Shown: positions 1-64,000 of the stretch, one piece after another
Numbering within the stretch: position 1 is the first letter of the stretch
Layout: each line of letters starts with the position of its first letter
Source of the DNA: Methanohalophilus levihalophilus
GTDB lineage: Archaea; Halobacteriota; Methanosarcinia; Methanosarcinales; Methanosarcinaceae
Length of the DNA stretch: 64,000 bases
Assembly: GCF_017874375.1 (NCBI RefSeq)
Contig: NZ_JAGGLK010000002.1
Coordinates: forward strand, 434,001-498,000
Direction: 5' to 3'
Translations under genes and position numbers: made by a program
The notes under the pieces: generated by a model
Databases searched by the model: none
Seen by the model: the letters and a program-made list of their open reading frames with translations, nothing else
What the model was told of the DNA's origin: nothing

Positions 1-162
1 TTCAATGCGTGACAGGCGCTCATCCGGGTTATTATTGTTACATGTTCTGTTATTGAAATATGAAGATATTGCCCAGATCAGGACAAGCAATATTATCAGA
101 TTGAATATCATGCTAAAGACTCCAAAACTCCCATATCCTCCATAAAATCCGTATCCCATCAT
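1..162 (-). CDS. Small membrane protein, SHOCT-like (partial)
   Basis: A 54-codon reading frame runs off the left edge of the window, so the C-terminus is missing. It opens with two Met codons and a Gly/Tyr/Phe-rich stretch, followed by one hydrophobic helix (about residues 18-35, IFNLIILLVLIWAI), a polar Asn-rich linker, and the start of a charged tail (DERLSRIE). One transmembrane helix followed by a short charged tail beginning near D/E-R-L is the usual build of small SHOCT-domain proteins. The family call is inference because the diagnostic tail is cut off. The Gly/Tyr-rich start resembles the tail of the exported protein encoded next to it on the same strand. Confidence 0.5.
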   Translation of the reverse strand, partial: MMGYGFYGGYGSFGVFSMIFNLIILLVLIWAISSYFNNRTCNNNNPDERLSRIE

Positions 163-279
163 GGTATCATCCCGGTATCAAAAAATAAGACAAAGAGTAA
201 GTTTGTGGAAGTCCCTGCCATCTGTGGTGGTGGTAGTCAATATCTTTTGAAATGACAGGGACTTCACACCATTTTATCG

Positions 280-741
280 TTAGCGATACACACCGCCATA
301 GCCCATTCCCGGACCATAGCCGTAACCATGCATCATGCCGTATCCGTATCCGCGTCTTGCAGGAGCATAATTATATGTCTGGCTTGTGCTATCAACAACT
401 TCTCCAGTGAAAGCGTCAATGTAGCTCTGCATTACGACACCGTCATCGTTTGTGTAATACACAACCCACCATCTGCCCATCTGGTAGATGTTGTCCTCTT
501 TTACATCAGGATCAATCTGATCCTGCGCTATTTCAAGAGCATCATCGAGAGTTTCAACGGCCAGATCATAATTGGTGGCTGTGCCTGTTATCTGGTTGTA
601 TACAGGGCAACCTCCAATTCCGGACATTGGACCGTATCCATATGCAGCCTGAACTTCTTCAGTTTGCAATGTGAGGGCAACCATTCCTGCACCTGCAAGA
701 AGTACTGCTCCAACCAATAGCATGTTTAGCGTCTTTTTCAT
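280..741 (-). CDS. Exported PepSY-like protein with Gly/Tyr-rich tail
   Basis: 153 residues. A Lys-containing start and hydrophobic core (residues 3-25) ending near VQA-AY look like a signal peptide or N-terminal anchor. The middle (about residues 50-110) has the PepSY pattern of a helix, a WWVVYYTNDDG strand and a D-A-F-TGEVVD strand, a fold often found in secreted protease-inhibitor or sensor proteins. The C-terminus is low-complexity Gly/Tyr/Met (GYGYGMMHGYGYG). ATG 741 is chosen over the in-frame GTG nine bases upstream because AGGTGAG sits at a proper distance before it. The protein probably acts outside the membrane; substrate unknown. Confidence 0.6.
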   Translation of the reverse strand: MKKTLNMLLVGAVLLAGAGMVALTLQTEEVQAAYGYGPMSGIGGCPVYNQITGTATNYDLAVETLDDALEIAQDQIDPDVKEDNIYQMGRWWVVYYTNDDGVVMQSYIDAFTGEVVDSTSQTYNYAPARRGYGYGMMHGYGYGPGMGYGGVYR

Positions 742-820
742 ATTGCTCACCTTCTCACCAGTTAACTTATGTTAGTTTCATTCAATATATGTAGCCTACA
801 TGTTACACATGTACTTGCAA

Positions 821-830
821 GGATATAAAG
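821..830 (-). promoter_or_regulatory. TATA box for the exported PepSY-like gene
   Basis: On the minus strand the sequence reads CTTTATATCC, an archaeal TATA element about 80 bases upstream of ATG 741. A short symmetric motif (ACATGT-TAC-ACATGT, 798-812) lies just downstream, close to the expected transcription start, and could be an operator. Only this one instance was seen. Confidence 0.4.
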
Positions 831-934
831 ATTGTGATCAAACTACACACAACCAGATTTCGGAGATATTGATCAAAGTAGAGAGCTACTGTTATTCAAA
901 AAGAAAAAGAATATGCATAGACACGATTTATGCT

Positions 935-2287
935 TTACTTCCGGATCATATGCTGGATGTCTGAAGCCATTGTCGGGAATACGTAAACTACCTTTTTGAA
1001 TTCATCAAGGGTTATTCCCAGGCGCATTGCCATGGCAAAAATATTGATAACTTCAGCAGCTTCCGATCCAAGTAGGTGTGCCCCGGCAATTTTGCCTGTT
1101 TCCTTTTCCACAATGACTTTGGTTGCCGAAATATTCTCCTGCAGTCTTCTTGAAGTGTACCAGTCACTTGTATCGTGGAAGTACACGTCGTATTTTTCAT
1201 CAGCCTTTTCAAGGGATATTCCCACGCTTGCAAGGGTTGGGATTGTGAAAACAGCTGAAGGAACGCCGTTGTAGTCAACAGTTTTGGTATTTCCTGAAAG
1301 GATATTTGACGCAGCAACCGTTCCCTGAAGACTTGCAATGGGTGTCAGAGGTGCACCGATTTTGACACAATCGCCACCGGCATAGACCTTCGGGTTCGAA
1401 ACGCTTTGCATGAATTCGTTAACTGCAATACCACCGTTTTCAAGTTCCACATTTCCTTTTTCCAGATCCATTCCCTCGAGTGCCGGAATCCTGCCCGATC
1501 CGTGAACCACGAGGTCACAGATGAACGTTTCCTCCCCCGCGGGTGTGGCGGCAGTTACAACATATTCATTCCCCACTTTATCCACAGCTATTACAACATG
1601 CTCAGTATGGATTTTTATGCCTGCTTCCTCACTTGCTTTTGTAAGCAGGTCTGTCATGTCAGAGTCAAAATGTTTGAGAATATGTTTTCCTCTCTGGAGG
1701 ATTGTGACTTCGGCCCCTGCCCTTGCAGCAACGTGTGCAAATTCGAAGGAAATATAGCCTCCTCCTGCAAAAAGAATCCTTTTTGGCAGAGTTTCAAGCT
1801 CAAGGAAATCTTCGCTTGTTACAAGATGCTCATGTCCCTTGAATTCAAGGGGTTTTGGGATTCCTCCGGTTGCGATGAAAATGTATTTTGCCTTAAGCTG
1901 TTTGTCGCCGATGGTAATTGTATCGGGACTGAGAAATCTTGCCTGTCCGTGATAAGTGTCAATGCCCTTCTGTCCATATTCGGCTTCTTTTTGGGCAGGC
2001 TGGAAATCAACAAAAGTCTCTTTCAATTCAATGAGTTTTTTCCAGTTGATTGATGCTGCACAATCCACGGCACCAACTGCATGGAACTTTTCGGTTCTTT
2101 CAACAAGCTCTGCCACTCCCACAAGAACCTTTTTCGGGACACATCCACGAAGGGCACATGTTCCGCCGTATTCTCTTGAATCCACAATTGCAACTTTCAT
2201 GTCGTATCTGGCAAGTTTATTGGCACATACCGGGCCGGCAACACCGGTTCCAATAACAATAACATCGTACTCTGCTTCCATATCCAC
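935..2287 (-). CDS. Class I pyridine nucleotide-disulfide oxidoreductase homologue
   Basis: 450 residues, the usual length of the glutathione reductase/dihydrolipoamide dehydrogenase family. An FAD-binding GTGVAGP motif lies near residues 13-19, and the redox-active disulfide motif GGTCALRGCVPKK (Cys44, Cys49) is intact. A second nucleotide-binding fold (FAGGGYISFEFA) is near 170-185 and the FAD motif YAGGDC near 300. The C-terminal dimerisation domain ends at the HxxxxE region. There the usual catalytic His-Pro-Thr...Glu is replaced by VFPTMASD, so the proton-transfer His and its Glu partner are missing. It is therefore likely a flavoprotein reductase of unknown substrate rather than a true glutathione reductase or Lpd. 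The gene stands alone. Confidence 0.75.
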   Translation of the reverse strand: MDMEAEYDVIVIGTGVAGPVCANKLARYDMKVAIVDSREYGGTCALRGCVPKKVLVGVAELVERTEKFHAVGAVDCAASINWKKLIELKETFVDFQPAQKEAEYGQKGIDTYHGQARFLSPDTITIGDKQLKAKYIFIATGGIPKPLEFKGHEHLVTSEDFLELETLPKRILFAGGGYISFEFAHVAARAGAEVTILQRGKHILKHFDSDMTDLLTKASEEAGIKIHTEHVVIAVDKVGNEYVVTAATPAGEETFICDLVVHGSGRIPALEGMDLEKGNVELENGGIAVNEFMQSVSNPKVYAGGDCVKIGAPLTPIASLQGTVAASNILSGNTKTVDYNGVPSAVFTIPTLASVGISLEKADEKYDVYFHDTSDWYTSRRLQENISATKVIVEKETGKIAGAHLLGSEAAEVINIFAMAMRLGITLDEFKKVVYVFPTMASDIQHMIRK

Positions 2288-2373
2288 AACTCCTGATTAA
2301 CCAAAGATTTTCCAAAACCCCGTTTATGCATAAATGTTGGGTAGGTGTCTAAATATAGGTTTCCTTCAAAAAA

Positions 2374-3825
2374 TCAGAAATCAAACAGAGTCTTCTGTGG
2401 CTTTTTCTGAGGAGCTTTCTCTGCTTTGGGGGGGTCTTCCGGTTCAGGAGTGGCAACAAAACTGTCAAGGGAGCGGGTTGCCTGTTTCACTTCCTTCTTC
2501 TCTTGGATGAAAATATCAATGTCCTCGGATTCCTTCTCACCCATCCTCTTCAGGGATTCCTCGTAAATCTTCTGGATTTTCTTGCCGACTTTCTTTCCTT
2601 TAAGGTATGCTATCTCATCGGCATCGAGTTTCAGGATTGTAGCAACATCCACAGCCCTCTCATCATCTTCGATAATCCTGCTGTAGAGTCTCATGGAATC
2701 TCCACGTGAGTCTCTTATTGGTTCATGGCAATGACCTGAGACTTTTGCAGCAATGTTGTCTCGCATATCCCTTTTGGCACGCATCTGCCCCATTCTTCTC
2801 CAGAGGGAAGGTGGCTGCAGTTTCCTGAATCCTGAATGAGGGTGCACTTTTGAGGCAGCAGTTCCACCGCTTAACAGAAATCCGGCATATCTCCAGAGGC
2901 CGTAATTCTGTCGCAGCCTTACCCTGCCAAGATACCTGTCTGCATGTGAAAGATTGCGGTATGCATTGGCAACATCATCGTTCATTGTTTCCCCTTTGTC
3001 AAGATACTGCTCCGGAAGGTTTTCGTCCACCCACTGGATCAAGTCTTCGGGGGTTTCGTCAAGATCAAAGGTCGCCCTGTGGGCCGCAACAGGATCACTT
3101 TCCTGAAACACTTTGGAGAGGACTTTGAAAATAGATTCTTTGGTGTCCCTTTCAGCGGTTGCAATATCTTCAGGATGAATTTCAGATTTTCCTGTAGCCA
3201 CTGCCTGAAGATCTCTCACGGCGCTACGAAGATCCCCACCTGCCATTGATGCGATTTTTTCGAGGACTCCTGTGCCGCACATAATTTTCTCATCCTGGCA
3301 GATCTTCTTGAGTGCGACAATAATGGAGCGCTGCTGCATGGAATTAAATTTCACTTCTTCGCAAAGAGAACGAATTGAGGAGGACATCCCGTAGAGATCA
3401 TTTGCAATAAGTACAATTGGCTGGTCTGTCTTCTTGATTATTGCAGCCATGGCGCGAGCCCCTCCTCTGTCTGAAGAGCCGTGCATGTTGTCTGCTTCAT
3501 CGAGAATAATAAGGCGCCTGTAGCCACCGGTAAGTGTACCCATTTGTGACGCGGATCCTGCGACTCTTTCAAGAGCTGAGGCTGTTCTCTGATCACTTGC
3601 ATTCATCTCGATTGTTTCCCAGCCGATTTGTGATGCAAGAGCAAGGGCTGCTGATGTCTTTCCTACGCCTGGTGGTCCATAAAGTATTACTGCCTTTTTT
3701 TCCGGTGTTTTGTGTTCCCAGTCACCGACCCATTTCCAGAGAAATTCCACGGCAGATTTGTTTCCAATTACATCCGCAAGAGTTTGCGGTCTGTATTTCT
3801 CGGCCCAATCCGTAGGTGCTGTCAT
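2374..3825 (-). CDS. rfcL: Replication factor C large subunit (clamp loader)
   Basis: 483 residues. RfcL works with the small RFC subunit to load the PCNA sliding clamp onto primed DNA. It opens WAEKYRPQTL, typical of RFC. The Walker A motif GPPGVGKT is at about 50-57 and Walker B LIILDEADN at about 105-113. The last residues, QKTLFDF, form a canonical PCNA-interacting (PIP) box, preceded by a Lys/Pro-rich linker. The frame stays open 70 codons further upstream, but that extension is not RFC-like and would overlap the divergent mtxX gene, so ATG 3825 is chosen. It is divergently transcribed from mtxX across an 85 bp gap. Confidence 0.93.
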   Translation of the reverse strand: MTAPTDWAEKYRPQTLADVIGNKSAVEFLWKWVGDWEHKTPEKKAVILYGPPGVGKTSAALALASQIGWETIEMNASDQRTASALERVAGSASQMGTLTGGYRRLIILDEADNMHGSSDRGGARAMAAIIKKTDQPIVLIANDLYGMSSSIRSLCEEVKFNSMQQRSIIVALKKICQDEKIMCGTGVLEKIASMAGGDLRSAVRDLQAVATGKSEIHPEDIATAERDTKESIFKVLSKVFQESDPVAAHRATFDLDETPEDLIQWVDENLPEQYLDKGETMNDDVANAYRNLSHADRYLGRVRLRQNYGLWRYAGFLLSGGTAASKVHPHSGFRKLQPPSLWRRMGQMRAKRDMRDNIAAKVSGHCHEPIRDSRGDSMRLYSRIIEDDERAVDVATILKLDADEIAYLKGKKVGKKIQKIYEESLKRMGEKESEDIDIFIQEKKEVKQATRSLDSFVATPEPEDPPKAEKAPQKKPQKTLFDF

Positions 3826-3910
3826 CGCTAATCCCGGATAACATAAAAGGGGAAAACTAATTAATGTTTGTGTTGTCTTCATTTTACTATTATTTTGAAG
3901 GGTAATACCT

Positions 3911-4750
3911 ATGCAGGAAGGCACTGAAAAGCTTCTGGATATCATAAGAAACAAAGCACTTGCTACAAAGGCCCGTGTTGCTCTGGGAGTGCGTAATCCC
4001 ACTCCGAAACTAATTCGGAGTGCTGAGGATGCCATGAAGGAGGGCTATGCTGAAGTCGTGCTGGTGGGCAATGCCCGTGAGATTTCCGAAATAGGTACTT
4101 CACTTGAAATTATTGATACTCTTGATCCGGAAACCGCACTTGGAACCCTGCTTGCATCCGGGGAATTCGACGCAGTTGTAAGAGGGACTGCCAAAGCGTC
4201 GGGTACATTATCGCATCTGAAAAAGGTGACAGGAATTGACAAGCTATATCGTGTGGCTTTCCTGTTAACCGCAGATGGCACTCCTTTTTTTCTGGCTCCT
4301 GTGGGAATCGATGAAGGAGGTTCCATATCTGACAAAATTGAACTTGTGAGAAGAAGCGCCGATTACATCCGCAGGTTCGGAGTTGAGCCTTCAGTCGGTG
4401 TACTTTCCGGTGGCAGGATGGGCGATCTTGGAAGAGACCGGGAGGTTGACCGGACTCTTGCAGAGGGTGATTTTATCGCAAACAGGTTGCAGGAGATGGG
4501 TATCAAGGCCAAGCACTATACCATCCTCATAGAAGATGCGATTTCAGAATCTAATTTTATTCTTGCACCCGATGGGATTACAGGGAATTTGATGTTCCGT
4601 AGTCTTGTATTTCTTGGGGGAGGGGATGGAATCGGTGCACCGGTTTTGATGGATGATTATGTTTTTGTTGATACTTCAAGAGTTGGCGGGCACTACACGC
4701 TTGCCATTATGCTTGCCAGCGCTCTTGTAAAAACAAGGGAAGAGGTTTGA
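3911..4750 (+). CDS. mtxX: MtxX, methanogenesis marker 4 family
   Basis: 279 residues, first gene of a compact mtxX-mtxA-mtxH operon. The sequence (ALGVRNPTPKLIRSAEDAM, VVRGTAKASGTL, ALTxADGTPFF-like segment, APDGITGNLMFRSLVFLGGG) matches the MtxX family, which is related in fold to phosphotransacetylases and is conserved in methanogens as a methanogenesis marker. Its biochemical role is not established. The next gene starts four bases after its stop, so the two are surely cotranslated. The context, directly before relatives of MtrA and MtrH, implies a role with a corrinoid methyl-transfer complex. Confidence 0.85.
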   Translation: MQEGTEKLLDIIRNKALATKARVALGVRNPTPKLIRSAEDAMKEGYAEVVLVGNAREISEIGTSLEIIDTLDPETALGTLLASGEFDAVVRGTAKASGTLSHLKKVTGIDKLYRVAFLLTADGTPFFLAPVGIDEGGSISDKIELVRRSADYIRRFGVEPSVGVLSGGRMGDLGRDREVDRTLAEGDFIANRLQEMGIKAKHYTILIEDAISESNFILAPDGITGNLMFRSLVFLGGGDGIGAPVLMDDYVFVDTSRVGGHYTLAIMLASALVKTREEV

Positions 4751-4753
4751 AAA

Positions 4754-5341
4754 ATGGAGAATACAACTGCCAACTGGCCTGTGGTAAAAGGAGATTGTGC
4801 TTCAGGTGATCCCGGTTCCCGGATTGCCGTGGTTACCCTTGCAAGCCATATGGAACCCGATGAGAACGCAGCCATTTGGGGAAGCTGCAAGACGGAGAAT
4901 CTCGGGGCCGAGAAAGTGATTGCGAATGTAATTTCCAATTCCAATATCCGCTATATTTTGCTTTGTGGTGCTGAATCACGTGGGCATCTCGCAGGACAAA
5001 CGCTGCTTTCACTTTACAATAATGGTATTGATGAGAATGGCAGGATAATAGGTTCAGAGGGTGCTATTCCGTTTATTGAGAATATTGACGGAACCATGAT
5101 TGAAAGGTTCCAGAGGCAGGTCACTTTTATTGAAAATATCGGGCTCACTGATCTCGATGAAATCTTCAGAATTGTTGAGGAATACAAGGATAAAGGCGAC
5201 GCTTTCCCGGAAGAGCCGATGATGTTCCAGCAGCCCTCCAGAAGATGTCCGTTTTCGCTGGATGAAGTTGATGCGGATGTTATTGTTGCGGAAAACGTGT
5301 TTATGGATACGTCATGCGGATTGATATATGAGGTTGATTGA
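4754..5341 (+). CDS. mtxA: MtxA, soluble MtrA-like corrinoid protein
   Basis: 195 residues. It resembles the corrinoid-binding domain of MtrA, the tetrahydromethanopterin:CoM methyltransferase subunit: GSCKTENLGAEKVIANVISN, then RYILLCGAESRGHLAGQ, where His78 matches the histidine that coordinates cobalt in MtrA. It lacks the C-terminal transmembrane helix that anchors genuine MtrA, so it should be soluble. No other mtr genes (B-G) are near, which marks it as the mtx paralogue and not part of the main membrane complex. It overlaps or nearly abuts both neighbours. A soluble methyl-corrinoid shuttle paired with MtxH is a reasonable inference; the methyl donor is unknown. Confidence 0.85.
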   Translation: MENTTANWPVVKGDCASGDPGSRIAVVTLASHMEPDENAAIWGSCKTENLGAEKVIANVISNSNIRYILLCGAESRGHLAGQTLLSLYNNGIDENGRIIGSEGAIPFIENIDGTMIERFQRQVTFIENIGLTDLDEIFRIVEEYKDKGDAFPEEPMMFQQPSRRCPFSLDEVDADVIVAENVFMDTSCGLIYEVD

Positions 5342-5355
5342 GGGAGATTTTAGAA

Positions 5356-6288
5356 ATGTTCAGGTTCAAAAACAAGCAGGAAATTGCCAATATTGCAGGA
5401 GTGAAGATCGGAGGAAATCCCGGGGAACTTGCAACAGCTCTCGCTGGTACTATTTTTTATGAAGGGCACATTATTGTGGAGGATGAAAACAAGGGAATTT
5501 TTAACCGTGCAGGTGCCGAAGATCTAATCAACGGACAGGCATCAGCTTCGGATGAAACCGGCAATCCTCATATGGTTCATATTTTCGGCAATACTGCCAC
5601 TGCTCTTACAAATTACGTTGATTTTGTTTCCGAAATAACGGATGCCCCATTGATTATTGATTCTCCGGATGCTGCTGCAAGGATGCAGGTGGCCGGGTAT
5701 ATGGAAGAAATCGGCCTTGCGGACAGGGCTGTTTACAATTCCATTAACATGAGCATTACTCCGGAAGAACGCGATTTCCTTGCGCAGTCAGATATTGATA
5801 GTGCGATAATCCTCGGTTTTAATGCAGTTGATTCTTCCTTTGAAGGCAGGATGGCCATGCTTGAGAATGGCGGAAACCTGCTTGATAAGGGTCTGCTTGA
5901 AATTGCAATTGAATGCGGAATTACCAATCGGCTGATTGATCCCGGGATTACTCCTATGGGCAATGGTTCAGGGATAAGCCTGAGGGTAAGTCTTGCAACC
6001 AAGGCAAAATGGGGTCTTCCTGTAGGCTCTGGAATTCACAATGCTCCTTCTTCCTGGAAATGGATTAAGGAGAAGAGGAAAATCGATCCACTTGCCTACA
6101 AGATGTGTGATGTGGGCTCGGCGGTTCTTCAGCAGGCCGCAGGTGGGAATTTCGTGCTTTACGGCCCCATTGAGAATGCGCCACTTGTATTCCCATTGTG
6201 TGCGATGTCGGATATCATTCTGACCGAGTCTGCACCTTTTGAAAACGTTACTTCTTCACCTGATCATCCTTTCCACAAACTCATATGA
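5356..6288 (+). CDS. mtxH: MtxH, MtrH-like methyltransferase subunit
   Basis: 310 residues. MtrH transfers the methyl group between tetrahydromethanopterin and the corrinoid. The start MFRFKNKQEIANIAGVKIGG parallels the MtrH N-terminus, which fixes ATG 5356 although the frame is open from a TTG at 5338; GGGAG lies upstream. Conserved MtrH features include FYEGHIIVEDENKGIFNR, IDSPDAAARMQ, NSINMSITPEE, IILGFNAVD, LIDPGITPMGNGSGISLR and the C-terminal LLYGPIENAPLVFP-type segment. It is a TIM-barrel pterin-binding protein by homology. Third gene of mtxXAH. Together these three could form a cut-down methyl-transfer module separate from the sodium-pumping Mtr complex. Confidence 0.87.
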   Translation: MFRFKNKQEIANIAGVKIGGNPGELATALAGTIFYEGHIIVEDENKGIFNRAGAEDLINGQASASDETGNPHMVHIFGNTATALTNYVDFVSEITDAPLIIDSPDAAARMQVAGYMEEIGLADRAVYNSINMSITPEERDFLAQSDIDSAIILGFNAVDSSFEGRMAMLENGGNLLDKGLLEIAIECGITNRLIDPGITPMGNGSGISLRVSLATKAKWGLPVGSGIHNAPSSWKWIKEKRKIDPLAYKMCDVGSAVLQQAAGGNFVLYGPIENAPLVFPLCAMSDIILTESAPFENVTSSPDHPFHKLI

Positions 6289-6363
6289 GCAAAGGAATGG
6301 GTATTTAAACAGGAAATTGCATAGGATCGTTAGTTCTAAACTGTTACCAACAGGGGATTAAAA

Positions 6364-6918
6364 ATGAAAGAGCTTACCATTTATGTTTCCGACGAATTAT
6401 ATGGGAAGTTGCTATTGGTTCCCCAATCCGAGAGATACATTGTTTCCCTGATAGAGGATGATCTTCTCGGGGATAAGACAGATGACTCGGAAAAGCTTTC
6501 AGAGGTGAAGACGACCCTTGAGTTTATCAATTCCCGACTTACTGCCATTGAGGAGGGCCTTGGTGTCAAAAAGACGGGTGTATCAAATGCGGAGAAGTCC
6601 GCAATCCCTGAAAAAGCTGATGTTTCTTCTCCTGCCTATCTCCCTGACACCAGCAGTTTTTATCGGAAGCTGGCGGTTATAAACGGAATTGCTGTTGATG
6701 GCAATGGTGAACCGGAGAGTGGCTTTCCGGATGCCCTTGAGCGCAATATCCTGATGTATGTGGCTCCGGGAATCGAGCTTAAGAAAAACATTCTTAAAAG
6801 TTTGTTGTCCATTCGCTTCCCTGAGGAAGACATCGATAACAAAATCCGGCAAATGGTCACTGCCGGAAAACTCTGCGAGTCAAAGGCTGGTGAAGACTCC
6901 TGCGTGAGCAGGGAATAA
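6364..6918 (+). CDS. Uncharacterised protein with helical linker
   Basis: 184 residues, not recognised. The N-terminal 35 residues (KELTIYVSDELYGKLLLVPQSERYIVSLIEDDL) look like a short ribbon-helix-helix or dimerisation unit. A helical stretch at about 40-70 may be a short coiled coil, followed by a Ser/Pro/Ala-rich linker. The C-terminal 60 residues (ERNILMYVAPGIELKKNILKSLLSIRFPEEDIDNKIRQMV) could form a small winged-helix-like domain. GGGGA precedes the ATG. It lies 75 bp after mtxH but probably has its own signals. No function assigned. Confidence 0.6.
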   Translation: MKELTIYVSDELYGKLLLVPQSERYIVSLIEDDLLGDKTDDSEKLSEVKTTLEFINSRLTAIEEGLGVKKTGVSNAEKSAIPEKADVSSPAYLPDTSSFYRKLAVINGIAVDGNGEPESGFPDALERNILMYVAPGIELKKNILKSLLSIRFPEEDIDNKIRQMVTAGKLCESKAGEDSCVSRE

Positions 6919-7094
6919 GCATTACTTCTGTTTTCTGAATGCCGGAAAAGAGAAAGTTTTACTTTTTTTGAACGGAGGCTTTTCATGACGCTTTCGCTAT
7001 ATCAAAAACCACTTAATGGATAAATATTAATATTATTTGAGAGTTAATTATTATGAGCAACAGGTTGCCATCATACTGAATTTTGGAGTATTAT

Positions 7095-8804
7095 ATGCCA
7101 GAAGATCCAGTTTCCTACAACCTTTCCGGATTCAAAAAAGTATTATTTTGTTTTATCCTTGCAGCTCTCTTTTTGTCCGCATCAGTTTGTCCGGTTGGTG
7201 CACAAGGTGAGACAATAAAAGTAGGCGTTGCCCAGTATGAACCGGTAATTTTCATAGATGATACAGGGGAAGCAAGCGGATTTACCGTTGATGTGCTTGA
7301 GCACATTGCTGCACAGGAGAACTGGGCCATCGAGTATGTTCCCGGGTCCTGGGCTGAAAGCCTTGAAAGGCTTGAAAGTGGTGAGATTGATCTGCTCACA
7401 GACGTCGTATACAGCGAGGAACGCGATAAAATATTCGATTATTCAAGTGAGTTTGTCATTCTGGAATGGGGTCAGGTCTACACTCACCACGACTCGGCAA
7501 TCCATTCTGTTTTTGATCTGGATAAAAAAACCGTTGTTGCAGTTCAGGGCGATTTGTTCTATGCCAATTTCCGGAGTTATGCCGCCAATTTCGGGGTAAA
7601 CTGTACGTATGTTGAAGTTGCTGACTATGATCGGTTATTTGAGGCTATTGAAGGCAAATCCGCAGATGCGGGTATTGTGGGAAAACGCTACAATCCTGAA
7701 CACAAGGATGAATATCATATTCATGAAACTTCCATAGTTTTCTCTCCATTCCAGATGTATTTCGCAGTTCCAAATGGTACGAACCAAGACATTCTCAAGA
7801 CTCTGGATGAGCACATGGTTTTGCTGAAAGGCGACAGTGAGTCTGTTTACTATCAGGCAGAAGCGAAATGGTTTGAAACTGAATCCGATCCTGGAATTCC
7901 CGGATGGGTTAAGATGGTTGCAGGAATCGGAGGCGGATTGTTACTGTTTTTCGTAATTGCAAGTGTATCCCTGAATTACCAGGTCAGGAGAAAAACAGCT
8001 GAGCTTTCTGAAAACAATAGGCAGCTCAAGGCTGAAATCGTCGTGCGCAAGCAGGCGGAAACTGAACTTCTGAATGCAAAAATAGATGCAGAGGCTGGTA
8101 ACCGTGCGAAAAGTGATTTCCTTTCAACTATGAGTCATGAATTGCGCACACCCCTTAATTCCATACTGGGTTTTTCCCAGATACTTGACGCGGAAAATTT
8201 TGGCTCGCTGAATTCAAAACAGAAGCACTATTTAGGTAATATTTCCAAAAGCGGCACCCATCTTCTTCAGATTATCAATTCGGTGCTGGACATTTCAAGG
8301 GTGGAGTCGGGAACTACAGAACTGGAATATTCTAGGTTTAATCTGGTTGATCTCCTTGATGAGGCTACCAGTCTCCTGTACCCCATAGCTGCCAGCAAAT
8401 GCATATCTCTCAAGGTTGAAAACAACAGCAATGCAGATTATATGGTGGCAGATGAGCAGAGAATCAAGCAGATTCTTTACAATCTTATCAACAATGCCAT
8501 TAAGTTTACGGAAGAGGGCGGTTCCGTGAGGCTTGTTGCATCGGATGAAGGGAACATGCTCCGGATTTCCGTTATAGATACGGGAGCCGGCATCCCGGAG
8601 GAAGAATTTGAGAATATCTTCCTGCCGTTTAAGCAGCTTGCAGAATTTGCAACCCGGAGACATGGTGGATCAGGGCTTGGTCTCTACATTGTGAAGGAAC
8701 TGGTCGAACTGCACGGCGGTGAAATCCAGGTTGAGAGTGAAGTGGGTAAGGGCAGCACTTTTACATTTACGATTCCAATCGATGCAAAACCGACAGCATC
8801 CTGA
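7095..8804 (+). CDS. Sensor histidine kinase with solute-binding sensor domain
   Basis: 569 residues. An N-terminal signal/anchor segment (about 15-35) is followed by a family-3 periplasmic solute-binding domain (about 40-260: [29 protein letters not shown] onward). One transmembrane helix comes next (about 275-297), then a coiled coil and a HisKA domain with the phosphoacceptor H-box [11 protein letters not shown] near residue 347. The HATPase domain has N-box [14 protein letters not shown] and G-boxes DTGAGIP and [10 protein letters not shown]. It should autophosphorylate in response to an external small molecule. ATG 7095 is preferred over the TTG at 7083 because GGAG lies seven bases upstream of it. 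No response regulator is adjacent, so the partner is elsewhere. Confidence 0.9.
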
Positions 8805-8818
8805 AAGTTGCTTAACTG

Positions 8819-9415
8819 TTAATTTCCGAAGGTCGGAATTATCCGCCTTACTCTTTTCTGGTAATCCCGGTACTCGTCACCAAACTGCGATACCAGCCTC
8901 ATTTCCGTGTGCACTGATCCAAATATCAGGTACACGGTGGTTACAAGGAACAGTGCAAGCAAGTTGGTGGTCATGAAGGGGGTAAACCAGATTATCATCA
9001 GACCCGAGAGCAGGAAGGGGTCCCGTATCCACTTGTAAACCCCTACCACATCCATGTGCCCCGCATCCGGCGTGCCGGGTGAGGCAAGCTGCCCCCGAAA
9101 CTCAAAGCGATTGCGGGCATCCATCAAAGCCCTTGCCCCGATGTACGCACCAATGAGCTGCACCCCGACCATCAGCCAGCGCCACGGGGATTCCACAACG
9201 TAGAGATACGGCCCCGGATTGTTGTAGAGCAGGTAGGCCAGCGGTGAGAGGATTATCACCGTGACGATGTTGTAGATGTGCCTGTAATATTTGTCAGCCT
9301 TTACCCCCACTACACGCCGTACCATGCGCTTGAAAGGCAGGCTCGCCATGATGCTGTGGATGACTGCAAATGCTATTAAAACGAAGATGATTATTGACAA
9401 TACCAACTGTTCCAC
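8819..9415 (-). CDS. Isoprenylcysteine methyltransferase/NnrU-like membrane protein
   Basis: 198 residues with about five hydrophobic segments (roughly 3-22, 46-66, 80-100, 128-150, 150-170). The pattern GVYKWIRDPFLLSGLMIIW followed by EMRLVSQFGDEYRDYQKRVRRIIP is typical of the ICMT/phospholipid methyltransferase/NnrU superfamily, in which RxP and E-x-L-x-x-x-F-G-x-E-Y-x-x-Y bind SAM and lipid. Substrate unknown. The gene converges on the histidine kinase gene, with 14 bp between the stop codons. Confidence 0.75.
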   Translation of the reverse strand: MEQLVLSIIIFVLIAFAVIHSIMASLPFKRMVRRVVGVKADKYYRHIYNIVTVIILSPLAYLLYNNPGPYLYVVESPWRWLMVGVQLIGAYIGARALMDARNRFEFRGQLASPGTPDAGHMDVVGVYKWIRDPFLLSGLMIIWFTPFMTTNLLALFLVTTVYLIFGSVHTEMRLVSQFGDEYRDYQKRVRRIIPTFGN

Positions 9416-9582
9416 TCCCTCTCTTTATTTTGGCGGGCGGGGTATTTGTGGTTTTTGGGGATCGGGTGTGAAATGTTCGTTGCAAAAATACCATTGTAAA
9501 TAAGTTCTGAGTATAACTGAAAAAGTTATTTAAGGTATTGGATTTTATTGTTCTTTTTTACCAAAATACTGGGGGAATTATT

Positions 9583-10704
9583 TTGCAAGAGAAAATCGTA
9601 ACAGAAGGCTTAGATGAGATAGGACAAGTATTTTTGAATCGCCTTATTAACTCGATTGAAGTAAAAGAGATACTTGCAAAAGATTATGGAGTTGAATACG
9701 ACCCTGTTAAGATTTTTGGTGCGAAATCAAATACAAAAAGACTCGTTTTACAAAAGCTATCTCCTGATTATATCGACTATGAAACCAAAAGTGAATCTGA
9801 GAAAAAATGGTTAAATTCAGTACATCAAGGAGCCATACAGGCACTTTATAGAGCAAATTTAGAAATTTTTAAAATAGACGATATATTTGGCTCTGACATT
9901 CCAAATGAACGAGAAATATTGTGGGATTCTTATTTGGAAAGAGAAGTTGCAATCATCCCAGATACATCTTCATTGATGGATGGCTTAATTACCAGACTAA
10001 TTGAAGATGAAGATTTTGATGAAGACAATACAGACCTATTTTTTTATCTGTCTCCAACTGTAATCAAAGAATTACAGAAACATGCAATGGGGAGGCAAAA
10101 GCAGCTAAAAGGCAATGAAAATGGAAATGAAGAACGATTGAAAAAGTTTGCTGATGAAAAAAGAAAAGCAAGAATTGCTTTGAGGACACTTGCAGAATTA
10201 GTCGAGTATAGAGACCAGAGAAAACTAAGAATAAAAATGATTGAAACCGATGAAGGAAAGAATGAAGTTGCAGATTGGAACATATTGCAGGAAGCTAAAT
10301 CTTTGAAAATTGATATGCCAAAATATTTTGTAACAAATGACTTGATTCAAAGTTCTCTAGCTGATTTACTTGGCTTAAAAACGAAATATATGTATCCAAT
10401 TCATCGACTAAAATTTGACGAAGTATCCATTGAGGGTCAGGAGGAAGTTGGTAAAGCACTGTATGATTTGGTTCTACAATTTGGAGAAATCATTATCTTA
10501 ACAGGCGATGAAAATGTGAAATTTACTCTACAATCCGATTGGCCAAATAAGATGTCTCCTTCATGGGTAAGGAAACTTTTATTCATCACAATTGACTCTG
10601 AGGACGAAGATTTTCTCGACAATTTTACTAAGACAATTAATCGAAATAGAAGTGCTTATGAAGAGATCGGCAGTTTTGATCCAAGATTGGACAGAATTGT
10701 CTAA
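9583..10704 (+). CDS. PIN-domain protein, probable ribonuclease
   Basis: 373 residues. The central part has a PIN-domain pattern: AIIPDTSSLMDGLITRL supplies the first acidic residue, a Lys/Glu-rich helical insert follows, then FVTNDLIQSSLADLLG supplies the later Asp. PIN domains are Mg-dependent RNases, but this protein is much longer than VapC toxins and has flanking regions I do not recognise. TTG 9583 is favoured because GGGGG lies six to ten bases upstream; an earlier in-frame TTG at 9538 has no such signal. The gene is clearly more AT-rich than its neighbours, suggesting horizontal acquisition. No antitoxin-like gene is beside it. Confidence 0.65.
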   Translation: MQEKIVTEGLDEIGQVFLNRLINSIEVKEILAKDYGVEYDPVKIFGAKSNTKRLVLQKLSPDYIDYETKSESEKKWLNSVHQGAIQALYRANLEIFKIDDIFGSDIPNEREILWDSYLEREVAIIPDTSSLMDGLITRLIEDEDFDEDNTDLFFYLSPTVIKELQKHAMGRQKQLKGNENGNEERLKKFADEKRKARIALRTLAELVEYRDQRKLRIKMIETDEGKNEVADWNILQEAKSLKIDMPKYFVTNDLIQSSLADLLGLKTKYMYPIHRLKFDEVSIEGQEEVGKALYDLVLQFGEIIILTGDENVKFTLQSDWPNKMSPSWVRKLLFITIDSEDEDFLDNFTKTINRNRSAYEEIGSFDPRLDRIV

Positions 10705-10760
10705 TCAAAAAATTTTATGCGAATTTGTTTAGTTGAGGATGCGACACAGGAGTCTCGAAT

Positions 10761-10890
10761 CAAAAAAAGAAAGCAAAATCAGGGATTAATCCCTGATAGC
10801 GCCTTTGTTGGCTGAGCTAACTGTCAGCCTGTAACGTGCGAGATAGCCCTTGACCTGTTTGACAAGGGGCTTGAAGTCCTTGCTTCTTTC
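10761..10890 (-). pseudogene. Detached copy of the ilvD 3' end and terminator
   Basis: This 130 bp block repeats 11941-12071, the last ~33 codons, stop and terminator of ilvD, in the same orientation with only a few differences. Read on the minus strand it encodes [20 protein letters not shown]... up to the ilvD C-terminus, with no upstream gene. The three base changes inside the codons are all in third positions and silent, so the copy was still under coding selection when it diverged. That points to an origin in a different ilvD allele, not recent decay. The terminator hairpin (10779-10796) is also kept, and the stop is TAA here against TGA in the full gene. Confidence 0.85.
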
Positions 10891-11030
10891 GCTCGTCCGT
10901 CCAGTTCTTCAAAAATAAGTTCAACAAGCAAAATAAAAAATTATTTAATGTATTGGACTTTATTTTGTCTGCATTCGGTAGTACATGGGGTTGAGCCGGC
11001 ATAGGTATGTGCCGGTTTGAAGTGATCTTT

Positions 11031-11351
11031 ATGGATGAATTTGATATTGAAGCAATTCTGCCTTTTTTGCGAAGTCTGGATAAAGAGGACATAACTCCCA
11101 CAAAGCATTTCCAGATAAGGCACGATTCCAGAAATACAAGTTCACATTTTCCTGATTAGGGATGCATTTGCGAAATACTGACAAACAGGAAAGCGGTTGG
11201 CGTCATAGATCAGGGGAATGAAAAGTTTAAAGTATATTATCGATTAAACTCCAAATACGATCTGATTGTGGTTTTCGCTGTCAAATCCAGCAGGACAAGG
11301 ATTGTGCTGGTAACTGCTTTCTTACAGCAGGCAACAAGGAGGGAGAAATGA
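11031..11351 (+). CDS. DUF4258-like protein with in-frame TAG at codon 43
   Basis: One frame of 106 codons is interrupted only by TAG at 11157-11159. Before it comes MDEFDIEAILPFLRSLDKED...HFQIRHDSRNTSSHFPD; after it GCICEILTNRKAVGVIDQGN and YYRLNSKYDLIVVFAVKSSRT. The H-x-x-x-R-x-x-R motif followed by a small beta-sheet matches DUF4258-type proteins, small RNase-toxin-like folds, and the pairing with a following DUF2283 gene is the usual one. The frame is clean on both sides of the stop. It is either a pyrrolysine-containing or read-through protein, or a pseudogene with a single lesion. The DUF2283 start codon follows one base after its TGA. Confidence 0.6.
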
Positions 11352-11352
11352 A

Positions 11353-11745
11353 ATGGATGTGAATAGCACTCACAGGAAAGAGGAATCATGGGACTATGAT
11401 TTTGTAAACGATAGTTTCTTTTCATATCCCAAAGAGGTTCCTGAAGGAGTGGAATATGTTACATCTATCGACTTCGATGGAATCATACTTGATGTCGGAT
11501 CGGACAATTCCGTACTGGGAGTTGAGATTCTGGATATATCAAAGAAGTTGAACGTTCCCAAAAGCAATATCCAGCATCCTGCAAATATGAAAATTGAAAT
11601 CGACGTTTCTAAGGAAACAATTGAAGTCAAACTGAGTTTTGCCCTTATTATGCGTAACAAACCAATTACCAGAACGGCTTTAGCATCCGGAGCCAATGAT
11701 CTTAACCTGGCTGTGGCATCTCAGGTACGAGCTGTTACTGCCTGA
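11353..11745 (+). CDS. DUF2283-like protein, probable partner of DUF4258
   Basis: 130 residues. The core (about 36-65: VEYVTSIDFDGIILDVGSDNSVLGVEILDISKKL) is the DUF2283 signature of paired beta strands ending D-x-x-x-x-V-G-I-E-I-L-x-A-S. DUF2283 proteins are commonly encoded immediately after DUF4258 proteins and are thought to act as their antitoxin or partner; that role is inference. An extra ~60-residue C-terminal extension (IEIDVSKETIEVKLSFALIMRNKPITRTALASG) is not part of the family. GGAGGG precedes the start. The pair sits between the two copies of the ilvD 3' end. Confidence 0.65.
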   Translation: MDVNSTHRKEESWDYDFVNDSFFSYPKEVPEGVEYVTSIDFDGIILDVGSDNSVLGVEILDISKKLNVPKSNIQHPANMKIEIDVSKETIEVKLSFALIMRNKPITRTALASGANDLNLAVASQVRAVTA

Positions 11746-11849
11746 GTCATTTTTTTGTTTTTGGCTCAGGTTTTCTTTCAGGTTCTAAATTCTTTAGAAG
11801 TGAACAGATGCAGGTTCATCTGTAGAAATTCTCATATGAATACATTATG

Positions 11850-11909
11850 AAACCACAGAGAACACGGAGTTCACAGAGAAGGTGAAGATCCTGTGTGAAT
11901 TCTGTGGTT
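11850..11909. repeat. Dispersed AACCACAGA inverted-repeat element
   Basis: AACCACAGA (11851-11859) pairs with TCTGTGGTT (11901-11909), and the interior contains further CACAGAG-like units. It is a relative of the copy at 14229-14297. It is non-coding and lies between the DUF2283 gene and the ilvD terminator. Probably a short dispersed palindromic repeat. Confidence 0.6.
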
Positions 11910-11958
11910 AATATGTGAAGTACAGCTTTTCTAAAAATCACAAAAAAAGAAAGCAAAA

Positions 11959-11977
11959 TCAGGGACTCAATCCCTGA
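11959..11977 (-). terminator. ilvD terminator hairpin
   Basis: TCAGGGA (11959-11965) and TCCCTGA (11971-11977) form a perfect 7 bp stem that overlaps the ilvD stop codon. On the minus strand it is followed by a T-rich run. The same structure is conserved in the detached 3' copy at 10779-10796. Confidence 0.6.
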
Positions 11978-13628
11978 TAGCGCCTTTGTTGGCTGAGCTT
12001 ACTGTCAGCCTGTAACGTGCGAGATAGCCCTTAACCTGTTTGACAAGTGGCTTGAAGTCCTTGCTTCTTTCCTCGAATTCTTCGTCGGAGATTGCAAGGT
12101 CCAGTTTTCTTCCGGGGATATCAATCTCGATGATGTCGCCTTCCTCGACCAGTCCGATAGGGCCTCCTTCGATGGCTTCAGGGGAAATGTGGCCGATACA
12201 TGGTCCGCGTGTACCGCCTGAGAACCTGCCGTCGGTTACAAGGGCAACGGAATCCGCAAGTCCCATGCCTGCGATTGCCGAGGTTGGTGAGAGCATCTCA
12301 CGCATACCGGGGCCTCCCTTTGGTCCCTCGTAGCGGATAACCACAACGTCGCCGGGTACGATTCTCTCTGCAAGGATGGCCTCCATGGCATCTTCCTCGC
12401 TTTCGAAAACCCTTGCAGGCCCGCTGTGCTTGAGCATCTTCGGGTCCACTGCGGACTGCTTGATAACCGCTCCGTCCGGTGCAAGAGTGCCCTTGAGTAC
12501 TGCGATTCCGCCTTCCTCATGCAGCGGGTTCTCAAGGGTTGCGATAACGTTCTTATTGGTCTCCGGATTGACAATGACAAATGCATCAAGGTTTTCCCCG
12601 ATGGTTTTTCCGGTGACTGTCTTCTCATTAAGGTTAAGCTTTGGTTTGAGACGCTGCAGGATCGCCTGCACGCCACCCGCACGGTCGAAATCCAGCATGT
12701 GCTTGTCGCCGCCCGGTCTCAGGTTAATCAGGTGCGGAGTGGTCTTGCTGAGCTCATCGAAGGTCTCAAGGGTCAGCTCAAGGCCGAAAGCGTGTGCAAT
12801 TGCCGGCAGGTGAAGGGTAGTGTTTGTACTTCCACCGATTGCCATGTCAACCATGATGGCATTCTCGAGGGATTTGTCGGTAACGATTTCCCTTGAAGTC
12901 GTACCTTCCTTGACAAGCCCGACAATTCTCTCACCGGACGCTTTTGCAATGTGAATCTTCCTTGCATCCACAGCATGACCGGTTGCACAGCCCGGAAGGC
13001 TCAGTCCAAGGGCCTCGCTCATGCATGCCATGGTGTTGGCAGTAAACATTCCGGCACAGGAGCCTGCACCTGCACAGGAAACATCCTCCAGTATCTTAAG
13101 ATCCGCGGCAGTTGCCTTGCCTGTTCTCTTCTCCCCGATTCCCTCAAAAACGGAAACCAGATCACGTGGTTCATCATCTGCATATCCGGGGAGCATAGGT
13201 CCTCCGGTAACCACGATAGTCGGAAGATCAAGTCTTCCGGCTGCCATAATATGGCCAGGTGTAATCTTGTCACAGGCAGTAATCATAACCATCCCGTCAA
13301 GCTGATGGCCTTCAATCATAAGTTCAATGGAATCCTCGATTGCTTCACGGCTTGGGAGGGAATACTTCATCCCTGCATGTCCCATTGCAATACCGTCACA
13401 GATTCCAATTGTGTTAAATTCAAAAGGAACTCCCCCGGCATTCCTGATGCCGTCTTTGACCGCTCGTGCTATTTTGTCAAGGTGGATATGTCCGGGAACA
13501 ATCTCTGTCCAGGAGTTCACTACAGCGATGAACGGCTTGTCCATCTCAGAGTCTGTAACACCGGTAGCCTTCAGGAGAGACCTGTTCGGTGCTCTCTCAT
13601 CACCTTTTTTGATCATGTCACTTCTCAT
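11967..13628 (-). CDS. ilvD: Dihydroxy-acid dehydratase
   Basis: 553 residues, full length for the family. IlvD converts 2,3-dihydroxy-isovalerate and 2,3-dihydroxy-3-methylvalerate to the 2-oxo acids for valine, leucine and isoleucine. Visible signatures are [16 protein letters not shown] at the start, the cluster cysteine segments [11 protein letters not shown] and [19 protein letters not shown], and the C-terminal [22 protein letters not shown] segment with the catalytic serine region. ATG 13628 fits the family start (MRSDMIKKG). It is transcribed alone, divergently from the SnoaL-like gene. Its 3' end is duplicated 1.2 kb further on. Confidence 0.95.
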
Positions 13629-13728
13629 ATGATAACCTCAAAAAACTCCACGACGTAATATCCTATACGATTAAACTATAAGTACGCTATGACAAATTAT
13701 TTTCTTACCAATGGGAGGTACGGAAAAC

Positions 13729-14112
13729 ATGGCAATTGATCTGGAAACAAACAAGGAAAATGCAATCGCATTTTACAGGACAGCATACATGGGAAATCCA
13801 ATGGAAGCCGTAGAAAAATATGTCGGTGACGACTACATCCAGCATAACCCTCTGGTGGGGAACGGCAAAGAGGCATTTATCGAATATTTCAAACAAATGG
13901 CAAAAGAATATCCCGATAAAAGTATTGAATTTGTCCGTGCGGTTGCAGAAGGCAATCTGGTATCGCTTCACACGCATCAAATCTGGCCGGATGATGAGGA
14001 ATACGTAACCATGGATTTCTTCAGGTTTGACGACAATGGCAAGATTGTGGAACACTGGGACGCAGTACAGCAAATACCGGAAACTACCAAGAATGGAAAT
14101 ACCATGTACTGA
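13729..14112 (+). CDS. SnoaL-like/NTF2-fold protein
   Basis: 127 residues. The pattern AIAFYRTAYMGNPMEAVEKYVGDDYIQHNPLVGNGKEAFIEYFKQM, then VSLHTHQIWPDD and DFFRFDDNGKIVEHWDAVQQIPE, is typical of the SnoaL-like branch of the NTF2/cone-fold superfamily (predicted aldol-condensation or cyclase-like enzymes). His and Asp residues in YIQHNP and EHWDAVQ line the usual pocket. GGGAGGT at 13712-13718 serves ATG 13729, so the earlier in-frame ATG 13711 is not used. A TATA-like AAACTATAAG lies about 55 bases upstream. True substrate unknown. Confidence 0.75.
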   Translation: MAIDLETNKENAIAFYRTAYMGNPMEAVEKYVGDDYIQHNPLVGNGKEAFIEYFKQMAKEYPDKSIEFVRAVAEGNLVSLHTHQIWPDDEEYVTMDFFRFDDNGKIVEHWDAVQQIPETTKNGNTMY

Positions 14113-14228
14113 AACAACTTTTCAACTAACACAGAAACTGTCTGTTCGCTCTCCATATTATTTCTGAAATTGGATGCCATTATATAGTTAGAAATAGCTG
14201 ATTTTCACCGTACTATGTACATCACTAT

Positions 14229-14297
14229 AAACCACAGAGAGCACAGAGTTCGCAGAGTATTACACTTTCTTTGTGCTCTCTGTGTCCTCTGTGGTTT
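14229..14297. repeat. Palindromic AAACCACAGAG repeat element
   Basis: AAACCACAGAG (14229-14239) is perfectly matched by CTCTGTGGTTT (14287-14297), and the interior continues the pairing with repeated CACAGAG/CTCTGTG units, so the whole 69 bp could fold into one long hairpin. It occupies the 271 bp gap between the SnoaL-like gene and the radical SAM gene. A diverged relative lies at 11850-11909. Similar palindromes are known as dispersed repeats in various genomes. Confidence 0.7.
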
Positions 14298-14383
14298 TAT
14301 TTATTCATGTTTGTTCTCACGAGGATTTCTAGAGTCTGATTTTCAGGAGATTTATTTATAGTGAATCCCCAGTTCTATTCCTT

Positions 14384-16072
14384 ATGAGAACTGTGATCGT
14401 AGACGGCTATGTTGACGAGCCGGCCTGTTTCGGTGTACCCCCCTACATTTCACCATACATTCGCTATATCGCTGGGGCACTGGTGGAATCCGGGCAAAAG
14501 ACTGACGACATATTCTACTTCACAATCGACCAGCTACGTCTTCCCGGTTCATCGGATTTCTCAGTCATCAGGGAAGCCGATCTTGTAATCATACTGGCCG
14601 GTATGACGGTTCCCGGCAAGTATCTCCGGTCAACGCCAATAACTCCTTCTGAAATTGATTATCTTTGCAAGAACTCAAAGGGAATCAAAATTCTGGGAGG
14701 ACCTGTCCGGCTTGGCTACAGCAAGGAAGGCGGCCAGAAAGCTACAGGTCTCACCCTTCAGGACAACACATACCTTGCTTCCGGGGACATTGAAGCCTTT
14801 GTCAGCGATCTGTTTGATGAATCCGGAAAACTTGTCTCTCCCGATTCAATTGACTCAAGATTCAGGACAACCGACGAAATTGCAAAATGGTCTCAAAAAG
14901 GGGCATTCATAATTGAGCAACATCCTGATTTTCCCAATGTCATGTGTGAAATGGAAACTTACAGGGGTTGTGGCAGGGATGTCCACTGCACTTTCTGCAC
15001 CGAAAGCTCCTACGGAAGTTCGGATTACAGGAACGTCAGGGATGTAATCTCAGAAGTCGAACAACTTTATTCCTTCGGTGCAAGATTCTTCAGAATCGGC
15101 AGGCAACCTGACCTCTTTTCCTACCAGTCAATGGACATTGGCGATTCAGTCAGGAAACCGGATGTTGAAGCACTGAAATTGCTTTACAGTGGCATCAGGT
15201 CAGTTGCACCTGATCTTAAAGTATTGCACATGGACAATGCCAACCCTCTCACAATTGCAACCTATCCGGACGAATGTCGGGAAATCATGAAAACCATCGT
15301 GAAATATCACACCAGTGGTGACATTGCGGCAATGGGTATGGAAAGTGCTGACCCTGCGGTAATCAAGGCTAACAATCTGAAAGCATATCCGGATCAGGTT
15401 TTCGAAGCCATCAAAATTATGAATGAAATCGGGGCAAAGCGAGGTTCTTCCGGTTTACCCGAACTGCTTCCCGGCCTTAATTTCGTCCACGGGCTTCCCG
15501 GCGAAAGTAAGAATACCTTCAAGCTGAACTACGATTTCCTGAAAAACGTGTTGTACAGCGACCTGCTGCTGCGCAGGATAAACATCAGGCAGGTGATGGC
15601 ATTCCCTTCAACCCCTCTGGAAAATATGGAGCTTCCCTCATATCCGAAACAGTTTTCAAAATACAGGGAAAAAGTCCGTAAGGAAATTGATCTGCCGATG
15701 CTCAGGAAAGTCGTACCAAAAGGAACAGTTCTGAAAGATATCCTGTGCGAAGTTGTGAATGAAGGAAAGGGAAGTTTCTGGACTTCAGGAAGGCAGATGG
15801 GGACTTATCCCCTCCTGATACAGATTCCCGAAAAACTACCTCTCTGGCAGTTTCTCGATGTGATGGTTACAGGCCATGGTTTCCGTTCAATTGCCGGGGT
15901 TCCGTATCCCCTTGACATCAATACTGCATCCGGCAGACTGATGAAAGAAGCCGGGATTCTGCCCTCTGAAATAGCTGCAATCCTGAGGCTCCGACCTTTC
16001 AAAAACAAGGTCGATGCAATGGAAAAAGTTCCCGGAATCTCCGGGAAGAAATCATTTGTTACGGTTTTGTAA
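14384..16072 (+). CDS. Radical SAM protein with C-terminal helix-hairpin-helix
   Basis: 562 residues. The N-terminal ~150 residues have a Rossmann/B12-binding-like pattern (MRTVIVDGYVDEP..., ADLVIILAGMTVPG, IKILGGPVRLG). The radical SAM core follows from about 185; its cluster cysteines are Cys196, Cys202 and Cys205, spaced C-x5-C-x2-C instead of the usual C-x3-C-x2-C. Downstream are GARFFRIGRQPDLF, MGMESADPAVIKANN and FVHGLPGES, typical of the barrel. The last ~50 residues (INTASGRLMKEAGILPSEIAAILRLRPFKNKVDAMEKVPGIS) resemble helix-hairpin-helix DNA-binding units. This is probably one of the archaeal radical SAM families of unknown substrate. Its stop lies five bases from that of the convergent nucleotidyltransferase. 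Confidence 0.8.
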   Translation: MRTVIVDGYVDEPACFGVPPYISPYIRYIAGALVESGQKTDDIFYFTIDQLRLPGSSDFSVIREADLVIILAGMTVPGKYLRSTPITPSEIDYLCKNSKGIKILGGPVRLGYSKEGGQKATGLTLQDNTYLASGDIEAFVSDLFDESGKLVSPDSIDSRFRTTDEIAKWSQKGAFIIEQHPDFPNVMCEMETYRGCGRDVHCTFCTESSYGSSDYRNVRDVISEVEQLYSFGARFFRIGRQPDLFSYQSMDIGDSVRKPDVEALKLLYSGIRSVAPDLKVLHMDNANPLTIATYPDECREIMKTIVKYHTSGDIAAMGMESADPAVIKANNLKAYPDQVFEAIKIMNEIGAKRGSSGLPELLPGLNFVHGLPGESKNTFKLNYDFLKNVLYSDLLLRRINIRQVMAFPSTPLENMELPSYPKQFSKYREKVRKEIDLPMLRKVVPKGTVLKDILCEVVNEGKGSFWTSGRQMGTYPLLIQIPEKLPLWQFLDVMVTGHGFRSIAGVPYPLDINTASGRLMKEAGILPSEIAAILRLRPFKNKVDAMEKVPGISGKKSFVTVL

Positions 16073-16077
16073 TTGAT

Positions 16078-17238
16078 TCACTTGTAGTCAGGGTTAAAAA
16101 GTGTTTCCTGCACCTTGGCTCCACTTTTAATCGCAACTTCAGGCCAGATCTTCACGTCTGAATGGACCGTAACATCATTTCCGATGTTCACACGGGGTCC
16201 GATTACAGTCCCGTTTTCCAGGCTGCAATTCTGGCCGACAACAGTATTGCTGTCAATTACCGATCCTGAAACATTACAGTTCTTACCGATGGTAACATCA
16301 CTGTAAATGTACGAGGATAATATCCTGCATCCGTCTTTTATTACACAGTTGGCAGCGATTGTGGTGTATGGGCCTATGAGTACATTGTCTCCTATGGTAG
16401 TGTTTTCCCCGAGAACTACAGGGCCCACAACCGCACTGTTGGAACCAATCACCACATTATTGCTAATCTTAAGAGGGCCGACAATACGTGCATTCTTGGC
16501 ATTGAAATGTCCTTCAATTGAAGTTCCGGGCATGGTTTCAAGCATCCAGCGCTGGGCCTGCCGGTAAGCCTGTGGGTTGCCCACATCGGTCCAGTGGCCT
16601 CTCACCAGAAGCCCGTTAATCCGGATATTTTCCTCAAGGAATTTCGGGAACAGGTCCTTTGCAAAGTCAAACTGTTTTCCTTCAGGAATCCAGTCAAAAA
16701 TTTCAGGCTGGCACATATAGATACCAGTACTGGCGAGGTTGCTGAATATCTCACCAGGCCCGGGTTTTTCAAGAAATCGACTGATTCGGTTACAAACATC
16801 CATGTCAGCGATACCAAATTCCCTTGGATCGTCAATGGAGAGTAATCCTATGGTTATCATTGCATTATTGCTCTCGTGGAAGCGAAACATGTTCCGGAGT
16901 TCCAGATCCATTACGTGATCCCCGCCGACAACTATGAACGGTTCACCTTTCAGGTATTTTTCGGCGTTTTTCACACCGCCTGCAGTACCAAGTTTCTCGT
17001 CTTCGTAAACGTAGTCTATGTGTACCCCGAACATACTGCCGTCGCCGAGTTGCTCCTCAATTTTCTCGGCCATATATCCCACAGTGATTACGATATCGTT
17101 AAAACCTTCTTTTGATAGGTGTTCTATAAGGTGAACAAGTGAAGGTTTGTTGGTAATAGGAATATTTGGTTTTGGTCTGTCAAAAGTTAAGGGCCTGAGA
17201 CGTGTCCCCTCCCCGCCGCACATTATACAGGCTTTCAT
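16078..17238 (-). CDS. Sugar-1-phosphate nucleotidyltransferase with left-handed beta-helix
   Basis: 386 residues. The nucleotidyltransferase domain begins with the signature CGGEGTRLRPLTFDRPKPNIPI (GGxGTRLRPLT...PKP) and includes VVGGDHVMDLE, the metal-binding Asp region. From about residue 250 to 370 there are hexapeptide repeats (IGSNSAVVGPVVLGENTTIGDNVLIGPYTTI), forming a left-handed beta-helix. This build matches archaeal mannose-1-phosphate guanylyltransferase/glucose-1-phosphate thymidylyltransferase-like enzymes that make NDP-sugars for glycans. The exact sugar cannot be read from the sequence. A 39 bp gap separates it from the OB-fold gene at 17278. Confidence 0.87.
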   Translation of the reverse strand: MKACIMCGGEGTRLRPLTFDRPKPNIPITNKPSLVHLIEHLSKEGFNDIVITVGYMAEKIEEQLGDGSMFGVHIDYVYEDEKLGTAGGVKNAEKYLKGEPFIVVGGDHVMDLELRNMFRFHESNNAMITIGLLSIDDPREFGIADMDVCNRISRFLEKPGPGEIFSNLASTGIYMCQPEIFDWIPEGKQFDFAKDLFPKFLEENIRINGLLVRGHWTDVGNPQAYRQAQRWMLETMPGTSIEGHFNAKNARIVGPLKISNNVVIGSNSAVVGPVVLGENTTIGDNVLIGPYTTIAANCVIKDGCRILSSYIYSDVTIGKNCNVSGSVIDSNTVVGQNCSLENGTVIGPRVNIGNDVTVHSDVKIWPEVAIKSGAKVQETLFNPDYK

Positions 17239-17277
17239 GTTTTTGATGATGTTTGTAATTCTTTAAAATAATACCGA

Positions 17278-17670
17278 TCAAGTGTTTTGAAGGAGAATAA
17301 TATCGTTTTTATTTTCGAGTATAATTTCTTTTTCTCCCTTGTATTCATCCAGTTTCCCGGTAATTTGCAGCACATCTCCCTCATTTATAATATTATCAAT
17401 TTCCCCGGCACCGGCGTTTTCTGGAACAAATACTTTGATTAACCACGAATCGTAATCAACTGTCAGGATAAGGTGTTCTCCTGTTCTTGTAAGTGCTTTT
17501 TCGTAAACAACACCTTCGATGGTTACGACAGTTCCAATTTCGGTTTCTTCAGAAAGTAATTGCCCTGTTTTTCCATTGATTGAATTGGGATAAATTGTGA
17601 GATAAGCAGTCATCAGGGAAAGCACTGCCATGAGGAGGAGAATCACTACGATCTTTTCTTCTTTTTCCAA
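17278..17670 (-). CDS. Membrane-anchored OB-fold protein
   Basis: 130 residues. An N-terminal helix (about 8-27, IVVILLLMAVLSLMTAYLTIYP) anchors the protein, followed by an OB-fold-like beta barrel: IGTVVTIEGVVYEKALTRTGEHLILTVDYDSWLIKVFVPE...INEGDVLQITGKLDEYKGEKEIILEN. This matches archaeal single-domain nucleic-acid-binding OB-fold proteins, here tethered to the membrane. Ligand unknown. It is on the same strand as the nucleotidyltransferase that follows and could be cotranscribed with it. Confidence 0.65.
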   Translation of the reverse strand: MEKEEKIVVILLLMAVLSLMTAYLTIYPNSINGKTGQLLSEETEIGTVVTIEGVVYEKALTRTGEHLILTVDYDSWLIKVFVPENAGAGEIDNIINEGDVLQITGKLDEYKGEKEIILENKNDIILLQNT

Positions 17671-17709
17671 ATTATCGCCTTAGGGATACTTATAGATGTT
17701 AAACCACAA

Positions 17710-18282
17710 TCAGTTTAAATTTTCAATGGTTTCTTCGATTAATTCCTCAATGTCGTCAAAATCCCCTGATTGAACTGTATTTAGTATGATTGCATAGCTG
17801 TATATTCTCCAAAACCAGAAGAAAATGAGGAATATTTCTACTACAAAAAAACTCTGTGTGAGGTGTAATCTTGAATAATTCCAAATAACGAGATCATTTG
17901 GATTGGATGTTGTGTACAGTCCAAAGAGAAAAACAATTAGCAAACCAGACAATACAAATTTTCCTATTTTATATATCATCTTTTCATCTGATAGGAGCTT
18001 AGAAATGGCTTCATCTTTCTGCTGCCAATCATCAGTGTAATCCATTATTATTTCTAATGATTCCTCTTCACTTCCGACATCTGGTGTTTTGCAAAAATCT
18101 TTAATATCTTCGAATAGCTCAAGCGCTCGATCCCTTCGGTAGTCCTTTAGATTTTTCTTAAAGTTCTGGATTTTATCATTTAAATCTCTTTGAAGAAAAA
18201 TGACCCATATAGTTGCCAATGAAGGCACTAAAATAGCCGTTAGCGTTAGTATCTCCTTTGCTTCTAATGCGTAAAGTGCCAT
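17710..18282 (-). CDS. Uncharacterised membrane protein
   Basis: 190 residues, not recognised. There is an N-terminal hydrophobic helix (about 10-28), a charged cytoplasmic stretch of about 75 residues with coiled-coil character (DLNDKIQNFKKNLKDYRRDRALELFEDIKDF), two further helices (about 112-130 and 143-163), and an acidic tail. AT-rich compared with the nucleotidyltransferase region; likely accessory. Confidence 0.55.
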   Translation of the reverse strand: MALYALEAKEILTLTAILVPSLATIWVIFLQRDLNDKIQNFKKNLKDYRRDRALELFEDIKDFCKTPDVGSEEESLEIIMDYTDDWQQKDEAISKLLSDEKMIYKIGKFVLSGLLIVFLFGLYTTSNPNDLVIWNYSRLHLTQSFFVVEIFLIFFWFWRIYSYAIILNTVQSGDFDDIEELIEETIENLN

Positions 18283-18419
18283 GTATTCAATAAAACATCT
18301 GCGATATATCTAGTTTTCTAGTTATTAACATTGGGCAACAGGCATTTTTAATTCAATAGTTGTTTTGCTCTGGATGATGCTAGATAGAAGGTGTCCACTT
18401 TATTTCGATTAGCAGGTGG

Positions 18420-19367
18420 TCACCTGTCCAGCCCTTTAGAATATTGATTGACTAAAAACTCGAGGGTGTTTTCCAGATTGTCTTCCTGTGAGTATAGGCG
18501 AAGGCACTCGTAATACTCGCCTCTGTCTTCGAGGAGTATGTTTATGGGCGGATATCCCCTTTGCAGCAGGGCGTAGTTTAAAAGCAGCCTTCCAACCCTG
18601 CCGTTACCGTCTTCAAATGGGTGGATATATTCAAACTGGTTATGCAGGAGTGCTGCAAGCAGCAACGGTTTCATTTCCTCCCTGTTTTCCCGATACCAGG
18701 AGGTTAGCTCATTGAGCTCTCTTTCAATTTCACCGCTTGGGATTCCCTGATGCACAATGTTTCCCCGGCCATCCCGGATGATAACTTCCACATCCCGCAG
18801 CTTGCCTGCAAAATCCTTGCTCCCCTTAAAACACATTTCATGGAGTTTGAGTATGAGTGAAAGTGACAATTCCTCATCCGTCTGCCTGATGTAGTCTACG
18901 GCTTCAGCAACACCTATAGACTCCAGCTCATCCCCTGTGCGGGCTCGGGAGTTGTCTTCAAGGATGTCATGAACTTCGCTGAAGGAGACAGTTGAGCCTT
19001 CAATTGCATTTGTATTGTAAACAAAGGTTTCAGTGAACGCTTTCCATTGCAGGGGGTCGAGATGTTCTATGTGGATGTCACTGTCGTATTCATTGAGTTT
19101 GAGAATTTCTTTTTTCGTAAGGGAGAACTTAAGCAGGTCTTTCCGGCTATCCAGTTCCTCAAGAATGGATTCTTCCGCCTTCTCTCTGCGTGCCTTGATT
19201 TCAGTGTCACTAAGATTCAGGCCGAGATAGCGGCGAATCTTCCTGGTTTTCCCCCTGACTTTGTAGGAGTGGGTAAGATAGAACTTGGTATTATCTTTCT
19301 GTTTTCGCTTCTCTATGTACACATCAATAAATAGGTGTCCACCTTTCATGTAGGTTTTGGTGGTCAC
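18420..19367 (-). CDS. Fic family AMP-transferase, class II inhibited
   Basis: 315 residues. Fic proteins transfer AMP or other phosphates to target proteins. The catalytic loop HPFEDGNGRVGR is intact at about 249-260, with His249 as the base. An inhibitory helix precedes the Fic core: TNAIEGS at 119-125 fits the [S/T]xxxE[G/N] motif, making this a class II enzyme autoinhibited in cis by Glu123. The N-terminal ~90 residues are a basic leader seen in archaeal Fic proteins, and the C-terminal region is a short winged-helix-like tail. Target unknown. It lies beside the broken hicBA module, in an accessory patch. Confidence 0.85.
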   Translation of the reverse strand: MTTKTYMKGGHLFIDVYIEKRKQKDNTKFYLTHSYKVRGKTRKIRRYLGLNLSDTEIKARREKAEESILEELDSRKDLLKFSLTKKEILKLNEYDSDIHIEHLDPLQWKAFTETFVYNTNAIEGSTVSFSEVHDILEDNSRARTGDELESIGVAEAVDYIRQTDEELSLSLILKLHEMCFKGSKDFAGKLRDVEVIIRDGRGNIVHQGIPSGEIERELNELTSWYRENREEMKPLLLAALLHNQFEYIHPFEDGNGRVGRLLLNYALLQRGYPPINILLEDRGEYYECLRLYSQEDNLENTLEFLVNQYSKGLDR

Positions 19368-19420
19368 CTTTAGGAACTAAATCTCAAAACCTGAAATAAC
19401 AATAAAGCGAAGTGGTAACT

Positions 19421-19628
19421 ATGCAGTATACTATAACTCTTGAAAAGTCCGATGAAGGGGGGGTACTCGGCTCATTGTCTTGAACTTCCAGCTGCAATTA
19501 GTGAAGGGGATACCAGGGAAGAGGCGCTTGAGAATATCAAGGAAGCCATTGAGCTTGTACTTGAGGTGACAAAGGAGCAGGCGCAGGTATTAGGCGAAAT
19601 TGAAAAGGTGGATGTAGCAAGTGCCTAA
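19421..19628 (+). pseudogene. hicB: hicB antitoxin gene, frameshifted
   Basis: ATG 19421 begins MQYTITLEKSDEGG, the usual HicB start. The frame then shifts at a run of seven G (19457-19463). With one G fewer, the protein continues YSAHCLELPAAISEGDTREEALENIKEAIELVLE..., the typical HicB partial RNase H fold. As it stands, translation from the ATG ends a few codons after the G run. The G tract is a classic site for slippage, so phase variation or a sequencing error is possible. The downstream hicA start overlaps its last codons. Confidence 0.8.
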
Positions 19629-19839
19629 ACTGCCTTCAACGACCGGTCAGAAAATCATTAAGACTCTCACGAAGATGGGGTTTGTTGTAGTAAGGTAAAG
19701 AGGCAGTCATGTATTTCTACAGCGCGGAACTGATACGGTAACATTTCCATTGCATGATCCGGTTAAAAAAGCCACATTGAAAAGCATACTCAAACAGAGC
19801 AATGTTGCTTTGGAGGAGTTTTTGCAGCATTTGAAGTGA
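19621..19839 (+). pseudogene. hicA: hicA toxin gene with in-frame TAA
   Basis: The frame from GTG 19621 reads PKLPSTTGQKIIKTLTKMGFVVVR, hits TAA at 19696-19698, then continues RGSHVFLQRGTDTVTFPLHDPVKKATLKSILKQ to a TGA at 19837. This is the HicA double-stranded RNA-binding-like fold; the GSH motif with the catalytic histidine lies just after the stop. One base change (CAA to TAA) explains it. Since the partner hicB is also broken, the module appears dead. Confidence 0.8.
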
Positions 19840-19937
19840 TTTGGGACACGATTGGACTTCCCCACCTCGCCTCTGGCAAAAGGCTTAAACCTCCTGAAAT
19901 CAGATCTTTTTATACACAAGTTTGGAGAGTGGAAACA

Positions 19938-20372
19938 ATGCCAAAACTCGCAGTAGTATACCTGAGTACTCAGGGAAGCACCAAAATGATGGCTGAAGCA
20001 ATCGCGGAAGGTGCAAGGGAAAGACATGTTGAAGTGAGTGTTGATAATTTCTTTGAGTGGGATCCTGAAGAGGCTGCGTCTGCAGATGGGATTGCCGTCG
20101 GTTCTTCCACTTTTAACTATACAATGCATCCTCCTATTGCGAAGTTTATCGATAAGATGATAGATGCCGGTGTGGAAGGAAAGGTGGGTGCAGCATTCGG
20201 TTCTTATGGCTGGAGCGGCGAAGCGCCGGTTCATATTGCAAAGAAACTCCGTGAAGCCGGTATGGATGTTATTGATCCGGTTCTGAGAATCCAGTATATT
20301 CCGAATGAAAAAGATCTTCTGGAATGCAACAGACTTGGCAAGGATCTGGCTGAAAAGCTGAAAAAGAAGTGA
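19938..20372 (+). CDS. Flavodoxin-like protein (FprA C-terminal type)
   Basis: 144 residues. The FMN-phosphate loop STQGSTKMMA lies at the end of the first strand, followed by AVGSSTFNYTMHPPIAKFIDKM and AAFGSYGWSGEAPVHIAKKLRE, typical of the flavodoxin domain of F420H2 oxidase/FprA proteins, here as a stand-alone carrier. It probably shuttles electrons in the cytoplasm. ATG 19938 has GGAGAGTGGA upstream; the frame is open 34 codons earlier but without family resemblance. Confidence 0.8.
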   Translation: MPKLAVVYLSTQGSTKMMAEAIAEGARERHVEVSVDNFFEWDPEEAASADGIAVGSSTFNYTMHPPIAKFIDKMIDAGVEGKVGAAFGSYGWSGEAPVHIAKKLREAGMDVIDPVLRIQYIPNEKDLLECNRLGKDLAEKLKKK

Positions 20373-20446
20373 GACTGCGTTTTAAGGATGAATGCAGTCT
20401 AACTTGCAATTACAACCTGTTCTAATATCAAGGTCTTAAAAAAGAG

Positions 20447-20475
20447 AATGCTCCTTTTCCAGGGAGCATTTTTCA
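20447..20475 (+). terminator. Hairpin terminator after the flavodoxin-like gene
   Basis: AATGCTCC (20447-20454) pairs with GGAGCATT (20463-20470), followed by a short T run. It lies between two convergent genes and could serve both. Confidence 0.6.
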
Positions 20476-20486
20476 TATATTCTCTC

Positions 20487-21194
20487 TTATTCTTCCACGG
20501 AATCAAATGTAGTTGGGAAATCGCCTTCAAAATTTAAGTTGCCATCAACAACTTCGAGTTCATCGATCTGGAGTCCCGGCATCTTTGCAAGATGATCGTT
20601 TATCAGATTCTCCAGCTCTTCCTCTGCCTGCTCTGCAGTTCCTCCGGGGAGGGGAAGGAGACCAACCTTTGCATCATCTATCTCAATATTAATGCTGGAA
20701 TCACTGGCCTTCTCAAAAGTTCCGGATGCATAGACCGGACCCTTGAAATCATATCCCAGATCTGCAAGATCAACATATGCTGCCATTTCGGCCTGATTAT
20801 CTGTTCCGAGCTTCACCTGTATATCCTTTAGCGGACCTTCGTTGTTGGTAGCCTGCAGGTAAGAGCTCAACTGGGAACTCGTGAGACTCAAATCCATGGG
20901 TGCAGCATCTGAATACAGGATTTCACTGGTTAAAGTGAAATCGGAAATTTCGTCATTGAGGACTATTCCCTGATCTTCTAGCATCTCATCAAACAAAGCA
21001 TAGTCGATTTCAACTCCAAGATCCCTCGCCTCATCGGTTCCAAGCAGGCTGGTTAATACTGGGACATGTATCATTCCGGATGCGGCAACGACTGTCAGAA
21101 GTCCTATTATGATAACAGCCCCGATCACTGCAATTGCCTGGATGCCTGCAATAGCATCCTTGTTATTTCTCAATTTAAAGTTAAAGGAAAACAT
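20487..21194 (-). CDS. Membrane-anchored LEA/WHy-like protein
   Basis: 235 residues, not firmly recognised. An N-terminal hydrophobic helix (about 14-36, AIAGIQAIAVIGAVIIIGLLTVVAA) is preceded by positive charges, so the bulk faces outward. The rest is a beta-rich, acidic domain with alternating patterns (FTLTSEILYSDAAPMDLSLTSSQL..., VYASGTFEKASDSSINIEIDDAKVGLLPLP) like archaeal LEA-14/WHy-type domains. The start at 21194 is chosen because GAGGT lies seven bases upstream, whereas the earlier ATG directly abuts it. Confidence 0.55.
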   Translation of the reverse strand: MFSFNFKLRNNKDAIAGIQAIAVIGAVIIIGLLTVVAASGMIHVPVLTSLLGTDEARDLGVEIDYALFDEMLEDQGIVLNDEISDFTLTSEILYSDAAPMDLSLTSSQLSSYLQATNNEGPLKDIQVKLGTDNQAEMAAYVDLADLGYDFKGPVYASGTFEKASDSSINIEIDDAKVGLLPLPGGTAEQAEEELENLINDHLAKMPGLQIDELEVVDGNLNFEGDFPTTFDSVEE

Positions 21195-21331
21195 AGCCAT
21201 ACCTCGGCAATAACAAAGCATTTCAAACTTTTAAAAGTATTGTAGTGATTTGAATCCTTGAAATATTACTTTTAATTTTTGGAAATCCGTTACTGCTATG
21301 GCAGTTGAATATTTCAAAAAAGATTTTGATG

Positions 21332-21403
21332 TGGACCGGTCGGGAATTGAACCCGAGGCCTCTACCATGCCAAGGTAGCGATCTACCCCTGATCTACCGG
21401 CCC
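21332..21403 (-). tRNA. tRNA-Ala (GGC anticodon)
   Basis: The acceptor stem GGGCCGG pairs with CCGGTCC and includes the G3-U70 wobble that marks alanine tRNA. The anticodon stem CTACC/GGTAG encloses the loop TTGGCAT with anticodon GGC. The T-arm loop reads TTCAATT and the discriminator is A. The CCA end is not encoded. No intron. Confidence 0.93.
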
Positions 21404-21562
21404 AAAAGGACACATCACACTTGTAATCATCAAAGATAAACTTATCGATAATCGGGACTCTCTTTTATCTGGAAAAATGTACTGTGGAAAGGGGATAAGC
21501 GAAATATTAAAGTAGTTGGATGTTTATCTGGTAGCTCGCGCGATGTTAAATCGTGACTGATT

Positions 21563-21639
21563 GGGCCCGTAGCTTAGCTAGGTGGAGCGCACGGCTGATA
21601 ACCGTGAGGTCCTGCGTTCGAATCGCAGCGGGCCCACCA
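21563..21639 (+). tRNA. tRNA-Ile (GAT anticodon)
   Basis: The acceptor GGGCCCG pairs with CGGGCCC. The anticodon stem CACGG/CCGTG encloses CTGATAA with anticodon GAT. The T-arm loop is TTCGAAT, the discriminator is A, and the CCA end is encoded (21637-21639), unlike the adjacent tRNA-Ala. Confidence 0.95.
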
Positions 21640-21769
21640 AGTTTTCTCTTTTTTGTTTCACTACAATATGGCAATTTCATTTTAATATTCAGAGGCAAAT
21701 ATTATATATATCTTCTAAAATATATAAGCTGACTAAGTGAATTTAGATTCGGATTTTAGTGGTGATCTA

Positions 21770-22147
21770 ATGAATGAAGCAGCTGTTCCCGGTATGAGTG
21801 AAAGAGAGATGGAGATCGCCAATCTTCTCAGGAGATTAAACTTATCGAAACCTATTGCAAGAACTCTTGCATGCCTTTCATGTGATGATGAAATCACTTC
21901 AAGGGATATTGAAATGAAATCCAGGCTAAGGCAACCTGAGGTTAGTATTGCAATGAACTACTTGCGTAAGAAACGTGGGTGGATACTCTGTGAAGAGGTT
22001 AAGAAAAACGAGGGTAAAGGCCGCCCGGTTAAACTTTACCGCCTTGCGCTTCCTCTTGGAGACATTGTAGATACCCTTGAGCGTGAAATAGTTGAAGAGA
22101 ACGAGATGCTTATGGAAAACATCGTTCGTCTTAAATCATATTCCTGA
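21770..22147 (+). CDS. Winged-helix transcriptional regulator
   Basis: 125 residues from ATG 21770, which has GGTGAT upstream; a GTG at 21737 is an alternative start. A winged helix-turn-helix of the TrmB/PadR/MarR type spans about residues 25-100: KPIARTLACLSCDDEITSRDIEMKSRLRQPEVSIAMNYLRKKRGWI, then a basic wing KGRPVKLYRLALP. The C-terminal helix (about 100-125) is probably for dimerisation. A strong TATA-like element (TTATATATA, about 21700) precedes it. Target unknown. Confidence 0.75.
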   Translation: MNEAAVPGMSEREMEIANLLRRLNLSKPIARTLACLSCDDEITSRDIEMKSRLRQPEVSIAMNYLRKKRGWILCEEVKKNEGKGRPVKLYRLALPLGDIVDTLEREIVEENEMLMENIVRLKSYS

Positions 22148-22173
22148 TATGGTTGTTGTTTTTTGAACTTTTT

Positions 22174-22207
22174 GCCAGATGGCAGCATCTGGCTACAACT
22201 TCTTTTT
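22174..22207 (+). terminator. Hairpin plus T-run terminator
   Basis: GCCAGATG (22174-22181) pairs with CATCTGGC (22186-22193), an 8 bp perfect stem with a four-base loop, followed by a T-run near 22202. It ends the regulator gene. Confidence 0.65.
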
Positions 22208-22328
22208 TTAAGTTTTAATTTCCCGTTTCAAAAAGAAGTAATACTATGACGTGTATTTTTGTGCACAATACCTATACGGGGTAAAAACGTATCATTCTAT
22301 CATATCAATCGTAGACAGGTGTTTTATT

Positions 22329-23570
22329 TTGAGTACCATCAGTGAGAAGATATTCAGCAGGGCATCGGGAAGGGACGCAAAAGCCAATGATTTTGTTATG
22401 GCTGATATCGATTACGCAATGGCCCATGACGGGACAAGCATACTTGCAGTAAGGGCTTTCAGACAGATGGAAGTGGACAAAGTCTGGAATCCTGACAGGA
22501 TTGTAATTCCCTTTGACCACCTTGCGCCTGCAAACAGTGATACAACTGCTGCTCTACAGAAAGATATCCGGGGTTGGATACATGAGCAGGGTATCAGAAA
22601 TTTCTACGACATAGGCAATGGTATCTGCCATCAGGTTTTGCCGGAGCATGGTTTTGCAATGCCCGGGAAGCTGATTGTTGGGGCTGATTCACATTCATGT
22701 ACCTATGGTGCTTTCGGTGCTTTCGGGACCGGTGTGGGGGCCACCGATATGGCTGAGATTTTCGCTTCAGGCAGGCTCTGGTTCAAAGTTCCTGAATCAA
22801 TAAAAGTGACTGCTAATAGCAAGCTTGGAAAGCATGTCTATGCAAAAGATCTGACTCTCAAAATTATAGGTACGGTGGGCGCACCGGGTGCTACTTACAA
22901 GGCAGTGGAGTTCTATGGAAGCGCAATTGAAGATCTTTCAATGTCCGGACGCATGACCCTTTCAAATATGGCCATTGAAATGGGCGCTAAGGCCGGCATT
23001 GTTCCGCCGGATAAAACTACTTTTGATTACCTTGAAGGAAGGGCTGTGGAAGATTTCGAGCCGGTTTATTCGGATGAAGATACAGAATATTTCGCAGAGT
23101 ATGAGATTGATGCCTCCGCTCTTGAACCGCAGATTGCAAAACCGCATGAGGTTGACAATGTTTGTGGTGTTTCCGAAGTTGTGGGTACAAAGGTGGATCA
23201 GGTGTTTATCGGAACCTGTACCAACGGCAGGCTTGAGGATCTTGAGGCAGCAGCAAATGTCCTGAAGGGTGAACAGGTGGCTGTCAGGACAATCATCATC
23301 CCGGCTTCAAAGACAATCATGCAGGAAGCCGTGGAGAACGGCACAATTGCGACTCTTCTGGAAGCGGGTGCTACATTTGCGACACCAGGTTGCGGTCCGT
23401 GCCTGGGTGGTCATATGGGTGTCATTGCTGAAGGTGAAGTTTGCATTTCTACTGCAAACAGGAACTTCCGCGGCAGGATGGGCGTGGGAGGTTACATTTA
23501 CCTTGCTTCTCCTGCAACTGCAGCGGCATCCGCAATTACAGGTGAGATAAGCGATCCTCGTGAATTGTAA
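22329..23570 (+). CDS. Homoaconitase/3-isopropylmalate dehydratase large subunit
   Basis: 413 residues from TTG 22329, giving the family start [20 protein letters not shown] lies upstream. Aconitase-family dehydratase large subunit. The cluster ligands are visible: [26 protein letters not shown] and [11 protein letters not shown]. The end reads [13 protein letters not shown]...[13 protein letters not shown]. Methanogens carry two such enzymes: LeuC for leucine and HacA for the 2-oxosuberate chain of coenzyme B. The large subunit alone does not discriminate between them, and no small subunit is adjacent to help. It is therefore either leuC or hacA (aksD). Confidence 0.88.
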
Positions 23571-23584
23571 TTAGGGGGCTAATA

Positions 23585-23791
23585 ATGACAGAAGAAATCA
23601 GTAGGGATAAGATCCAGCATTTGCTGGGTCACTGGATCGAACACAATCAGAGCCACAATGAGAGCTTTGAGCAGTGGGCTGAAAGATTAAAGGAAGCCGA
23701 CTTTTCTGAAGTTGCAGATGCAATACTTGAAGCTTCGGAAAAAATGGAAGAGTGCACATCCTTGCTTGAAAAAGCAAGGGATTTACTCTGA
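23585..23791 (+). CDS. Small helical protein, His-rich N-terminus
   Basis: 68 residues, cotranscribed 14 bp after the homoaconitase-family gene with GGGGGC before its ATG. The sequence HLLGHWIEHNQSHNESFEQWAERLKEADFSEVADAILEASEKMEECTSLLEKARDLL is entirely helical with a coiled-coil tail. The HWIEHN-x-x-H cluster could bind metal. Function not known. Confidence 0.6.
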   Translation: MTEEISRDKIQHLLGHWIEHNQSHNESFEQWAERLKEADFSEVADAILEASEKMEECTSLLEKARDLL

Positions 23792-23980
23792 ATTCCTGTA
23801 TAGGCGGTCGTATACAAGACCGCCTGCAAAATAGCCTGCAAGCCCGATTATAAGGGTTCCGGGCAGGTACACTGGCGTGAAGTTCCCGCTCAGGTAAAGC
23901 CATGCATTTCCTAATATCAGGTATGCAAGCAGGAATGAAGCTAGGCTTATTAACTGGAATTTGTTTTTTTCTATTGCCAT
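23783..23980 (-). CDS. Small two-helix membrane protein
   Basis: 65 residues with two hydrophobic helices (about 10-28 and 34-55) joined by a short loop, and a charged end. Not recognised. Its 3' end overlaps that of the preceding convergent gene by nine bases. An upstream GTG at 23989 is an alternative start. Confidence 0.5.
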   Translation of the reverse strand: MAIEKNKFQLISLASFLLAYLILGNAWLYLSGNFTPVYLPGTLIIGLAGYFAGGLVYDRLYRNSE

Positions 23981-24172
23981 ATCGGCCACAGGTTTACATA
24001 TTTTTCAGGCAGGTATAATTATGCATTCATTCTTTTAAATTATCTGCCCTCCAACGAAAGGTTCACACCGTTACGGAAATTAAATAGTTTGTCAGGTCAG
24101 TACTTCTTTTTAACTTATATACAACTGGCATTTTAGATCAGTACCGGGATAATATGACAACTGGTGATTTCC

Positions 24173-25360
24173 ATGACGGATAAAATCTTGATTCTGGGTG
24201 CCGGCTATGCCGGTGCGGTAGTTGCAAATAAGTTAGCACGCGAGTTCAGGCGCAGTATAGCAAAAGGAGATGTTGAGATTACAGTACTTGACAAGAGTGA
24301 AATGGCTGTAAACCAGGGCGGATTTACGTTCCTTCCATTTAGCTTATACACTCCTGAAGATCTAATCAGATCCAAGCGGGAACTACTGAGTCCGCGGGTC
24401 AATCTCAAATTGGGTTCAGAAGGCGAGGTTACTTCTATTGATCTGGATAAACAACAGGTAGAAGTTAAAGGCGGAAGTACTTATAACTATGATTATCTCG
24501 TGATTGCTCTTGGTGCAAGGGCTGATGTCAACGGGGTTGAAGGCCTTACGGACGACTTGAATACATTTTATACTTCGGTTGAAGATTCCCTCAAACTGGG
24601 AGAAAAAATACGGAATTTTGACGGTAACAGGATTGTGGTGTCGGTTTCAAGGATGCCAATTCCATGCCCCGGTGCACCTGTGAAATTCTCTTTCCTGCTG
24701 GACAGCTATTTCAAAAATGTTTTGAAGAGAGATGATGTAACTATCAGTCTTTTCTGGCCAATGGAACCGATAGGTCCTCCTGAATTTAACAAAATGGTTA
24801 CAGGTAAGTTTGAAGAAAAAGGAATTGAAGTATTCCGCAACTTCAAACTTGGCAAGGTGGATGCTTCCAACAAGGTTATTGAGTCCACCGAAGGCGAGAA
24901 GGAAAAATACGATCTTCTGGTAACTGTACCTCCGCACAAAGTCCAACAGGTTATTCTTGATTCCGGTCTCAGCGATGAATCCGGGTGGATTCCCTTTGAC
25001 AAATCAACTTTGCAGTATCGGGGAAGTGCCGGTAATCACGACAACGTGTATGTCCTTGGGGATACTGGTCCCATGGATGTCCTGAAAACAGGAATAGGAG
25101 CTCATTACCAGGCGATGGTTGTGGCACACAATCTTGCCAACGATATTAACGGGAATGGTATCAAGGTTTCCTATAACGGGGAGACGGGTTGCCCCATTAT
25201 TACGGATATGGCTGCTCCGTCAAAGGATGGGAAAGCATACATTGCCACATGGAGCTACAATCTGCCGCCGGATGAGTTTGATACGACAAAACTTGGGTGG
25301 TATATGTATCGTATGTATTACTATATCCATTGGGATGCGAGCATAAAAGCAATTCTGTGA
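24173..25360 (+). CDS. Sulfide:quinone reductase-like flavoprotein
   Basis: 395 residues. The FAD-binding GAGYAGAVVANKLAREFRR is at the N-terminus, with YDYLVIALGARAD and VYVLGDTGPMDVLKTGIGA further on, as in the SQR/type II NADH dehydrogenase family. SQR-like cysteines occur in MPIPCPGAPVKF (about 165) and GETGCPIITD (about 345). The C-terminus (LGWYMYRMYYYIHWDASIKAIL) is aromatic and amphipathic, suiting membrane contact. It probably oxidises sulfide or a related sulfur donor and passes electrons to a membrane carrier (methanophenazine by inference). It forms an operon with the DUF1641 gene, a pairing known for sulfur-metabolism SQR homologues. Confidence 0.82.
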   Translation: MTDKILILGAGYAGAVVANKLAREFRRSIAKGDVEITVLDKSEMAVNQGGFTFLPFSLYTPEDLIRSKRELLSPRVNLKLGSEGEVTSIDLDKQQVEVKGGSTYNYDYLVIALGARADVNGVEGLTDDLNTFYTSVEDSLKLGEKIRNFDGNRIVVSVSRMPIPCPGAPVKFSFLLDSYFKNVLKRDDVTISLFWPMEPIGPPEFNKMVTGKFEEKGIEVFRNFKLGKVDASNKVIESTEGEKEKYDLLVTVPPHKVQQVILDSGLSDESGWIPFDKSTLQYRGSAGNHDNVYVLGDTGPMDVLKTGIGAHYQAMVVAHNLANDINGNGIKVSYNGETGCPIITDMAAPSKDGKAYIATWSYNLPPDEFDTTKLGWYMYRMYYYIHWDASIKAIL

Positions 25361-25370
25361 GATGATTTTG

Positions 25371-25736
25371 ATGACAGTTGAAAGTGAAATAACAAATGCT
25401 GGAATATCTGCTTCAGATGTTGAATCTGTGGTTGATGTTGTCAGAACTATGCGCATAATGCAGGACTACCTCAACGATGAAACAATCCACGGCGTTGCAG
25501 GAATAATGAACCCAATGCTGAAACTGGTGAATAGTATTGCAAGCACGGATCTTGTTGATGTGCTGGAAAGAGGCTTGCAAGATCCTGATCTTGATCGTGC
25601 TCTTATCTCACCTCCAAGGGTTGGCCTGTACGGATTGATTAAGGAGATGGGTGATGAAGATCTCCAGAAGGGGATCGGTATAGCTCTTGAACTCCTGAAA
25701 GCTCTCGGACGAGCTTCCGAAGAAGTTGGAAAGTAA
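25371..25736 (+). CDS. DUF1641 protein, partner of SQR-like enzyme
   Basis: 121 residues; all-helical pattern (VESVVDVVRTMRIMQDYLNDETIHGVAGIMNPMLKLVNSIASTDLVDVLERGL...GLYGLIKEMGDEDLQKGIGIALELLKALGRA). DUF1641 proteins accompany SQR-like and Hdr-like flavoproteins in several archaea and bacteria; their role is unknown. The start is 10 bp after the SQR-like gene stop; an ATG at 25362 in the same frame is possible. Confidence 0.75.
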   Translation: MTVESEITNAGISASDVESVVDVVRTMRIMQDYLNDETIHGVAGIMNPMLKLVNSIASTDLVDVLERGLQDPDLDRALISPPRVGLYGLIKEMGDEDLQKGIGIALELLKALGRASEEVGK

Positions 25737-25754
25737 TGCGTATATTTTTCCTCC

Positions 25755-25774
25755 GGGCAGGATTACCCCTGCCC
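25755..25774 (+). terminator. Hairpin after DUF1641
   Basis: GGGCAGG (25755-25761) pairs with CCTGCCC (25768-25774) across a six-base loop. It lies between convergent genes. T-run weak, so the terminator role is tentative. Confidence 0.45.
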
Positions 25775-25794
25775 CCCTCTCTTGAGGGTTGATA

Positions 25795-26730
25795 TTATTT
25801 CGGAGTTTTTGGAACCGATGGGTAATTTGTAACAATAATCTCACGCACAGGTCCGCGCTTGTGAGCTTTTGAATTAATGCTTCTTCGGGCTAACACACGC
25901 TCGATGTTATATCCTTTGTACATTTCATCAAAGAAATGATCCTTTGGATTCTCATTTTTCGGATCGGAATTGCTGAGCATAAGCTTTGCTCCCTTTGAAT
26001 CCATACTCCTGTAGAACCCTGCCAGACGATGCTGTTCATTATCATTGAACGAATTCTTTGAGTATGATGTAAAAGTAGATGTCCTGTTTAATGGCCTATA
26101 TGGTGGGTCCAGATACACGAAGCTTTTCTAATCAGCCAGAGGTTCACAGATTGTAAAGTCTCCCCTGTGAATTTCTGTGTTCTGAAGTGTTTCAGATACT
26201 CTTTCCAGGTTTGCAGCATCTAATATTTTTGGATTTTTATATCTTCCAAACGGGACATTGAAGTACCCCTTCGAATTTACCCGGAACAATCCATTGTAGC
26301 ATGTCCGGTTCAGGAAAATAAGCTTTGAAGCCCTTTCAATCCATTTTCTGGAGTATTTTTCGTAGTTGAAAGAGTCCTTATCTTCATTCAACTCAGTGCG
26401 GATTTCATAGTAGAAATTCTCTTTTTCCTGCCCCTCAGTTCCTGAATATGCTATCTGGAGCGAATCCAGCTTATCGACTAATTTGTCAACATCATTTTTA
26501 ATTGAAGAATAGGCCACAATAAGCTCTTCATTAACATCGCATATATGTGCCTCTTCAAAATCAAATTTGTTCATTACATGGAAGAAAACAGCCCCTCCCC
26601 CAACAAATGGTTCGATGTATCTCTGAATTTTCCCACTTTCAATCTCAGGGGGAAAGCGTTTGTCGAATTCTCCGAGAAGTTGTTTTTTCCCGCCAGCCCA
26701 TTTCAGGAAAGGTCTTGCACTGATTTCCAT
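25795..26730 (-). CDS. D12-class adenine methyltransferase (Dam-like) with in-frame TAG at codon 201
   Basis: A single frame of 311 codons broken only by TAG at 26128-26130. Upstream of it are the SAM-binding motif FLKWAGGKKQLL (about 8-19), FVGGGAVFFHVMN and FNVPFGRYKNP. Downstream, in the same frame, come KSFVYLDPPYRPLNRTS with the catalytic DPPY motif (208-211) and HRLAGFYRSMD...LMLSNSDPKNE to the normal C-terminus. Both halves are intact, matching a Dam/DpnM-like N6-adenine methyltransferase (GATC-type by family; target not read). If UAG halts translation, the catalytic motif is lost. If it is read as pyrrolysine, the enzyme is full length. No cognate restriction gene is adjacent, so it would be an orphan methylase. 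Confidence 0.75.
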
Positions 26731-26816
26731 AATTACGCTAAGTTAATTTCGTATATTTTTCAGTTCAATAAAAGTCTGTTTTTTGTGAGTTTGAAATGTC
26801 TTTTCGTTTTCCAAAA

Positions 26817-27296
26817 TTACTTACTCTTTATTGGTATGCATAACTCTTCTTCAGATTCTGGTTCTTCATTTTTGTACTTCTCCCCCATTATTGCAAAATA
26901 GGGTTTTTCATCTAGCAGGAACTCAGAGTTTGGCAACCATTCTTCGAGAATATATTGATAGGTTTTTGGGACAGAACTTGCTGGTCCTTTGTGCAGGAAA
27001 ACTGCATAAAGTCCTTTTTTGGATACAATGTTTTCCATTCCATTTGGAATATGATCAAAGTCTGTCACTTCGATAGCCGCCCATTTTTCGAAAGTTGCAT
27101 CAGGACTAAAATTGCTAAAAAATGATTTGGGATAAACCTCAATTGAGTAGATATTCTTTCCAATTGTGTTTAGAATTTCCTTCCGTCTTGGCATAAAATT
27201 TGTCCAGAGCTCGTACGTCCTGTTTTCAGAAAATGACATTGTTAACCTTTTTCCAATGAATTTCCTTTCAGGCAACGTTTCGATTCTGGTATCCAT
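26817..27296 (-). CDS. GyrI-like effector-binding domain protein
   Basis: 159 residues. The fold pattern IETLPERKFIGKRLTMSFSENRTYELWTNFMPRR...YSIEVYPKSFF...FEKWAAIEVTDFDHIPNGMENIVSKKGLYAVFLHKGPASSVPKTYQYILEEWLPNSEFLLDEKPYFAIMGEKY is the AraC effector-binding/GyrI-like domain on its own, without a DNA-binding part. Such proteins bind drugs or small hydrophobic molecules. It lies 86 bp upstream of the Dam-like gene on the same strand. Confidence 0.75.
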   Translation of the reverse strand: MDTRIETLPERKFIGKRLTMSFSENRTYELWTNFMPRRKEILNTIGKNIYSIEVYPKSFFSNFSPDATFEKWAAIEVTDFDHIPNGMENIVSKKGLYAVFLHKGPASSVPKTYQYILEEWLPNSEFLLDEKPYFAIMGEKYKNEEPESEEELCIPIKSK

Positions 27297-27528
27297 AGAA
27301 TAAAGTTACAGGCTAAGATTATAAATAATTCTTTTTTGAAGCGGATAGAAAAGAACCATTTTGACTAAATTCGGGCCTGAGGGTTTGATAACATCCTTGT
27401 TGTGCTTTTTAATGAGTGGAGAGAGTGCACTGTAGGTTTGAATTACATTGCTTGTAGGTGAGTGAATGCCAACACATATATACCACCAATCAAAAAGTTC
27501 CGGTTATCTTCCGGTGAGGTTTTGAAAC

Positions 27529-28122
27529 ATGGTTAATTCTGGCATGACTCTCAGTGAAAAAATGGCCAGATGTAAGGAAGCGATTGAGGCTGCAAGAGAA
27601 ATATGTGTGCATCCGTCATTGTTGCAGTATCTCAATGACTGCAGGTTTGCGCTGGCTTCAAAGCGTTTTTCAGGTGGGTCTTCAGTAGCATATGCCTATG
27701 AAGCAGAAGATGCTGTGTACATCCTGCTGATTTTCAGCCGTATCAAGCACAGGGGTGACGGGAGCAGGCTCATCAAGTGTATTATCGAATATGCAAGAGA
27801 AATGGGTTATGATAAAATCTACGTAACAACTTCTCCGTAGTCTCCTTTTAGTTATCCTGCCGGACAATTTTATGTTTCATGTGGGTTCCAGATGATTGGC
27901 TCTGATGAGCTGCAAACTTATTACCGACTGGATGTTAAAAGTGCTCCTTTCAATGAGTGTAGCGACCCTGAGTCAGTCCCCTTAAGTTCTTCATACGGTT
28001 TGCAGGACTATTTTATTATTGGTGCATCAATGCTCAATGTTCTTTTTTTCCCTCAACGCAATGAGCCTCATGTTGTGGGAAGACTCAGGAAAGCAATACT
28101 GAAAAAGGAAAAAAGAAAGTGA
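27529..28122 (+). CDS. GNAT acetyltransferase-like protein with in-frame TAG at codon 104
   Basis: A 197-codon frame broken only by TAG at 27838-27840. Before it, RIKHRGDGSRLIKCIIEYAREMGYDKIYVTTSP carries the acetyl-CoA binding motif A (R-G-x-G-S) and beta-4/alpha-3. After it, the same frame continues SPFSYPAGQFYVSCGFQMIGS, the usual FYxxxGF segment of GNAT proteins, and a ~70-residue tail ending in Lys/Arg. The fold is therefore interrupted in its middle by one amber codon and is otherwise clean. A TATA-like ACATATATACC (about 27475) and GGTGAGG precede ATG 27529. It is read either as a pyrrolysine-containing protein or as a fresh pseudogene. Confidence 0.7.
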
Positions 28123-28124
28123 TT

Positions 28125-28153
28125 GAGGGTATGTTTTCCTCTAGCATACCCTC
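28125..28153 (+). terminator. Hairpin after the GNAT gene
   Basis: GAGGGTATG (28125-28133) pairs perfectly with CATACCCTC (28145-28153), an 11-base loop. It starts three bases after the TGA at 28122, which supports that TGA as the real end of the read-through frame. Confidence 0.6.
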
Positions 28154-28526
28154 GCCCCATTACGTACCCCACGCTCCACCAAATCAGCCGGAAGTCCCCC
28201 GATTTCCGGCGCTAAAGGGTTGAAAGCTTGATTTAAGGCTTCCCAATCCCCAATAACTATAGGTAAGTTTAGAATATAACCCAAATGGTGTGGTATATTT
28301 TAAAGTGACTAAAATTTATAATGTAATTTTTAGTAAAGGAATTGAATAAAAGAATAATAGCTCTTCAGTGGCCGAAATTGGACTATGTGGAGGGATACAT
28401 GTTCTATCAACTCTTTTTTGCCAATTCCAATCTTCCAAAAGGATTAAGTAAAATTGGAACTTTCTGTAATTTCAGAAAGTTAAAATTATTATGTGCTTTA
28501 AGTTAGATTTTATATGGAGGAATGCA
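28154..28526. other. Non-coding stretch with an operator-like palindrome
   Basis: About 370 bases without a convincing gene. The only clear structure is the perfect inverted repeat AACTTTCTG-N6-CAGAAAGTT at 28458-28481, 45 bases before the start of the winged-helix gene and next to AT-rich TATA-like sequence. It is a good candidate for autoregulation by that gene or by the regulator at 29205. Confidence 0.5.
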
Positions 28527-28877
28527 ATGATGGCTGAAAATGGTTCTTCAGAGAACAAAGAAGAGTGGATCAAAAGAATAGAAGCAGAAGGGCGGGCAAA
28601 GAGTAATCCGACTGAGGATCATGATGTTGGACTCAAAACACTTCAAAATCCAATCCGAAGGAATCTTGCAAGATTGCTGAGTACTGGGCCTCTAAGTCTG
28701 GATTTTATCCAGAATGAGTTGGATCTAAGTAAATCGGAAGCTAAATTCCATATAGATATGCTTGAGAATGCACTCTATGTCGATAAAGTAGCAATTGATG
28801 GGCAGACAATCTATCAATTATCGCCTCGAGGGGCTGGTTTTCTTAAAAATGTTAGGGTAGGTGGAAAAAATGAATGA
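28527..28877 (+). CDS. ArsR-like winged-helix regulator
   Basis: 116 residues. A charged N-terminal 40 residues is followed by a winged helix: VGLKTLQNPIRRNLARLLSTGPLSLDFIQNELDLSKSEAKFHIDMLENALYVDKVAIDGQTIYQLSPRGAGFLKNV, the ArsR/HTH_20 type common in methanogens. GGAGG at 28516-28520 fits ATG 28527; the open frame further upstream lacks such a signal. The next gene overlaps its end by eight bases, so the two are translationally coupled. Confidence 0.8.
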   Translation: MMAENGSSENKEEWIKRIEAEGRAKSNPTEDHDVGLKTLQNPIRRNLARLLSTGPLSLDFIQNELDLSKSEAKFHIDMLENALYVDKVAIDGQTIYQLSPRGAGFLKNVRVGGKNE

Positions 28878-29136
28878 TTCTGAATCCATTGCTGAACAAA
28901 TTGGTTTTGTTGACCTCAAAAAGAACATAATGGCAGATGGAGCAATAGATCGGAGGACAAAGAAACTTCTTGCTGTAGCAAGTGCTGTTGCAGTGGGTTG
29001 TGACAACTGCTTCGAGGCCCAAAAAGAGTTTGCCAAAAATATAGGAATTACTGATGAGGAAATTCAGGAGGCCATACAGGTAGGTGCACTGATTAGATTT
29101 GGTTCAGGGTTTAAGTACATGCGGACCTTTGACTAA
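28870..29136 (+). CDS. Carboxymuconolactone decarboxylase/AhpD-like protein
   Basis: 88 residues. DRRTKKLLAVASAVAVGCDNCFEAQKEFAKNIGITDEEIQEAIQVGALIRFGSGF is the CMD/AhpD pattern, with the redox pair Cys-x-x-Cys in GCDNC and the proton-relay region after it. Likely a small peroxidase/disulfide-reductase subunit. Coupled with the upstream regulator, which may sense the same redox signal. GTG 28861 is an alternative start. Confidence 0.82.
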   Translation: MNDSESIAEQIGFVDLKKNIMADGAIDRRTKKLLAVASAVAVGCDNCFEAQKEFAKNIGITDEEIQEAIQVGALIRFGSGFKYMRTFD

Positions 29137-29204
29137 GGTCCCAATACATCCTTTTGAGTGTCTTTATCTGTCAGGACTCCCATAGATTGTTTCTGAGGAC
29201 ACCA

Positions 29205-29825
29205 ATGAGCGAAAAAAATGACAAAGTCGCACATATAATTCCTTCCCGAATCGGCGGGGAGGGGGCGGGCAAAGGAAGCCTTCTGGGTTATCCGACACCG
29301 GAGAAACTGAGCAAAAAACTCTCTCGCACTAAAACAACCCCTCGGGATGAGTTCCTAAATCTCATTATGCAAAACATGCTGACTCGGGGTTTTGATTCGA
29401 TATCATCAAAAATTGTGGCCGTCCTTTTCATTGAACCTCGGGAAATATCCCTTGAAGAACTTTCCCAAAAGACGGGTTATAGTCTGTCCGCAGTAAGTAC
29501 GGCAATGAAAGGGCTGGATGGGTTGCATGTGGTCAAACGAATAAAGAAACCCGGCTCAAGGAAGGTCTTTTTTTATCTTGATAAGAACATCATTTCTGCA
29601 GGCATCCAGATCCTGAAAACAAAGTATGAAAAGGTAATTGCCCCTTCAAAAAGGGTCTTGCCTGAAATTATTGAAAAATATAAGTTTGAAGATTCGGAAA
29701 ATTCCAGAGAGGAACTGGAAATAATCCAGATGTATTATCTCCAACTCCAGAAATACGAAAAGCTCATAAAGGATTTTCTTGATGCCATGGAAGAAGTGGA
29801 AGGGGAGTTAAATCTAGGCGAATGA
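29205..29825 (+). CDS. GbsR/MarR-type winged-helix regulator
   Basis: 206 residues. After a 40-residue basic leader, the region NLIMQNMLTRGFDSISSKIVAVLFIEPREISLEELSQKTGYSLSAVSTAMKGLDGLHVVKRIKKPGSRKVFFYLDKN is the GbsR/MarR-like winged helix. A long C-terminal helix pair (about 140-200) would dimerise. Such proteins in methanogens often control osmolyte or membrane-transport genes; the target here is not visible. ATG 29205 is chosen within a longer open frame because the leader upstream is not family-like. Confidence 0.78.
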   Translation: MSEKNDKVAHIIPSRIGGEGAGKGSLLGYPTPEKLSKKLSRTKTTPRDEFLNLIMQNMLTRGFDSISSKIVAVLFIEPREISLEELSQKTGYSLSAVSTAMKGLDGLHVVKRIKKPGSRKVFFYLDKNIISAGIQILKTKYEKVIAPSKRVLPEIIEKYKFEDSENSREELEIIQMYYLQLQKYEKLIKDFLDAMEEVEGELNLGE

Positions 29826-30197
29826 GTCTTTTTTAGAAAACGATAGAAATGAGCCCCGGGCGGGCTTAATGCACTCAGTGCAATGCCTACACGTTCACTG
29901 TATTACATTAAGACCTCATAGCACATATATTTAATTGCAGAATTAGTAATTGTGATTCTCAAATAGGCTTCTATTCACCAGGAAAATGCCGAGGTTGGGG
30001 GCCGGCAATATAGTTAAAAGCCTACATAGTAAAACAGGATTTTTCTTTATATATGCGTTGTGGGCTGACAAGATGATTATAAAAGTCCACAATAGAAAAT
30101 TGGTTTGTACTTATATATGAGTTGTGGATTAAACAATCTGCTTGTTCCCTTCGACAAAATACAGATGCTTTCTGTCACAAAAGGTACTCTCCATTAA
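29826..30197. other. Non-coding stretch between regulator and orphan fragments
   Basis: About 370 bases with no gene. Besides the paired stem-loop/TATA repeats at 30009-30130, nothing structured is evident. The flanks look rearranged: truncated reading frames lie on the right side. Confidence 0.5.
30009..30130 (+). repeat. Two tandem stem-loop units, each with a TATA-like core
   Basis: Unit 1 (30009-30066) and unit 2 (30075-30130) share AAAAG(C/T)C(C/T)ACA...TTATATATG(C/A)GTTGTGG. Each unit begins with a CCACAA-like arm and ends with its complement TTGTGG around a TTATATATG core. They may be duplicated promoters with flanking operator arms, or a short structured RNA. Only two units exist, and they differ too much for a CRISPR. 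Confidence 0.5.
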
Positions 30198-30290
30198 ATG
30201 AAGAAGAATGCTGAAGCCGATAAACCATTTACTCTTAATGCTCATGTCAGGGAAAGAGTATTAGCTTGGATTTCAGAGGACCGAAAATAA
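30198..30290 (+). pseudogene. Short orphan frame, possible N-terminal gene remnant
   Basis: ATG 30198 opens 30 codons (KKNAEADKPFTLNAHVRERVLAWISEDRK) and ends in TAA. Protein-like composition and its place after the tandem TATA repeats suggest the start of a once longer gene. Its other end might be the open tail at 30758-30898, but continuity cannot be shown. It could also be a genuine micro-protein. Confidence 0.3.
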
Positions 30291-30354
30291 TTCAAACACA
30301 CTAATCTCGATCTTTAAAAAAACAAAAATAATCATCTTCAAATGTACAAAATGA

Positions 30355-30759
30355 TTAAGGCAAGTTGTCCATGTCGTCAAGAGCTTTTTGAGAAATTGAA
30401 TCTAACTCTAATTGTACACTTTTGTCCTCTGATTTCAAACGATATAAGATGTTATTGTCACATACGTGACATAAAAATCTGATTGATACAATCATTTCAT
30501 CTGGATTTAATAGATTTTCTAAATTAGAATTCTTTATTATTTCATCGGGGTAACATTCAACTGATCCATTAACCGTGTCTACACAAATGCTTTCCATGAT
30601 GAAATGCTCTGTACTTCTACAATTGGGGCAGGAAAAAAAGTGTCGAGGAGCTTTTTCGTTGAATCCGTTAATGTCTGGCACTAGGCTCTTATCCACCGTA
30701 TCACCTGCGTATGTATTGGTATTTACAAAGAAATAGTTTTCTTTTCTAAAAGATACCAT
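30355..30759 (-). CDS. Zinc-ribbon-like hypothetical protein
   Basis: 134 residues, not recognised. Two Cys pairs, FSCPNCRSTEHF (about 43-46) and FLCHVCDNNILY (about 93-98), suggest a zinc ribbon with an acidic insert between them. AT-rich, like the neighbouring HNH/RHH genes. No clear ribosome site. Confidence 0.5.
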   Translation of the reverse strand: MVSFRKENYFFVNTNTYAGDTVDKSLVPDINGFNEKAPRHFFSCPNCRSTEHFIMESICVDTVNGSVECYPDEIIKNSNLENLLNPDEMIVSIRFLCHVCDNNILYRLKSEDKSVQLELDSISQKALDDMDNLP

Positions 30760-30898
30760 AGAAATAAGAAAGGAAGCTGAATCTAGAGGAGTAGGAAGGA
30801 GTACATTTCAGGGTATTAAAAAAAGGATAGGGGAAACAGGAGAGTTGAATAGGGTTACTCCTGCTGTAAAGAGATTACTAAAGGCTAGCCCATTCTAA
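30758..30898 (+). pseudogene. Truncated 3' end of an unidentified gene
   Basis: An open frame without start reads IEIRKEAESRGVGRSTFQGIKKRIGETGELNRVTPAVKRLLKASPF and stops at 30896-30898. The basic, helical composition is typical of a real protein tail, but the upstream part is replaced by the opposite-strand gene. Its stop overlaps that of the HNH gene. Origin unknown. Confidence 0.3.
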
Positions 30899-31611
30899 AA
30901 ATCATCATCATCCCAACAAGCTTCATCAGCCAATTCCTGAATTTCTTTAAGCCACTTTTCGAAACCAGATTTTCTTTCTTCTATTTTCTTTTTCTTTTCT
31001 TCAGGAATACAACCCCAGCAAGTTTCATGGAGAACTTTTTTGTAATTTTTCTTACAGACTGGACATAAATTCATACCTTTATGGTGGGCAATGTGACATC
31101 TATCACACAATATTTGCACATTTTCAAAGGACATATATGAAAGCCTTTCTTTTTCAATTTCAGCATCTATAAGGCTCTTTGCATCTATTGATTTTAACCA
31201 TTTGTTATACTCCTTTTTGAACACCTTTTTCTCATCTGGTGTTGGTTTTTGATAATTATATTGAATTTCTAGTTCAGACTCATCTACCTCATACTTATGC
31301 TTGCGACCTACGGGATGCCAATAAGGGTGGGATTTATGGCGATGATTGCCTGTTTCTATGGGATTCTTTTTCTGCATTGCAACAAACGAGACTCTAAACT
31401 CATTGAAAAAAGTGCTATACATTCTATTTTTTACTCTTGTTGGACTCTCAAAAAGATGTTCTGGATGATGAACGCACAGTTTTTCAGTTGAACCACATAA
31501 TTCACATTTTGCATTTTTTAAAACTTGATCTCTTTTCTGCAACCATTCTTTGCTTTTCCAAGGGTTTTTGATCATATCATCACTCAACTTTTTGTTCTTA
31601 CGTATTATCAA
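30895..31611 (-). CDS. HNH-type nuclease, TAG-terminated
   Basis: 238 residues. Cys36-x-x-Cys39 and VHHPEHLF (His48, His49) followed by FENVQILCDRCHIAHHKGMNLCPVCKKNY build the zinc-bound HNH motif (C-x-x-C, HH, then N-x-L-C-x-x-C-H...H). A further Cys cluster (CPVCKK, CWGC) may hold a second zinc. TTG 31611 overlaps the RHH stop by three bases (TTGA), showing coupling. The gene ends DDDDF-TAG; in frame, 28 more sense codons follow before TGA at 30808. The RHH-HNH order resembles small nuclease/regulator modules of mobile DNA. Confidence 0.7.
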   Translation of the reverse strand: MIIRKNKKLSDDMIKNPWKSKEWLQKRDQVLKNAKCELCGSTEKLCVHHPEHLFESPTRVKNRMYSTFFNEFRVSFVAMQKKNPIETGNHRHKSHPYWHPVGRKHKYEVDESELEIQYNYQKPTPDEKKVFKKEYNKWLKSIDAKSLIDAEIEKERLSYMSFENVQILCDRCHIAHHKGMNLCPVCKKNYKKVLHETCWGCIPEEKKKKIEERKSGFEKWLKEIQELADEACWDDDDF

Positions 31612-32012
31612 GCCCTCTTGAGAACTTCTTTTGCTGAAGACTGCATGCCGTAAAGGAATGATGTATTTATTGGCTCATCTATTCCTGGATATATTTCATT
31701 AGCAATTTTTGTTAAATTTCTGTGAAGAGTATCTTGTTCATCTGGATCGGTGACCTCAAAGTTTGCAACAAATTCAAGGTCATCTAAACTGACTTTTTTA
31801 ATATTATAGAGGAGAAAATTAAACCCATTCTTAAATTCAATATCCTTTTTGGATTGAACCTCTGATATTGCTTTTTCAAATTGATCTGATGATCTCTGAT
31901 TCATGTATTTTTCAATACAAATCCTCGTGATTGCGGACCAATTAACCTCTTTAAACTCATCCATTCTACTTGACAGTTCATCCGAAATTCCAACTGTTAT
32001 GTTCTTAACCAT
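31608..32012 (-). CDS. Ribbon-helix-helix protein upstream of HNH nuclease
   Basis: 134 residues. The start MVKNITVGISDELSSRMDEFKEVNWSAITRICIEKYM is a CopG/RHH DNA-binding unit; the remaining ~90 residues are helical and not recognised. ATG 32012 lies at the RHH start; the frame upstream is unrelated. Coupled to the HNH gene and likely its repressor or partner. Confidence 0.7.
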   Translation of the reverse strand: MVKNITVGISDELSSRMDEFKEVNWSAITRICIEKYMNQRSSDQFEKAISEVQSKKDIEFKNGFNFLLYNIKKVSLDDLEFVANFEVTDPDEQDTLHRNLTKIANEIYPGIDEPINTSFLYGMQSSAKEVLKRA

Positions 32013-32253
32013 GTTCTCACAGATTACTGTATATTCTGTGATAATATAAAGTTTCCTGTGTAAACTGTGAGACCTTATGAGTTTACTATTAAAACTACGT
32101 TTAAACAAAAGTAACTTTCATCATTTTTAAAATAGCAATCGGTTGCGCAAAATAACCAACCAGAATAATTAGGATTTAATTTTAAAAATTACAGAAGTAC
32201 ATAAATATAATAATCGCGTTTACACTAGTAATTCAGGTGTGTTGGTGGAGAAA

Positions 32254-35200
32254 ATGGTTGCAGGCACTCTTAACGATAGACAACTAAAAGCAGTGACTTA
32301 CACAGAAGGACCGCTCCTTATCCTTGCAGGCCCGGGATCCGGAAAGACACTTACCATAACCGAAAAAGTTGTTGACCTTATTGCCAATGCTATCTCTGCG
32401 GAGAGAATACTGGCACTGACATTCTCAGAGAAGGCAGCCGGTGAGATGCAGGAGAGAATTGAGAGACAGATAGGTATTGGCAGTGGCATTAACGTCTCTA
32501 CTTTCCATTCATTCTGCAATGAACTTATACGACAGTTCCCACTGGACATGGGAATCAGTTATGGGACTAGGCTTATCTCAAAAGAGCATTCTCATGTATG
32601 GGGAATCAGAAACATCGATATCTTTGAATTTGAGAATCTTATCATACCACCGGTTCCATATGACCTGATAACAAGTCTGATGGAAGGTGTATCTCAATTC
32701 CAGGACCATCTGATAGACCCCGATGAGCTTAAAGATTATGTTGATAAGAGACTTTCAGATCCTTCTATTGATGATGAAGAGAAGGATAAGCTTCTGAAAA
32801 TGGCTGACCTTGAAAGGTTCTACAGGCATTATCAGGAGTATAAATGGAACAATAATTTTGTTGATTACGATGATATGATCGCCATGGCCTGCTCTCTTCT
32901 TGAAAAGAATGATGTCATCAGGAATGAAGTGAAGAGCAGATACGATTACATTCTGGTAGATGAGTTTCAGGATACAAATTATGCACAATTGCATCTTGTA
33001 CACCTGCTTGCCGATGGTGGAAATCTGACATGCGTGGCAGACGATGATCAGTGTATATATCGTTTCAGAGGCGCATACCTTTCCAATATCAAGCAACTGA
33101 ATGACCACTATTCTGACCTTGAGAAAGTAGCTCTGGAAGTGAATTACCGCTCTACCAATCAGATAGTCGAGCTATCCAAACAGCTGGTATCCTGCAATCC
33201 AGAAAGGGAGGTCAAAGACTTCAAGTCTCATAATGGTAACGGAGAACTTGTTAAGGTCGTGAAGGCCCCGGACGACGACAGTGAAGCTAAGTGGGTGGCC
33301 AATGAGATTAAGCGACTTTCTAATGAAGAAGGAGTAGAGTATCAGGACATCTACATACTCACTAGGAAGCGTGCAGATGGAGAAAAATTCAGTGATGCTT
33401 TAAAAGCATTGATGATTCCCGTGGAATATGTTGGCTCATTGCAGTTAAGTGATTTTCCGGTTATTCAGGATGCTCTAGCTTATATGAAACTGCTGGCGGC
33501 CCCTTTCAATAATGGGGTTTCTTTCGCAAAGGTTCTTTTCAGGGAAGGTATTACAGAACATAACCTGCAGAAAATAAATATACAGGCACTTCAGGTGAAG
33601 AAGGCAGATCCCACTCAAGGTGATGGGATATATTCTGTTCTTCTGAACGATTTAGATAATATTGATATAACGCAGGCAGAGCTTGTAAAATCCACCCTTT
33701 TGCGTATTGAAGAGGTCATAAGCTACAAGAAGAACCATCTTCCTTCTGATACAGTGAAGTACCTTTTGACTCAAAAAACAGACCTGTATCGCTCTCAGCT
33801 TGCCAGGAATGATGAACATTCCAGACGTAACATCAAGTTGCTGAATTCACTCGTCCAGATGGTGGCTGATTTTGAGCTTGTGGATGGAGGTTCGGAATTT
33901 GAGGATGTCATGGAACATCTGGCCCTTGTGTTCAACATGGATATAGATGAGGGAGAGGCCAGTGAGGACAATACTGTAAAAGTAATGACAATCCATCAAT
34001 CCAAGGGAAAGGAGGCGAAGGTTGTCTTTGTGTGTGACCTTGCAGCTAGGCACCTTCCTTTACAGCACAGGAGAAAACCGTTCACAGTACCATTGGATAT
34101 GGCAAAAGGTGTTCAGAGGAATGCTGATGAGAAAGAGCTGCATCTGGAAGAGGAGCGCAGGCTTGCATATGTTGCCATGACACGTGCAAAGGAAAAGCTG
34201 TATCTAGTCTTCCCTGAGAAATATGCTGCTAATGTGAAGCCTTCCAAACCAAGCCAGTTCCTTGATGAGATAAACTATGATGAAAATCCGTTGATAGAAC
34301 TCATTGAAGCAGCTAAAGCAGAAGTTCACCATGAATCTGTTAGTGTTTCCCTTCTACAAAGGAAAAAAGAAGAGTATGAGAACCTTGTGAGCATGTATGC
34401 CAGACAGGGACAGCTGGATCAGGCCCTTGAGTCCATTGTCATGCTGGCACAGCTGAAGGAACTGGAAAAGAATGGTAATCTTTCAGCCTTTGACCTTGAT
34501 ACTTTCCTGAAGGTCTCCCCGCTGGAACCTACAGAACTGGATGGCCTTGTGGATGGAAAGGTCCCTCCGCTTGTGGACCAGAATATGCGTTTTTCTGCTT
34601 CTAGGATAAAAGAGTACATGGACTGTCCGTTAAAATTCAAATACAATTCCGTGCTTCGAATCCCTACTCCACAGAAAGGACATTTCAATGTAGGTACTAC
34701 TTTGCATGCAGTTTATGAGGAAATGGTAAAGCAGAAGATGCAGGGTAAAAATCCCACGGTTGCTGATGCCAGGACAATGCTCAATGACACATGGGATGGT
34801 TCGGCTTACACTTCAGTGATTCATGAAAAACAGGATAAGAACAAGATGGACAAGATGCTCGACATTTGGTTTGACTACGAGCAGAGTAATTCCAACGAAA
34901 CGATTGATGTTGAACAGCGGTTCGATTTGGAATTGGACAGCAATCATTTTGTGGGTTCAATTGACCGCATCGACAAAACTCCTGATGAAGAGTACATCAT
35001 CGTCGACTACAAAACTGGGAAGAGTACTCTCAGTAAGAAGAAGATGAAAGAGGATGTACAACTGGCTCTTTATTGCTTGGCAGTGAAAGAAAAGTATGGA
35101 AAGTTGCCTGTGCAGGCAGGACACTTCTATGTGCATCCTGATAAGGCCAAAATGGTATTGGTTGATGTTGTTGAAGATGAGGTTGATGCTGTAGTAGAGA

Positions 35201-35313
35201 AGGTGAAAGATGTGGTTTCAGGGATTTTGAGTGAGGACTTTGAAGTTGTTGAGAAACCTGAGTGCAGGTATTGTGACTATGGGGCAGTGTGTGATTGGGT
35301 TAATGGGAAATAA
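32254..35313 (+). CDS. UvrD-family helicase with C-terminal RecB-type nuclease
   Basis: 1019 residues. Superfamily 1A helicase: LNDRQLKAVTY Q-motif, Walker A AGPGSGKT (25-32), LVDEFQDTNYAQ motif II, ADDDQCIYRFRGA motif III, and LHLEEERRLAYVAMTRAKEKLYL near 630-660. The C-terminal ~200 residues carry a PD-(D/E)XK nuclease of the RecB/Cas4/AddB kind: THLHAVYEEM-like His, FVGSIDRIDKTPDEEYIIVDYKTGKS, then VQLALYCL. Cysteines in MDCPLKFKY and ECRYCDYGAVC suit a 4Fe-4S cluster. It likely unwinds and degrades DNA. ATG 32254 is preferred (GGTGGAG upstream) over GTG 32239. It leads the defence block on the same strand, 79 bp before the SNF2 gene, and could act with it or in repair. Confidence 0.88.
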   Translation: MVAGTLNDRQLKAVTYTEGPLLILAGPGSGKTLTITEKVVDLIANAISAERILALTFSEKAAGEMQERIERQIGIGSGINVSTFHSFCNELIRQFPLDMGISYGTRLISKEHSHVWGIRNIDIFEFENLIIPPVPYDLITSLMEGVSQFQDHLIDPDELKDYVDKRLSDPSIDDEEKDKLLKMADLERFYRHYQEYKWNNNFVDYDDMIAMACSLLEKNDVIRNEVKSRYDYILVDEFQDTNYAQLHLVHLLADGGNLTCVADDDQCIYRFRGAYLSNIKQLNDHYSDLEKVALEVNYRSTNQIVELSKQLVSCNPEREVKDFKSHNGNGELVKVVKAPDDDSEAKWVANEIKRLSNEEGVEYQDIYILTRKRADGEKFSDALKALMIPVEYVGSLQLSDFPVIQDALAYMKLLAAPFNNGVSFAKVLFREGITEHNLQKINIQALQVKKADPTQGDGIYSVLLNDLDNIDITQAELVKSTLLRIEEVISYKKNHLPSDTVKYLLTQKTDLYRSQLARNDEHSRRNIKLLNSLVQMVADFELVDGGSEFEDVMEHLALVFNMDIDEGEASEDNTVKVMTIHQSKGKEAKVVFVCDLAARHLPLQHRRKPFTVPLDMAKGVQRNADEKELHLEEERRLAYVAMTRAKEKLYLVFPEKYAANVKPSKPSQFLDEINYDENPLIELIEAAKAEVHHESVSVSLLQRKKEEYENLVSMYARQGQLDQALESIVMLAQLKELEKNGNLSAFDLDTFLKVSPLEPTELDGLVDGKVPPLVDQNMRFSASRIKEYMDCPLKFKYNSVLRIPTPQKGHFNVGTTLHAVYEEMVKQKMQGKNPTVADARTMLNDTWDGSAYTSVIHEKQDKNKMDKMLDIWFDYEQSNSNETIDVEQRFDLELDSNHFVGSIDRIDKTPDEEYIIVDYKTGKSTLSKKKMKEDVQLALYCLAVKEKYGKLPVQAGHFYVHPDKAKMVLVDVVEDEVDAVVEKVKDVVSGILSEDFEVVEKPECRYCDYGAVCDWVNGK

Positions 35314-35392
35314 ATGATAAAGTTTTAACACTTTATCTCATGAAATAGATATAATAAATCTTTTAGTGCTGGAAAAATAGGCGGTTGAAAAG

Positions 35393-38300
35393 ATGCAAAT
35401 ACTAAACAATGTAACTGATCTTTGGGGCGATGATCTTAAAACATCATTTAAGTCTAATACAAAACTTAAAATTGCCGCCTCCTGTTTTTCTATTTATGCA
35501 TATGAAGCTTTAAAAAATGAGTTAGAAAAGATTGAATCTCTGGAATTCATTTTTACTTCTCCTACTTTTGTAGCAAATGCGGTTACAGACAAGTTTTCTA
35601 AAGAGCGCAGAGAATTTCATATTCCTAAGCAGAAACGTGAAAGAGATCTGTACGGAAGTGACTTTGAAATTCAACTCAAAAACAAACTTACTCAAAGAGC
35701 GATTGCTAAAGAGTGTGCAGATTGGATCAGGAGAAAAGCAACTTTTTGTTCTAATTCTACAAAAGCTCCAATGCAACAGTTTGCTTGTCTGAGTTCAGAT
35801 GACGAAAGTGTTGTTTACATGCCTTTGCATGGTTTTACTGCCGTTGATCTCGGATATAGCCAGGGAGATGCAGTTTCAAATTTCATCAACAAATTTGAAG
35901 ATACTGCATCAACTAAAACGTGGCTGGAGCTTTTCAATCAAATATGGGAAGATGATTCCAAGCTGCAGAATGTTACAGACAATATATGCACTCATATTGA
36001 ATCGGTTTATAAGGAAAATTCTCCTGAAAAAATCTATTTCCTGATGCTTTACAACATTTTTAATGAATTCCTTGAAGACATAAATGAGGATGTACTCCCC
36101 AATGATCTGACTGGCTACAAGGATAGTGTTGTATGGAATAAACTTTTCAATTTCCAAAAAGATGCAGCTACAGGAATCATTAATCGACTGGAGCAATTCA
36201 ATGGATGCATTCTGGCTGACAGTGTTGGACTCGGTAAAACGTTTACTGCATTGGCAGTCATAAAATATTATGAGCTTCGCAATCGTTCTGTACTTGTACT
36301 TTGTCCAAAGAAACTTGAAGATAACTGGCAAACTTATAGAAATAATTACAAAACAAACATACTGGCAAAAGATCGTTTAAATTATGATCTGCTCTTTCAC
36401 ACTGATCTTTCACGTAAATCAGGAAAGTCTTCGGGCTTGGATTTAAAAAAGATCAACTGGGGTAACTATGACCTTGTAGTCATAGATGAATCTCATAATT
36501 TCCGTAACAATGATGCTTATAAAGATAAAGAAACCAGATACCAGAAATTAATGAACTCTGTTATTCGTGCTGGAGTTAAAACAAAAATATTGATGCTTTC
36601 CGCTACACCGGTGAATAATAGATTCAATGACCTTCGAAACCAACTTGCTCTTGCTTATGAAGGAGAATCTGAAAATTTAAGTGAAAAGCTAAAGACAGGT
36701 AAAAGCATTGAAGAAATATTTCGAAATGCACAGACCGCTTTTAATCACTGGTCTAAATTATCCCCTGAAAATCGAACAGCAAAAACAATTCTGGATGCTC
36801 TTGATTTTGATTTTTTTGAATTACTGGACAGTGTTACCATTGCTCGTTCCAGAAAGCATATTGAGACTTTTTACGATACTAGTGAGATAGGAAAGTTTCC
36901 ACAAAGACTTAAACCCTTATCATTTCGCTGTGCTTTAACGGAACGCTCCGATGTAATGGGTTTCAATGAAATTTATGAGCAGTTATCTTTGCTCAAACTT
37001 TCTGTTTATGCTCCTGTCAACTACATTCTTCCGAGCCGCCTGAAAATATATGAAGAAATCTATGATACCGCTGTTGAAGGTGGAAAGGGTAAACTTCGAC
37101 AGGCTGATCGTGAAAAAAGTCTCCAGTCCCTTATGACAACAAACCTCCTGAAGCGTCTTGAAAGTTCAGTTGAATCTTTCAGACTGACTCTTAGGTCTTT
37201 GCAGGATAATAATAAGAACATGCTTGCTAAAATAGCAGAATTCAAGCGTTTTGGATCAGACCTTTCCATTCATGATCTTACTGATTCTCTGGAGGAATTA
37301 GAAGCTGAGGATGACGATCTTACTGGCTTGGATGACTTTACGACAAAAGGAAAAGTTCAGATCGATCTTGCTGACATGGACCTGCAATCATGGGAATATG
37401 ACCTAAAAGCAGACCTTACTATTATATCGCAACTTCTAGCCGAAATGGAAAAGATCACTCCAGAGGAGGATTTAAAACTTCAGCATATCAAAAAGCACAT
37501 ACTGGATAAAATTCAGAACCCGTTAAATCCCGGCAATAAAAAAGTAATCGTATTCACCGCATTTGCAGATACGGCTGATTACCTTTATGCAAACCTGTCC
37601 AGGGAATTTTTTGATATGTCTATTCACACAGGTAAAGTAACAGGAAAAGATTCTCCAAAAACCACAGTGAATAAGGGCTATGATTTTCAATCTTTGTTGA
37701 CAATATTTTCTCCAATTTCAAAAGAAAAAACTCTCATACTTCCAGAGGACCCGAATGAAATTGATATTTTAATTGCAACTGATTGTATATCTGAGGGGCA
37801 AAACCTTCAGGATTGTGATTATCTCGTTAATTATGACATTCACTGGAATCCGGTTCGTATCATTCAACGTTTCGGTCGTATAGACAGGATTGGTTCTCCT
37901 AATGAATATATTCAACTGGTCAACTATTGGCCGGATATTTCGTTAGATGAATATATCAATCTAAAAGAGCGCGTGGAAAATCGAATGCATATAGTGGACA
38001 TTACTGGAACCGGGGATGATAATGTTCTCTCAGCGCATGCTAATGACGTAGCATATAGGAAGGAACAACTCCGTCGTCTACAGGATGAAGTAATTGAACT
38101 TGAGGATCTTAAAACAGGTGTCAACATTACTGACCTTGGATTGAACGATTTCCGGATGGACCTGCTGAACTATATTAAAGAAAATGGAGATATGGACCAT
38201 TTACCCAACGGCTTACATGCCTTGATACCATCCAATGAGGAAGCAGGATTGTTACCAGGAGTTATTTTTACCCTCCGTAACCACAATTCAGGTGTAAATA

Positions 38301-38665
38301 TTAATCAGCATAATCGCCTGCATCCATACTATCTTGTCTATATTAATGATGACGGAGAAATTATTACGGATCATACGGAAGTAAAATCATTGTTAGACCG
38401 TCTAAGAAGCAGCTGTAAAGGGCTTGATAGTCCGGTCTATGATATATGCAAACAGTTTAATTCTAACACCAATGATGGGCGGGAAATGAATCATTATTCT
38501 GATCTACTTGACCAGGCAATTCGATCAATGATAGAGGTGAAAGAAGACAAGGATATTGACAGTCTTTTCTCCAGCGTCAATACTACGGCTTTGGTTGATA
38601 CAATTAAAGGATTGGATGATTTTGAGCTAATTTCTTTCCTTGTAATACAGGAGAATCCTTCATGA
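35393..38665 (+). CDS. SNF2-family helicase with PLD-like N-terminus
   Basis: 1090 residues. The first ~170 residues (LKIAASCFSIYAYEALKNELEKIESLEFIFTSPTF...) look like a PLD-like domain often fused to such helicases, without a clear HKD motif. Superfamily 2 motifs follow: FNFQKDAATGI, Walker A ADSVGLGKT (about 275-283), VVIDESHNFRN (about 363, DESH), MLSATPVNN, ATDCISEGQNLQDCDYLVNYDIHWNPVRIIQRFGRIDRIG (about 800-833). A long insertion with coiled-coil lies between the helicase lobes. The ATGA overlap with the DUF4391 gene shows tight coupling. DNA translocase of a restriction-like system is the likely role. Confidence 0.87.
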   Translation: MQILNNVTDLWGDDLKTSFKSNTKLKIAASCFSIYAYEALKNELEKIESLEFIFTSPTFVANAVTDKFSKERREFHIPKQKRERDLYGSDFEIQLKNKLTQRAIAKECADWIRRKATFCSNSTKAPMQQFACLSSDDESVVYMPLHGFTAVDLGYSQGDAVSNFINKFEDTASTKTWLELFNQIWEDDSKLQNVTDNICTHIESVYKENSPEKIYFLMLYNIFNEFLEDINEDVLPNDLTGYKDSVVWNKLFNFQKDAATGIINRLEQFNGCILADSVGLGKTFTALAVIKYYELRNRSVLVLCPKKLEDNWQTYRNNYKTNILAKDRLNYDLLFHTDLSRKSGKSSGLDLKKINWGNYDLVVIDESHNFRNNDAYKDKETRYQKLMNSVIRAGVKTKILMLSATPVNNRFNDLRNQLALAYEGESENLSEKLKTGKSIEEIFRNAQTAFNHWSKLSPENRTAKTILDALDFDFFELLDSVTIARSRKHIETFYDTSEIGKFPQRLKPLSFRCALTERSDVMGFNEIYEQLSLLKLSVYAPVNYILPSRLKIYEEIYDTAVEGGKGKLRQADREKSLQSLMTTNLLKRLESSVESFRLTLRSLQDNNKNMLAKIAEFKRFGSDLSIHDLTDSLEELEAEDDDLTGLDDFTTKGKVQIDLADMDLQSWEYDLKADLTIISQLLAEMEKITPEEDLKLQHIKKHILDKIQNPLNPGNKKVIVFTAFADTADYLYANLSREFFDMSIHTGKVTGKDSPKTTVNKGYDFQSLLTIFSPISKEKTLILPEDPNEIDILIATDCISEGQNLQDCDYLVNYDIHWNPVRIIQRFGRIDRIGSPNEYIQLVNYWPDISLDEYINLKERVENRMHIVDITGTGDDNVLSAHANDVAYRKEQLRRLQDEVIELEDLKTGVNITDLGLNDFRMDLLNYIKENGDMDHLPNGLHALIPSNEEAGLLPGVIFTLRNHNSGVNINQHNRLHPYYLVYINDDGEIITDHTEVKSLLDRLRSSCKGLDSPVYDICKQFNSNTNDGREMNHYSDLLDQAIRSMIEVKEDKDIDSLFSSVNTTALVDTIKGLDDFELISFLVIQENPS

Positions 38666-39324
38666 GTGTCCTTTATGATTTCCCTGAACAGGCAAAATTT
38701 GGACGTGTGCTTTCAAAGAGTAAGATATATGAGCATGCCAATCCGACTTCCAGAGTAAAGGATATGTTTGTCAAAGAAGTGGAAAAGATCACGTGGACAC
38801 ATAAGCTTTCTTCGTCAACGATCAATCTTCCTGTAAGTGATGAAGTTACTGAAATACAGATATTTACTATTATTCTCAGGACTGAAACTATCTCTGAAGA
38901 GGTTTTACGGACAATCGATAAAGCCATACCTTCGCCTATCATTTTCCACCTCGATTACAGGAAAAGAAGCAGATATATGGCAGCTTACAAACGGCCCAGT
39001 GAAGCCGACAGAAGTAAGTGGGTTGTCAGCAGTTACTTCGAAACTGAATGGATGGACGATAATTCTGAAAAAACTTCACTACCTGTTGTTTTGAACATGG
39101 GTGCACTCTACCAGGCTCTTATCAAAGATATTGTATCTCTTCCTTTCAGGAAAAGTGAAACTCTGGAAGAGCTGGTTAAAAGAATGGATGAATTACGCAC
39201 CAAAGAACGTGAAGCAGCAAAAATAGAATCCCGCATAAAAAAAGAAAAACAATTTAATCGCAGGGTTGAATTAAACAGTTCACTCAACGAATTGAAACAG
39301 GAAATTCAAGATTTAAAGTGTTAA
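38662..39324 (+). CDS. DUF4391 protein
   Basis: 220 residues. Pattern YDFPEQAKFGRVLSKSKIYEHANPTSRVKDMFVKEVEKITWTHKLSSSTINLP...EIQIFTIILR...IDKAIPSPIIFHLDY is the DUF4391 family, usually encoded between an SNF2-like helicase and a Mod-type methylase. The C-terminal 50 residues form a Lys/Glu-rich coiled coil (EREAAKIESRIKKEKQFNRRVELNSSLNELKQEI). The conserved mid region KITWTHKL and acidic residues could suit nucleic-acid binding. Function unknown. Start overlaps the SNF2 stop by four bases; Mod starts 29 bp later. Confidence 0.82.
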   Translation: MSVLYDFPEQAKFGRVLSKSKIYEHANPTSRVKDMFVKEVEKITWTHKLSSSTINLPVSDEVTEIQIFTIILRTETISEEVLRTIDKAIPSPIIFHLDYRKRSRYMAAYKRPSEADRSKWVVSSYFETEWMDDNSEKTSLPVVLNMGALYQALIKDIVSLPFRKSETLEELVKRMDELRTKEREAAKIESRIKKEKQFNRRVELNSSLNELKQEIQDLKC

Positions 39325-39353
39325 TCATTGCTGATGGATAAAGGAGTCTTATA

Positions 39354-41225
39354 ATGGATAAATTGAAAATGCATAGCCCAAACTTTGCTGAAGGAAATAT
39401 TGCAAAACTTGAGGCAATGTTCCCAAATTGTGTTACCGAGTCAAAGGATGAAAATGGTAATCTGAAAAAATCAATTGATTTTGACCTCTTAAAGCAGGAA
39501 CTCTCAACACATATAGTGGATGGTCCACAGGAACGTTATCAACTTAACTGGCCAGGTAAACGGGAAGCTTTACTCACAGCCAATGCCCCTATTGCTAAGA
39601 CTCTCCGGCCATGTCATGAGGAAAGCATTGATTTTGATACTACAGAGAATCTTTTTATTGAAGGCGACAATCTTGATGCTCTAAAGCTACTTCTGGAAAA
39701 TTATCTTGGCAAAGTGAAGATGATCTATATTGATCCTCCTTATAACAAAGGTAAGGATTTTATCTACGCTGATAACTTTGCTGAGTCTATTGATAATTAC
39801 TTATTAGAATCTGGGCAGAAAGATGAAGAAGGTAACCGTCTTGTTCCAAATCCAGATTCGAACGGACGTTTTCACTCAGACTGGCTTTCCATGATGTATT
39901 CTCGTCTAAAAATGGCAAGGAATCTCCTCAAAGAGGATGGTGTAATTTTTATTAGTATTGATGAAAGTGAAGTGCATAATCTTGTGAAAATATGTGAAGA
40001 GATTTTTGGTGGAAAATCTGTAGAACAATACATTTGGGATGTTCGTGAAGATGGAACAATGCCAAAAACTGCAAAGAAAACAGTTCGAAAAGAACACGAG
40101 TATATTATTGCAGCTTTCAAGCAAGAAACACTAAAAAGATTTTCTAAATATTCCTCATTCAAATATATAGATAACAATGAGTGGAGTAATGCGGATAATG
40201 ATCCTCGAGGGCCATGGATGTCTGCAAATATTAGTAGAGGTGCAGGCAAAGGGACTGGTGGAAGTAAATCATACGTAATAACCAATCCAGCAGGAATAAG
40301 TTTTGATCGTAACTGGTCAGTAACTGAAGATGAATTTTATGAATTACTAAATGATCAAAGAATATTCTTTGCAGATGATGGAAAAGGTGTACCACGTAAA
40401 AAAATATTTCAAAATGAACCTGTTGAATCTGTTCAATCATCGTTATTCGAAAAACTAAAAAGTTCACAATCTGCATCTTCATATTTGCAAAATTTATTAG
40501 GAGATATAGATTTTGATTATCCGAAGCCAGTAGATTTGCTTGATAGAATTATTCAAATATCAACAAAATCCGATGATATTATATTAGACTTTTTTGCTGG
40601 AACTTCAACAACTGCCCATGCAACAATGAGTGTTAATGCCAAAGACAATGGAAAGCGCAAATTCATTATGGTACAGTTAGATGAAAAATGTGATGAAAAG
40701 TCTAATGCTTTCAAGCTTGGTTACAAAACCATTGCTGAAATAAGCAAAGAACGTATCCGTCGTGCAGGAAAGAAGATCAAAGAAGAGAATCCAGAAAAAA
40801 CCAAAAATCTCGACATTGGTTTCCGTGTTCTTAAAGTAGACAGCAGCAACATGGAGGATGTCTATTATACCCCTGATGACACAAAACAGACGGTTCTTTT
40901 CAATAATACTGACAACATCAAAAAGGACCGTACTTCTGAAGATCTGCTTTTCCAGGTGCTACTGGACTGGGGTGTAGATCTTACACTTCCTATTTCAAAA
41001 GAAGTAATTCTTGACAGAGAAGTTTATTTTGTTGATGGAAATGCCCTTGCTGCCTGTTTTGTGAAGGATGGTGGAATTTCTGAAGATTTCTGTAAAGAGC
41101 TGGCAAAAAGGGAACCATTGCGTGTGGTATTCCGGGATTCCGGATTTGCAGATGACAGTGTGAAGATCAATGTGGAACAGATCTTCAAACTCATGAGTCC
41201 TCATACGGACGTGAAAACGATCTAA
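39354..41225 (+). CDS. mod: Type III restriction-modification methyltransferase (Mod)
   Basis: 623 residues. N6-adenine methyltransferase of the beta class: motif IV DPPYNKG (from residue 127) precedes motif [13 protein letters not shown] (about 412). The leader [20 protein letters not shown] and [30 protein letters not shown] is standard for type III Mod, and the variable centre (about 220-350) is the target-recognition domain. The C-terminal ~130 residues are shared by Mod subunits. With Res it forms the R-M complex; the recognition site cannot be read. Res begins 11 bases after its stop. Confidence 0.92.
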
Positions 41226-41236
41226 GGAGGGTGCTG

Positions 41237-44200
41237 ATGAAACTAAAGTTCAAAAATCAGGCCTATCAGACACGTGCCGTTGAAGCGGTGGTGGACTGTT
41301 TCAAAGGGCAACCCAATACTGCAGGAATCGGTTATCGTATCGATCCGGGTATTGAGAAAGCCAGAGAAGGAAAACTTTACCAGGAAACCTTTTTGCGAAA
41401 AGGATGGGTAGATGAAATATCGGGTTTTAAGAACAGTGACCTTTCACTCTCCGAACAGCAACTTCTTGAGAACATACAGGAGGTTCAGCGTATTCAGAAT
41501 CTTCCACAATCCAGCAGTCTTGTAAAGACAAATGTTTCATCGCTTAATCTGGATGTGGAGATGGAAACCGGGACAGGTAAGACATATTGTTACATCAAGA
41601 GTATTTTTGAGATGAACAAGCGATTTGGCTGGACAAAATTCATTGTTGTAGTTCCCAGTATCGCCATTCGTGAAGGTGTCTACAAATCACTTGAAATTAC
41701 AGCGGAACATTTTCAGGAAAGCTATGGTAAGAAAGCTAAGTTCTTTATATACAATTCCAAGCAGCTTCACAATCTGGAGAGCTTTTCATCCGATGCAGGT
41801 ATCAACGTAATGGTGATCAATGTTCAGGCATTTAATGCCAGAGGCAAGGATAATCGCCGTATTTATGAAGAACTTGATGATTTTCAGAGTCGTCGTCCAA
41901 TCGATGTGATAAAAGCTAATCGCCCCATACTAATTCTTGACGAGCCACAAAAAATGGAAGGCAAAAAAACGTTGGATTCACTCAAAGAATTCAATCCTCT
42001 CTTTATTCTGAGATATTCAGCAACCCATAAAACACAGCACAATAAAGTTCACAGGCTTGATGCTCTGGATGCATATAATCAGAAACTTGTCAAAAAAATA
42101 GCTGTAAGAGGTATTTCTGTTAAAGGTCTGTCAGGAACCAATGCCTATCTCTATCTGGAGTCCATTGAAGTGTCCAGACAGGCTCCTGTTGCCAGAATCG
42201 AACTTGAGGTTAAGCAAAATAAGGGAATAAAAAGGATAATCCGTAAACTCGGAAAAGGCGACAATCTTTACGATCTATCCAATGAACTGGATCAATACAA
42301 AGGGTTTGTAATTTCCGATATTAATGCTGTAACTGATACGGTTGAATTTAAGAATGGTATCCAGTTACAGGCCGGAGAGGCTACAGGAGACGTTAACGAA
42401 GCAGCTCTGAGGCGTATTCAGATTAGAGAAGCGATCAAAGCACACTTTGAAAAAGAGCAGGTTCTTTTCCATCAGGGAATAAAAGTACTGACTCTTTTCT
42501 TCATTGATGAAGTTGCCAAATATCGTGTTTATAGCGATGAAGGTGAAGAAGGCGGGGAATATGCCCAGATCTTTGAAGAAGAATATCGGGATGCTATAAA
42601 TGAGTTAATAAAGGATTCGTCTACAAAAGATGATTATAAAAAGTACCTGGAAAACATCTCTGTTGATCTCACTCACAACGGATATTTTTCCATCGATAAA
42701 AAGAGCAAAAGGATGATCGATCCCGTCACAAAAAGGACATCATCCGAAACTGATGATGTCGATGCATACGACCTGATCCTGAAAGACAAGGAGCGTCTTC
42801 TTTCTTTAAAAGAACCTACACGTTTTATATTCTCTCACTCTGCACTTCGTGAAGGATGGGACAATCCAAACGTCTTTGTTATCTGTACACTGAAGCACAG
42901 TGATAGCACAATTTCACGCAGACAGGAAGTTGGACGTGGACTTCGCATTGCTGTGAATCATCTTGGTGAAAGGCAGGATAATCCTGCAACCGTCCATCAG
43001 ACAAATGTCCTGACGGTAGTTGCCAGTGAAAGCTATAAGGATTTTGTGGCTGCTTTGCAAAGTGATATCAGTGAATCCCTATCAGAAAGACCACGTGTGG
43101 CCAATGAAGCTTATTTCACTGGAAAAGTCTTGCCAGTAGATGGCGGAAATGTTGAAGTTACTCCACAAATGGCTAAGCAGATCTACAGATATCTTCTAAA
43201 AAATGACTACACAGATGATAATGACCATATTGTCCAAGAGTATCATGAAGCTGTTAAAAATGAAACACTTGCCCCTCTACCTGAAGATTTAGAACCATAT
43301 AAAGAGCAGGTTTTTCAGTTGATAGAAAGTGTCTATAGTGATGCTAGAGCACTGGAAATTGCAAATGATCGTGGAGCTAAAACAAATCCATTGAATGATA
43401 ATTTTGAAAAACAGGAGTTCAAAGAACTGTGGAACCGGATTAATCGGAAAGCAGTTTATAGTGTGAAATTTGACAGTTCCGAACTTATTGATAAATGCGT
43501 GGAAACTCTGAACAAAGAATTACATGTAACTCCTCTCGAATACACTGTGCAACGTGGCGTACAGGCTGATGACATTGATTATGAACAGATGAAATCCGGG
43601 AATGGCTTTGAGATTATTGAAACATCTAAAGATGACTACGGTACCAAATCCATTCACTCTGTGGTAAAATACGATCTAATTGGAAAAATTGCTGAAAGTG
43701 TTCAGCTGACCAGAAAAACTGTAACTGGTATTCTGAGCAGCATTGAAAAATCTGTTTTTGAGAAGTTTAAGACCAATCCTGAAAGTTTCATTTCCGAAAC
43801 AATCCGCTTGATAAGTGAACAAAAAGCCACTATTATAATTGAGCGCTTAAGCTACGATACAATTACAGAAATGCATGATATTGATATCTTTACGGATAAC
43901 CAAAGCAATCAGGATTTCAGTAAGGCAGGAGATCCTCTTAAACGACATATCTATGATTATGTCATAACCGATTCTGAAATAGAACGTAAATTTGCCACTG
44001 AATTGGACACAAGCTCTGAAGTGGTTGTGTACGCAAAGCTTCCTAAAGGATTCTCAATTCCTACTCCAGTTGGTAATTACAACCCTGATTGGGCGATTGC
44101 ATTTAAAGAAGGAACTTTGAAGCATATTTATTTCGTAGCTGAAACAAAGGGTTCAATGAGTTCAATGCAATTGAGAAGAATTGAGGAAACAAAAATAGAA

Positions 44201-44308
44201 TGTGCCAGAAAATTCTTCGATGAAATCAACCGCAAAATCGATCCTGACAAAGTGAAGTATGATGTTGTAGACAGTTATGGAAAGCTTATGGAAATTGTCA
44301 GACAATAA
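41237..44308 (+). CDS. res: Type III restriction enzyme (Res) subunit
   Basis: 1023 residues. Walker [10 protein letters not shown] (about 109-117), motif II LDEPQKM (about 234; DEPQ variant usual in Res), [15 protein letters not shown], and [14 protein letters not shown] with [12 protein letters not shown] form the superfamily 2 helicase. The endonuclease domain near the C-terminus shows NPDWAIAF (about 950) followed by [10 protein letters not shown] (about 968), the PD...E-x-K nuclease. ATG 41237 has AAGGAGGG upstream, making the in-frame GTG 41231 unlikely. All catalytic motifs are intact, so the system should be active. Last gene of the SNF2-DUF4391-Mod-Res operon. Confidence 0.92.
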
Positions 44309-44379
44309 GATATGATGTAAACTATGGATGACTTCTGTCCGGATATTGCGTTGAAACAGGGATTCAAGTATTATCTGTT

Positions 44380-44709
44380 CTAAACATAATACAAATGCTG
44401 CCTGTCCGGACAGTACATATCCAATTCCTTTTTCATCCTCTGAATCAGATCACAGCAGTACTTTGATGCAACACCATAGTACTTTTTGAGTATTCTACAG
44501 AACTCGTCTACAGTTATTCCGTTGTACATGAATCCCCTAAGTTCACAAACGATTTGCGTGGCGAGTTCTTCTTCGGACACACTGTCATAGACTTCCATCT
44601 CATCTACTCTTGCAGTGGTCTGGCCTTTTTTGATTTCACCGATTATCCACCAGTGAATATCATGGAAATCGGGATTTCCACATTTTGTGCATGCTGTTTT
44701 GATGTACAT
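44380..44709 (-). CDS. Uncharacterised protein with Cys pair, TAG-terminated
   Basis: 109 residues, not recognised. N-terminal CTKCGNPDFHD could bind zinc; a helical region (EEELATQIVCELRGFMYNGITVDEFCRILKKYYGVASKYCCDLIQRMKKEL) resembles a DNA-binding fold. It follows the RHH gene on the same strand and probably shares its promoter. Ends TAG, with a TAA two codons later. Confidence 0.5.
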   Translation of the reverse strand: MYIKTACTKCGNPDFHDIHWWIIGEIKKGQTTARVDEMEVYDSVSEEELATQIVCELRGFMYNGITVDEFCRILKKYYGVASKYCCDLIQRMKKELDMYCPDRQHLYYV

Positions 44710-44766
44710 TTTTCATTCACCCAAATTCATTTACTTTTGTCTTATTACCTGAATCATGGAAAAATA

Positions 44767-45114
44767 TTACCGTCCACTTTCTGTAAATATCAAGGTTTTG
44801 TTGTTTTCTGGCGACGAAAGCGACTCCCCAATAATTGATTTTATGAGAGCCTTGCCATCTGGGCTTTTCAGATATTCCTCTATCACACCTTCGATCTGGT
44901 CACCAGCATCTTCAACATATTCACGTGTCGATAGGAATTGCATGTCACCATCGCGCTTTGCTTGATCGTACATTAAAATGAACTGGGACATTGCGGTCGA
45001 GATGACATCAGACACCGAACCAAATTCTTCAGCATCGACCATCGCTTTTGCCCTATTCACAAGATAGGAACTCATGGCTATTGATACTTTTTCTTTGTTT
45101 CTCTTAACTACCAT
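44767..45114 (-). CDS. Ribbon-helix-helix regulator of the viral element
   Basis: 115 residues. VKRNKEKVSIAMSSYLVNRAKAMVDAEEFGSVSDVISTAMSQFILMYDQAKRD is a RHH DNA-binding unit with a helical tail. It starts next to a divergent control region with paired repeats (45118-45223), the expected place for an autorepressor of a provirus. Confidence 0.7.
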   Translation of the reverse strand: MVVKRNKEKVSIAMSSYLVNRAKAMVDAEEFGSVSDVISTAMSQFILMYDQAKRDGDMQFLSTREYVEDAGDQIEGVIEEYLKSPDGKALIKSIIGESLSSPENNKTLIFTESGR

Positions 45115-45245
45115 GGTAGTTACTTAGTAGTAACCGCATATATATCTTTTTATGAGGCAATAGTAGGACAAAAACAAGAACATATAAATATCATGCAATT
45201 CTTACTTAGTGGTGCAATAGTAGTACTAAAGTACGGAGTATGATT
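45115..45245. promoter_or_regulatory. Divergent viral control region with repeated operator motifs
   Basis: Two copies of TTACTTAGT(A/G)G (45120-45130, 45202-45212) and two of GCAATAGTAG (45157-45166, 45214-45223) flank TATA-like elements CATATATATC (about 45138) and ACATATAAAT (about 45180). GTTACT-TAGT-AGTAAC at 45119-45134 is a perfect short palindrome. The layout, divergent RHH genes on each side, looks like a lysis/maintenance switch. Confidence 0.6.
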
Positions 45246-45404
45246 ATGACTGAAAATTATCCCACGAGTTTCCGTCTGGCACGTGCTGACAAAGAGGATC
45301 TCTGCGAACTGGTGAAAAATGGCATTTTCACAAACGTCAGTGATGCAGGGAGAGGCGCAATGCGCAGGGGAATCCAAGCAATCAAAGAAGAAAGAGGAAT
45401 ATGA
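45246..45404 (+). CDS. Tiny ribbon-helix-helix protein
   Basis: 52 residues. PTSFRLARADKEDLCELVKNGIFTNVSDAGRGAMRRGIQAI is a minimal RHH: one strand followed by two helices. CGGAG at 45234-45238 suits ATG 45246 over ATG 45240. First rightward gene of the viral element, facing the RHH at 44767. Confidence 0.6.
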   Translation: MTENYPTSFRLARADKEDLCELVKNGIFTNVSDAGRGAMRRGIQAIKEERGI

Positions 45405-45460
45405 AAATGAAAAATCTAGCAACTGCAGCCATAACAATGGCTGAACTGGAGTGATAACCA

Positions 45461-45610
45461 ATGCCATCTGACTTTGCACGCGAGAAGGCATTGGCCGTCT
45501 ACAACCATGCACCTAAACAATGGGATGAGTTGGCGCAAATCCCTGGTGCCATGGGAGAATTGGCGTTGAGCGTTAAATTCCTTGCGGGGCTTGTGCATGG
45601 GTCGGTCTAA
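45461..45610 (+). CDS. Small viral protein of unknown role
   Basis: 49 residues (PSDFAREKALAVYNHAPKQWDELAQIPGAMGELALSVKFLAGLVHGSV). Amphipathic and helical. Overlaps the next gene by 14 bases in another frame, as is common in viruses. Supported by position more than by homology. Confidence 0.4.
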   Translation: MPSDFAREKALAVYNHAPKQWDELAQIPGAMGELALSVKFLAGLVHGSV

Positions 45611-45935
45611 GAGCGGAGGCTATACAGGCCGACCAGTTGGATCCACAAAGGACCGCTATTGGCTAAGCGAGGGCCACCAGGAACGCAGGTTCAACCATGC
45701 CATGGACTTCTGCAAGCTAACTATTGACCAGATCACAAAATGCCCCATATGCAATAATCAAACTGCAAAATGCACCAACGCAGGTGTCACAAAGGCCCTG
45801 GGTGCAAGATCCTGGTGGAAATGTGAATGTGGTCACCATTTCACCAAGTCGATATCTCCAGAGAAGATGGCTGAGTACTACTCAGAAGATCTCAAAAAGA
45901 TGATCGAGTCCAGAGCTTCGGAGGCCACCGCATGA
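45597..45935 (+). CDS. Zinc-ribbon viral protein
   Basis: 112 residues. A basic N-terminus (GRSKSGGYTGRPVGSTKDRYW) is followed by CPICNNQTAKCTNAGVTKALGARSWWKCECGHHFTK, with Cys-x-x-Cys ... Cys-x-Cys that could bind zinc, and a helical tail. Possibly DNA-binding. Ends with an ATGA overlap onto the next gene. Confidence 0.5.
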   Translation: MGRSKSGGYTGRPVGSTKDRYWLSEGHQERRFNHAMDFCKLTIDQITKCPICNNQTAKCTNAGVTKALGARSWWKCECGHHFTKSISPEKMAEYYSEDLKKMIESRASEATA

Positions 45936-46078
45936 CCATTGACAACATGCCCCGTGCACGGACAAGGATCGTGGCCGAGTGCATATGCGACCACTGCGAG
46001 CATATTTTCGATGTAGACTGGCAGTCCAAGAACCTACCGATCTACTGCCCGGAATGTAATGAGGAGGTCAGACCATAA
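45932..46078 (+). CDS. Small zinc-ribbon protein
   Basis: 48 residues, with two knuckles CICDHCEHIF and YCPECNEEV forming a zinc ribbon. Start overlaps the previous stop (ATGA). Related in build to the small protein at 51056. Confidence 0.55.
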   Translation: MTIDNMPRARTRIVAECICDHCEHIFDVDWQSKNLPIYCPECNEEVRP

Positions 46079-46089
46079 AGGCAACCTCT

Positions 46090-46137
46090 ACTCCGGGACA
46101 GCAGGGTCATTTTCGGGTTCAAGCCCCGGCCGGAGCA
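46090..46137 (+). other. tRNA-like T-arm with partial acceptor stem
   Basis: TCGGG (46113-46117), loop TTCAAGC and CCCGG (46125-46129) form a perfect T-arm. CCGGAGC (46130-46136) pairs with ACTCCGG (46090-46096) in six of seven positions. Only 16 bases lie between, so D and anticodon arms are missing. It may be a decayed tRNA, a tRNA-like element, or chance. Confidence 0.35.
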
Positions 46138-46193
46138 TTGGCCTGCAAAATAACTGCAGGCTTCTTCTATACAACTGAAAGGAAGTGAAAGCA

Positions 46194-46493
46194 ATGACAG
46201 GAGAAGTAGAAGTGTACATCGATTTTGACCGAGTGCCAAACGGCATAGGTCGCACGAAGGACGACCCACTCAAACATATCGGCGATTCGGATGTTGCCAG
46301 AATCCAGCAGTGGATCCGCAGCAAGGTCTCTGGGGAGAACGAGGTGTTCGCGGTCATAACCGGTAAAGCATCCCGATTCGTTAACATGGTAGCAACTGCA
46401 GAGTTGGCAGCATGCAAGAACGTCACCCGGATAGGATGGTCCCAGGCCGGGATGGTGCCAATTGTTGTGAAGGATCTCAGGAGGAATACCTGA
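46194..46493 (+). CDS. Uncharacterised viral protein
   Basis: 99 residues, not recognised: EVEVYIDFDRVPNGIGRTKDDPLKHIGDSDVARIQQWIRSKVSG..., alpha/beta. GGAAGTG upstream. Its stop overlaps the next start (TGATG). Confidence 0.5.
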   Translation: MTGEVEVYIDFDRVPNGIGRTKDDPLKHIGDSDVARIQQWIRSKVSGENEVFAVITGKASRFVNMVATAELAACKNVTRIGWSQAGMVPIVVKDLRRNT

Positions 46494-46720
46494 TGGAGCA
46501 GACCCAAACAATCACCTATGCCGAGCCCATCGAGATCTCAACGAAAGTCGGTGCAGATGTTGATTCCAAGGGTAATGTGAAACCCCATGCTGAGATCACC
46601 ATCAAAAGGAAGCTGGAATCGGATTGTGATGTTTTTGCGATCATTTCCGATGATGTACACGAGTGTATGGACAAAGTGCAACAGACAGTGTACGAGATGT
46701 TGGGCGGAGACGAGGTGTGA
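46493..46720 (+). CDS. Uncharacterised viral protein
   Basis: 75 residues: ISTKVGADVDSKGNVKPHAEITIKRKLESDCDVFAIISDDVHECMDKVQQTVYEMLGG. A beta-strand pair then a helix; possibly a small binding protein for the RecA-like gene that starts three bases after it. Not recognised. Confidence 0.5.
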   Translation: MEQTQTITYAEPIEISTKVGADVDSKGNVKPHAEITIKRKLESDCDVFAIISDDVHECMDKVQQTVYEMLGGDEV

Positions 46721-46722
46721 TC

Positions 46723-47727
46723 ATGGAAGTGAAACTTGACAAGGACAAACTTGTACCTATCCTTGAAATGATGGGATACAGTACCATTCCCGGCACTGAT
46801 GTCTGGAAAAAAGCCAGTGAGAATCTCGATGAGTTCGTATTCTGGGGAGTTGATTTCAAGAAAAATGAGATATTCAAATGGGTAGAAGACCACCGGGAAT
46901 ACGATGTACCTGAAGACCCTGTTTTCATGGAACTCAAAATACTTGTAGAAAATTTAAATGAACAAGGTGGTGAACCTCGTTCAGACGAACCTATCGCCGA
47001 CCAAAGCAGAGAGGATTGTCAGGAAGGATCCACCAAAGAAGAAAACGCATTCCCCACTTATGAAAATAACGATAGCCAAGAAAACAACTCATCACAGATA
47101 CGGGACCTTATCCACGGATATGTAGGGAACGATGTCCTTGAGGTATTTGGGGACACAGGCAGTGGAAAATCAAAGTTCGCTTTGACCGTTGCAAAAGAGG
47201 CCATTAATTCAGGAAAGAAGGTATTCTACCTTGACACTGAGAGGAATCTGACAGAAGCGGATATTGCAGGTCTCAAGGGCTGTGAATACAAATACACCCC
47301 GGTGATCGAGGAGATCGATTCCATATGCCAGAAGCTTCCTGCGGTGGATGTGGTCATTGTGGATTCCATCGGTTTCCCAATCCTCACATCATATGCAAGG
47401 CTCAGTGTCAAACAGAAAGGGGATGCTTTGCTGAAGCTCATCGCCATATTCGGTGACCTGAAGAACTGGGCCTACAAGAACAATGGTATTGTTGTCGTCA
47501 CGAACCAGCCGGAGAGCGAGTTCAACAAAGCTCCAAACCACGTACTCAGGCCCTTTGGAGATAAAAGTCAGTTCGCAGCCAAGGAGATATGGAAGACGGA
47601 GATCGTGGACCGCAAACCTGCATATACCAACATCCGCATCAGTGCCTTCCGCAGCAGAAGCGTTGGCCACAGGACCAAGATCACGAACATGAAGATCAGT
47701 AGCAATGGCGTGGAGCTGAAAGCATGA
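46723..47727 (+). CDS. RecA/RadA-like viral recombinase ATPase
   Basis: 334 residues. An unusual 125-residue N-terminal region, ending in a Ser/Asn/Glu-rich linker, precedes a RecA-fold core: LEVFGDTGSGKSKFALTVAKEAINSGKKVFYLDTE (Walker A 143-150), AVDVVIVDSIGFPI (Walker B), and GIVVVTNQ. The C-terminal FGDKSQFAAKEIWKTEIVDRK...RSRSVGHRTK matches RadA/RadB-like proteins. Role in viral DNA recombination or replication. Overlaps the next gene by four bases. Confidence 0.75.
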   Translation: MEVKLDKDKLVPILEMMGYSTIPGTDVWKKASENLDEFVFWGVDFKKNEIFKWVEDHREYDVPEDPVFMELKILVENLNEQGGEPRSDEPIADQSREDCQEGSTKEENAFPTYENNDSQENNSSQIRDLIHGYVGNDVLEVFGDTGSGKSKFALTVAKEAINSGKKVFYLDTERNLTEADIAGLKGCEYKYTPVIEEIDSICQKLPAVDVVIVDSIGFPILTSYARLSVKQKGDALLKLIAIFGDLKNWAYKNNGIVVVTNQPESEFNKAPNHVLRPFGDKSQFAAKEIWKTEIVDRKPAYTNIRISAFRSRSVGHRTKITNMKISSNGVELKA

Positions 47728-48116
47728 TCCTGCTAGGAACAGACCAGATCGTAGATGTGGCACTTGATAAACTGAAAACGGGGTGGGCTGTGTTGTACGG
47801 CCACCCGGATGTATTCAAATTTGTGGAATACAGTTTGTACAAACCAGGAACAAATGCAAATGCTGGATTTGAGTTACTTGGATTCCTGCCAACTGTTGCC
47901 TTCTGCAAGAAGACTCCCGGGTTCAGGAAGATGTTCAAAGAAACCGACGACAGGACGGTTACGGTCCTTCAAGCGTTCAAGGTTGACAACAGTGAAGGTT
48001 TTGCATTCCATATCCTTGAAGCACCAAAGGATAGTGACAATGAAGCCCGCTACAATAAGGTAGCACAGGCAGTTAGAAATTATCTCGTGAACGGTGAATT
48101 TGTTCCCCACCGGTGA
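47724..48116 (+). CDS. Uncharacterised viral protein
   Basis: 130 residues, not recognised. Mixed alpha/beta (VDVALDKLKTGWAVLYGHPDVFKFVEYSLYKPG...FRKMFKETDDRTVTVLQAFKVDNSEGFAFHILEAP). Translationally coupled to the RecA-like gene, so probably part of the replication module. Confidence 0.5.
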   Translation: MILLGTDQIVDVALDKLKTGWAVLYGHPDVFKFVEYSLYKPGTNANAGFELLGFLPTVAFCKKTPGFRKMFKETDDRTVTVLQAFKVDNSEGFAFHILEAPKDSDNEARYNKVAQAVRNYLVNGEFVPHR

Positions 48117-48158
48117 GGTGATATCAATAAAACGTAAACGATCGCAAGGGGGCAGAAC

Positions 48159-51059
48159 ATGATGTCAAGCACCACCCGGACATCACCGTTCCAGACCCCT
48201 CTTGTCGTTCCCCGCACAAATCAGGACAAGCGCATCGCAACAGCATACAATCTGCTGAACGCATATCAGGAAGGATCGTATCTGGTGCATAAGACCACTC
48301 GTGCCGGTTGTACGACAGCGTTGGTAGCCGAATCTCTGAATCGGGAGGAACGTTTTCTAGTCGTTGTCCCGACTAATAAGATTGCCGATAAGACAGTCAC
48401 AGAGGACTCCATCAAATACTCTGACCGGGATACATGCAATGTTATTCGGATACCCTCCAACCACGCCTGTCTGAAGAACCAGGAGCTCTGCGAGCAATAT
48501 CCGGATCTTAACAAGTTACCGATCCTGCCTGTTGCTGAGAGTTGTCCGGAATGCGAGAACTACTACTCCTGTCCTGTTACGCAGATACTTCACGAGCACA
48601 TGTCCTGTGATGGTATCGCACTGACATATCAGAAGCTTGTGGCTCTGATGATGGCATCCAGCAGCAGACCGAATACCACAGCTGAGCAGGTACTGCGGAA
48701 CATATCCCGCATTCACAACGCTGTTTTCGATGAGATCCATGAGATCCAGTACGGCAGGTCCACGGGCATGACCATCTACAACGATGCCAGAAAGGAAGGA
48801 AAATGGCTGGACACTGCGAGGTATCTTCCACTCATGGAGGACTTCGAGCATATCCGCAAGACGGTAGTTGCTTTTGGAATGCTGATGGGGGAGGCAGATG
48901 TTCAGAACGCTGTGATGCAGACGTACAATAATTCAGCTGATGATAATTATTTCAGGCACAAGTTGAGCAAGACCCTGAAGAACTGCTATTGTGACATGGG
49001 GGGCGAGAATGGTACAAAGTTCATCATGGCAGTGTATAGCGATATCATCAAGCTTACTATCACCAGGAAAGATTATGATCTGTCCATGCTCGACGTGCTT
49101 GACCTGTACAAGGTAATGAACATCGTCATGAGCGAACAGGTGGTGATACATGGAATACGTGACCGGGGAGCCATCAAGATAATGATGGTTGCAGTGGACC
49201 GGCTGTTCACTGACATGCTCCGGTCCTTTATCATGAGCATTCAGAACAAAGCCGAACGCACACTGTTAACGTCGGCCACCATCTGCAGTCATGATTATGA
49301 CCAATATTTCATGGGTAAGACACGTCCGCACGACATCACCTTCGGAACGGGAGGGGACCCCATGGAAACCAACTCGAAGATGCTTATCCTTGCGGATTCG
49401 AAGAAGTATGGGTCTATCGGCAGGAACTCCCGGTACAACAAGAAACACGAGATATTGGACAGGATAAGCACCCTGCTTGCTCTGTACGGGGATGAGGACT
49501 GCACCATCATTACGCTGAGCATAGCCGAGGCTATGGAGCTTAAGAAAGATCTGGAGGCTTTCGGACATCCACATGAGGTGACCTATTACAAGGCTCCTGA
49601 AATGATGGGTGTTTCATCCGATTCCAGGGTAATGATCGCTGTAGGTGTGGCTGATAAGCCGAGCAATTCCTTTGATGCGATATGCAAAACAAAGGAAGAG
49701 TCCCTCATCCTGCGAGAGGAGGCCATGCACTGTGACACCTGGCAGGCGTGGTCTCGGGTCAAAGATCCTGCAGGCAAGGTTCCGAGTCTGGTGTTTGCCC
49801 TTGGTTGCAGTGCTGAACAATGTGCGAACGTTGTCACATGGGGGTTTGGAAGAACGGTTGAGATAAGACCTGGTAAGAACGGACAAAAGAAAAAGGTCAA
49901 GGTAGTGGCAGATAGAAACGCGATAACATTTCCAAAGATCATATTGTGTAGAACCTTTGAGAAAATGCTGGAAACAGCAAAAAGGCACAAACCTTTTAAA
50001 AAATCTTCTACAACCTTAAAATTGAATCCAGAATCTTGCCAAAAAGCCCCTATTAATTATATTATAGGGGGTTTATGGCAAAAAGTTGGACTGGTTTTAG
50101 ACTGTTCGAAGTCCGAGTTGATCAAGAACCATCTTATCAACCGCTTCGATACTTTTGCAGAACAGAATGTTAACGGAACACAATACTTCCGGGTTGCTGT
50201 TCCAATAACTGACAAGATCATCGAGAATCATATTGCAGGCAAGATCACCATTGGTGCTTATTCCACAAGCAAGGAAGGAACTTGTAAGTGGATATGTTTC
50301 GATGTTGATGCCCACAGGAAAAAGGATGATACAGAAGAGGACGTAATTCAAAAGGAGATAAAGGCCGAGGATGACCTGCAGAACCTGACATCCTTCCTGG
50401 ACCGTATGCAGCTAAAATACCTGGTAGAATCGTCTGGTTCTCCTCATTCGTACCATGTGTGGTTGTTCATAAAAGAGGTGGAGGTTGAGAAGGCCTACTA
50501 CTTTGCCAATGCAATTGCCAAGGAGGCAGGTTTCGATGGAGAGGTGAATCCCAAACAAAGGACCTGGAACAGAAATAATCAGTATGGCAACCTTGTGAAG
50601 TTGCCTTTTGCATTACACAGAAAACACAACGTATTCTCCTCTATTCATGGATGGGAAGGTGAGACCATGGACATTGCTGTCTATGATATTTCAGATATTC
50701 AGATCCCCAAGACACGAAAGAACAGAAGCAGGTCAGTGAAACCTGTTAACGTAAAGCTCAACGGAGTAAGGCCATGCATCCTGGCAGCTCTTGAAAAGGA
50801 CCTGTCCGGTGATCAGGGCAATAAGATGCGAGTGGCCATAGTTCGGGAGTTCTACAATTTTGGTATGACAGACAAGGAACAACTCGTCGATCTGTTCAAA
50901 GGTCAAGCAGATTTCAATCATGGAAAGACAGAGTATCATGTCACCAAAATCATCGAAAGAGAGTTCAATGTCTGGCCAAGGGAGACCCTGCTTGAAAGAT
51001 GTCCTAAGTACATGAACTGTGAGAACTGCGATAGGTTCGATTGTAAGGAGGCACAATGA
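48159..51059 (+). CDS. Viral primase-helicase (AEP-type primase domain)
   Basis: 966 residues. N-terminal helicase-like part: AYNLLNAYQEGSYLVHKTTRAGCTTALV, in which the Walker A lysine position reads Cys; FDEIHEIQ (DEIH box); and LLTSATI (motif III). The C-terminal ~300 residues show the archaeo-eukaryotic primase pattern of TOTE-type proteins: GAYSTSKEGTCKWICFDVDAH with catalytic Asp pair, YLVESSGSPHSYHVWLFI with conserved His, and GNLVKLPFALHRK. A terminal Cys cluster (CPKYMNCENCDRFDC) may bind zinc. An AT-rich hairpin (CCCCTAT/ATAGGGG, 50047-50070) lies inside the gene. It is the likely replication initiator of the element. The next gene overlaps its stop. Confidence 0.78.
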   Translation: MMSSTTRTSPFQTPLVVPRTNQDKRIATAYNLLNAYQEGSYLVHKTTRAGCTTALVAESLNREERFLVVVPTNKIADKTVTEDSIKYSDRDTCNVIRIPSNHACLKNQELCEQYPDLNKLPILPVAESCPECENYYSCPVTQILHEHMSCDGIALTYQKLVALMMASSSRPNTTAEQVLRNISRIHNAVFDEIHEIQYGRSTGMTIYNDARKEGKWLDTARYLPLMEDFEHIRKTVVAFGMLMGEADVQNAVMQTYNNSADDNYFRHKLSKTLKNCYCDMGGENGTKFIMAVYSDIIKLTITRKDYDLSMLDVLDLYKVMNIVMSEQVVIHGIRDRGAIKIMMVAVDRLFTDMLRSFIMSIQNKAERTLLTSATICSHDYDQYFMGKTRPHDITFGTGGDPMETNSKMLILADSKKYGSIGRNSRYNKKHEILDRISTLLALYGDEDCTIITLSIAEAMELKKDLEAFGHPHEVTYYKAPEMMGVSSDSRVMIAVGVADKPSNSFDAICKTKEESLILREEAMHCDTWQAWSRVKDPAGKVPSLVFALGCSAEQCANVVTWGFGRTVEIRPGKNGQKKKVKVVADRNAITFPKIILCRTFEKMLETAKRHKPFKKSSTTLKLNPESCQKAPINYIIGGLWQKVGLVLDCSKSELIKNHLINRFDTFAEQNVNGTQYFRVAVPITDKIIENHIAGKITIGAYSTSKEGTCKWICFDVDAHRKKDDTEEDVIQKEIKAEDDLQNLTSFLDRMQLKYLVESSGSPHSYHVWLFIKEVEVEKAYYFANAIAKEAGFDGEVNPKQRTWNRNNQYGNLVKLPFALHRKHNVFSSIHGWEGETMDIAVYDISDIQIPKTRKNRSRSVKPVNVKLNGVRPCILAALEKDLSGDQGNKMRVAIVREFYNFGMTDKEQLVDLFKGQADFNHGKTEYHVTKIIEREFNVWPRETLLERCPKYMNCENCDRFDCKEAQ

Positions 51060-51232
51060 CATTCACTCCAGTATCCCGTTTATGCATCAATTGTAAGGGG
51101 AGGATCTTCATCACAGAACCGGTTGATGAGGTCACCTGCCCCAAATGTGGTGAGGTTATGAAAGTGGTCATGGGAAAGAAGATCAAGCTATCCCGGATAC
51201 CTGTGGCAGAAAAAACAGACAAAAAAAGATAG
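51056..51232 (+). CDS. Small zinc-ribbon protein, TAG-terminated
   Basis: 58 residues: LCINCKGRIFITEPVDEVTCPKCGEVMKVVMG forms a zinc ribbon with a Lys-rich tail. Start overlaps the primase stop (ATGA). It ends in TAG; reading through would add 32 codons overlapping the methylase gene, so a true stop is the simpler reading. Confidence 0.6.
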   Translation: MTFTPVSRLCINCKGRIFITEPVDEVTCPKCGEVMKVVMGKKIKLSRIPVAEKTDKKR

Positions 51233-51263
51233 ATATTTCTAACATCCAAAAAAGGTACGAAAA

Positions 51264-52496
51264 ATGCAAGTCATTACTATTCCCGTCGGCGAATTGAAAC
51301 CTTTTGCCGACAACCCGAAACGACACCCTGAAAATCAGATGTTAGCACTTAAAAAGTCACTTTCCGAGTTCGGATGGACGAACCCCATCCTCGTCACAGC
51401 TGACAAGATGGTCGTAGCAGGCCACGCAAGGCTTCAGGCTGCCCTTGAGCTGGGCTTTACCGAGGTTCCCGTAATAACCCTCGACCTTCCATACGAGAAG
51501 GCTGTGGCCTACGTCATCGCCGATAACAGGCTGGCTGAGCTGGCAGAGACAGATACTGAAACATTGGCAAAACTGCTGCAGGAAATAGCAGAGATCCCGG
51601 ACTTTGACTTCGAGGCCATCGGTTACACGTTGGATGATGTGGACGGTCTGCTTGAGTCGATAACACCTGTTGAGTTCACGGAGGATGAGCCACCGGAAGT
51701 CCCTGAGGAGGCTGTGACGGTTCTCGGGGATATCTGGGAGCTGGGCACCCACAAATTACTCTGTGGAGACAGCACCGACCCGGAACAGGTGGCCAAGCTC
51801 ATGGGTGAGGATAGAGCCGATTTGGTATTCACTGACCCGCCCTGGAACGTGAACTACGGAGCAACAAAGCATCCTTCTTGGAAACAGCGTAGCATTCTCA
51901 ACGATGCAATGGGAACAGAGGACTTCAAAGAGTTCATGATGGCAAGTTTCAGTTGCATGAACCAGTTCTCAAAGGATGGATGTCCGACCTACGTTGTGAT
52001 GTCGGCCCAGGAATGGGGAAACATGATGCTATCCCTCAAAGAGAACAACTATCATTGGAGCAGCACGATCATCTGGGCCAAGGACAGACTTGTTCTCTCG
52101 AGGAAGGACTACCACACCCAGTACGAGCCCATATGGTACGGCTGGAAGGACGGAGCTCCACGGTTGTGCCAGGTAGAGGACAGAAAACAGTCCGATCTCT
52201 GGGAGTTTGAAAGGCCATCCGCATCCGAGCTTCACCCGACCACAAAGCCGGTGGCCCTTGTTGCAAATGCCATCAGCAACTCTACCCGACAAAAGGGGAT
52301 TGTGCTGGACCTGTTCGGTGGCTCCGGTACGACACTAATTGCGTCACATCAGCTCAATCGCGTCTGTTACGGAGTTGAACTTGATCCTCGCTACTGCGAT
52401 GTAATTGTTCAAAGATATGTCAACTTGACCGGCAACCATGAACTAAAACGAAATGGAGAGGACTTCACATGGGAAGAAAAAAGGGAAGCAAAATGA
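51264..52496 (+). CDS. ParB-like/DNA methyltransferase fusion
   Basis: 410 residues. The N-terminal ~110 residues are a ParB/Srx-like nuclease-fold domain (GELKPFADNPKRHPENQMLALKKSLSEFGWTNPILV, MVVAGHARLQAALELG). The methyltransferase has DPPW at 191-194 (N6-adenine or N4-cytosine beta class) and LDLFGGSGTTLIA near 355. This fusion is typical of tailed-virus and prophage genomes, where it modifies viral DNA against host restriction. It lies next to the terminase genes and overlaps the small subunit by 28 bases. Confidence 0.87.
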   Translation: MQVITIPVGELKPFADNPKRHPENQMLALKKSLSEFGWTNPILVTADKMVVAGHARLQAALELGFTEVPVITLDLPYEKAVAYVIADNRLAELAETDTETLAKLLQEIAEIPDFDFEAIGYTLDDVDGLLESITPVEFTEDEPPEVPEEAVTVLGDIWELGTHKLLCGDSTDPEQVAKLMGEDRADLVFTDPPWNVNYGATKHPSWKQRSILNDAMGTEDFKEFMMASFSCMNQFSKDGCPTYVVMSAQEWGNMMLSLKENNYHWSSTIIWAKDRLVLSRKDYHTQYEPIWYGWKDGAPRLCQVEDRKQSDLWEFERPSASELHPTTKPVALVANAISNSTRQKGIVLDLFGGSGTTLIASHQLNRVCYGVELDPRYCDVIVQRYVNLTGNHELKRNGEDFTWEEKREAK

Positions 52497-52903
52497 TGGT
52501 AGAAATATCCGACCCGCTGATCAAACTCCTTAAGTCCGGGGTCCCTGTGATCCATGCCTGTGATGCTGTGGGAATAGCATCTGTCACCTATTACGACTGG
52601 ATGAAGAAAGGAGAGACTGCAAAGTCAGGCCAGTATTTCGAGTTCTACCATTCGGTGAAGAAAGCCAGAGCAGAGGCCGTTGCCAGGAACGTTGCTATCA
52701 TTCAGAAAGCAGCTGCTCATACCTGGCAGGCTGCAGCATGGTGGCTTGAACGCAGTTGTCCTGCTGAGTTTGCCAAGCGGGAGGTTGAGATCAATATGAC
52801 CCAGAACAACGTCGAGATAAACATAGATGAAACACGAGACAAGATCAATGGCAGAATCAATAGCATTGCTGCCAGAGTCAGAGCGGCAGAAGATCCTGAG
52901 TGA
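52469..52903 (+). CDS. Terminase small subunit-like protein
   Basis: 144 residues. A helix-turn-helix (VPVIHACDAVGIASVTYYDWMKKGE) and KKARAEAVARNVAIIQKAAAHTWQAAAWWLERSCPAEFAKRE match small terminase DNA-recognition proteins (terS/HTH_60 kind). C-terminal coiled coil. Directly upstream of, and overlapping, the large subunit. Confidence 0.78.
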   Translation: MGRKKGSKMMVEISDPLIKLLKSGVPVIHACDAVGIASVTYYDWMKKGETAKSGQYFEFYHSVKKARAEAVARNVAIIQKAAAHTWQAAAWWLERSCPAEFAKREVEINMTQNNVEINIDETRDKINGRINSIAARVRAAEDPE

Positions 52904-54152
52904 TCTTAGCGATGACGAGATCCAGCAGCTGGAATACGACTGGAAGTTCTGGGCCCGGCCCAACCAGCTCGCTCCTGAAGATGACTGGCGGTACTGGCTT
53001 TTGCTCGCTGGGAGAGGGTTCGGTAAAAGTCGCTGCGGGGGTGAATGGATCCGGGAAAGGGTAGAGTCAGGCAAGGCCCGCAGGATAGCTCTTGTAGCAC
53101 CTACTGCAGCCGATGCCAGGGATACCATGGTGGAAGGAGAATCTGGCATACTGTCGGTCTGCCCTCCATGGAATCGACCTGTCTACGAGCCATCCAAACG
53201 CAGAATCACCTGGCCCAACGGTGCCATTGCTCTGCTTTTCAGCGCTGAAGAGCCGGACAGGTTGAGAGGTCCCCAGCACGACACTGCCTGGTGTGATGAA
53301 ATTGCAGCCTGGAAGTACCCGGAAAAAACCTGGGACATGCTGCAGTTCGGTTTAAGGCTTGGAGATGATCCCAGAGCAGCCATCACTACAACACCCAGAC
53401 CTATCCCGCTTGTCAAGAACATCCTGAACGATACCAGTACCCACGTAACAAGAGGATCCACCTACGAGAACCTGTCCAACCTGGCACCTGCCTTCATCGA
53501 TGTGATCATTAGCAGGTACGAAGGGACCAGATTAGGAAGGCAGGAGCTCAACGCAGAGATACTGGACGATAACCCGGATGCACTCTGGACCCGACAGATA
53601 ATAGAGGATGCCAGGGTGGCGAAAGTTCCCAATCTTCTGCGTATCGTGGTTGGTGTGGATCCAGCAGTCACATCCAATGAAGCTTCAGCTGACACCGGCA
53701 TTGTTGTTGCAGCCGTGGATGAACGCGGAGAGTACTATGTCCTGGGGGATTACACTATCCATGCGACACCAAAGAAATGGGCACAGGAGATCATTGCAGC
53801 TTACTACAAGCACTCTGCAGACAGGGTCATCGGAGAAGTGAACAACGGAGGTGAGCTCGTAGAGTATACTCTCCGGACGATCGATCCCAATGTTTCCTAT
53901 AGATCAGTAAGGGCTAGCAGGGGAAAGCAGACCAGGGCCGAGCCTATCAGTGCTCTCTACGAGCAAGGCAAAGTGCACCACGTAGGATCCTTTCCAGCTC
54001 TCGAGGACCAGATGTGTGACTGGGTTCCAGGAGAAGGAAGTAGTCCGGATAGGGTGGATGCACTTGTATGGGCGTTGTCAGAGCTTAGCAAATCAAGGTA
54101 CGGACCGCAGAAACTGAACATGTCAGCACTTATCAAAACAAGACCGAGGTAA
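52827..54152 (+). CDS. Terminase large subunit
   Basis: 441 residues. ATPase domain: Walker A LLAGRGFGKS (about 59-68), IALVAPTAADARDTMV, DTAWCDEIAAW (Walker B), and the coupling ITTTPRP. The RNase H-like nuclease follows: VGVDPAVTSNEASADTG with first Asp near 275, GEVNNGGELV, and DRVDALVWALSEL with last Asp near 413. All catalytic parts are present, so the packaging motor is complete. ATG 52848 is a possible later start. No portal or capsid gene follows, which is unusual for a terminase. Confidence 0.9.
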   Translation: MKHETRSMAESIALLPESERQKILSDLSDDEIQQLEYDWKFWARPNQLAPEDDWRYWLLLAGRGFGKSRCGGEWIRERVESGKARRIALVAPTAADARDTMVEGESGILSVCPPWNRPVYEPSKRRITWPNGAIALLFSAEEPDRLRGPQHDTAWCDEIAAWKYPEKTWDMLQFGLRLGDDPRAAITTTPRPIPLVKNILNDTSTHVTRGSTYENLSNLAPAFIDVIISRYEGTRLGRQELNAEILDDNPDALWTRQIIEDARVAKVPNLLRIVVGVDPAVTSNEASADTGIVVAAVDERGEYYVLGDYTIHATPKKWAQEIIAAYYKHSADRVIGEVNNGGELVEYTLRTIDPNVSYRSVRASRGKQTRAEPISALYEQGKVHHVGSFPALEDQMCDWVPGEGSSPDRVDALVWALSELSKSRYGPQKLNMSALIKTRPR

Positions 54153-54154
54153 TT

Positions 54155-54361
54155 ATGAGACCAAAACTCTATGCAACCGTGAGCAAGAATACGACCGCAG
54201 TACTTCACCGGGTGATGAAGGAACAGGATTGTAACAAGAGTCAGGCTGTGGACTTTATTGCAGATTATTATTCAAGAATGCAGAACAATCTAAGGGCGAA
54301 GCAAGTTGAAGAAACTACAGAGCTTGTGATTGAGAAATTAAGAGAGAAGAAGTTGGTGTAG
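54155..54361 (+). CDS. Small RHH-like protein, TAG-terminated
   Basis: 68 residues: MRPKLYATVSKNTTAVLHRVMKEQDCNKSQAVDFIADYYSRMQ resembles a ribbon-helix-helix unit, followed by a charged helix. It starts two bases after the terL stop. Ends in TAG; 25 in-frame codons then TAA follow. Last gene of the viral element. Confidence 0.55.
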   Translation: MRPKLYATVSKNTTAVLHRVMKEQDCNKSQAVDFIADYYSRMQNNLRAKQVEETTELVIEKLREKKLV

Positions 54362-54580
54362 AGGCTCGAATTAGAGACTTCACACTTTTACTTGGGTAAT
54401 AGGTATCCTGAAAAGCAGATCAAATCTTTTTGTGAATAAAAACTCACAACACTGATTGAAATTCAGCAGGACTTATTTTGTGTAATTGGAAGTTACTACA
54501 GTTATTAAACTGCATGAAAGACACAAGTTCTTTCTGCAGGGCAATGGAAAAAGAGGAAAAAGAGAAAAGGGGTATTTTTG

Positions 54581-55078
54581 TCATTGGACCTTTGCCTGAA
54601 TTTCCTTTGCGAATTCCCTTGCCTTCTGTACATGAGCTTCGTCAGGTTGTCCTTTACCAGGAGCTACCATTGCAGCAAAACCTCTCATCTCTGGGTCATC
54701 GGACTTTTCGAGCATCTCCATAACAGGCTGTGCAAGCTCTCCCTGACATTCGAATGTACCAAGGAAATTACCGCTAGCTGCAAAATCCTCGATGGTGCTG
54801 GTCCATGAATGTATGGCTTCAAATCCTTCAGGAGCAGCATGGGTCATGAAGAATGCCATGTTCTTACCAGCTACATTCTTTGAAATAAAATTTGTAACTT
54901 TTTTAGGTATATTAAATTCCATTACCGGTGAACCCACAAATACAAGATCGTAGCCTTCAAAATCGCTTACATCTTTGATTTCTTTAATGTCCTTTTCGCC
55001 AGTAATTACATCATAAATCGCTTCAGCTATCTTCTTTGTGTTTCCTGTCTGTGACAAATATGTTACTAATGTTTTCAT
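54581..55078 (-). CDS. Flavodoxin
   Basis: 165 residues. The FMN-phosphate loop SQTGNTKKIAEAI is at the N-terminus. VFVGSPVMEFNIPKKVTNFI and AFFMTHAAPEGFEAIHSW are flavodoxin fold segments. The C-terminal DEAHVQKAREFAKEIQAK is helical. Likely cytoplasmic one- or two-electron carrier. GGAGGA precedes ATG 55078; the TATA at 55146 suits it. Near RibBA, which supplies riboflavin for FMN. Confidence 0.82.
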   Translation of the reverse strand: MKTLVTYLSQTGNTKKIAEAIYDVITGEKDIKEIKDVSDFEGYDLVFVGSPVMEFNIPKKVTNFISKNVAGKNMAFFMTHAAPEGFEAIHSWTSTIEDFAASGNFLGTFECQGELAQPVMEMLEKSDDPEMRGFAAMVAPGKGQPDEAHVQKAREFAKEIQAKVQ

Positions 55079-55145
55079 ATTTAATGTTCCTCCAATGGTT
55101 TCTGTCATTTCCGTAAATGATTGTAATTAATAATCGGCAGTACAT

Positions 55146-55158
55146 GGTTATATACTTT
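55146..55158 (-). promoter_or_regulatory. TATA box of the flavodoxin gene
   Basis: Reads AAAGTATATAACC on the minus strand, 70-80 bases before ATG 55078, giving a leader of about 40 bases. Confidence 0.5.
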
Positions 55159-55282
55159 AGCGTTATAATCATGCACTGATATCGCCTGAGTACAGAAAAA
55201 TAACCTATTCAAGTTTGTAAAATAACTTCTCCCCAACAATCGTTGATTGAAAAAGAAAAGCAGACCAATCATTGATCACAAA

Positions 55283-56497
55283 TTATAATTGACTATCCAT
55301 TTTTAAAAGATGTCCCATTTTCAATTGCTTACAATTGAGATAGTCATTATTTAGCTCATTGGGTATTACTTCAATAGGCACCCGTTCCACCACAGTTAAT
55401 CCATATTCTTCAAGACCCATTATCTTTGTTGGATTGTTAGTCATCAGACGCATTTTTCGAACCCCCAGGTCCTTAAGAATCTGGGCTCCAACAGCGTAAT
55501 CCCTCATATCGGCATCAAATCCCAACTCAAGATTGGCATCAACCGTGTCGTATCCCCGGCACTGGAGTTCGTAAGCCTTGAGTTTATTGACCAGGCCAAT
55601 CCCCCGGCCTTCCTGCCTGAGATAAAGAATAACACCAGTTCCCTCTTTCTCCACCATGGCCATGGCTTTATGGAGTTGTTCGCCGCAGTCACATCTCATG
55701 GAGCCGAAGATATCTCCTGTCATACATTCTGAATGAACCCTTACGAGGATATCCTTTTCAGGATCGATTTCACCTTTGACCATTGCGATGTGGGTAAGCT
55801 TATCCAGGTCATTTTCATAGGCGATCAAATTAAACTCGCCGCCATATTTCGTGGGAATAACGGTTTCAGCTGCTTTTCTGACAAAAGATTCTGTCTTCAA
55901 CCGATACTTCACAAGATCCGCCACTGTACAGATACCTATGTCATGCTTTTCGCTGAATTTTTCCAGGGAGGGCATTCGAGCCATGGTACCATCATCATCC
56001 ATTATCTCACAGATGACACCGGCAGGCTTGCATCCGGCAAGACGTGCCAGATCCACAGATCCTTCTGTCTGGCCGACACGAACCATGACACCATTGTCTC
56101 TGGCTCTCAGGGGGAAAATATGGCCAGGTCGAACAAGGTCTTCCGCAGTTGCACCATCGGCAATGGCAGTCTGAATGGTGGTGGCCCTGTCTGCAGCAGA
56201 AATACCGGTGGTCACTCCATTCTTTGCCTCAATTGAAACGGTAAATCCGGTTTCATATAAAGATGTATTATTCTCCACCATCATGGGAAGGTCCAAACGG
56301 TCAGCTGTTTCACCGGTCATGGAAAGGCAGATCAGACCACGACCATACTTCGCCATAAAATTAATGGCTTCAGGGGTCACCGCCTCTGCTGCCATGGTCA
56401 GATCCCCTTCATTCTCCCGATCTTCATCATCCACAAGAATGACCATACGTCCGGCCTTGATGTCCTTAATGGCCTGCTCAATGCTTATTTTAGACAT
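55283..56497 (-). CDS. ribBA: Bifunctional riboflavin biosynthesis protein RibBA
   Basis: 404 residues. The first ~200 form 3,4-dihydroxy-2-butanone-4-phosphate synthase: ILVDDEDRENEGDLTMAAE with acidic metal site, and RPGHIFPLRARDNGVMVRVGQTEGSVDLARLAG. The remainder is GTP cyclohydrolase II: VRVHSECMTGDIFGSMRCDCGEQL with the zinc Cys trio, YLRQEGRGIGL, and KMRLMTNNPTK. Together they make both precursors of riboflavin. Fused RibBA with GCH II is a bacterial and plant arrangement; archaea normally use separate RibB and GTP cyclohydrolase III, so this gene looks horizontally acquired. AAGGAG lies before ATG 56497. Confidence 0.92.
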   Translation of the reverse strand: MSKISIEQAIKDIKAGRMVILVDDEDRENEGDLTMAAEAVTPEAINFMAKYGRGLICLSMTGETADRLDLPMMVENNTSLYETGFTVSIEAKNGVTTGISAADRATTIQTAIADGATAEDLVRPGHIFPLRARDNGVMVRVGQTEGSVDLARLAGCKPAGVICEIMDDDGTMARMPSLEKFSEKHDIGICTVADLVKYRLKTESFVRKAAETVIPTKYGGEFNLIAYENDLDKLTHIAMVKGEIDPEKDILVRVHSECMTGDIFGSMRCDCGEQLHKAMAMVEKEGTGVILYLRQEGRGIGLVNKLKAYELQCRGYDTVDANLELGFDADMRDYAVGAQILKDLGVRKMRLMTNNPTKIMGLEEYGLTVVERVPIEVIPNELNNDYLNCKQLKMGHLLKMDSQL

Positions 56498-56512
56498 ATT
56501 CGTATTCACTCC

Positions 56513-56686
56513 TTATAGTAATCCTGTTAAATCATTGCCAATGCCATCCCAACTCTCAGCTGTGTGCTCTTCCATGAAGGGATGAAACAATGTGAGATGG
56601 CCTGGCATGGAAAGAATATCCCAGGCTTTCTTCGCAGGAACTCTAACTTCTTTTTCGTAATAGAAAGTTTCTTCGTAGTCAAACAT
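56513..56686 (-). pseudogene. N-terminal remnant of an SRPBCC-fold protein
   Basis: 57 codons: FDYEETFYYEKEVRVPAKKAWDILSMPGHLTLFHPFMEEHTAESWDGIG, then stop. This is the first third of a START/SRPBCC polyketide-cyclase-like domain (about 150 residues expected), cut just upstream of ribBA. It could be a short expressed peptide, but the truncation suggests that ribBA was inserted into or next to a larger gene. Confidence 0.55.
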
Positions 56687-56725
56687 GGTTCAATCTCCTC
56701 TTTAGCTTAGTTTATTTTTCAGCAG

Positions 56726-56920
56726 TTACTTTGGAATTGGCTGGTCAGGCGTGACACCATAGTAATTAGTTCTTGCCTTACCAAACGGACAACCATTTGG
56801 ACCTGTTATCTTCAGCTCGATGTTCTGTAGTGTTTTACACAGACTGTTGCCAGCACGTGCACCTCTACAGATAATACAAAGCTTTTCACAGAATATTGGA
56901 GCTTTTTTTTGGGCTGCCAT
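56726..56920 (-). CDS. Small Cys-rich protein
   Basis: 64 residues with five cysteines (IFCEKLCIICRGARAGNSLCKTL...GPNGCPFG). The spacing Cys-x3-Cys-x2-Cys could bind an iron-sulfur cluster or zinc. Sits in a redox-protein cluster between ribBA and the iron-sulfur flavoprotein, same strand. Not recognised further. Confidence 0.55.
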   Translation of the reverse strand: MAAQKKAPIFCEKLCIICRGARAGNSLCKTLQNIELKITGPNGCPFGKARTNYYGVTPDQPIPK

Positions 56921-56991
56921 TTGTTATGTCCTCCTGTTGAAGTTTTATTAATTCCAAAATATCTTCTTTAGTATCTTTTTGCATCCAGTTG

Positions 56992-57702
56992 TTAATGTCC
57001 TTGCATCGCTTCTCCCATAGCTGCAATTATCTTCATCATTTCCTGTGTTGTTTCCTCACGGCTGTAATCGGCAGAGCGCAGTTGTTCACCAAGCTTTTTG
57101 CCTGCCTGCTCGGCTGCAAGCATTAATTCATCATCCTTTGTGACATTAGGGATTGTATCCTCAGTGACAGGGACACCTGGTCCGTATTTAAAGTAGTGTA
57201 CACCCACCTTACATGTTTCACCATATCCACAATAGCTGCACCCAGGGGCACCAATTCCCTGAACGTTGTCTACAACTTTGATCATATTCATTATGCAGAA
57301 TGTATTTAGATGCTCAGAAGGTGGCGCAGGATCTACACCTCCAAGACTTACGGTAACTGCAAGTTTTCCCCAGAGGATATCAGCTTCACGATGCCTGAAT
57401 TGATACCACCTTTCCATGAAGGAGTGCATCACTGCGTTCAATGTGTTGAAGTAGTTGACACCGCTTAAAACATAGGCATCTGCTTCAACAATTTTGTCAC
57501 GCATGGTTTTCATGTCATCATTAACTTTGCAAACATTGTCACCAGCACATGCCATACAACCGATACAGCCACCTATGTTTTTACCGTGCAGTGAAATAAG
57601 TTCATATTCACATCCTGTATTCTCCAGGATTTTCTGTACAACTTTAATAGAGCCTGAACGTAATTCTGTCCTTGGGCTTCCTGATATTCCGAGTATTTTC
57701 AT
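56992..57702 (-). CDS. Iron-sulfur flavoprotein (Isf family)
   Basis: 236 residues. NADPH-dependent FMN reductase-like fold: KILGISGSPRTELRSGS phosphate loop and VLSGVNYFNTLNAVMHSFMERWY. The compact motif Cys46-x2-Cys49-x2-Cys52-x5-Cys58 (CIGCMACAGDNVC) is the 4Fe-4S ligand set of Isf proteins, used in methanogens to pass electrons from ferredoxin, for example to reduce O2 or peroxide. The C-terminal half has added Cys (GAPGCSYCGYGETCKVG). Divergent from the regulator at 57895. Confidence 0.85.
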   Translation of the reverse strand: MKILGISGSPRTELRSGSIKVVQKILENTGCEYELISLHGKNIGGCIGCMACAGDNVCKVNDDMKTMRDKIVEADAYVLSGVNYFNTLNAVMHSFMERWYQFRHREADILWGKLAVTVSLGGVDPAPPSEHLNTFCIMNMIKVVDNVQGIGAPGCSYCGYGETCKVGVHYFKYGPGVPVTEDTIPNVTKDDELMLAAEQAGKKLGEQLRSADYSREETTQEMMKIIAAMGEAMQGH

Positions 57703-57894
57703 TTTTTAAACTCCTTCATGTTGTTGATTTCTGAAACTTTTGGTTTTCGGTTTTGTCAATATAAGATACTTATACGTACATGAATATATACCAATCTGTC
57801 ACAAAAGTATACAAGCATATTTTTAGTCATAAAACTATACTACACATACCTTTTTATAACTGTAAATCAAACTACCGTAAAAAGAGGAATTGTT

Positions 57895-58656
57895 ATGAAT
57901 GAACTAATATCGGAATCATCAAGCACTTCTTCATTGGAAAAAGAAGTTCGTGCTCTTCGCCTGGAGCTTAATGAATTCAGAAATGAAGTTACAACGGGTA
58001 AAACATATTCATTGCTCAACGAGTTCAAGAATCAATGCGCTGGAGATTTTCTTAATGCTTCTCTTGGAAATAACTTAAACAGCATCAAGAATGAGTCACA
58101 TGAGTGTACGATGTGGGACAATTGCGAACCTGTTTTCACTGAGTACTTTGACAGTTTATCTGGTTTTGCGATAAAAGGGGAGCTATCAGATGCTAACGTT
58201 TCAAGTCTAAGGAGCAAACTTGTCCAAATGAAGGAACGTGCAGGGGAATCAAAGGAAACCAAAAAGTGTTTGAATTGCTTCCAACATGCTGAAACATGTT
58301 TAGAGACCCAGATCGAAATGTTGCAAGAAATGGGTTTTTGTAAACCCGATAACGGGGATATACAAGTTAAAGATCTTCCCGAAGACCAAATCTCCATTTT
58401 AATAGGAGATGCATTGAGTAGTGCCGCCAGAGTCCAGATCCTTAAAGCATTACATGATGATGCTAAATCATTCACTGCACTTTCAAAACTCACAAAACTT
58501 CGTGGTGGAAATCTACTATTCCATCTTGATAAATTACAAAGCAAAGGATTGATACGCCAACGTGAAGAACGAGGTGAATATCAGATCAGTTTGCAAGGTC
58601 ATAATCTCATGAATTCCCTAATAGAGGTTACAAAAGCAATGTCTTTTAGGGTATAA
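57895..58656 (+). CDS. Winged-helix regulator with Cys-rich sensor domain
   Basis: 253 residues. N-terminal coiled coil (about 10-35). A middle domain has Cys pairs (HECTMWDNCEPVFTEYF, KKCLNCFQHAETC) that could bind metal or sense redox. C-terminal ArsR-like winged helix (about 165-250: GDALSSAARVQILKALHDDAKSFTALSKLTKLRGGNLLFHLDKLQSKGLIRQREERGEYQISLQG). Divergent with a 192 bp TATA-rich gap from the Isf gene, which is a likely target. Confidence 0.78.
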   Translation: MNELISESSSTSSLEKEVRALRLELNEFRNEVTTGKTYSLLNEFKNQCAGDFLNASLGNNLNSIKNESHECTMWDNCEPVFTEYFDSLSGFAIKGELSDANVSSLRSKLVQMKERAGESKETKKCLNCFQHAETCLETQIEMLQEMGFCKPDNGDIQVKDLPEDQISILIGDALSSAARVQILKALHDDAKSFTALSKLTKLRGGNLLFHLDKLQSKGLIRQREERGEYQISLQGHNLMNSLIEVTKAMSFRV

Positions 58657-58699
58657 ATTTTTATGAGATCGAAGTTAGCAAGCTCTATTGGAGGATTTT

Positions 58700-58957
58700 T
58701 TGAAAGGTACCGAATGGAAAACATGGATCGAAGCATTTCGACTATTTTTTAATGGAGAAACTCTGCGCTCCTGCATCCCGGTAGCACTTGTTGTCGGATT
58801 ACTTTTGTCAACCATCAATCAAGGTGATGTCATTGCAAGTGGAGCGGCAACTACTTTTACATGGTTCAAAGTCGGGATGAACTTTGTAATACCATTTTGT
58901 GTTTCCAGCTATGGATATCTTATAGCGTGTCGGTCAAAAACCCCAATAACTTATTGA
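58700..58957 (+). CDS. NrtS-like small membrane protein
   Basis: 85 residues. TWIEAFRLFFNGETLRSCIPVALVVGLLLSTINQGDVIAS...TWFKVGMNFVIPFCVSSYGYLIA has two hydrophobic helices and the INQGD and VPxCVS-like signature of NrtS, a nitrate/nitrite transporter-associated small protein. TTG 58700 is taken because GGAGG lies five bases before it. Follows the Cys-rich regulator by 43 bases. Confidence 0.6.
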   Translation: MKGTEWKTWIEAFRLFFNGETLRSCIPVALVVGLLLSTINQGDVIASGAATTFTWFKVGMNFVIPFCVSSYGYLIACRSKTPITY

Positions 58958-59014
58958 TAGTGTGGAATTTCATAAAAGTAACAGAGAATTGCATAAATAA
59001 ATTCGGAGAAAAAT

Positions 59015-59083
59015 ATGTCTGCATTAAGTGTATTGGCCTGTAAAATACTCTAGGATGAACTTGTCTAGATCCTGAAGAATTAA
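59015..59083 (+). pseudogene. N-terminal remnant of a DUF1638 gene
   Basis: ATG 59015 opens MSALSVLACKIL, TAG, DELV, TAG, ILKN, TAA. This matches the start of the DUF1638 genes here (LSILACEMLEDELVYVLS) with TAG at two positions and nothing of the rest. It sits about 35 bases upstream of the intact DUF1638 gene on the same strand, as expected from a tandem duplication that later decayed. Confidence 0.7.
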
Positions 59084-59117
59084 ATAAGTAGCAACAATTA
59101 ATGAAACTGATCTAATC

Positions 59118-59975
59118 ATGCCTGTTCTGAGTATAGTTGCATGTGAAATGCTTGAAGATGAACTTGTACATGTTCTCTCAATTGATAATGACATCAAACA
59201 ATTGTATTTAGTTGAAAACACGAACAGTTTCAGATTGGCGAGGAAACTGAAGTCCAGAGGCATGCGACCTTTCATATTTCCTTTTGACAGGTTATCTGCT
59301 ATTGTTATGAAAAATAGTCGTGATCTGTTCTCTGAAATCATTTTGCGTTTTCCAAAGTTTTCTATTTTCAAGAAGATACACTATGCTCTTAAAGCAGGAA
59401 AATGTGATCATCTCATTATTGTAGTGAATCTCCTTCCAAAAGACCTGCATGCTGATACGGATCGCCTGCATTCTGAAGTATACCGCAATGCCAGAGATAT
59501 GGCAAAGTTTTCGGATGGAATCCTGCTTTTCTACGGGAAATGCGCTTACAGTTATGAATCCAAGACCAAGTTAAAGTCACTTGATTGTCCTGTTTATTTC
59601 CTGAAAGACAATAACAGTGAGGTTGTGGAGGATTGCATCAGTACCGCACTTGGTGGCAACGATGCGTACACGAAAGCCGATAAACTGGGAAAAGGTAAAG
59701 GTGTCTTCTACGTAACCCCGATGTGGATTAATTACATGAAAGAGGAGATAAAGCCGGGTAGATCATCCAATGATTACAAATATCTTAATGATCCAAATTA
59801 CAGCCTGCTCTTTAAGGTAAACCGACCGGATTCCGACAATGCCGACTTTTCCAGGAACGCATCGGAGTTCGCAAAAACCTTTGACATGGATATCATCAAT
59901 ATTAACGGCACTATGAAAATAGCAACTGATTCCTATATGAATGCGAAACTTGCGGTATGTAAAGACCCAGATTGA
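59118..59975 (+). CDS. DUF1638 protein (paralogue 1)
   Basis: 285 residues. Shared with two paralogues in this window: VLSIVACEMLEDELVHVLS at the start, LHSEVYRNARDMAKFSDGILLFYGKC, CPVYFLKDNNSEVVEDCISTALGGNDAY, and GKGKGVFYVTPMWI. Conserved Cys near residue 10, in YGKC and in EDCIS could bind a metal or corrinoid-related cofactor; this is inference. DUF1638 proteins are frequent in methylotrophic methanogens, with no settled function. Transcribed alone on the plus strand, apart from the other two. Confidence 0.8.
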   Translation: MPVLSIVACEMLEDELVHVLSIDNDIKQLYLVENTNSFRLARKLKSRGMRPFIFPFDRLSAIVMKNSRDLFSEIILRFPKFSIFKKIHYALKAGKCDHLIIVVNLLPKDLHADTDRLHSEVYRNARDMAKFSDGILLFYGKCAYSYESKTKLKSLDCPVYFLKDNNSEVVEDCISTALGGNDAYTKADKLGKGKGVFYVTPMWINYMKEEIKPGRSSNDYKYLNDPNYSLLFKVNRPDSDNADFSRNASEFAKTFDMDIININGTMKIATDSYMNAKLAVCKDPD

Positions 59976-60065
59976 TATTGTTTTTAATATAGTTGGAGTT
60001 ACCCAAGTGCATTAAGCATAGTGCAGATTAAGTATACTAAATATCTACCTATAGGCAGGCAATAG

Positions 60066-60545
60066 TTATGTTGCTCTGCAAATACAGTATTTGCACAGGG
60101 ACATTTCCTCTAATATATGCTCACTCTTTGCAGGGCAGTAATAAACGCCATCATTTTCAAAAATCGTCTGATCTTCATTCATGTACATTCCCGGTGCATG
60201 GAGTGGTTCTTTCACTATAAAAGTCAGATATGTGGAAATAATACGAGTATATTCCTTCAAATCTTTTTGACCGGGAGCATACTCATCCATATACATGTTG
60301 ATCCTGAAACTAAAATCTTCAAGCTTCCCAGTGTCAATCTCCTCAGATATTTCAGAACAATCTCTTTCTTTTAGCTCAGAAAACTTCTTGCTGTTATACC
60401 TTGCAAGACATTCCATGTTATACTGAAAACTTCCGGGAGGAGTCTGAATATCGCCGGATTCTTTTTCATTGATCTTTGCTAAATATCCAGAAGAAAGATT
60501 GGAAGCTTCTTTTTGTAATAAAAATAATAGTTCACATGAATTCAT
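60066..60545 (-). CDS. DUF2115 protein
   Basis: 159 residues. Helical N-terminus, LKEYTRIISTYLTFIVKEPLHAPGMYMNEDQTIFENDGVYYCPAKSEHILEEMSLCKYCICRAT: the C-terminal YCPxK...CxxC pattern is typical of DUF2115, a methanogen-specific family of unknown role, which may bind metal through its Cys. Follows the radical SAM gene by 130 bp on the same strand. Confidence 0.72.
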   Translation of the reverse strand: MNSCELLFLLQKEASNLSSGYLAKINEKESGDIQTPPGSFQYNMECLARYNSKKFSELKERDCSEISEEIDTGKLEDFSFRINMYMDEYAPGQKDLKEYTRIISTYLTFIVKEPLHAPGMYMNEDQTIFENDGVYYCPAKSEHILEEMSLCKYCICRAT

Positions 60546-60599
60546 ATGAAATCTCCTCCATATTATGTAAATGAAACATCTTTCAAGCTATAGTTTCGT

Positions 60600-60668
60600 T
60601 TATTTGTTCTTTATTTCAGTCTTTATGGAATTATAGCACTTCTCGAATATGTTGCCTGATGAAAAATG
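60600..60668 (-). pseudogene. C-terminal remnant of a DUF1638 gene
   Basis: On the minus strand the frame reads HFSSGNIFEKCYNSIKTEIKNK then TAA, matching the end of the DUF1638 protein at 62558 (SGNQEIFEKCYSAIKDEIKNK). Upstream it runs straight into the radical SAM stop in the same frame, so the rest of the gene was lost when the radical SAM gene arrived or was duplicated beside it. Confidence 0.7.
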
Positions 60669-60674
60669 TCAGTT

Positions 60675-61649
60675 CTACATCAATTCATAGTGTTGCGCAA
60701 CTTCCAGATTAAAATTGTACATAAGGCTGTTCTCAACGTAACCAGAAAAAAGGCATTTCTTACATTTGTATGCCATGTCCTTCCTGAATTCCCTTGTATT
60801 CTTCCATACATTTGCAATCCCGTCATCGATATGACCAATTGGTGCTCGATGAACTCTGCAGTTCTCGATAGTTCCGTCTGCAGTTACGTTCAGTATTATG
60901 TCATTGGCATGACAGATGAAATCCGTCCTGAGGTCACGGATCATTTCTAGGTATGTGTAGGAATTGATGATAGGATAACCTTCTTTTTTCATTTCCATTA
61001 TCCTGCCCACAGTCTTGCGGTACTTCTCGGTATCCCTTATCCCCATGTTTTCCCAGGTATCCCTATCTATTCCCTTAAATTCGTACATGGGCTCGAATGA
61101 GATTTTGACATCAAGCTCCTTAGCCATGGTTATGAGTTCTTCAATATCATCTAGGTTTTTACCACTGATGACACAGTTCAACAGAAGAGGTTTCCTGATC
61201 ATATCTCTGGCTTTCAGGATACCTGGCATGATCCTGTCAAGACTGATGCCTCTTATGTCCTTGTAGCTGGATGTCCCATCCACAGAAACTGAGAGGTAGT
61301 CAAGGTCATTCAGTTCACCTATCCTTTTTTCAAGTAGCAGGCCATTGGTGATGAGCGAGGTCACCATTCCCAGCTGCTTCGCATAGGCCAGTATCTCAGG
61401 CAGGTCTTCTCTCAAAAGGGGTTCTACGGTCCATGCATTATAGACAAGTATCCCGAAAGCCCTTGCCTGATCAAGGAGTTTAAATATACCCGTGAGCTCC
61501 ATCTCCTCTCCCTCTGTTTTCCAGTATTCGCAAAAAGAGCATTTCATGTTGCATCTGGAATTGATGGCGTGAGATAATACAAAGGGTTGTTTTTTTATTC
61601 GCATCTGCCAGATAGCCTTTGCTGCAATGAGGGGTGAGTATTTGGTCAT
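60675..61649 (-). CDS. Radical SAM/SPASM-like protein, TAG-terminated
   Basis: 324 residues. Cys33-x3-Cys37-x2-Cys40 (SRCNMKCSFC) binds the SAM cluster. SVDGTSSYKDIRGISLD and LLNCVISGKN are barrel segments as in SPASM-type enzymes, and the C-terminal CHANDIILNVTADGTIENCRVHR...YKCKKCLFSGYVEN supplies further cysteines for an auxiliary cluster. Substrate unknown. Located 30 bp after a DUF1638 gene on the same strand, so probably co-expressed with it. Ends TAG, followed one codon later by TGA. Confidence 0.82.
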   Translation of the reverse strand: MTKYSPLIAAKAIWQMRIKKQPFVLSHAINSRCNMKCSFCEYWKTEGEEMELTGIFKLLDQARAFGILVYNAWTVEPLLREDLPEILAYAKQLGMVTSLITNGLLLEKRIGELNDLDYLSVSVDGTSSYKDIRGISLDRIMPGILKARDMIRKPLLLNCVISGKNLDDIEELITMAKELDVKISFEPMYEFKGIDRDTWENMGIRDTEKYRKTVGRIMEMKKEGYPIINSYTYLEMIRDLRTDFICHANDIILNVTADGTIENCRVHRAPIGHIDDGIANVWKNTREFRKDMAYKCKKCLFSGYVENSLMYNFNLEVAQHYELM

Positions 61650-61679
61650 GGGGATTATCCTGGATTGTTTCTTCTTTCG

Positions 61680-62549
61680 TTAACAGTTTCCACTCTCGGA
61701 AATACTTGTTTTAGTTTCCATATATGAATTACTGGCTATATCCATCGTTCCATTAGTGTTAATAATCTCCATGTCAAACTCTTTTGCAAATTCAGAAGCA
61801 TTCTCATGGTAAGTATTATCTTTATAAATTTGATTGTTGATCTTGACAAGAAAAGCATAATCAGGGTTTCTTAGATATCTAGCGTGTTCCTTATAAGATT
61901 GCGTAGATCTGAAGTTCTCTTTATTCATATCGGAAAGCCACATTGGGGTTGCATAGAAGACACCTTTGCCTTTTCCTAGTTCCTTGCTATTCCCGTACGC
62001 ATCGTTACCACCAAGTGCTACGCTAATACAGTCATCAACAAGATTTCTTTCATTGTCTCTCAGAAAATAAACAGGGCAATCAAGCCCCTGCAGATCGTCC
62101 TGTACTTTTTTAGAACTATAACCACATTTCCCATAGAAAAGAAGGATACCATCTGATATTTTTGAGATTTCTCTGGCATTCAGATATACTTCAGATTGCA
62201 AATGATCAATATCAGAATGCAGGTCTTTTCTCAGAAGATTTACAACAACCGTTAATTCCTGTTGTTTCTTCCTATTAAACGAATCATATATTTGCCTTAA
62301 GATTGGAATATCTGAAAACAGCTTTATGAACCTGCCAGATGATCTTCTATTGTTTTCTAATACAATTGGATACAATCGATCAGATGAAAACACAAAAGGC
62401 TTTAGATTTTCAGACTTTAGTTTTTGTACAAACCTTAAGCTGTTTTTGTTCTCTACCACAAATAAGTTTTTAATTTCAAGGTCTTTTGAGAGAACATAAA
62501 CCAGTTCATCTTCGAGCATTTCGCAGGCAAGTATACTTAACAGAGGCAT
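61680..62549 (-). CDS. DUF1638 protein (paralogue 2)
   Basis: 289 residues, closest to paralogue 1: PLLSILACEMLEDELVYVLSKD, SDGILLFYGKCGYS, CPVYFLRDNERNLVDDCISVALGGNDAYG, GKGKGVFYATPMWL, FAKEFDMEIINTNGTMDIA. Middle gene of a three-gene operon, eight bases after paralogue 3. Confidence 0.8.
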   Translation of the reverse strand: MPLLSILACEMLEDELVYVLSKDLEIKNLFVVENKNSLRFVQKLKSENLKPFVFSSDRLYPIVLENNRRSSGRFIKLFSDIPILRQIYDSFNRKKQQELTVVVNLLRKDLHSDIDHLQSEVYLNAREISKISDGILLFYGKCGYSSKKVQDDLQGLDCPVYFLRDNERNLVDDCISVALGGNDAYGNSKELGKGKGVFYATPMWLSDMNKENFRSTQSYKEHARYLRNPDYAFLVKINNQIYKDNTYHENASEFAKEFDMEIINTNGTMDIASNSYMETKTSISESGNC

Positions 62550-62557
62550 GATTATTT

Positions 62558-63361
62558 TTACATGTTTTTGTTCTTTATTTCATCCTTTATTGCAGAATAG
62601 CATTTCTCGAATATCTCCTGATTACCGCTGACCTCAAAGGTGCTATATCCAAACAAATTGGCATATTCCTCGATCTTTGCATCAACATCTTTTACATATG
62701 TCAGGCCCGTATTGACCTTTGCAACCCTTGAATATCCTGCCATGTCGTTGACCATTTTTGCCATCTTGAGCGCTTTTCCAGGATCAGAATTATATTTGTC
62801 GATGTTCAAAAGTTCTCTCCACGAATTGGCATACATGGGTGTAAAGAAAAAAGCAGGTTCTTTACTGTGGGTTTTAAGCAGCTTCAGATAATTTGCTCCA
62901 CCGCCGACTGCAGCTCCGATGCAGTCATCCACAATTCTTTCTTCATCCCTTAGTATTCGCACGACGCAACCATCTTTTTCAAGGCAGAAATCCTCTTCGA
63001 CCTTTCCCAGAACATTACCACAAAGGCCGTAAAAAAGAAGTATGCCATCGGAGAAAGGAATCATTTCCTCAATACTATGGTAAACCTCGGATTTCAAGGT
63101 TTTTGGCACTGCGTGAAGTCCAAGTTCCAGAATATTAACTACTACTATTGATTCATTTGTTTCAATGTATCCTAGAAAATCTGGTAGCTTTTCAAAAGGA
63201 ACCATTTCATAAGAGACATTCTGTTCATTAAGTTTTGCTGCAAATTCTGAAATGTTATTATTTTCTACGATTATGATCTTATCAACTTCAGGATCATTGC
63301 TAAAAAGCCAGACAATTTCATCTTGCATTATCTCACATGAGATTATACTCATAACGGACAT
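62558..63361 (-). CDS. DUF1638 protein (paralogue 3)
   Basis: 267 residues, more diverged: SIISCEIMQDEIVWLFSND, FSDGILLFYGLCGNVLG, CVVRILRDEERIVDDCIGAAVGGGANY, AFFFTPMYA. ATG 63361 has GGAGGAG about ten bases upstream. First gene of the operon, downstream of a TATA box and a palindromic operator (63434-63455). Confidence 0.8.
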   Translation of the reverse strand: MSVMSIISCEIMQDEIVWLFSNDPEVDKIIIVENNNISEFAAKLNEQNVSYEMVPFEKLPDFLGYIETNESIVVVNILELGLHAVPKTLKSEVYHSIEEMIPFSDGILLFYGLCGNVLGKVEEDFCLEKDGCVVRILRDEERIVDDCIGAAVGGGANYLKLLKTHSKEPAFFFTPMYANSWRELLNIDKYNSDPGKALKMAKMVNDMAGYSRVAKVNTGLTYVKDVDAKIEEYANLFGYSTFEVSGNQEIFEKCYSAIKDEIKNKNM

Positions 63362-63433
63362 TACCAATCTCCTCCAATTTTATGTATTTTTATTTGTTTC
63401 GTTTTTTTCGAGCAAAAATAATATGATATTATA

Positions 63434-63455
63434 AACTATCTACCTACATGTAGAT
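63434..63455 (-). promoter_or_regulatory. Palindromic operator upstream of the DUF1638 operon
   Basis: CTATCTAC-N6-GTAGATAG is a perfect 8 bp inverted repeat, directly upstream (in minus direction) of a TATA-like TTTATAATATC and about 75 bases before ATG 63361. It fits a TetR-family operator; the TetR gene is just beyond it. A half-match ATCTACCTA lies at about 60042. Confidence 0.65.
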
Positions 63456-63476
63456 AGGCAAAAATTAAATAAAAAA

Positions 63477-64000
63477 TCAATCCCTCCATCCAAGACATGA
63501 TTTGATAGAAGAAATTGCTCTGACAAGTGTCTTTCTTCCTTTAATGCTGGATACCAGTCTGGCACCCATTAAAGTTTCAACTACCATTTCTGCATGTGTA
63601 TCGACTGGATCTGAAAACTCAAATTCTCCTTGTTCCAGGCCAGTTCTGAGAACATTGTTGAGCCAGTCAAGTATATCATCAAGTAGCAACATATCTTGCT
63701 TTTTAACTTTCTCCGGGAGTTCGTGGAAATCTATTATCACAGAGCCAGGAGGACAGATACATTTGCCTTCATCAAATTCCTGCAATGCATAATCAAAATA
63801 ATATTGAAGCTGCTCACGGGCAGATTTTTCAGATTCCTTCATTTGCGCAATGGATACGGCTAAGCTCTTTCTCCTTTCTTCAAGCAAGGCAGCAACCAAA
63901 TCTTCTTTTTTAGGATAATAATGGTGAATTGAAGCATTTTTTATGCCAAGCTTCTGGGAAATATCCTTGTAACTAAATCCATTATAGCCTCTGCATTGCA
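63477..64000 (-). CDS. TetR-family transcriptional regulator (partial)
   Basis: The first ~35 codons in the window continue off its right edge. On the minus strand the visible helix-turn-helix reads YNGFSYKDISQKLGIKNASIHHYYPKKEDLVAALLEE, classic TetR. The C-terminal ligand domain (about 130 residues) holds CICPPGSVIIDFHELPEK and a helical bundle. Likely represses the DUF1638 operon through the palindrome located just after its own stop. Confidence 0.82.
   Translation of the reverse strand, partial: QCRGYNGFSYKDISQKLGIKNASIHHYYPKKEDLVAALLEERRKSLAVSIAQMKESEKSAREQLQYYFDYALQEFDEGKCICPPGSVIIDFHELPEKVKKQDMLLLDDILDWLNNVLRTGLEQGEFEFSDPVDTHAEMVVETLMGARLVSSIKGRKTLVRAISSIKSCLGWRD

Follow-up and report, generated by a model that had tools for sequence, protein, structure and literature searches.

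Is the single TAG that interrupts the dam gene of the salt-loving, methane-producing archaeon Methanohalophilus levihalophilus a sense codon read as pyrrolysine, a nonsense mutation that has silenced the gene, or part of a device adjusting DNA methylation to the metabolism of methylamines? The gene lies in a window of 64 kb (the whole stretch of DNA first examined), and an earlier note had described it as a complete Dam-like frame having one TAG seven codons before the DPPY motif and no other lesion, a description fully borne out by the open reading frame, by profile searches and by homology. The explanation that we hold with good confidence is that a working dam has undergone a recent, near-neutral change of a sense codon to TAG and that the resulting UAG would be decoded as pyrrolysine to yield a full-length enzyme; we infer both the incorporation of pyrrolysine at codon 201 and the neutrality of the change from sequence comparisons. 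A literature search found no paper joining pyrrolysine, an adenine methyltransferase and a methanogen.

The dam gene and its product

The frame runs on the minus strand from an ATG at 26730 to a TAA at 25795 (25795..26730), contains one internal TAG and, when this is counted as a residue, specifies a protein of 311 amino acids belonging to the Dam family (D12 class) of N6-adenine DNA methyltransferases. The profile TIGR00571 (“dam”) is matched by residues 6–302 with 300 bits against a cut-off of 115, and PF02086 by residues 11–285 with 217 bits against a cut-off of 22; both matches span the TAG and, taken singly, the halves on either side of it each match their own part of the profile. The N-terminal SAM-binding motifs WAGGK (residues 11–15) and EPFVGGG (residues 40–46) are intact, and in the DPPY catalytic motif (residues 208–211; 26098..26109, minus strand), which is located 3′ of the TAG, D208, P210 and Y211 are invariant in an alignment of 31 sequences.

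An AlphaFold model built from 31 sequences, with Lys placed at the TAG codon, has a mean pLDDT of 87.8 and matches DpnM (2dpm) and E. coli Dam (2g1p); the identity with the best solved structures (DpnM 2dpm; E. coli Dam 2g1p and 4rtm) is 30–34%, the likeness concerning both fold and family. E. coli Dam and DpnM methylate the adenine of GATC, and neither is known to have an in-frame TAG. The best PADLOC model for the M. levihalophilus gene is “orphan methyltransferase” and no restriction gene adjoins it at the locus. The gene is probably a functional, solitary Dam-like DNA adenine methyltransferase gene, the activity of its product being predicted from its motifs and relatives.

The nearest relative outside this genome is a Methanohalophilus MAG (L041; the matching genome, G007, is of the same genus). 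As to the origin of dam, in five Methanohalophilus genomes lacking it, a conserved flanking gene of 124 amino acids (25362..25736, plus strand, in the window) lies ~0.1 kb from a GNAT-like gene, thereby marking the empty site, whereas in this genome and in G007 dam sits between these two flanks; it follows that a single gain of dam probably took place, before the two Methanohalophilus species parted from their common ancestor. Upstream of dam there is a gene for a GyrI-like small-molecule-binding protein (26817..27296, minus strand) that is absent from the other members of the genus searched. The window also contains a defence-like cluster (32239–41225, plus strand) consisting of a UvrD-type helicase with a GajB-like match, an HKD/SNF2 helicase and a type III methyltransferase.

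The in-frame TAG at codon 201

The TAG (26128..26130, minus strand), a predicted pyrrolysine codon, occupies codon 201, seven residues ahead of DPPY. In the orthologue of the sister species, the sole close one, this codon is GAG (Glu), one base away from TAG, and the whole frame is homologous to that orthologue with 77% identity, the similarity being alike before and after the TAG. The dN/dS ratio relative to the sister species is 0.06 before the TAG and 0.07 after it, rough values given that dS is near saturation, which point to constraint on both parts of the gene, mostly dating from before the TAG arose.

Dam matches were found in 16 of the 112 genomes of the family that were searched, and the TAG is present only in the M. 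levihalophilus copy. None of about 90 aligned relatives has a stop at this position, where 14 different residues occur (K in 31 cases, then E, P, S, A, D, G, T, N, Y, V, R, Q and I), the alignment being approximate close to codon 201 where there are gaps. In the AlphaFold model, codon 201 falls in a loop between a helix (residues 192–198) and the strand (residues 203–207) that leads into DPPY. As for a viral or plasmid copy having the same TAG, among the matches listed there are only distant relatives with no more than 50% identity.

These data bear directly on the possibility that UAG simply terminates translation, leaving a fragment of 200 amino acids devoid of DPPY and making dam a very young pseudogene. 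The presence of a sense codon in the sister species and the lack of a TAG here in any other homologue from the 112 genomes favor such a nonsense mutation, and the sporadic distribution of dam in the family, implying that the gene is dispensable, as well as the presence of aRF1 point in the same direction. Against this, apart from its one TAG the frame is intact and no second lesion has accumulated. The earlier note had regarded a sense codon in other strains together with further decay of this copy as evidence against decoding; the former was indeed found, in the sister species, but the latter is absent. It must be added that a very recent nonsense mutation, too young to be followed by decay, would look identical, given the GAG of the sister species. 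Overall, we consider termination unlikely as an explanation, also in view of the genomic evidence presented below.

The same data also bear on the idea that the UAG of dam is a selected switch coupling DNA methylation to growth on methylamines, whether by way of pyrrolysine supply or because tRNA-Pyl and aRF1 compete for the codon. Should the UAG be decoded, full-length Dam does need pyrrolysine and the alternative product is a fragment lacking the catalytic motif, so that the dependence on pyrrolysine supply suggested in the earlier note would hold in a mechanical sense. A regulatory or selected role, on the other hand, finds no support: the only close orthologue has no TAG, the site is a variable loop position, no PYLIS-like or otherwise unusual RNA structure was found downstream of the TAG (z 0.58) and many unrelated genes have a TAG as well. 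A switch deserves very little credence; a near-neutral substitution fits the data better than a supply-sensing device.

The pyrrolysine machinery

Reading of UAG as pyrrolysine requires the pyl genes, and these were found to be complete: pylS, the gene for tRNA-Pyl (with a CUA anticodon), pylB, pylC and pylD are intact and clustered on contig C2 at about 319–324 kb (L003). A genome devoid of pyl genes, which the earlier note had named as grounds for rejecting the pyrrolysine reading, is therefore not what is seen. Two of the three mtmB genes carry one in-frame TAG. The genome also has one full-length copy of aRF1, and recognition of UAG by this factor may persist, in which case some or most of the Dam product would be truncated. 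Within the congeneric species Methanohalophilus portucalensis, pyrrolysine was detected by mass spectrometry in MttB (PMC4928046).

A side observation concerns pylB itself (L003 6243–7298, minus strand), which ends in TAG, the next stop being 39 codons further on in a stretch overlapping pylC; given a supply of pyrrolysine, translation could run on and yield a longer PylB.

TAG as a probable sense codon in the genome

The usage of stop codons was analysed in a sample of 448 kb comprising the 64-kb window and 20 further stretches. TAG terminates 3–5% of the open reading frames compared to 17% of the stop triplets in the background, and of the frames of at least 300 amino acids only 5 out of 160 end in TAG versus the 17% expected (p about 3e-8). 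Since pylTSBCD is intact, two mtmB genes contain TAG and TAG terminators are few, TAG is most probably read as pyrrolysine in this genome, at least partly.

Frames interrupted by a single stop, open otherwise and with at least 50 codons on either side of the stop, number 13 with TAG, 20 with TAA and 14 with TGA. When the 13 TAG frames and, as controls, 25 longer TAA/TGA frames were scanned with Pfam, a domain was found to cross the stop in 4/13 of the former and 0/25 of the latter (Fisher p 0.010, or 0.028 without dam), TAG frames having no Pfam match, and one with only a 22-residue repeat over the TAG, being scored as non-crossing. The halves of the control frames resemble separate adjacent genes. 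The domain-crossing TAG frames are dam, a CcmF-like gene, a class-I methyltransferase and a FemAB/GNAT protein; an additional case, falling under the length filter, is a DUF2119 gene whose TAG is 43 codons before the gene end.

The single TAGs of the CcmF-like (L005 7918–8856, plus strand) and DUF2119 (L006 9522–10100, plus strand) genes occur in this genome only; their orthologues in other Methanohalophilus have no stop there, with Ser, Ala or Thr at the CcmF-like site and Glu at the DUF2119 site. The single-TAG FemAB-like gene has no orthologue elsewhere in the genus. An apparent stop in L056 was rejected, being the terminator of the gene itself.

The reading of the dam TAG as plain nonsense is opposed by the intact pyl system, by the enrichment of TAG over TAA and TGA inside domains and by the presence of TAG in conserved genes of this genome, all of which, along with a conserved TAG 1.7 kb from that of dam, make UAG a poor terminator here.

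Two further frames may be mentioned in their own right. That of a PAS/GAF histidine kinase (L007 352–3087, minus strand) has three in-frame TAGs, at codons 438, 449 and 753, with domains on both sides, and is either a multi-pyrrolysine protein or a decaying gene; that of a Fic-family protein (window 18420–19475, minus strand) has a possible N-terminal extension containing TAGs.

A conserved TAG in the neighboring gene

The GNAT-like gene flanking dam (27529..28122, plus strand), so called from a reading by eye because no Pfam family matched it at E 0.001, has an in-frame TAG at codon 104 (27838..27840, plus strand), 1.7 kb away from that of dam. Codon 104 is TAG in the sister species too, where a continuation of 93 residues that is 67% identical follows it, whereas the codon is Arg (AGA or AGG) in five other Methanohalophilus, and Arg and Lys in two orthologues from other genera. 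Since between the two species the synonymous sites are near saturation (dS being saturated in the continuation), the TAG has persisted for long while the frame downstream stayed open. Nothing else at the locus speaks as strongly for UAG being a sense codon in this clade; the conserved codon is also a further argument against nonsense in dam, and it makes the GNAT-like product a better candidate pyrrolysine protein than Dam.

A one-base error of sequencing or assembly at codon 201 has also to be considered, insofar as a single base decides between Glu and TAG. Nevertheless, the difference is a substitution whereas the usual error is an indel, the assembly consists of 5 contigs with 98.8% completeness, the other TAGs follow the same pattern and the TAG of the GNAT-like gene was found independently in a second assembly, so that an error is an exceedingly remote eventuality.

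Proposed decoding of the dam UAG

The near-neutral reading can be described as follows. After dam had arrived at its site in the ancestor of the two Methanohalophilus species, a one-base change would have converted codon 201 from a sense codon, presumably GAG judging from the sister species, to TAG, hitting the variable loop between the helix and the strand leading into DPPY. Because the genome has a complete tRNA-Pyl/PylS/PylBCD system, ribosomes would insert pyrrolysine at the UAG, either fully or with aRF1 as a competitor, and complete full-length Dam; if they stopped there instead, the product would be a 200-residue fragment lacking the catalytic motif. Most likely the change was near-neutral and was tolerated through the reading of UAG as pyrrolysine. 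A bolder scheme, in which pyrrolysine-poor growth truncates Dam before its catalytic motif so that genome methylation mirrors methylamine metabolism or reacts to it, the GNAT-like protein being a second pyrrolysine protein outside this metabolism, appears quite improbable.

Relationship to known pyrrolysine proteins

The closest parallel is Thg1, the tRNA-His guanylyltransferase, which in Methanosarcina acetivorans contains pyrrolysine (Heinemann et al. 2009, as cited in PMC3639795 and PMC8211752) and for which a neutral appearance of the residue is argued in PMC3639795. As far as these accounts of Thg1 go, both genes have a lineage-specific in-frame TAG, are unrelated to the use of methylamines and have a TAG for which a neutral origin is argued; they differ in that Thg1 acts on tRNA whereas the dam product is a DNA methyltransferase and its pyrrolysine is predicted from sequence. 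By analogy, the route of the sense-to-TAG change in dam most likely resembles that described, in the same accounts, for Thg1. Of the features by which pyrrolysine proteins are recognized, coding sequence that is homologous both before and after the TAG and the lack of any other lesion are found in dam; conservation of the TAG among orthologues, a supporting feature that is not required in neutral cases such as Thg1, is not, although the neighboring GNAT-like gene does show it.

With MtmB, MtbB and MttB dam shares the in-frame UAG, the pyl system and, as regards mtmB, the genome; in those proteins, however, pyrrolysine is catalytic and conserved, whereas in Dam it would occupy a variable loop position. 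Kivenson et al., in Science in 2025, reportedly described an archaeal code in which all TAG codons mean pyrrolysine. The probable sense use of TAG and the scarcity of TAG terminators seen here, judged from the 448-kb sample, are in line with such a code.

Dependence on the pyrrolysine system is not new in itself, since some other proteins are known to show it. The present data enlarge the set of likely pyrrolysine proteins with no part in methylamine metabolism by a DNA-modifying enzyme and by the adjacent GNAT-like protein, whose TAG is conserved. Standard gene finders would call both genes truncated. Methylation by Dam could act as a whole-genome reporter of the efficiency with which UAG is read, and the findings support the view of UAG as a drifting sense codon in the genomes of Methanohalophilus.
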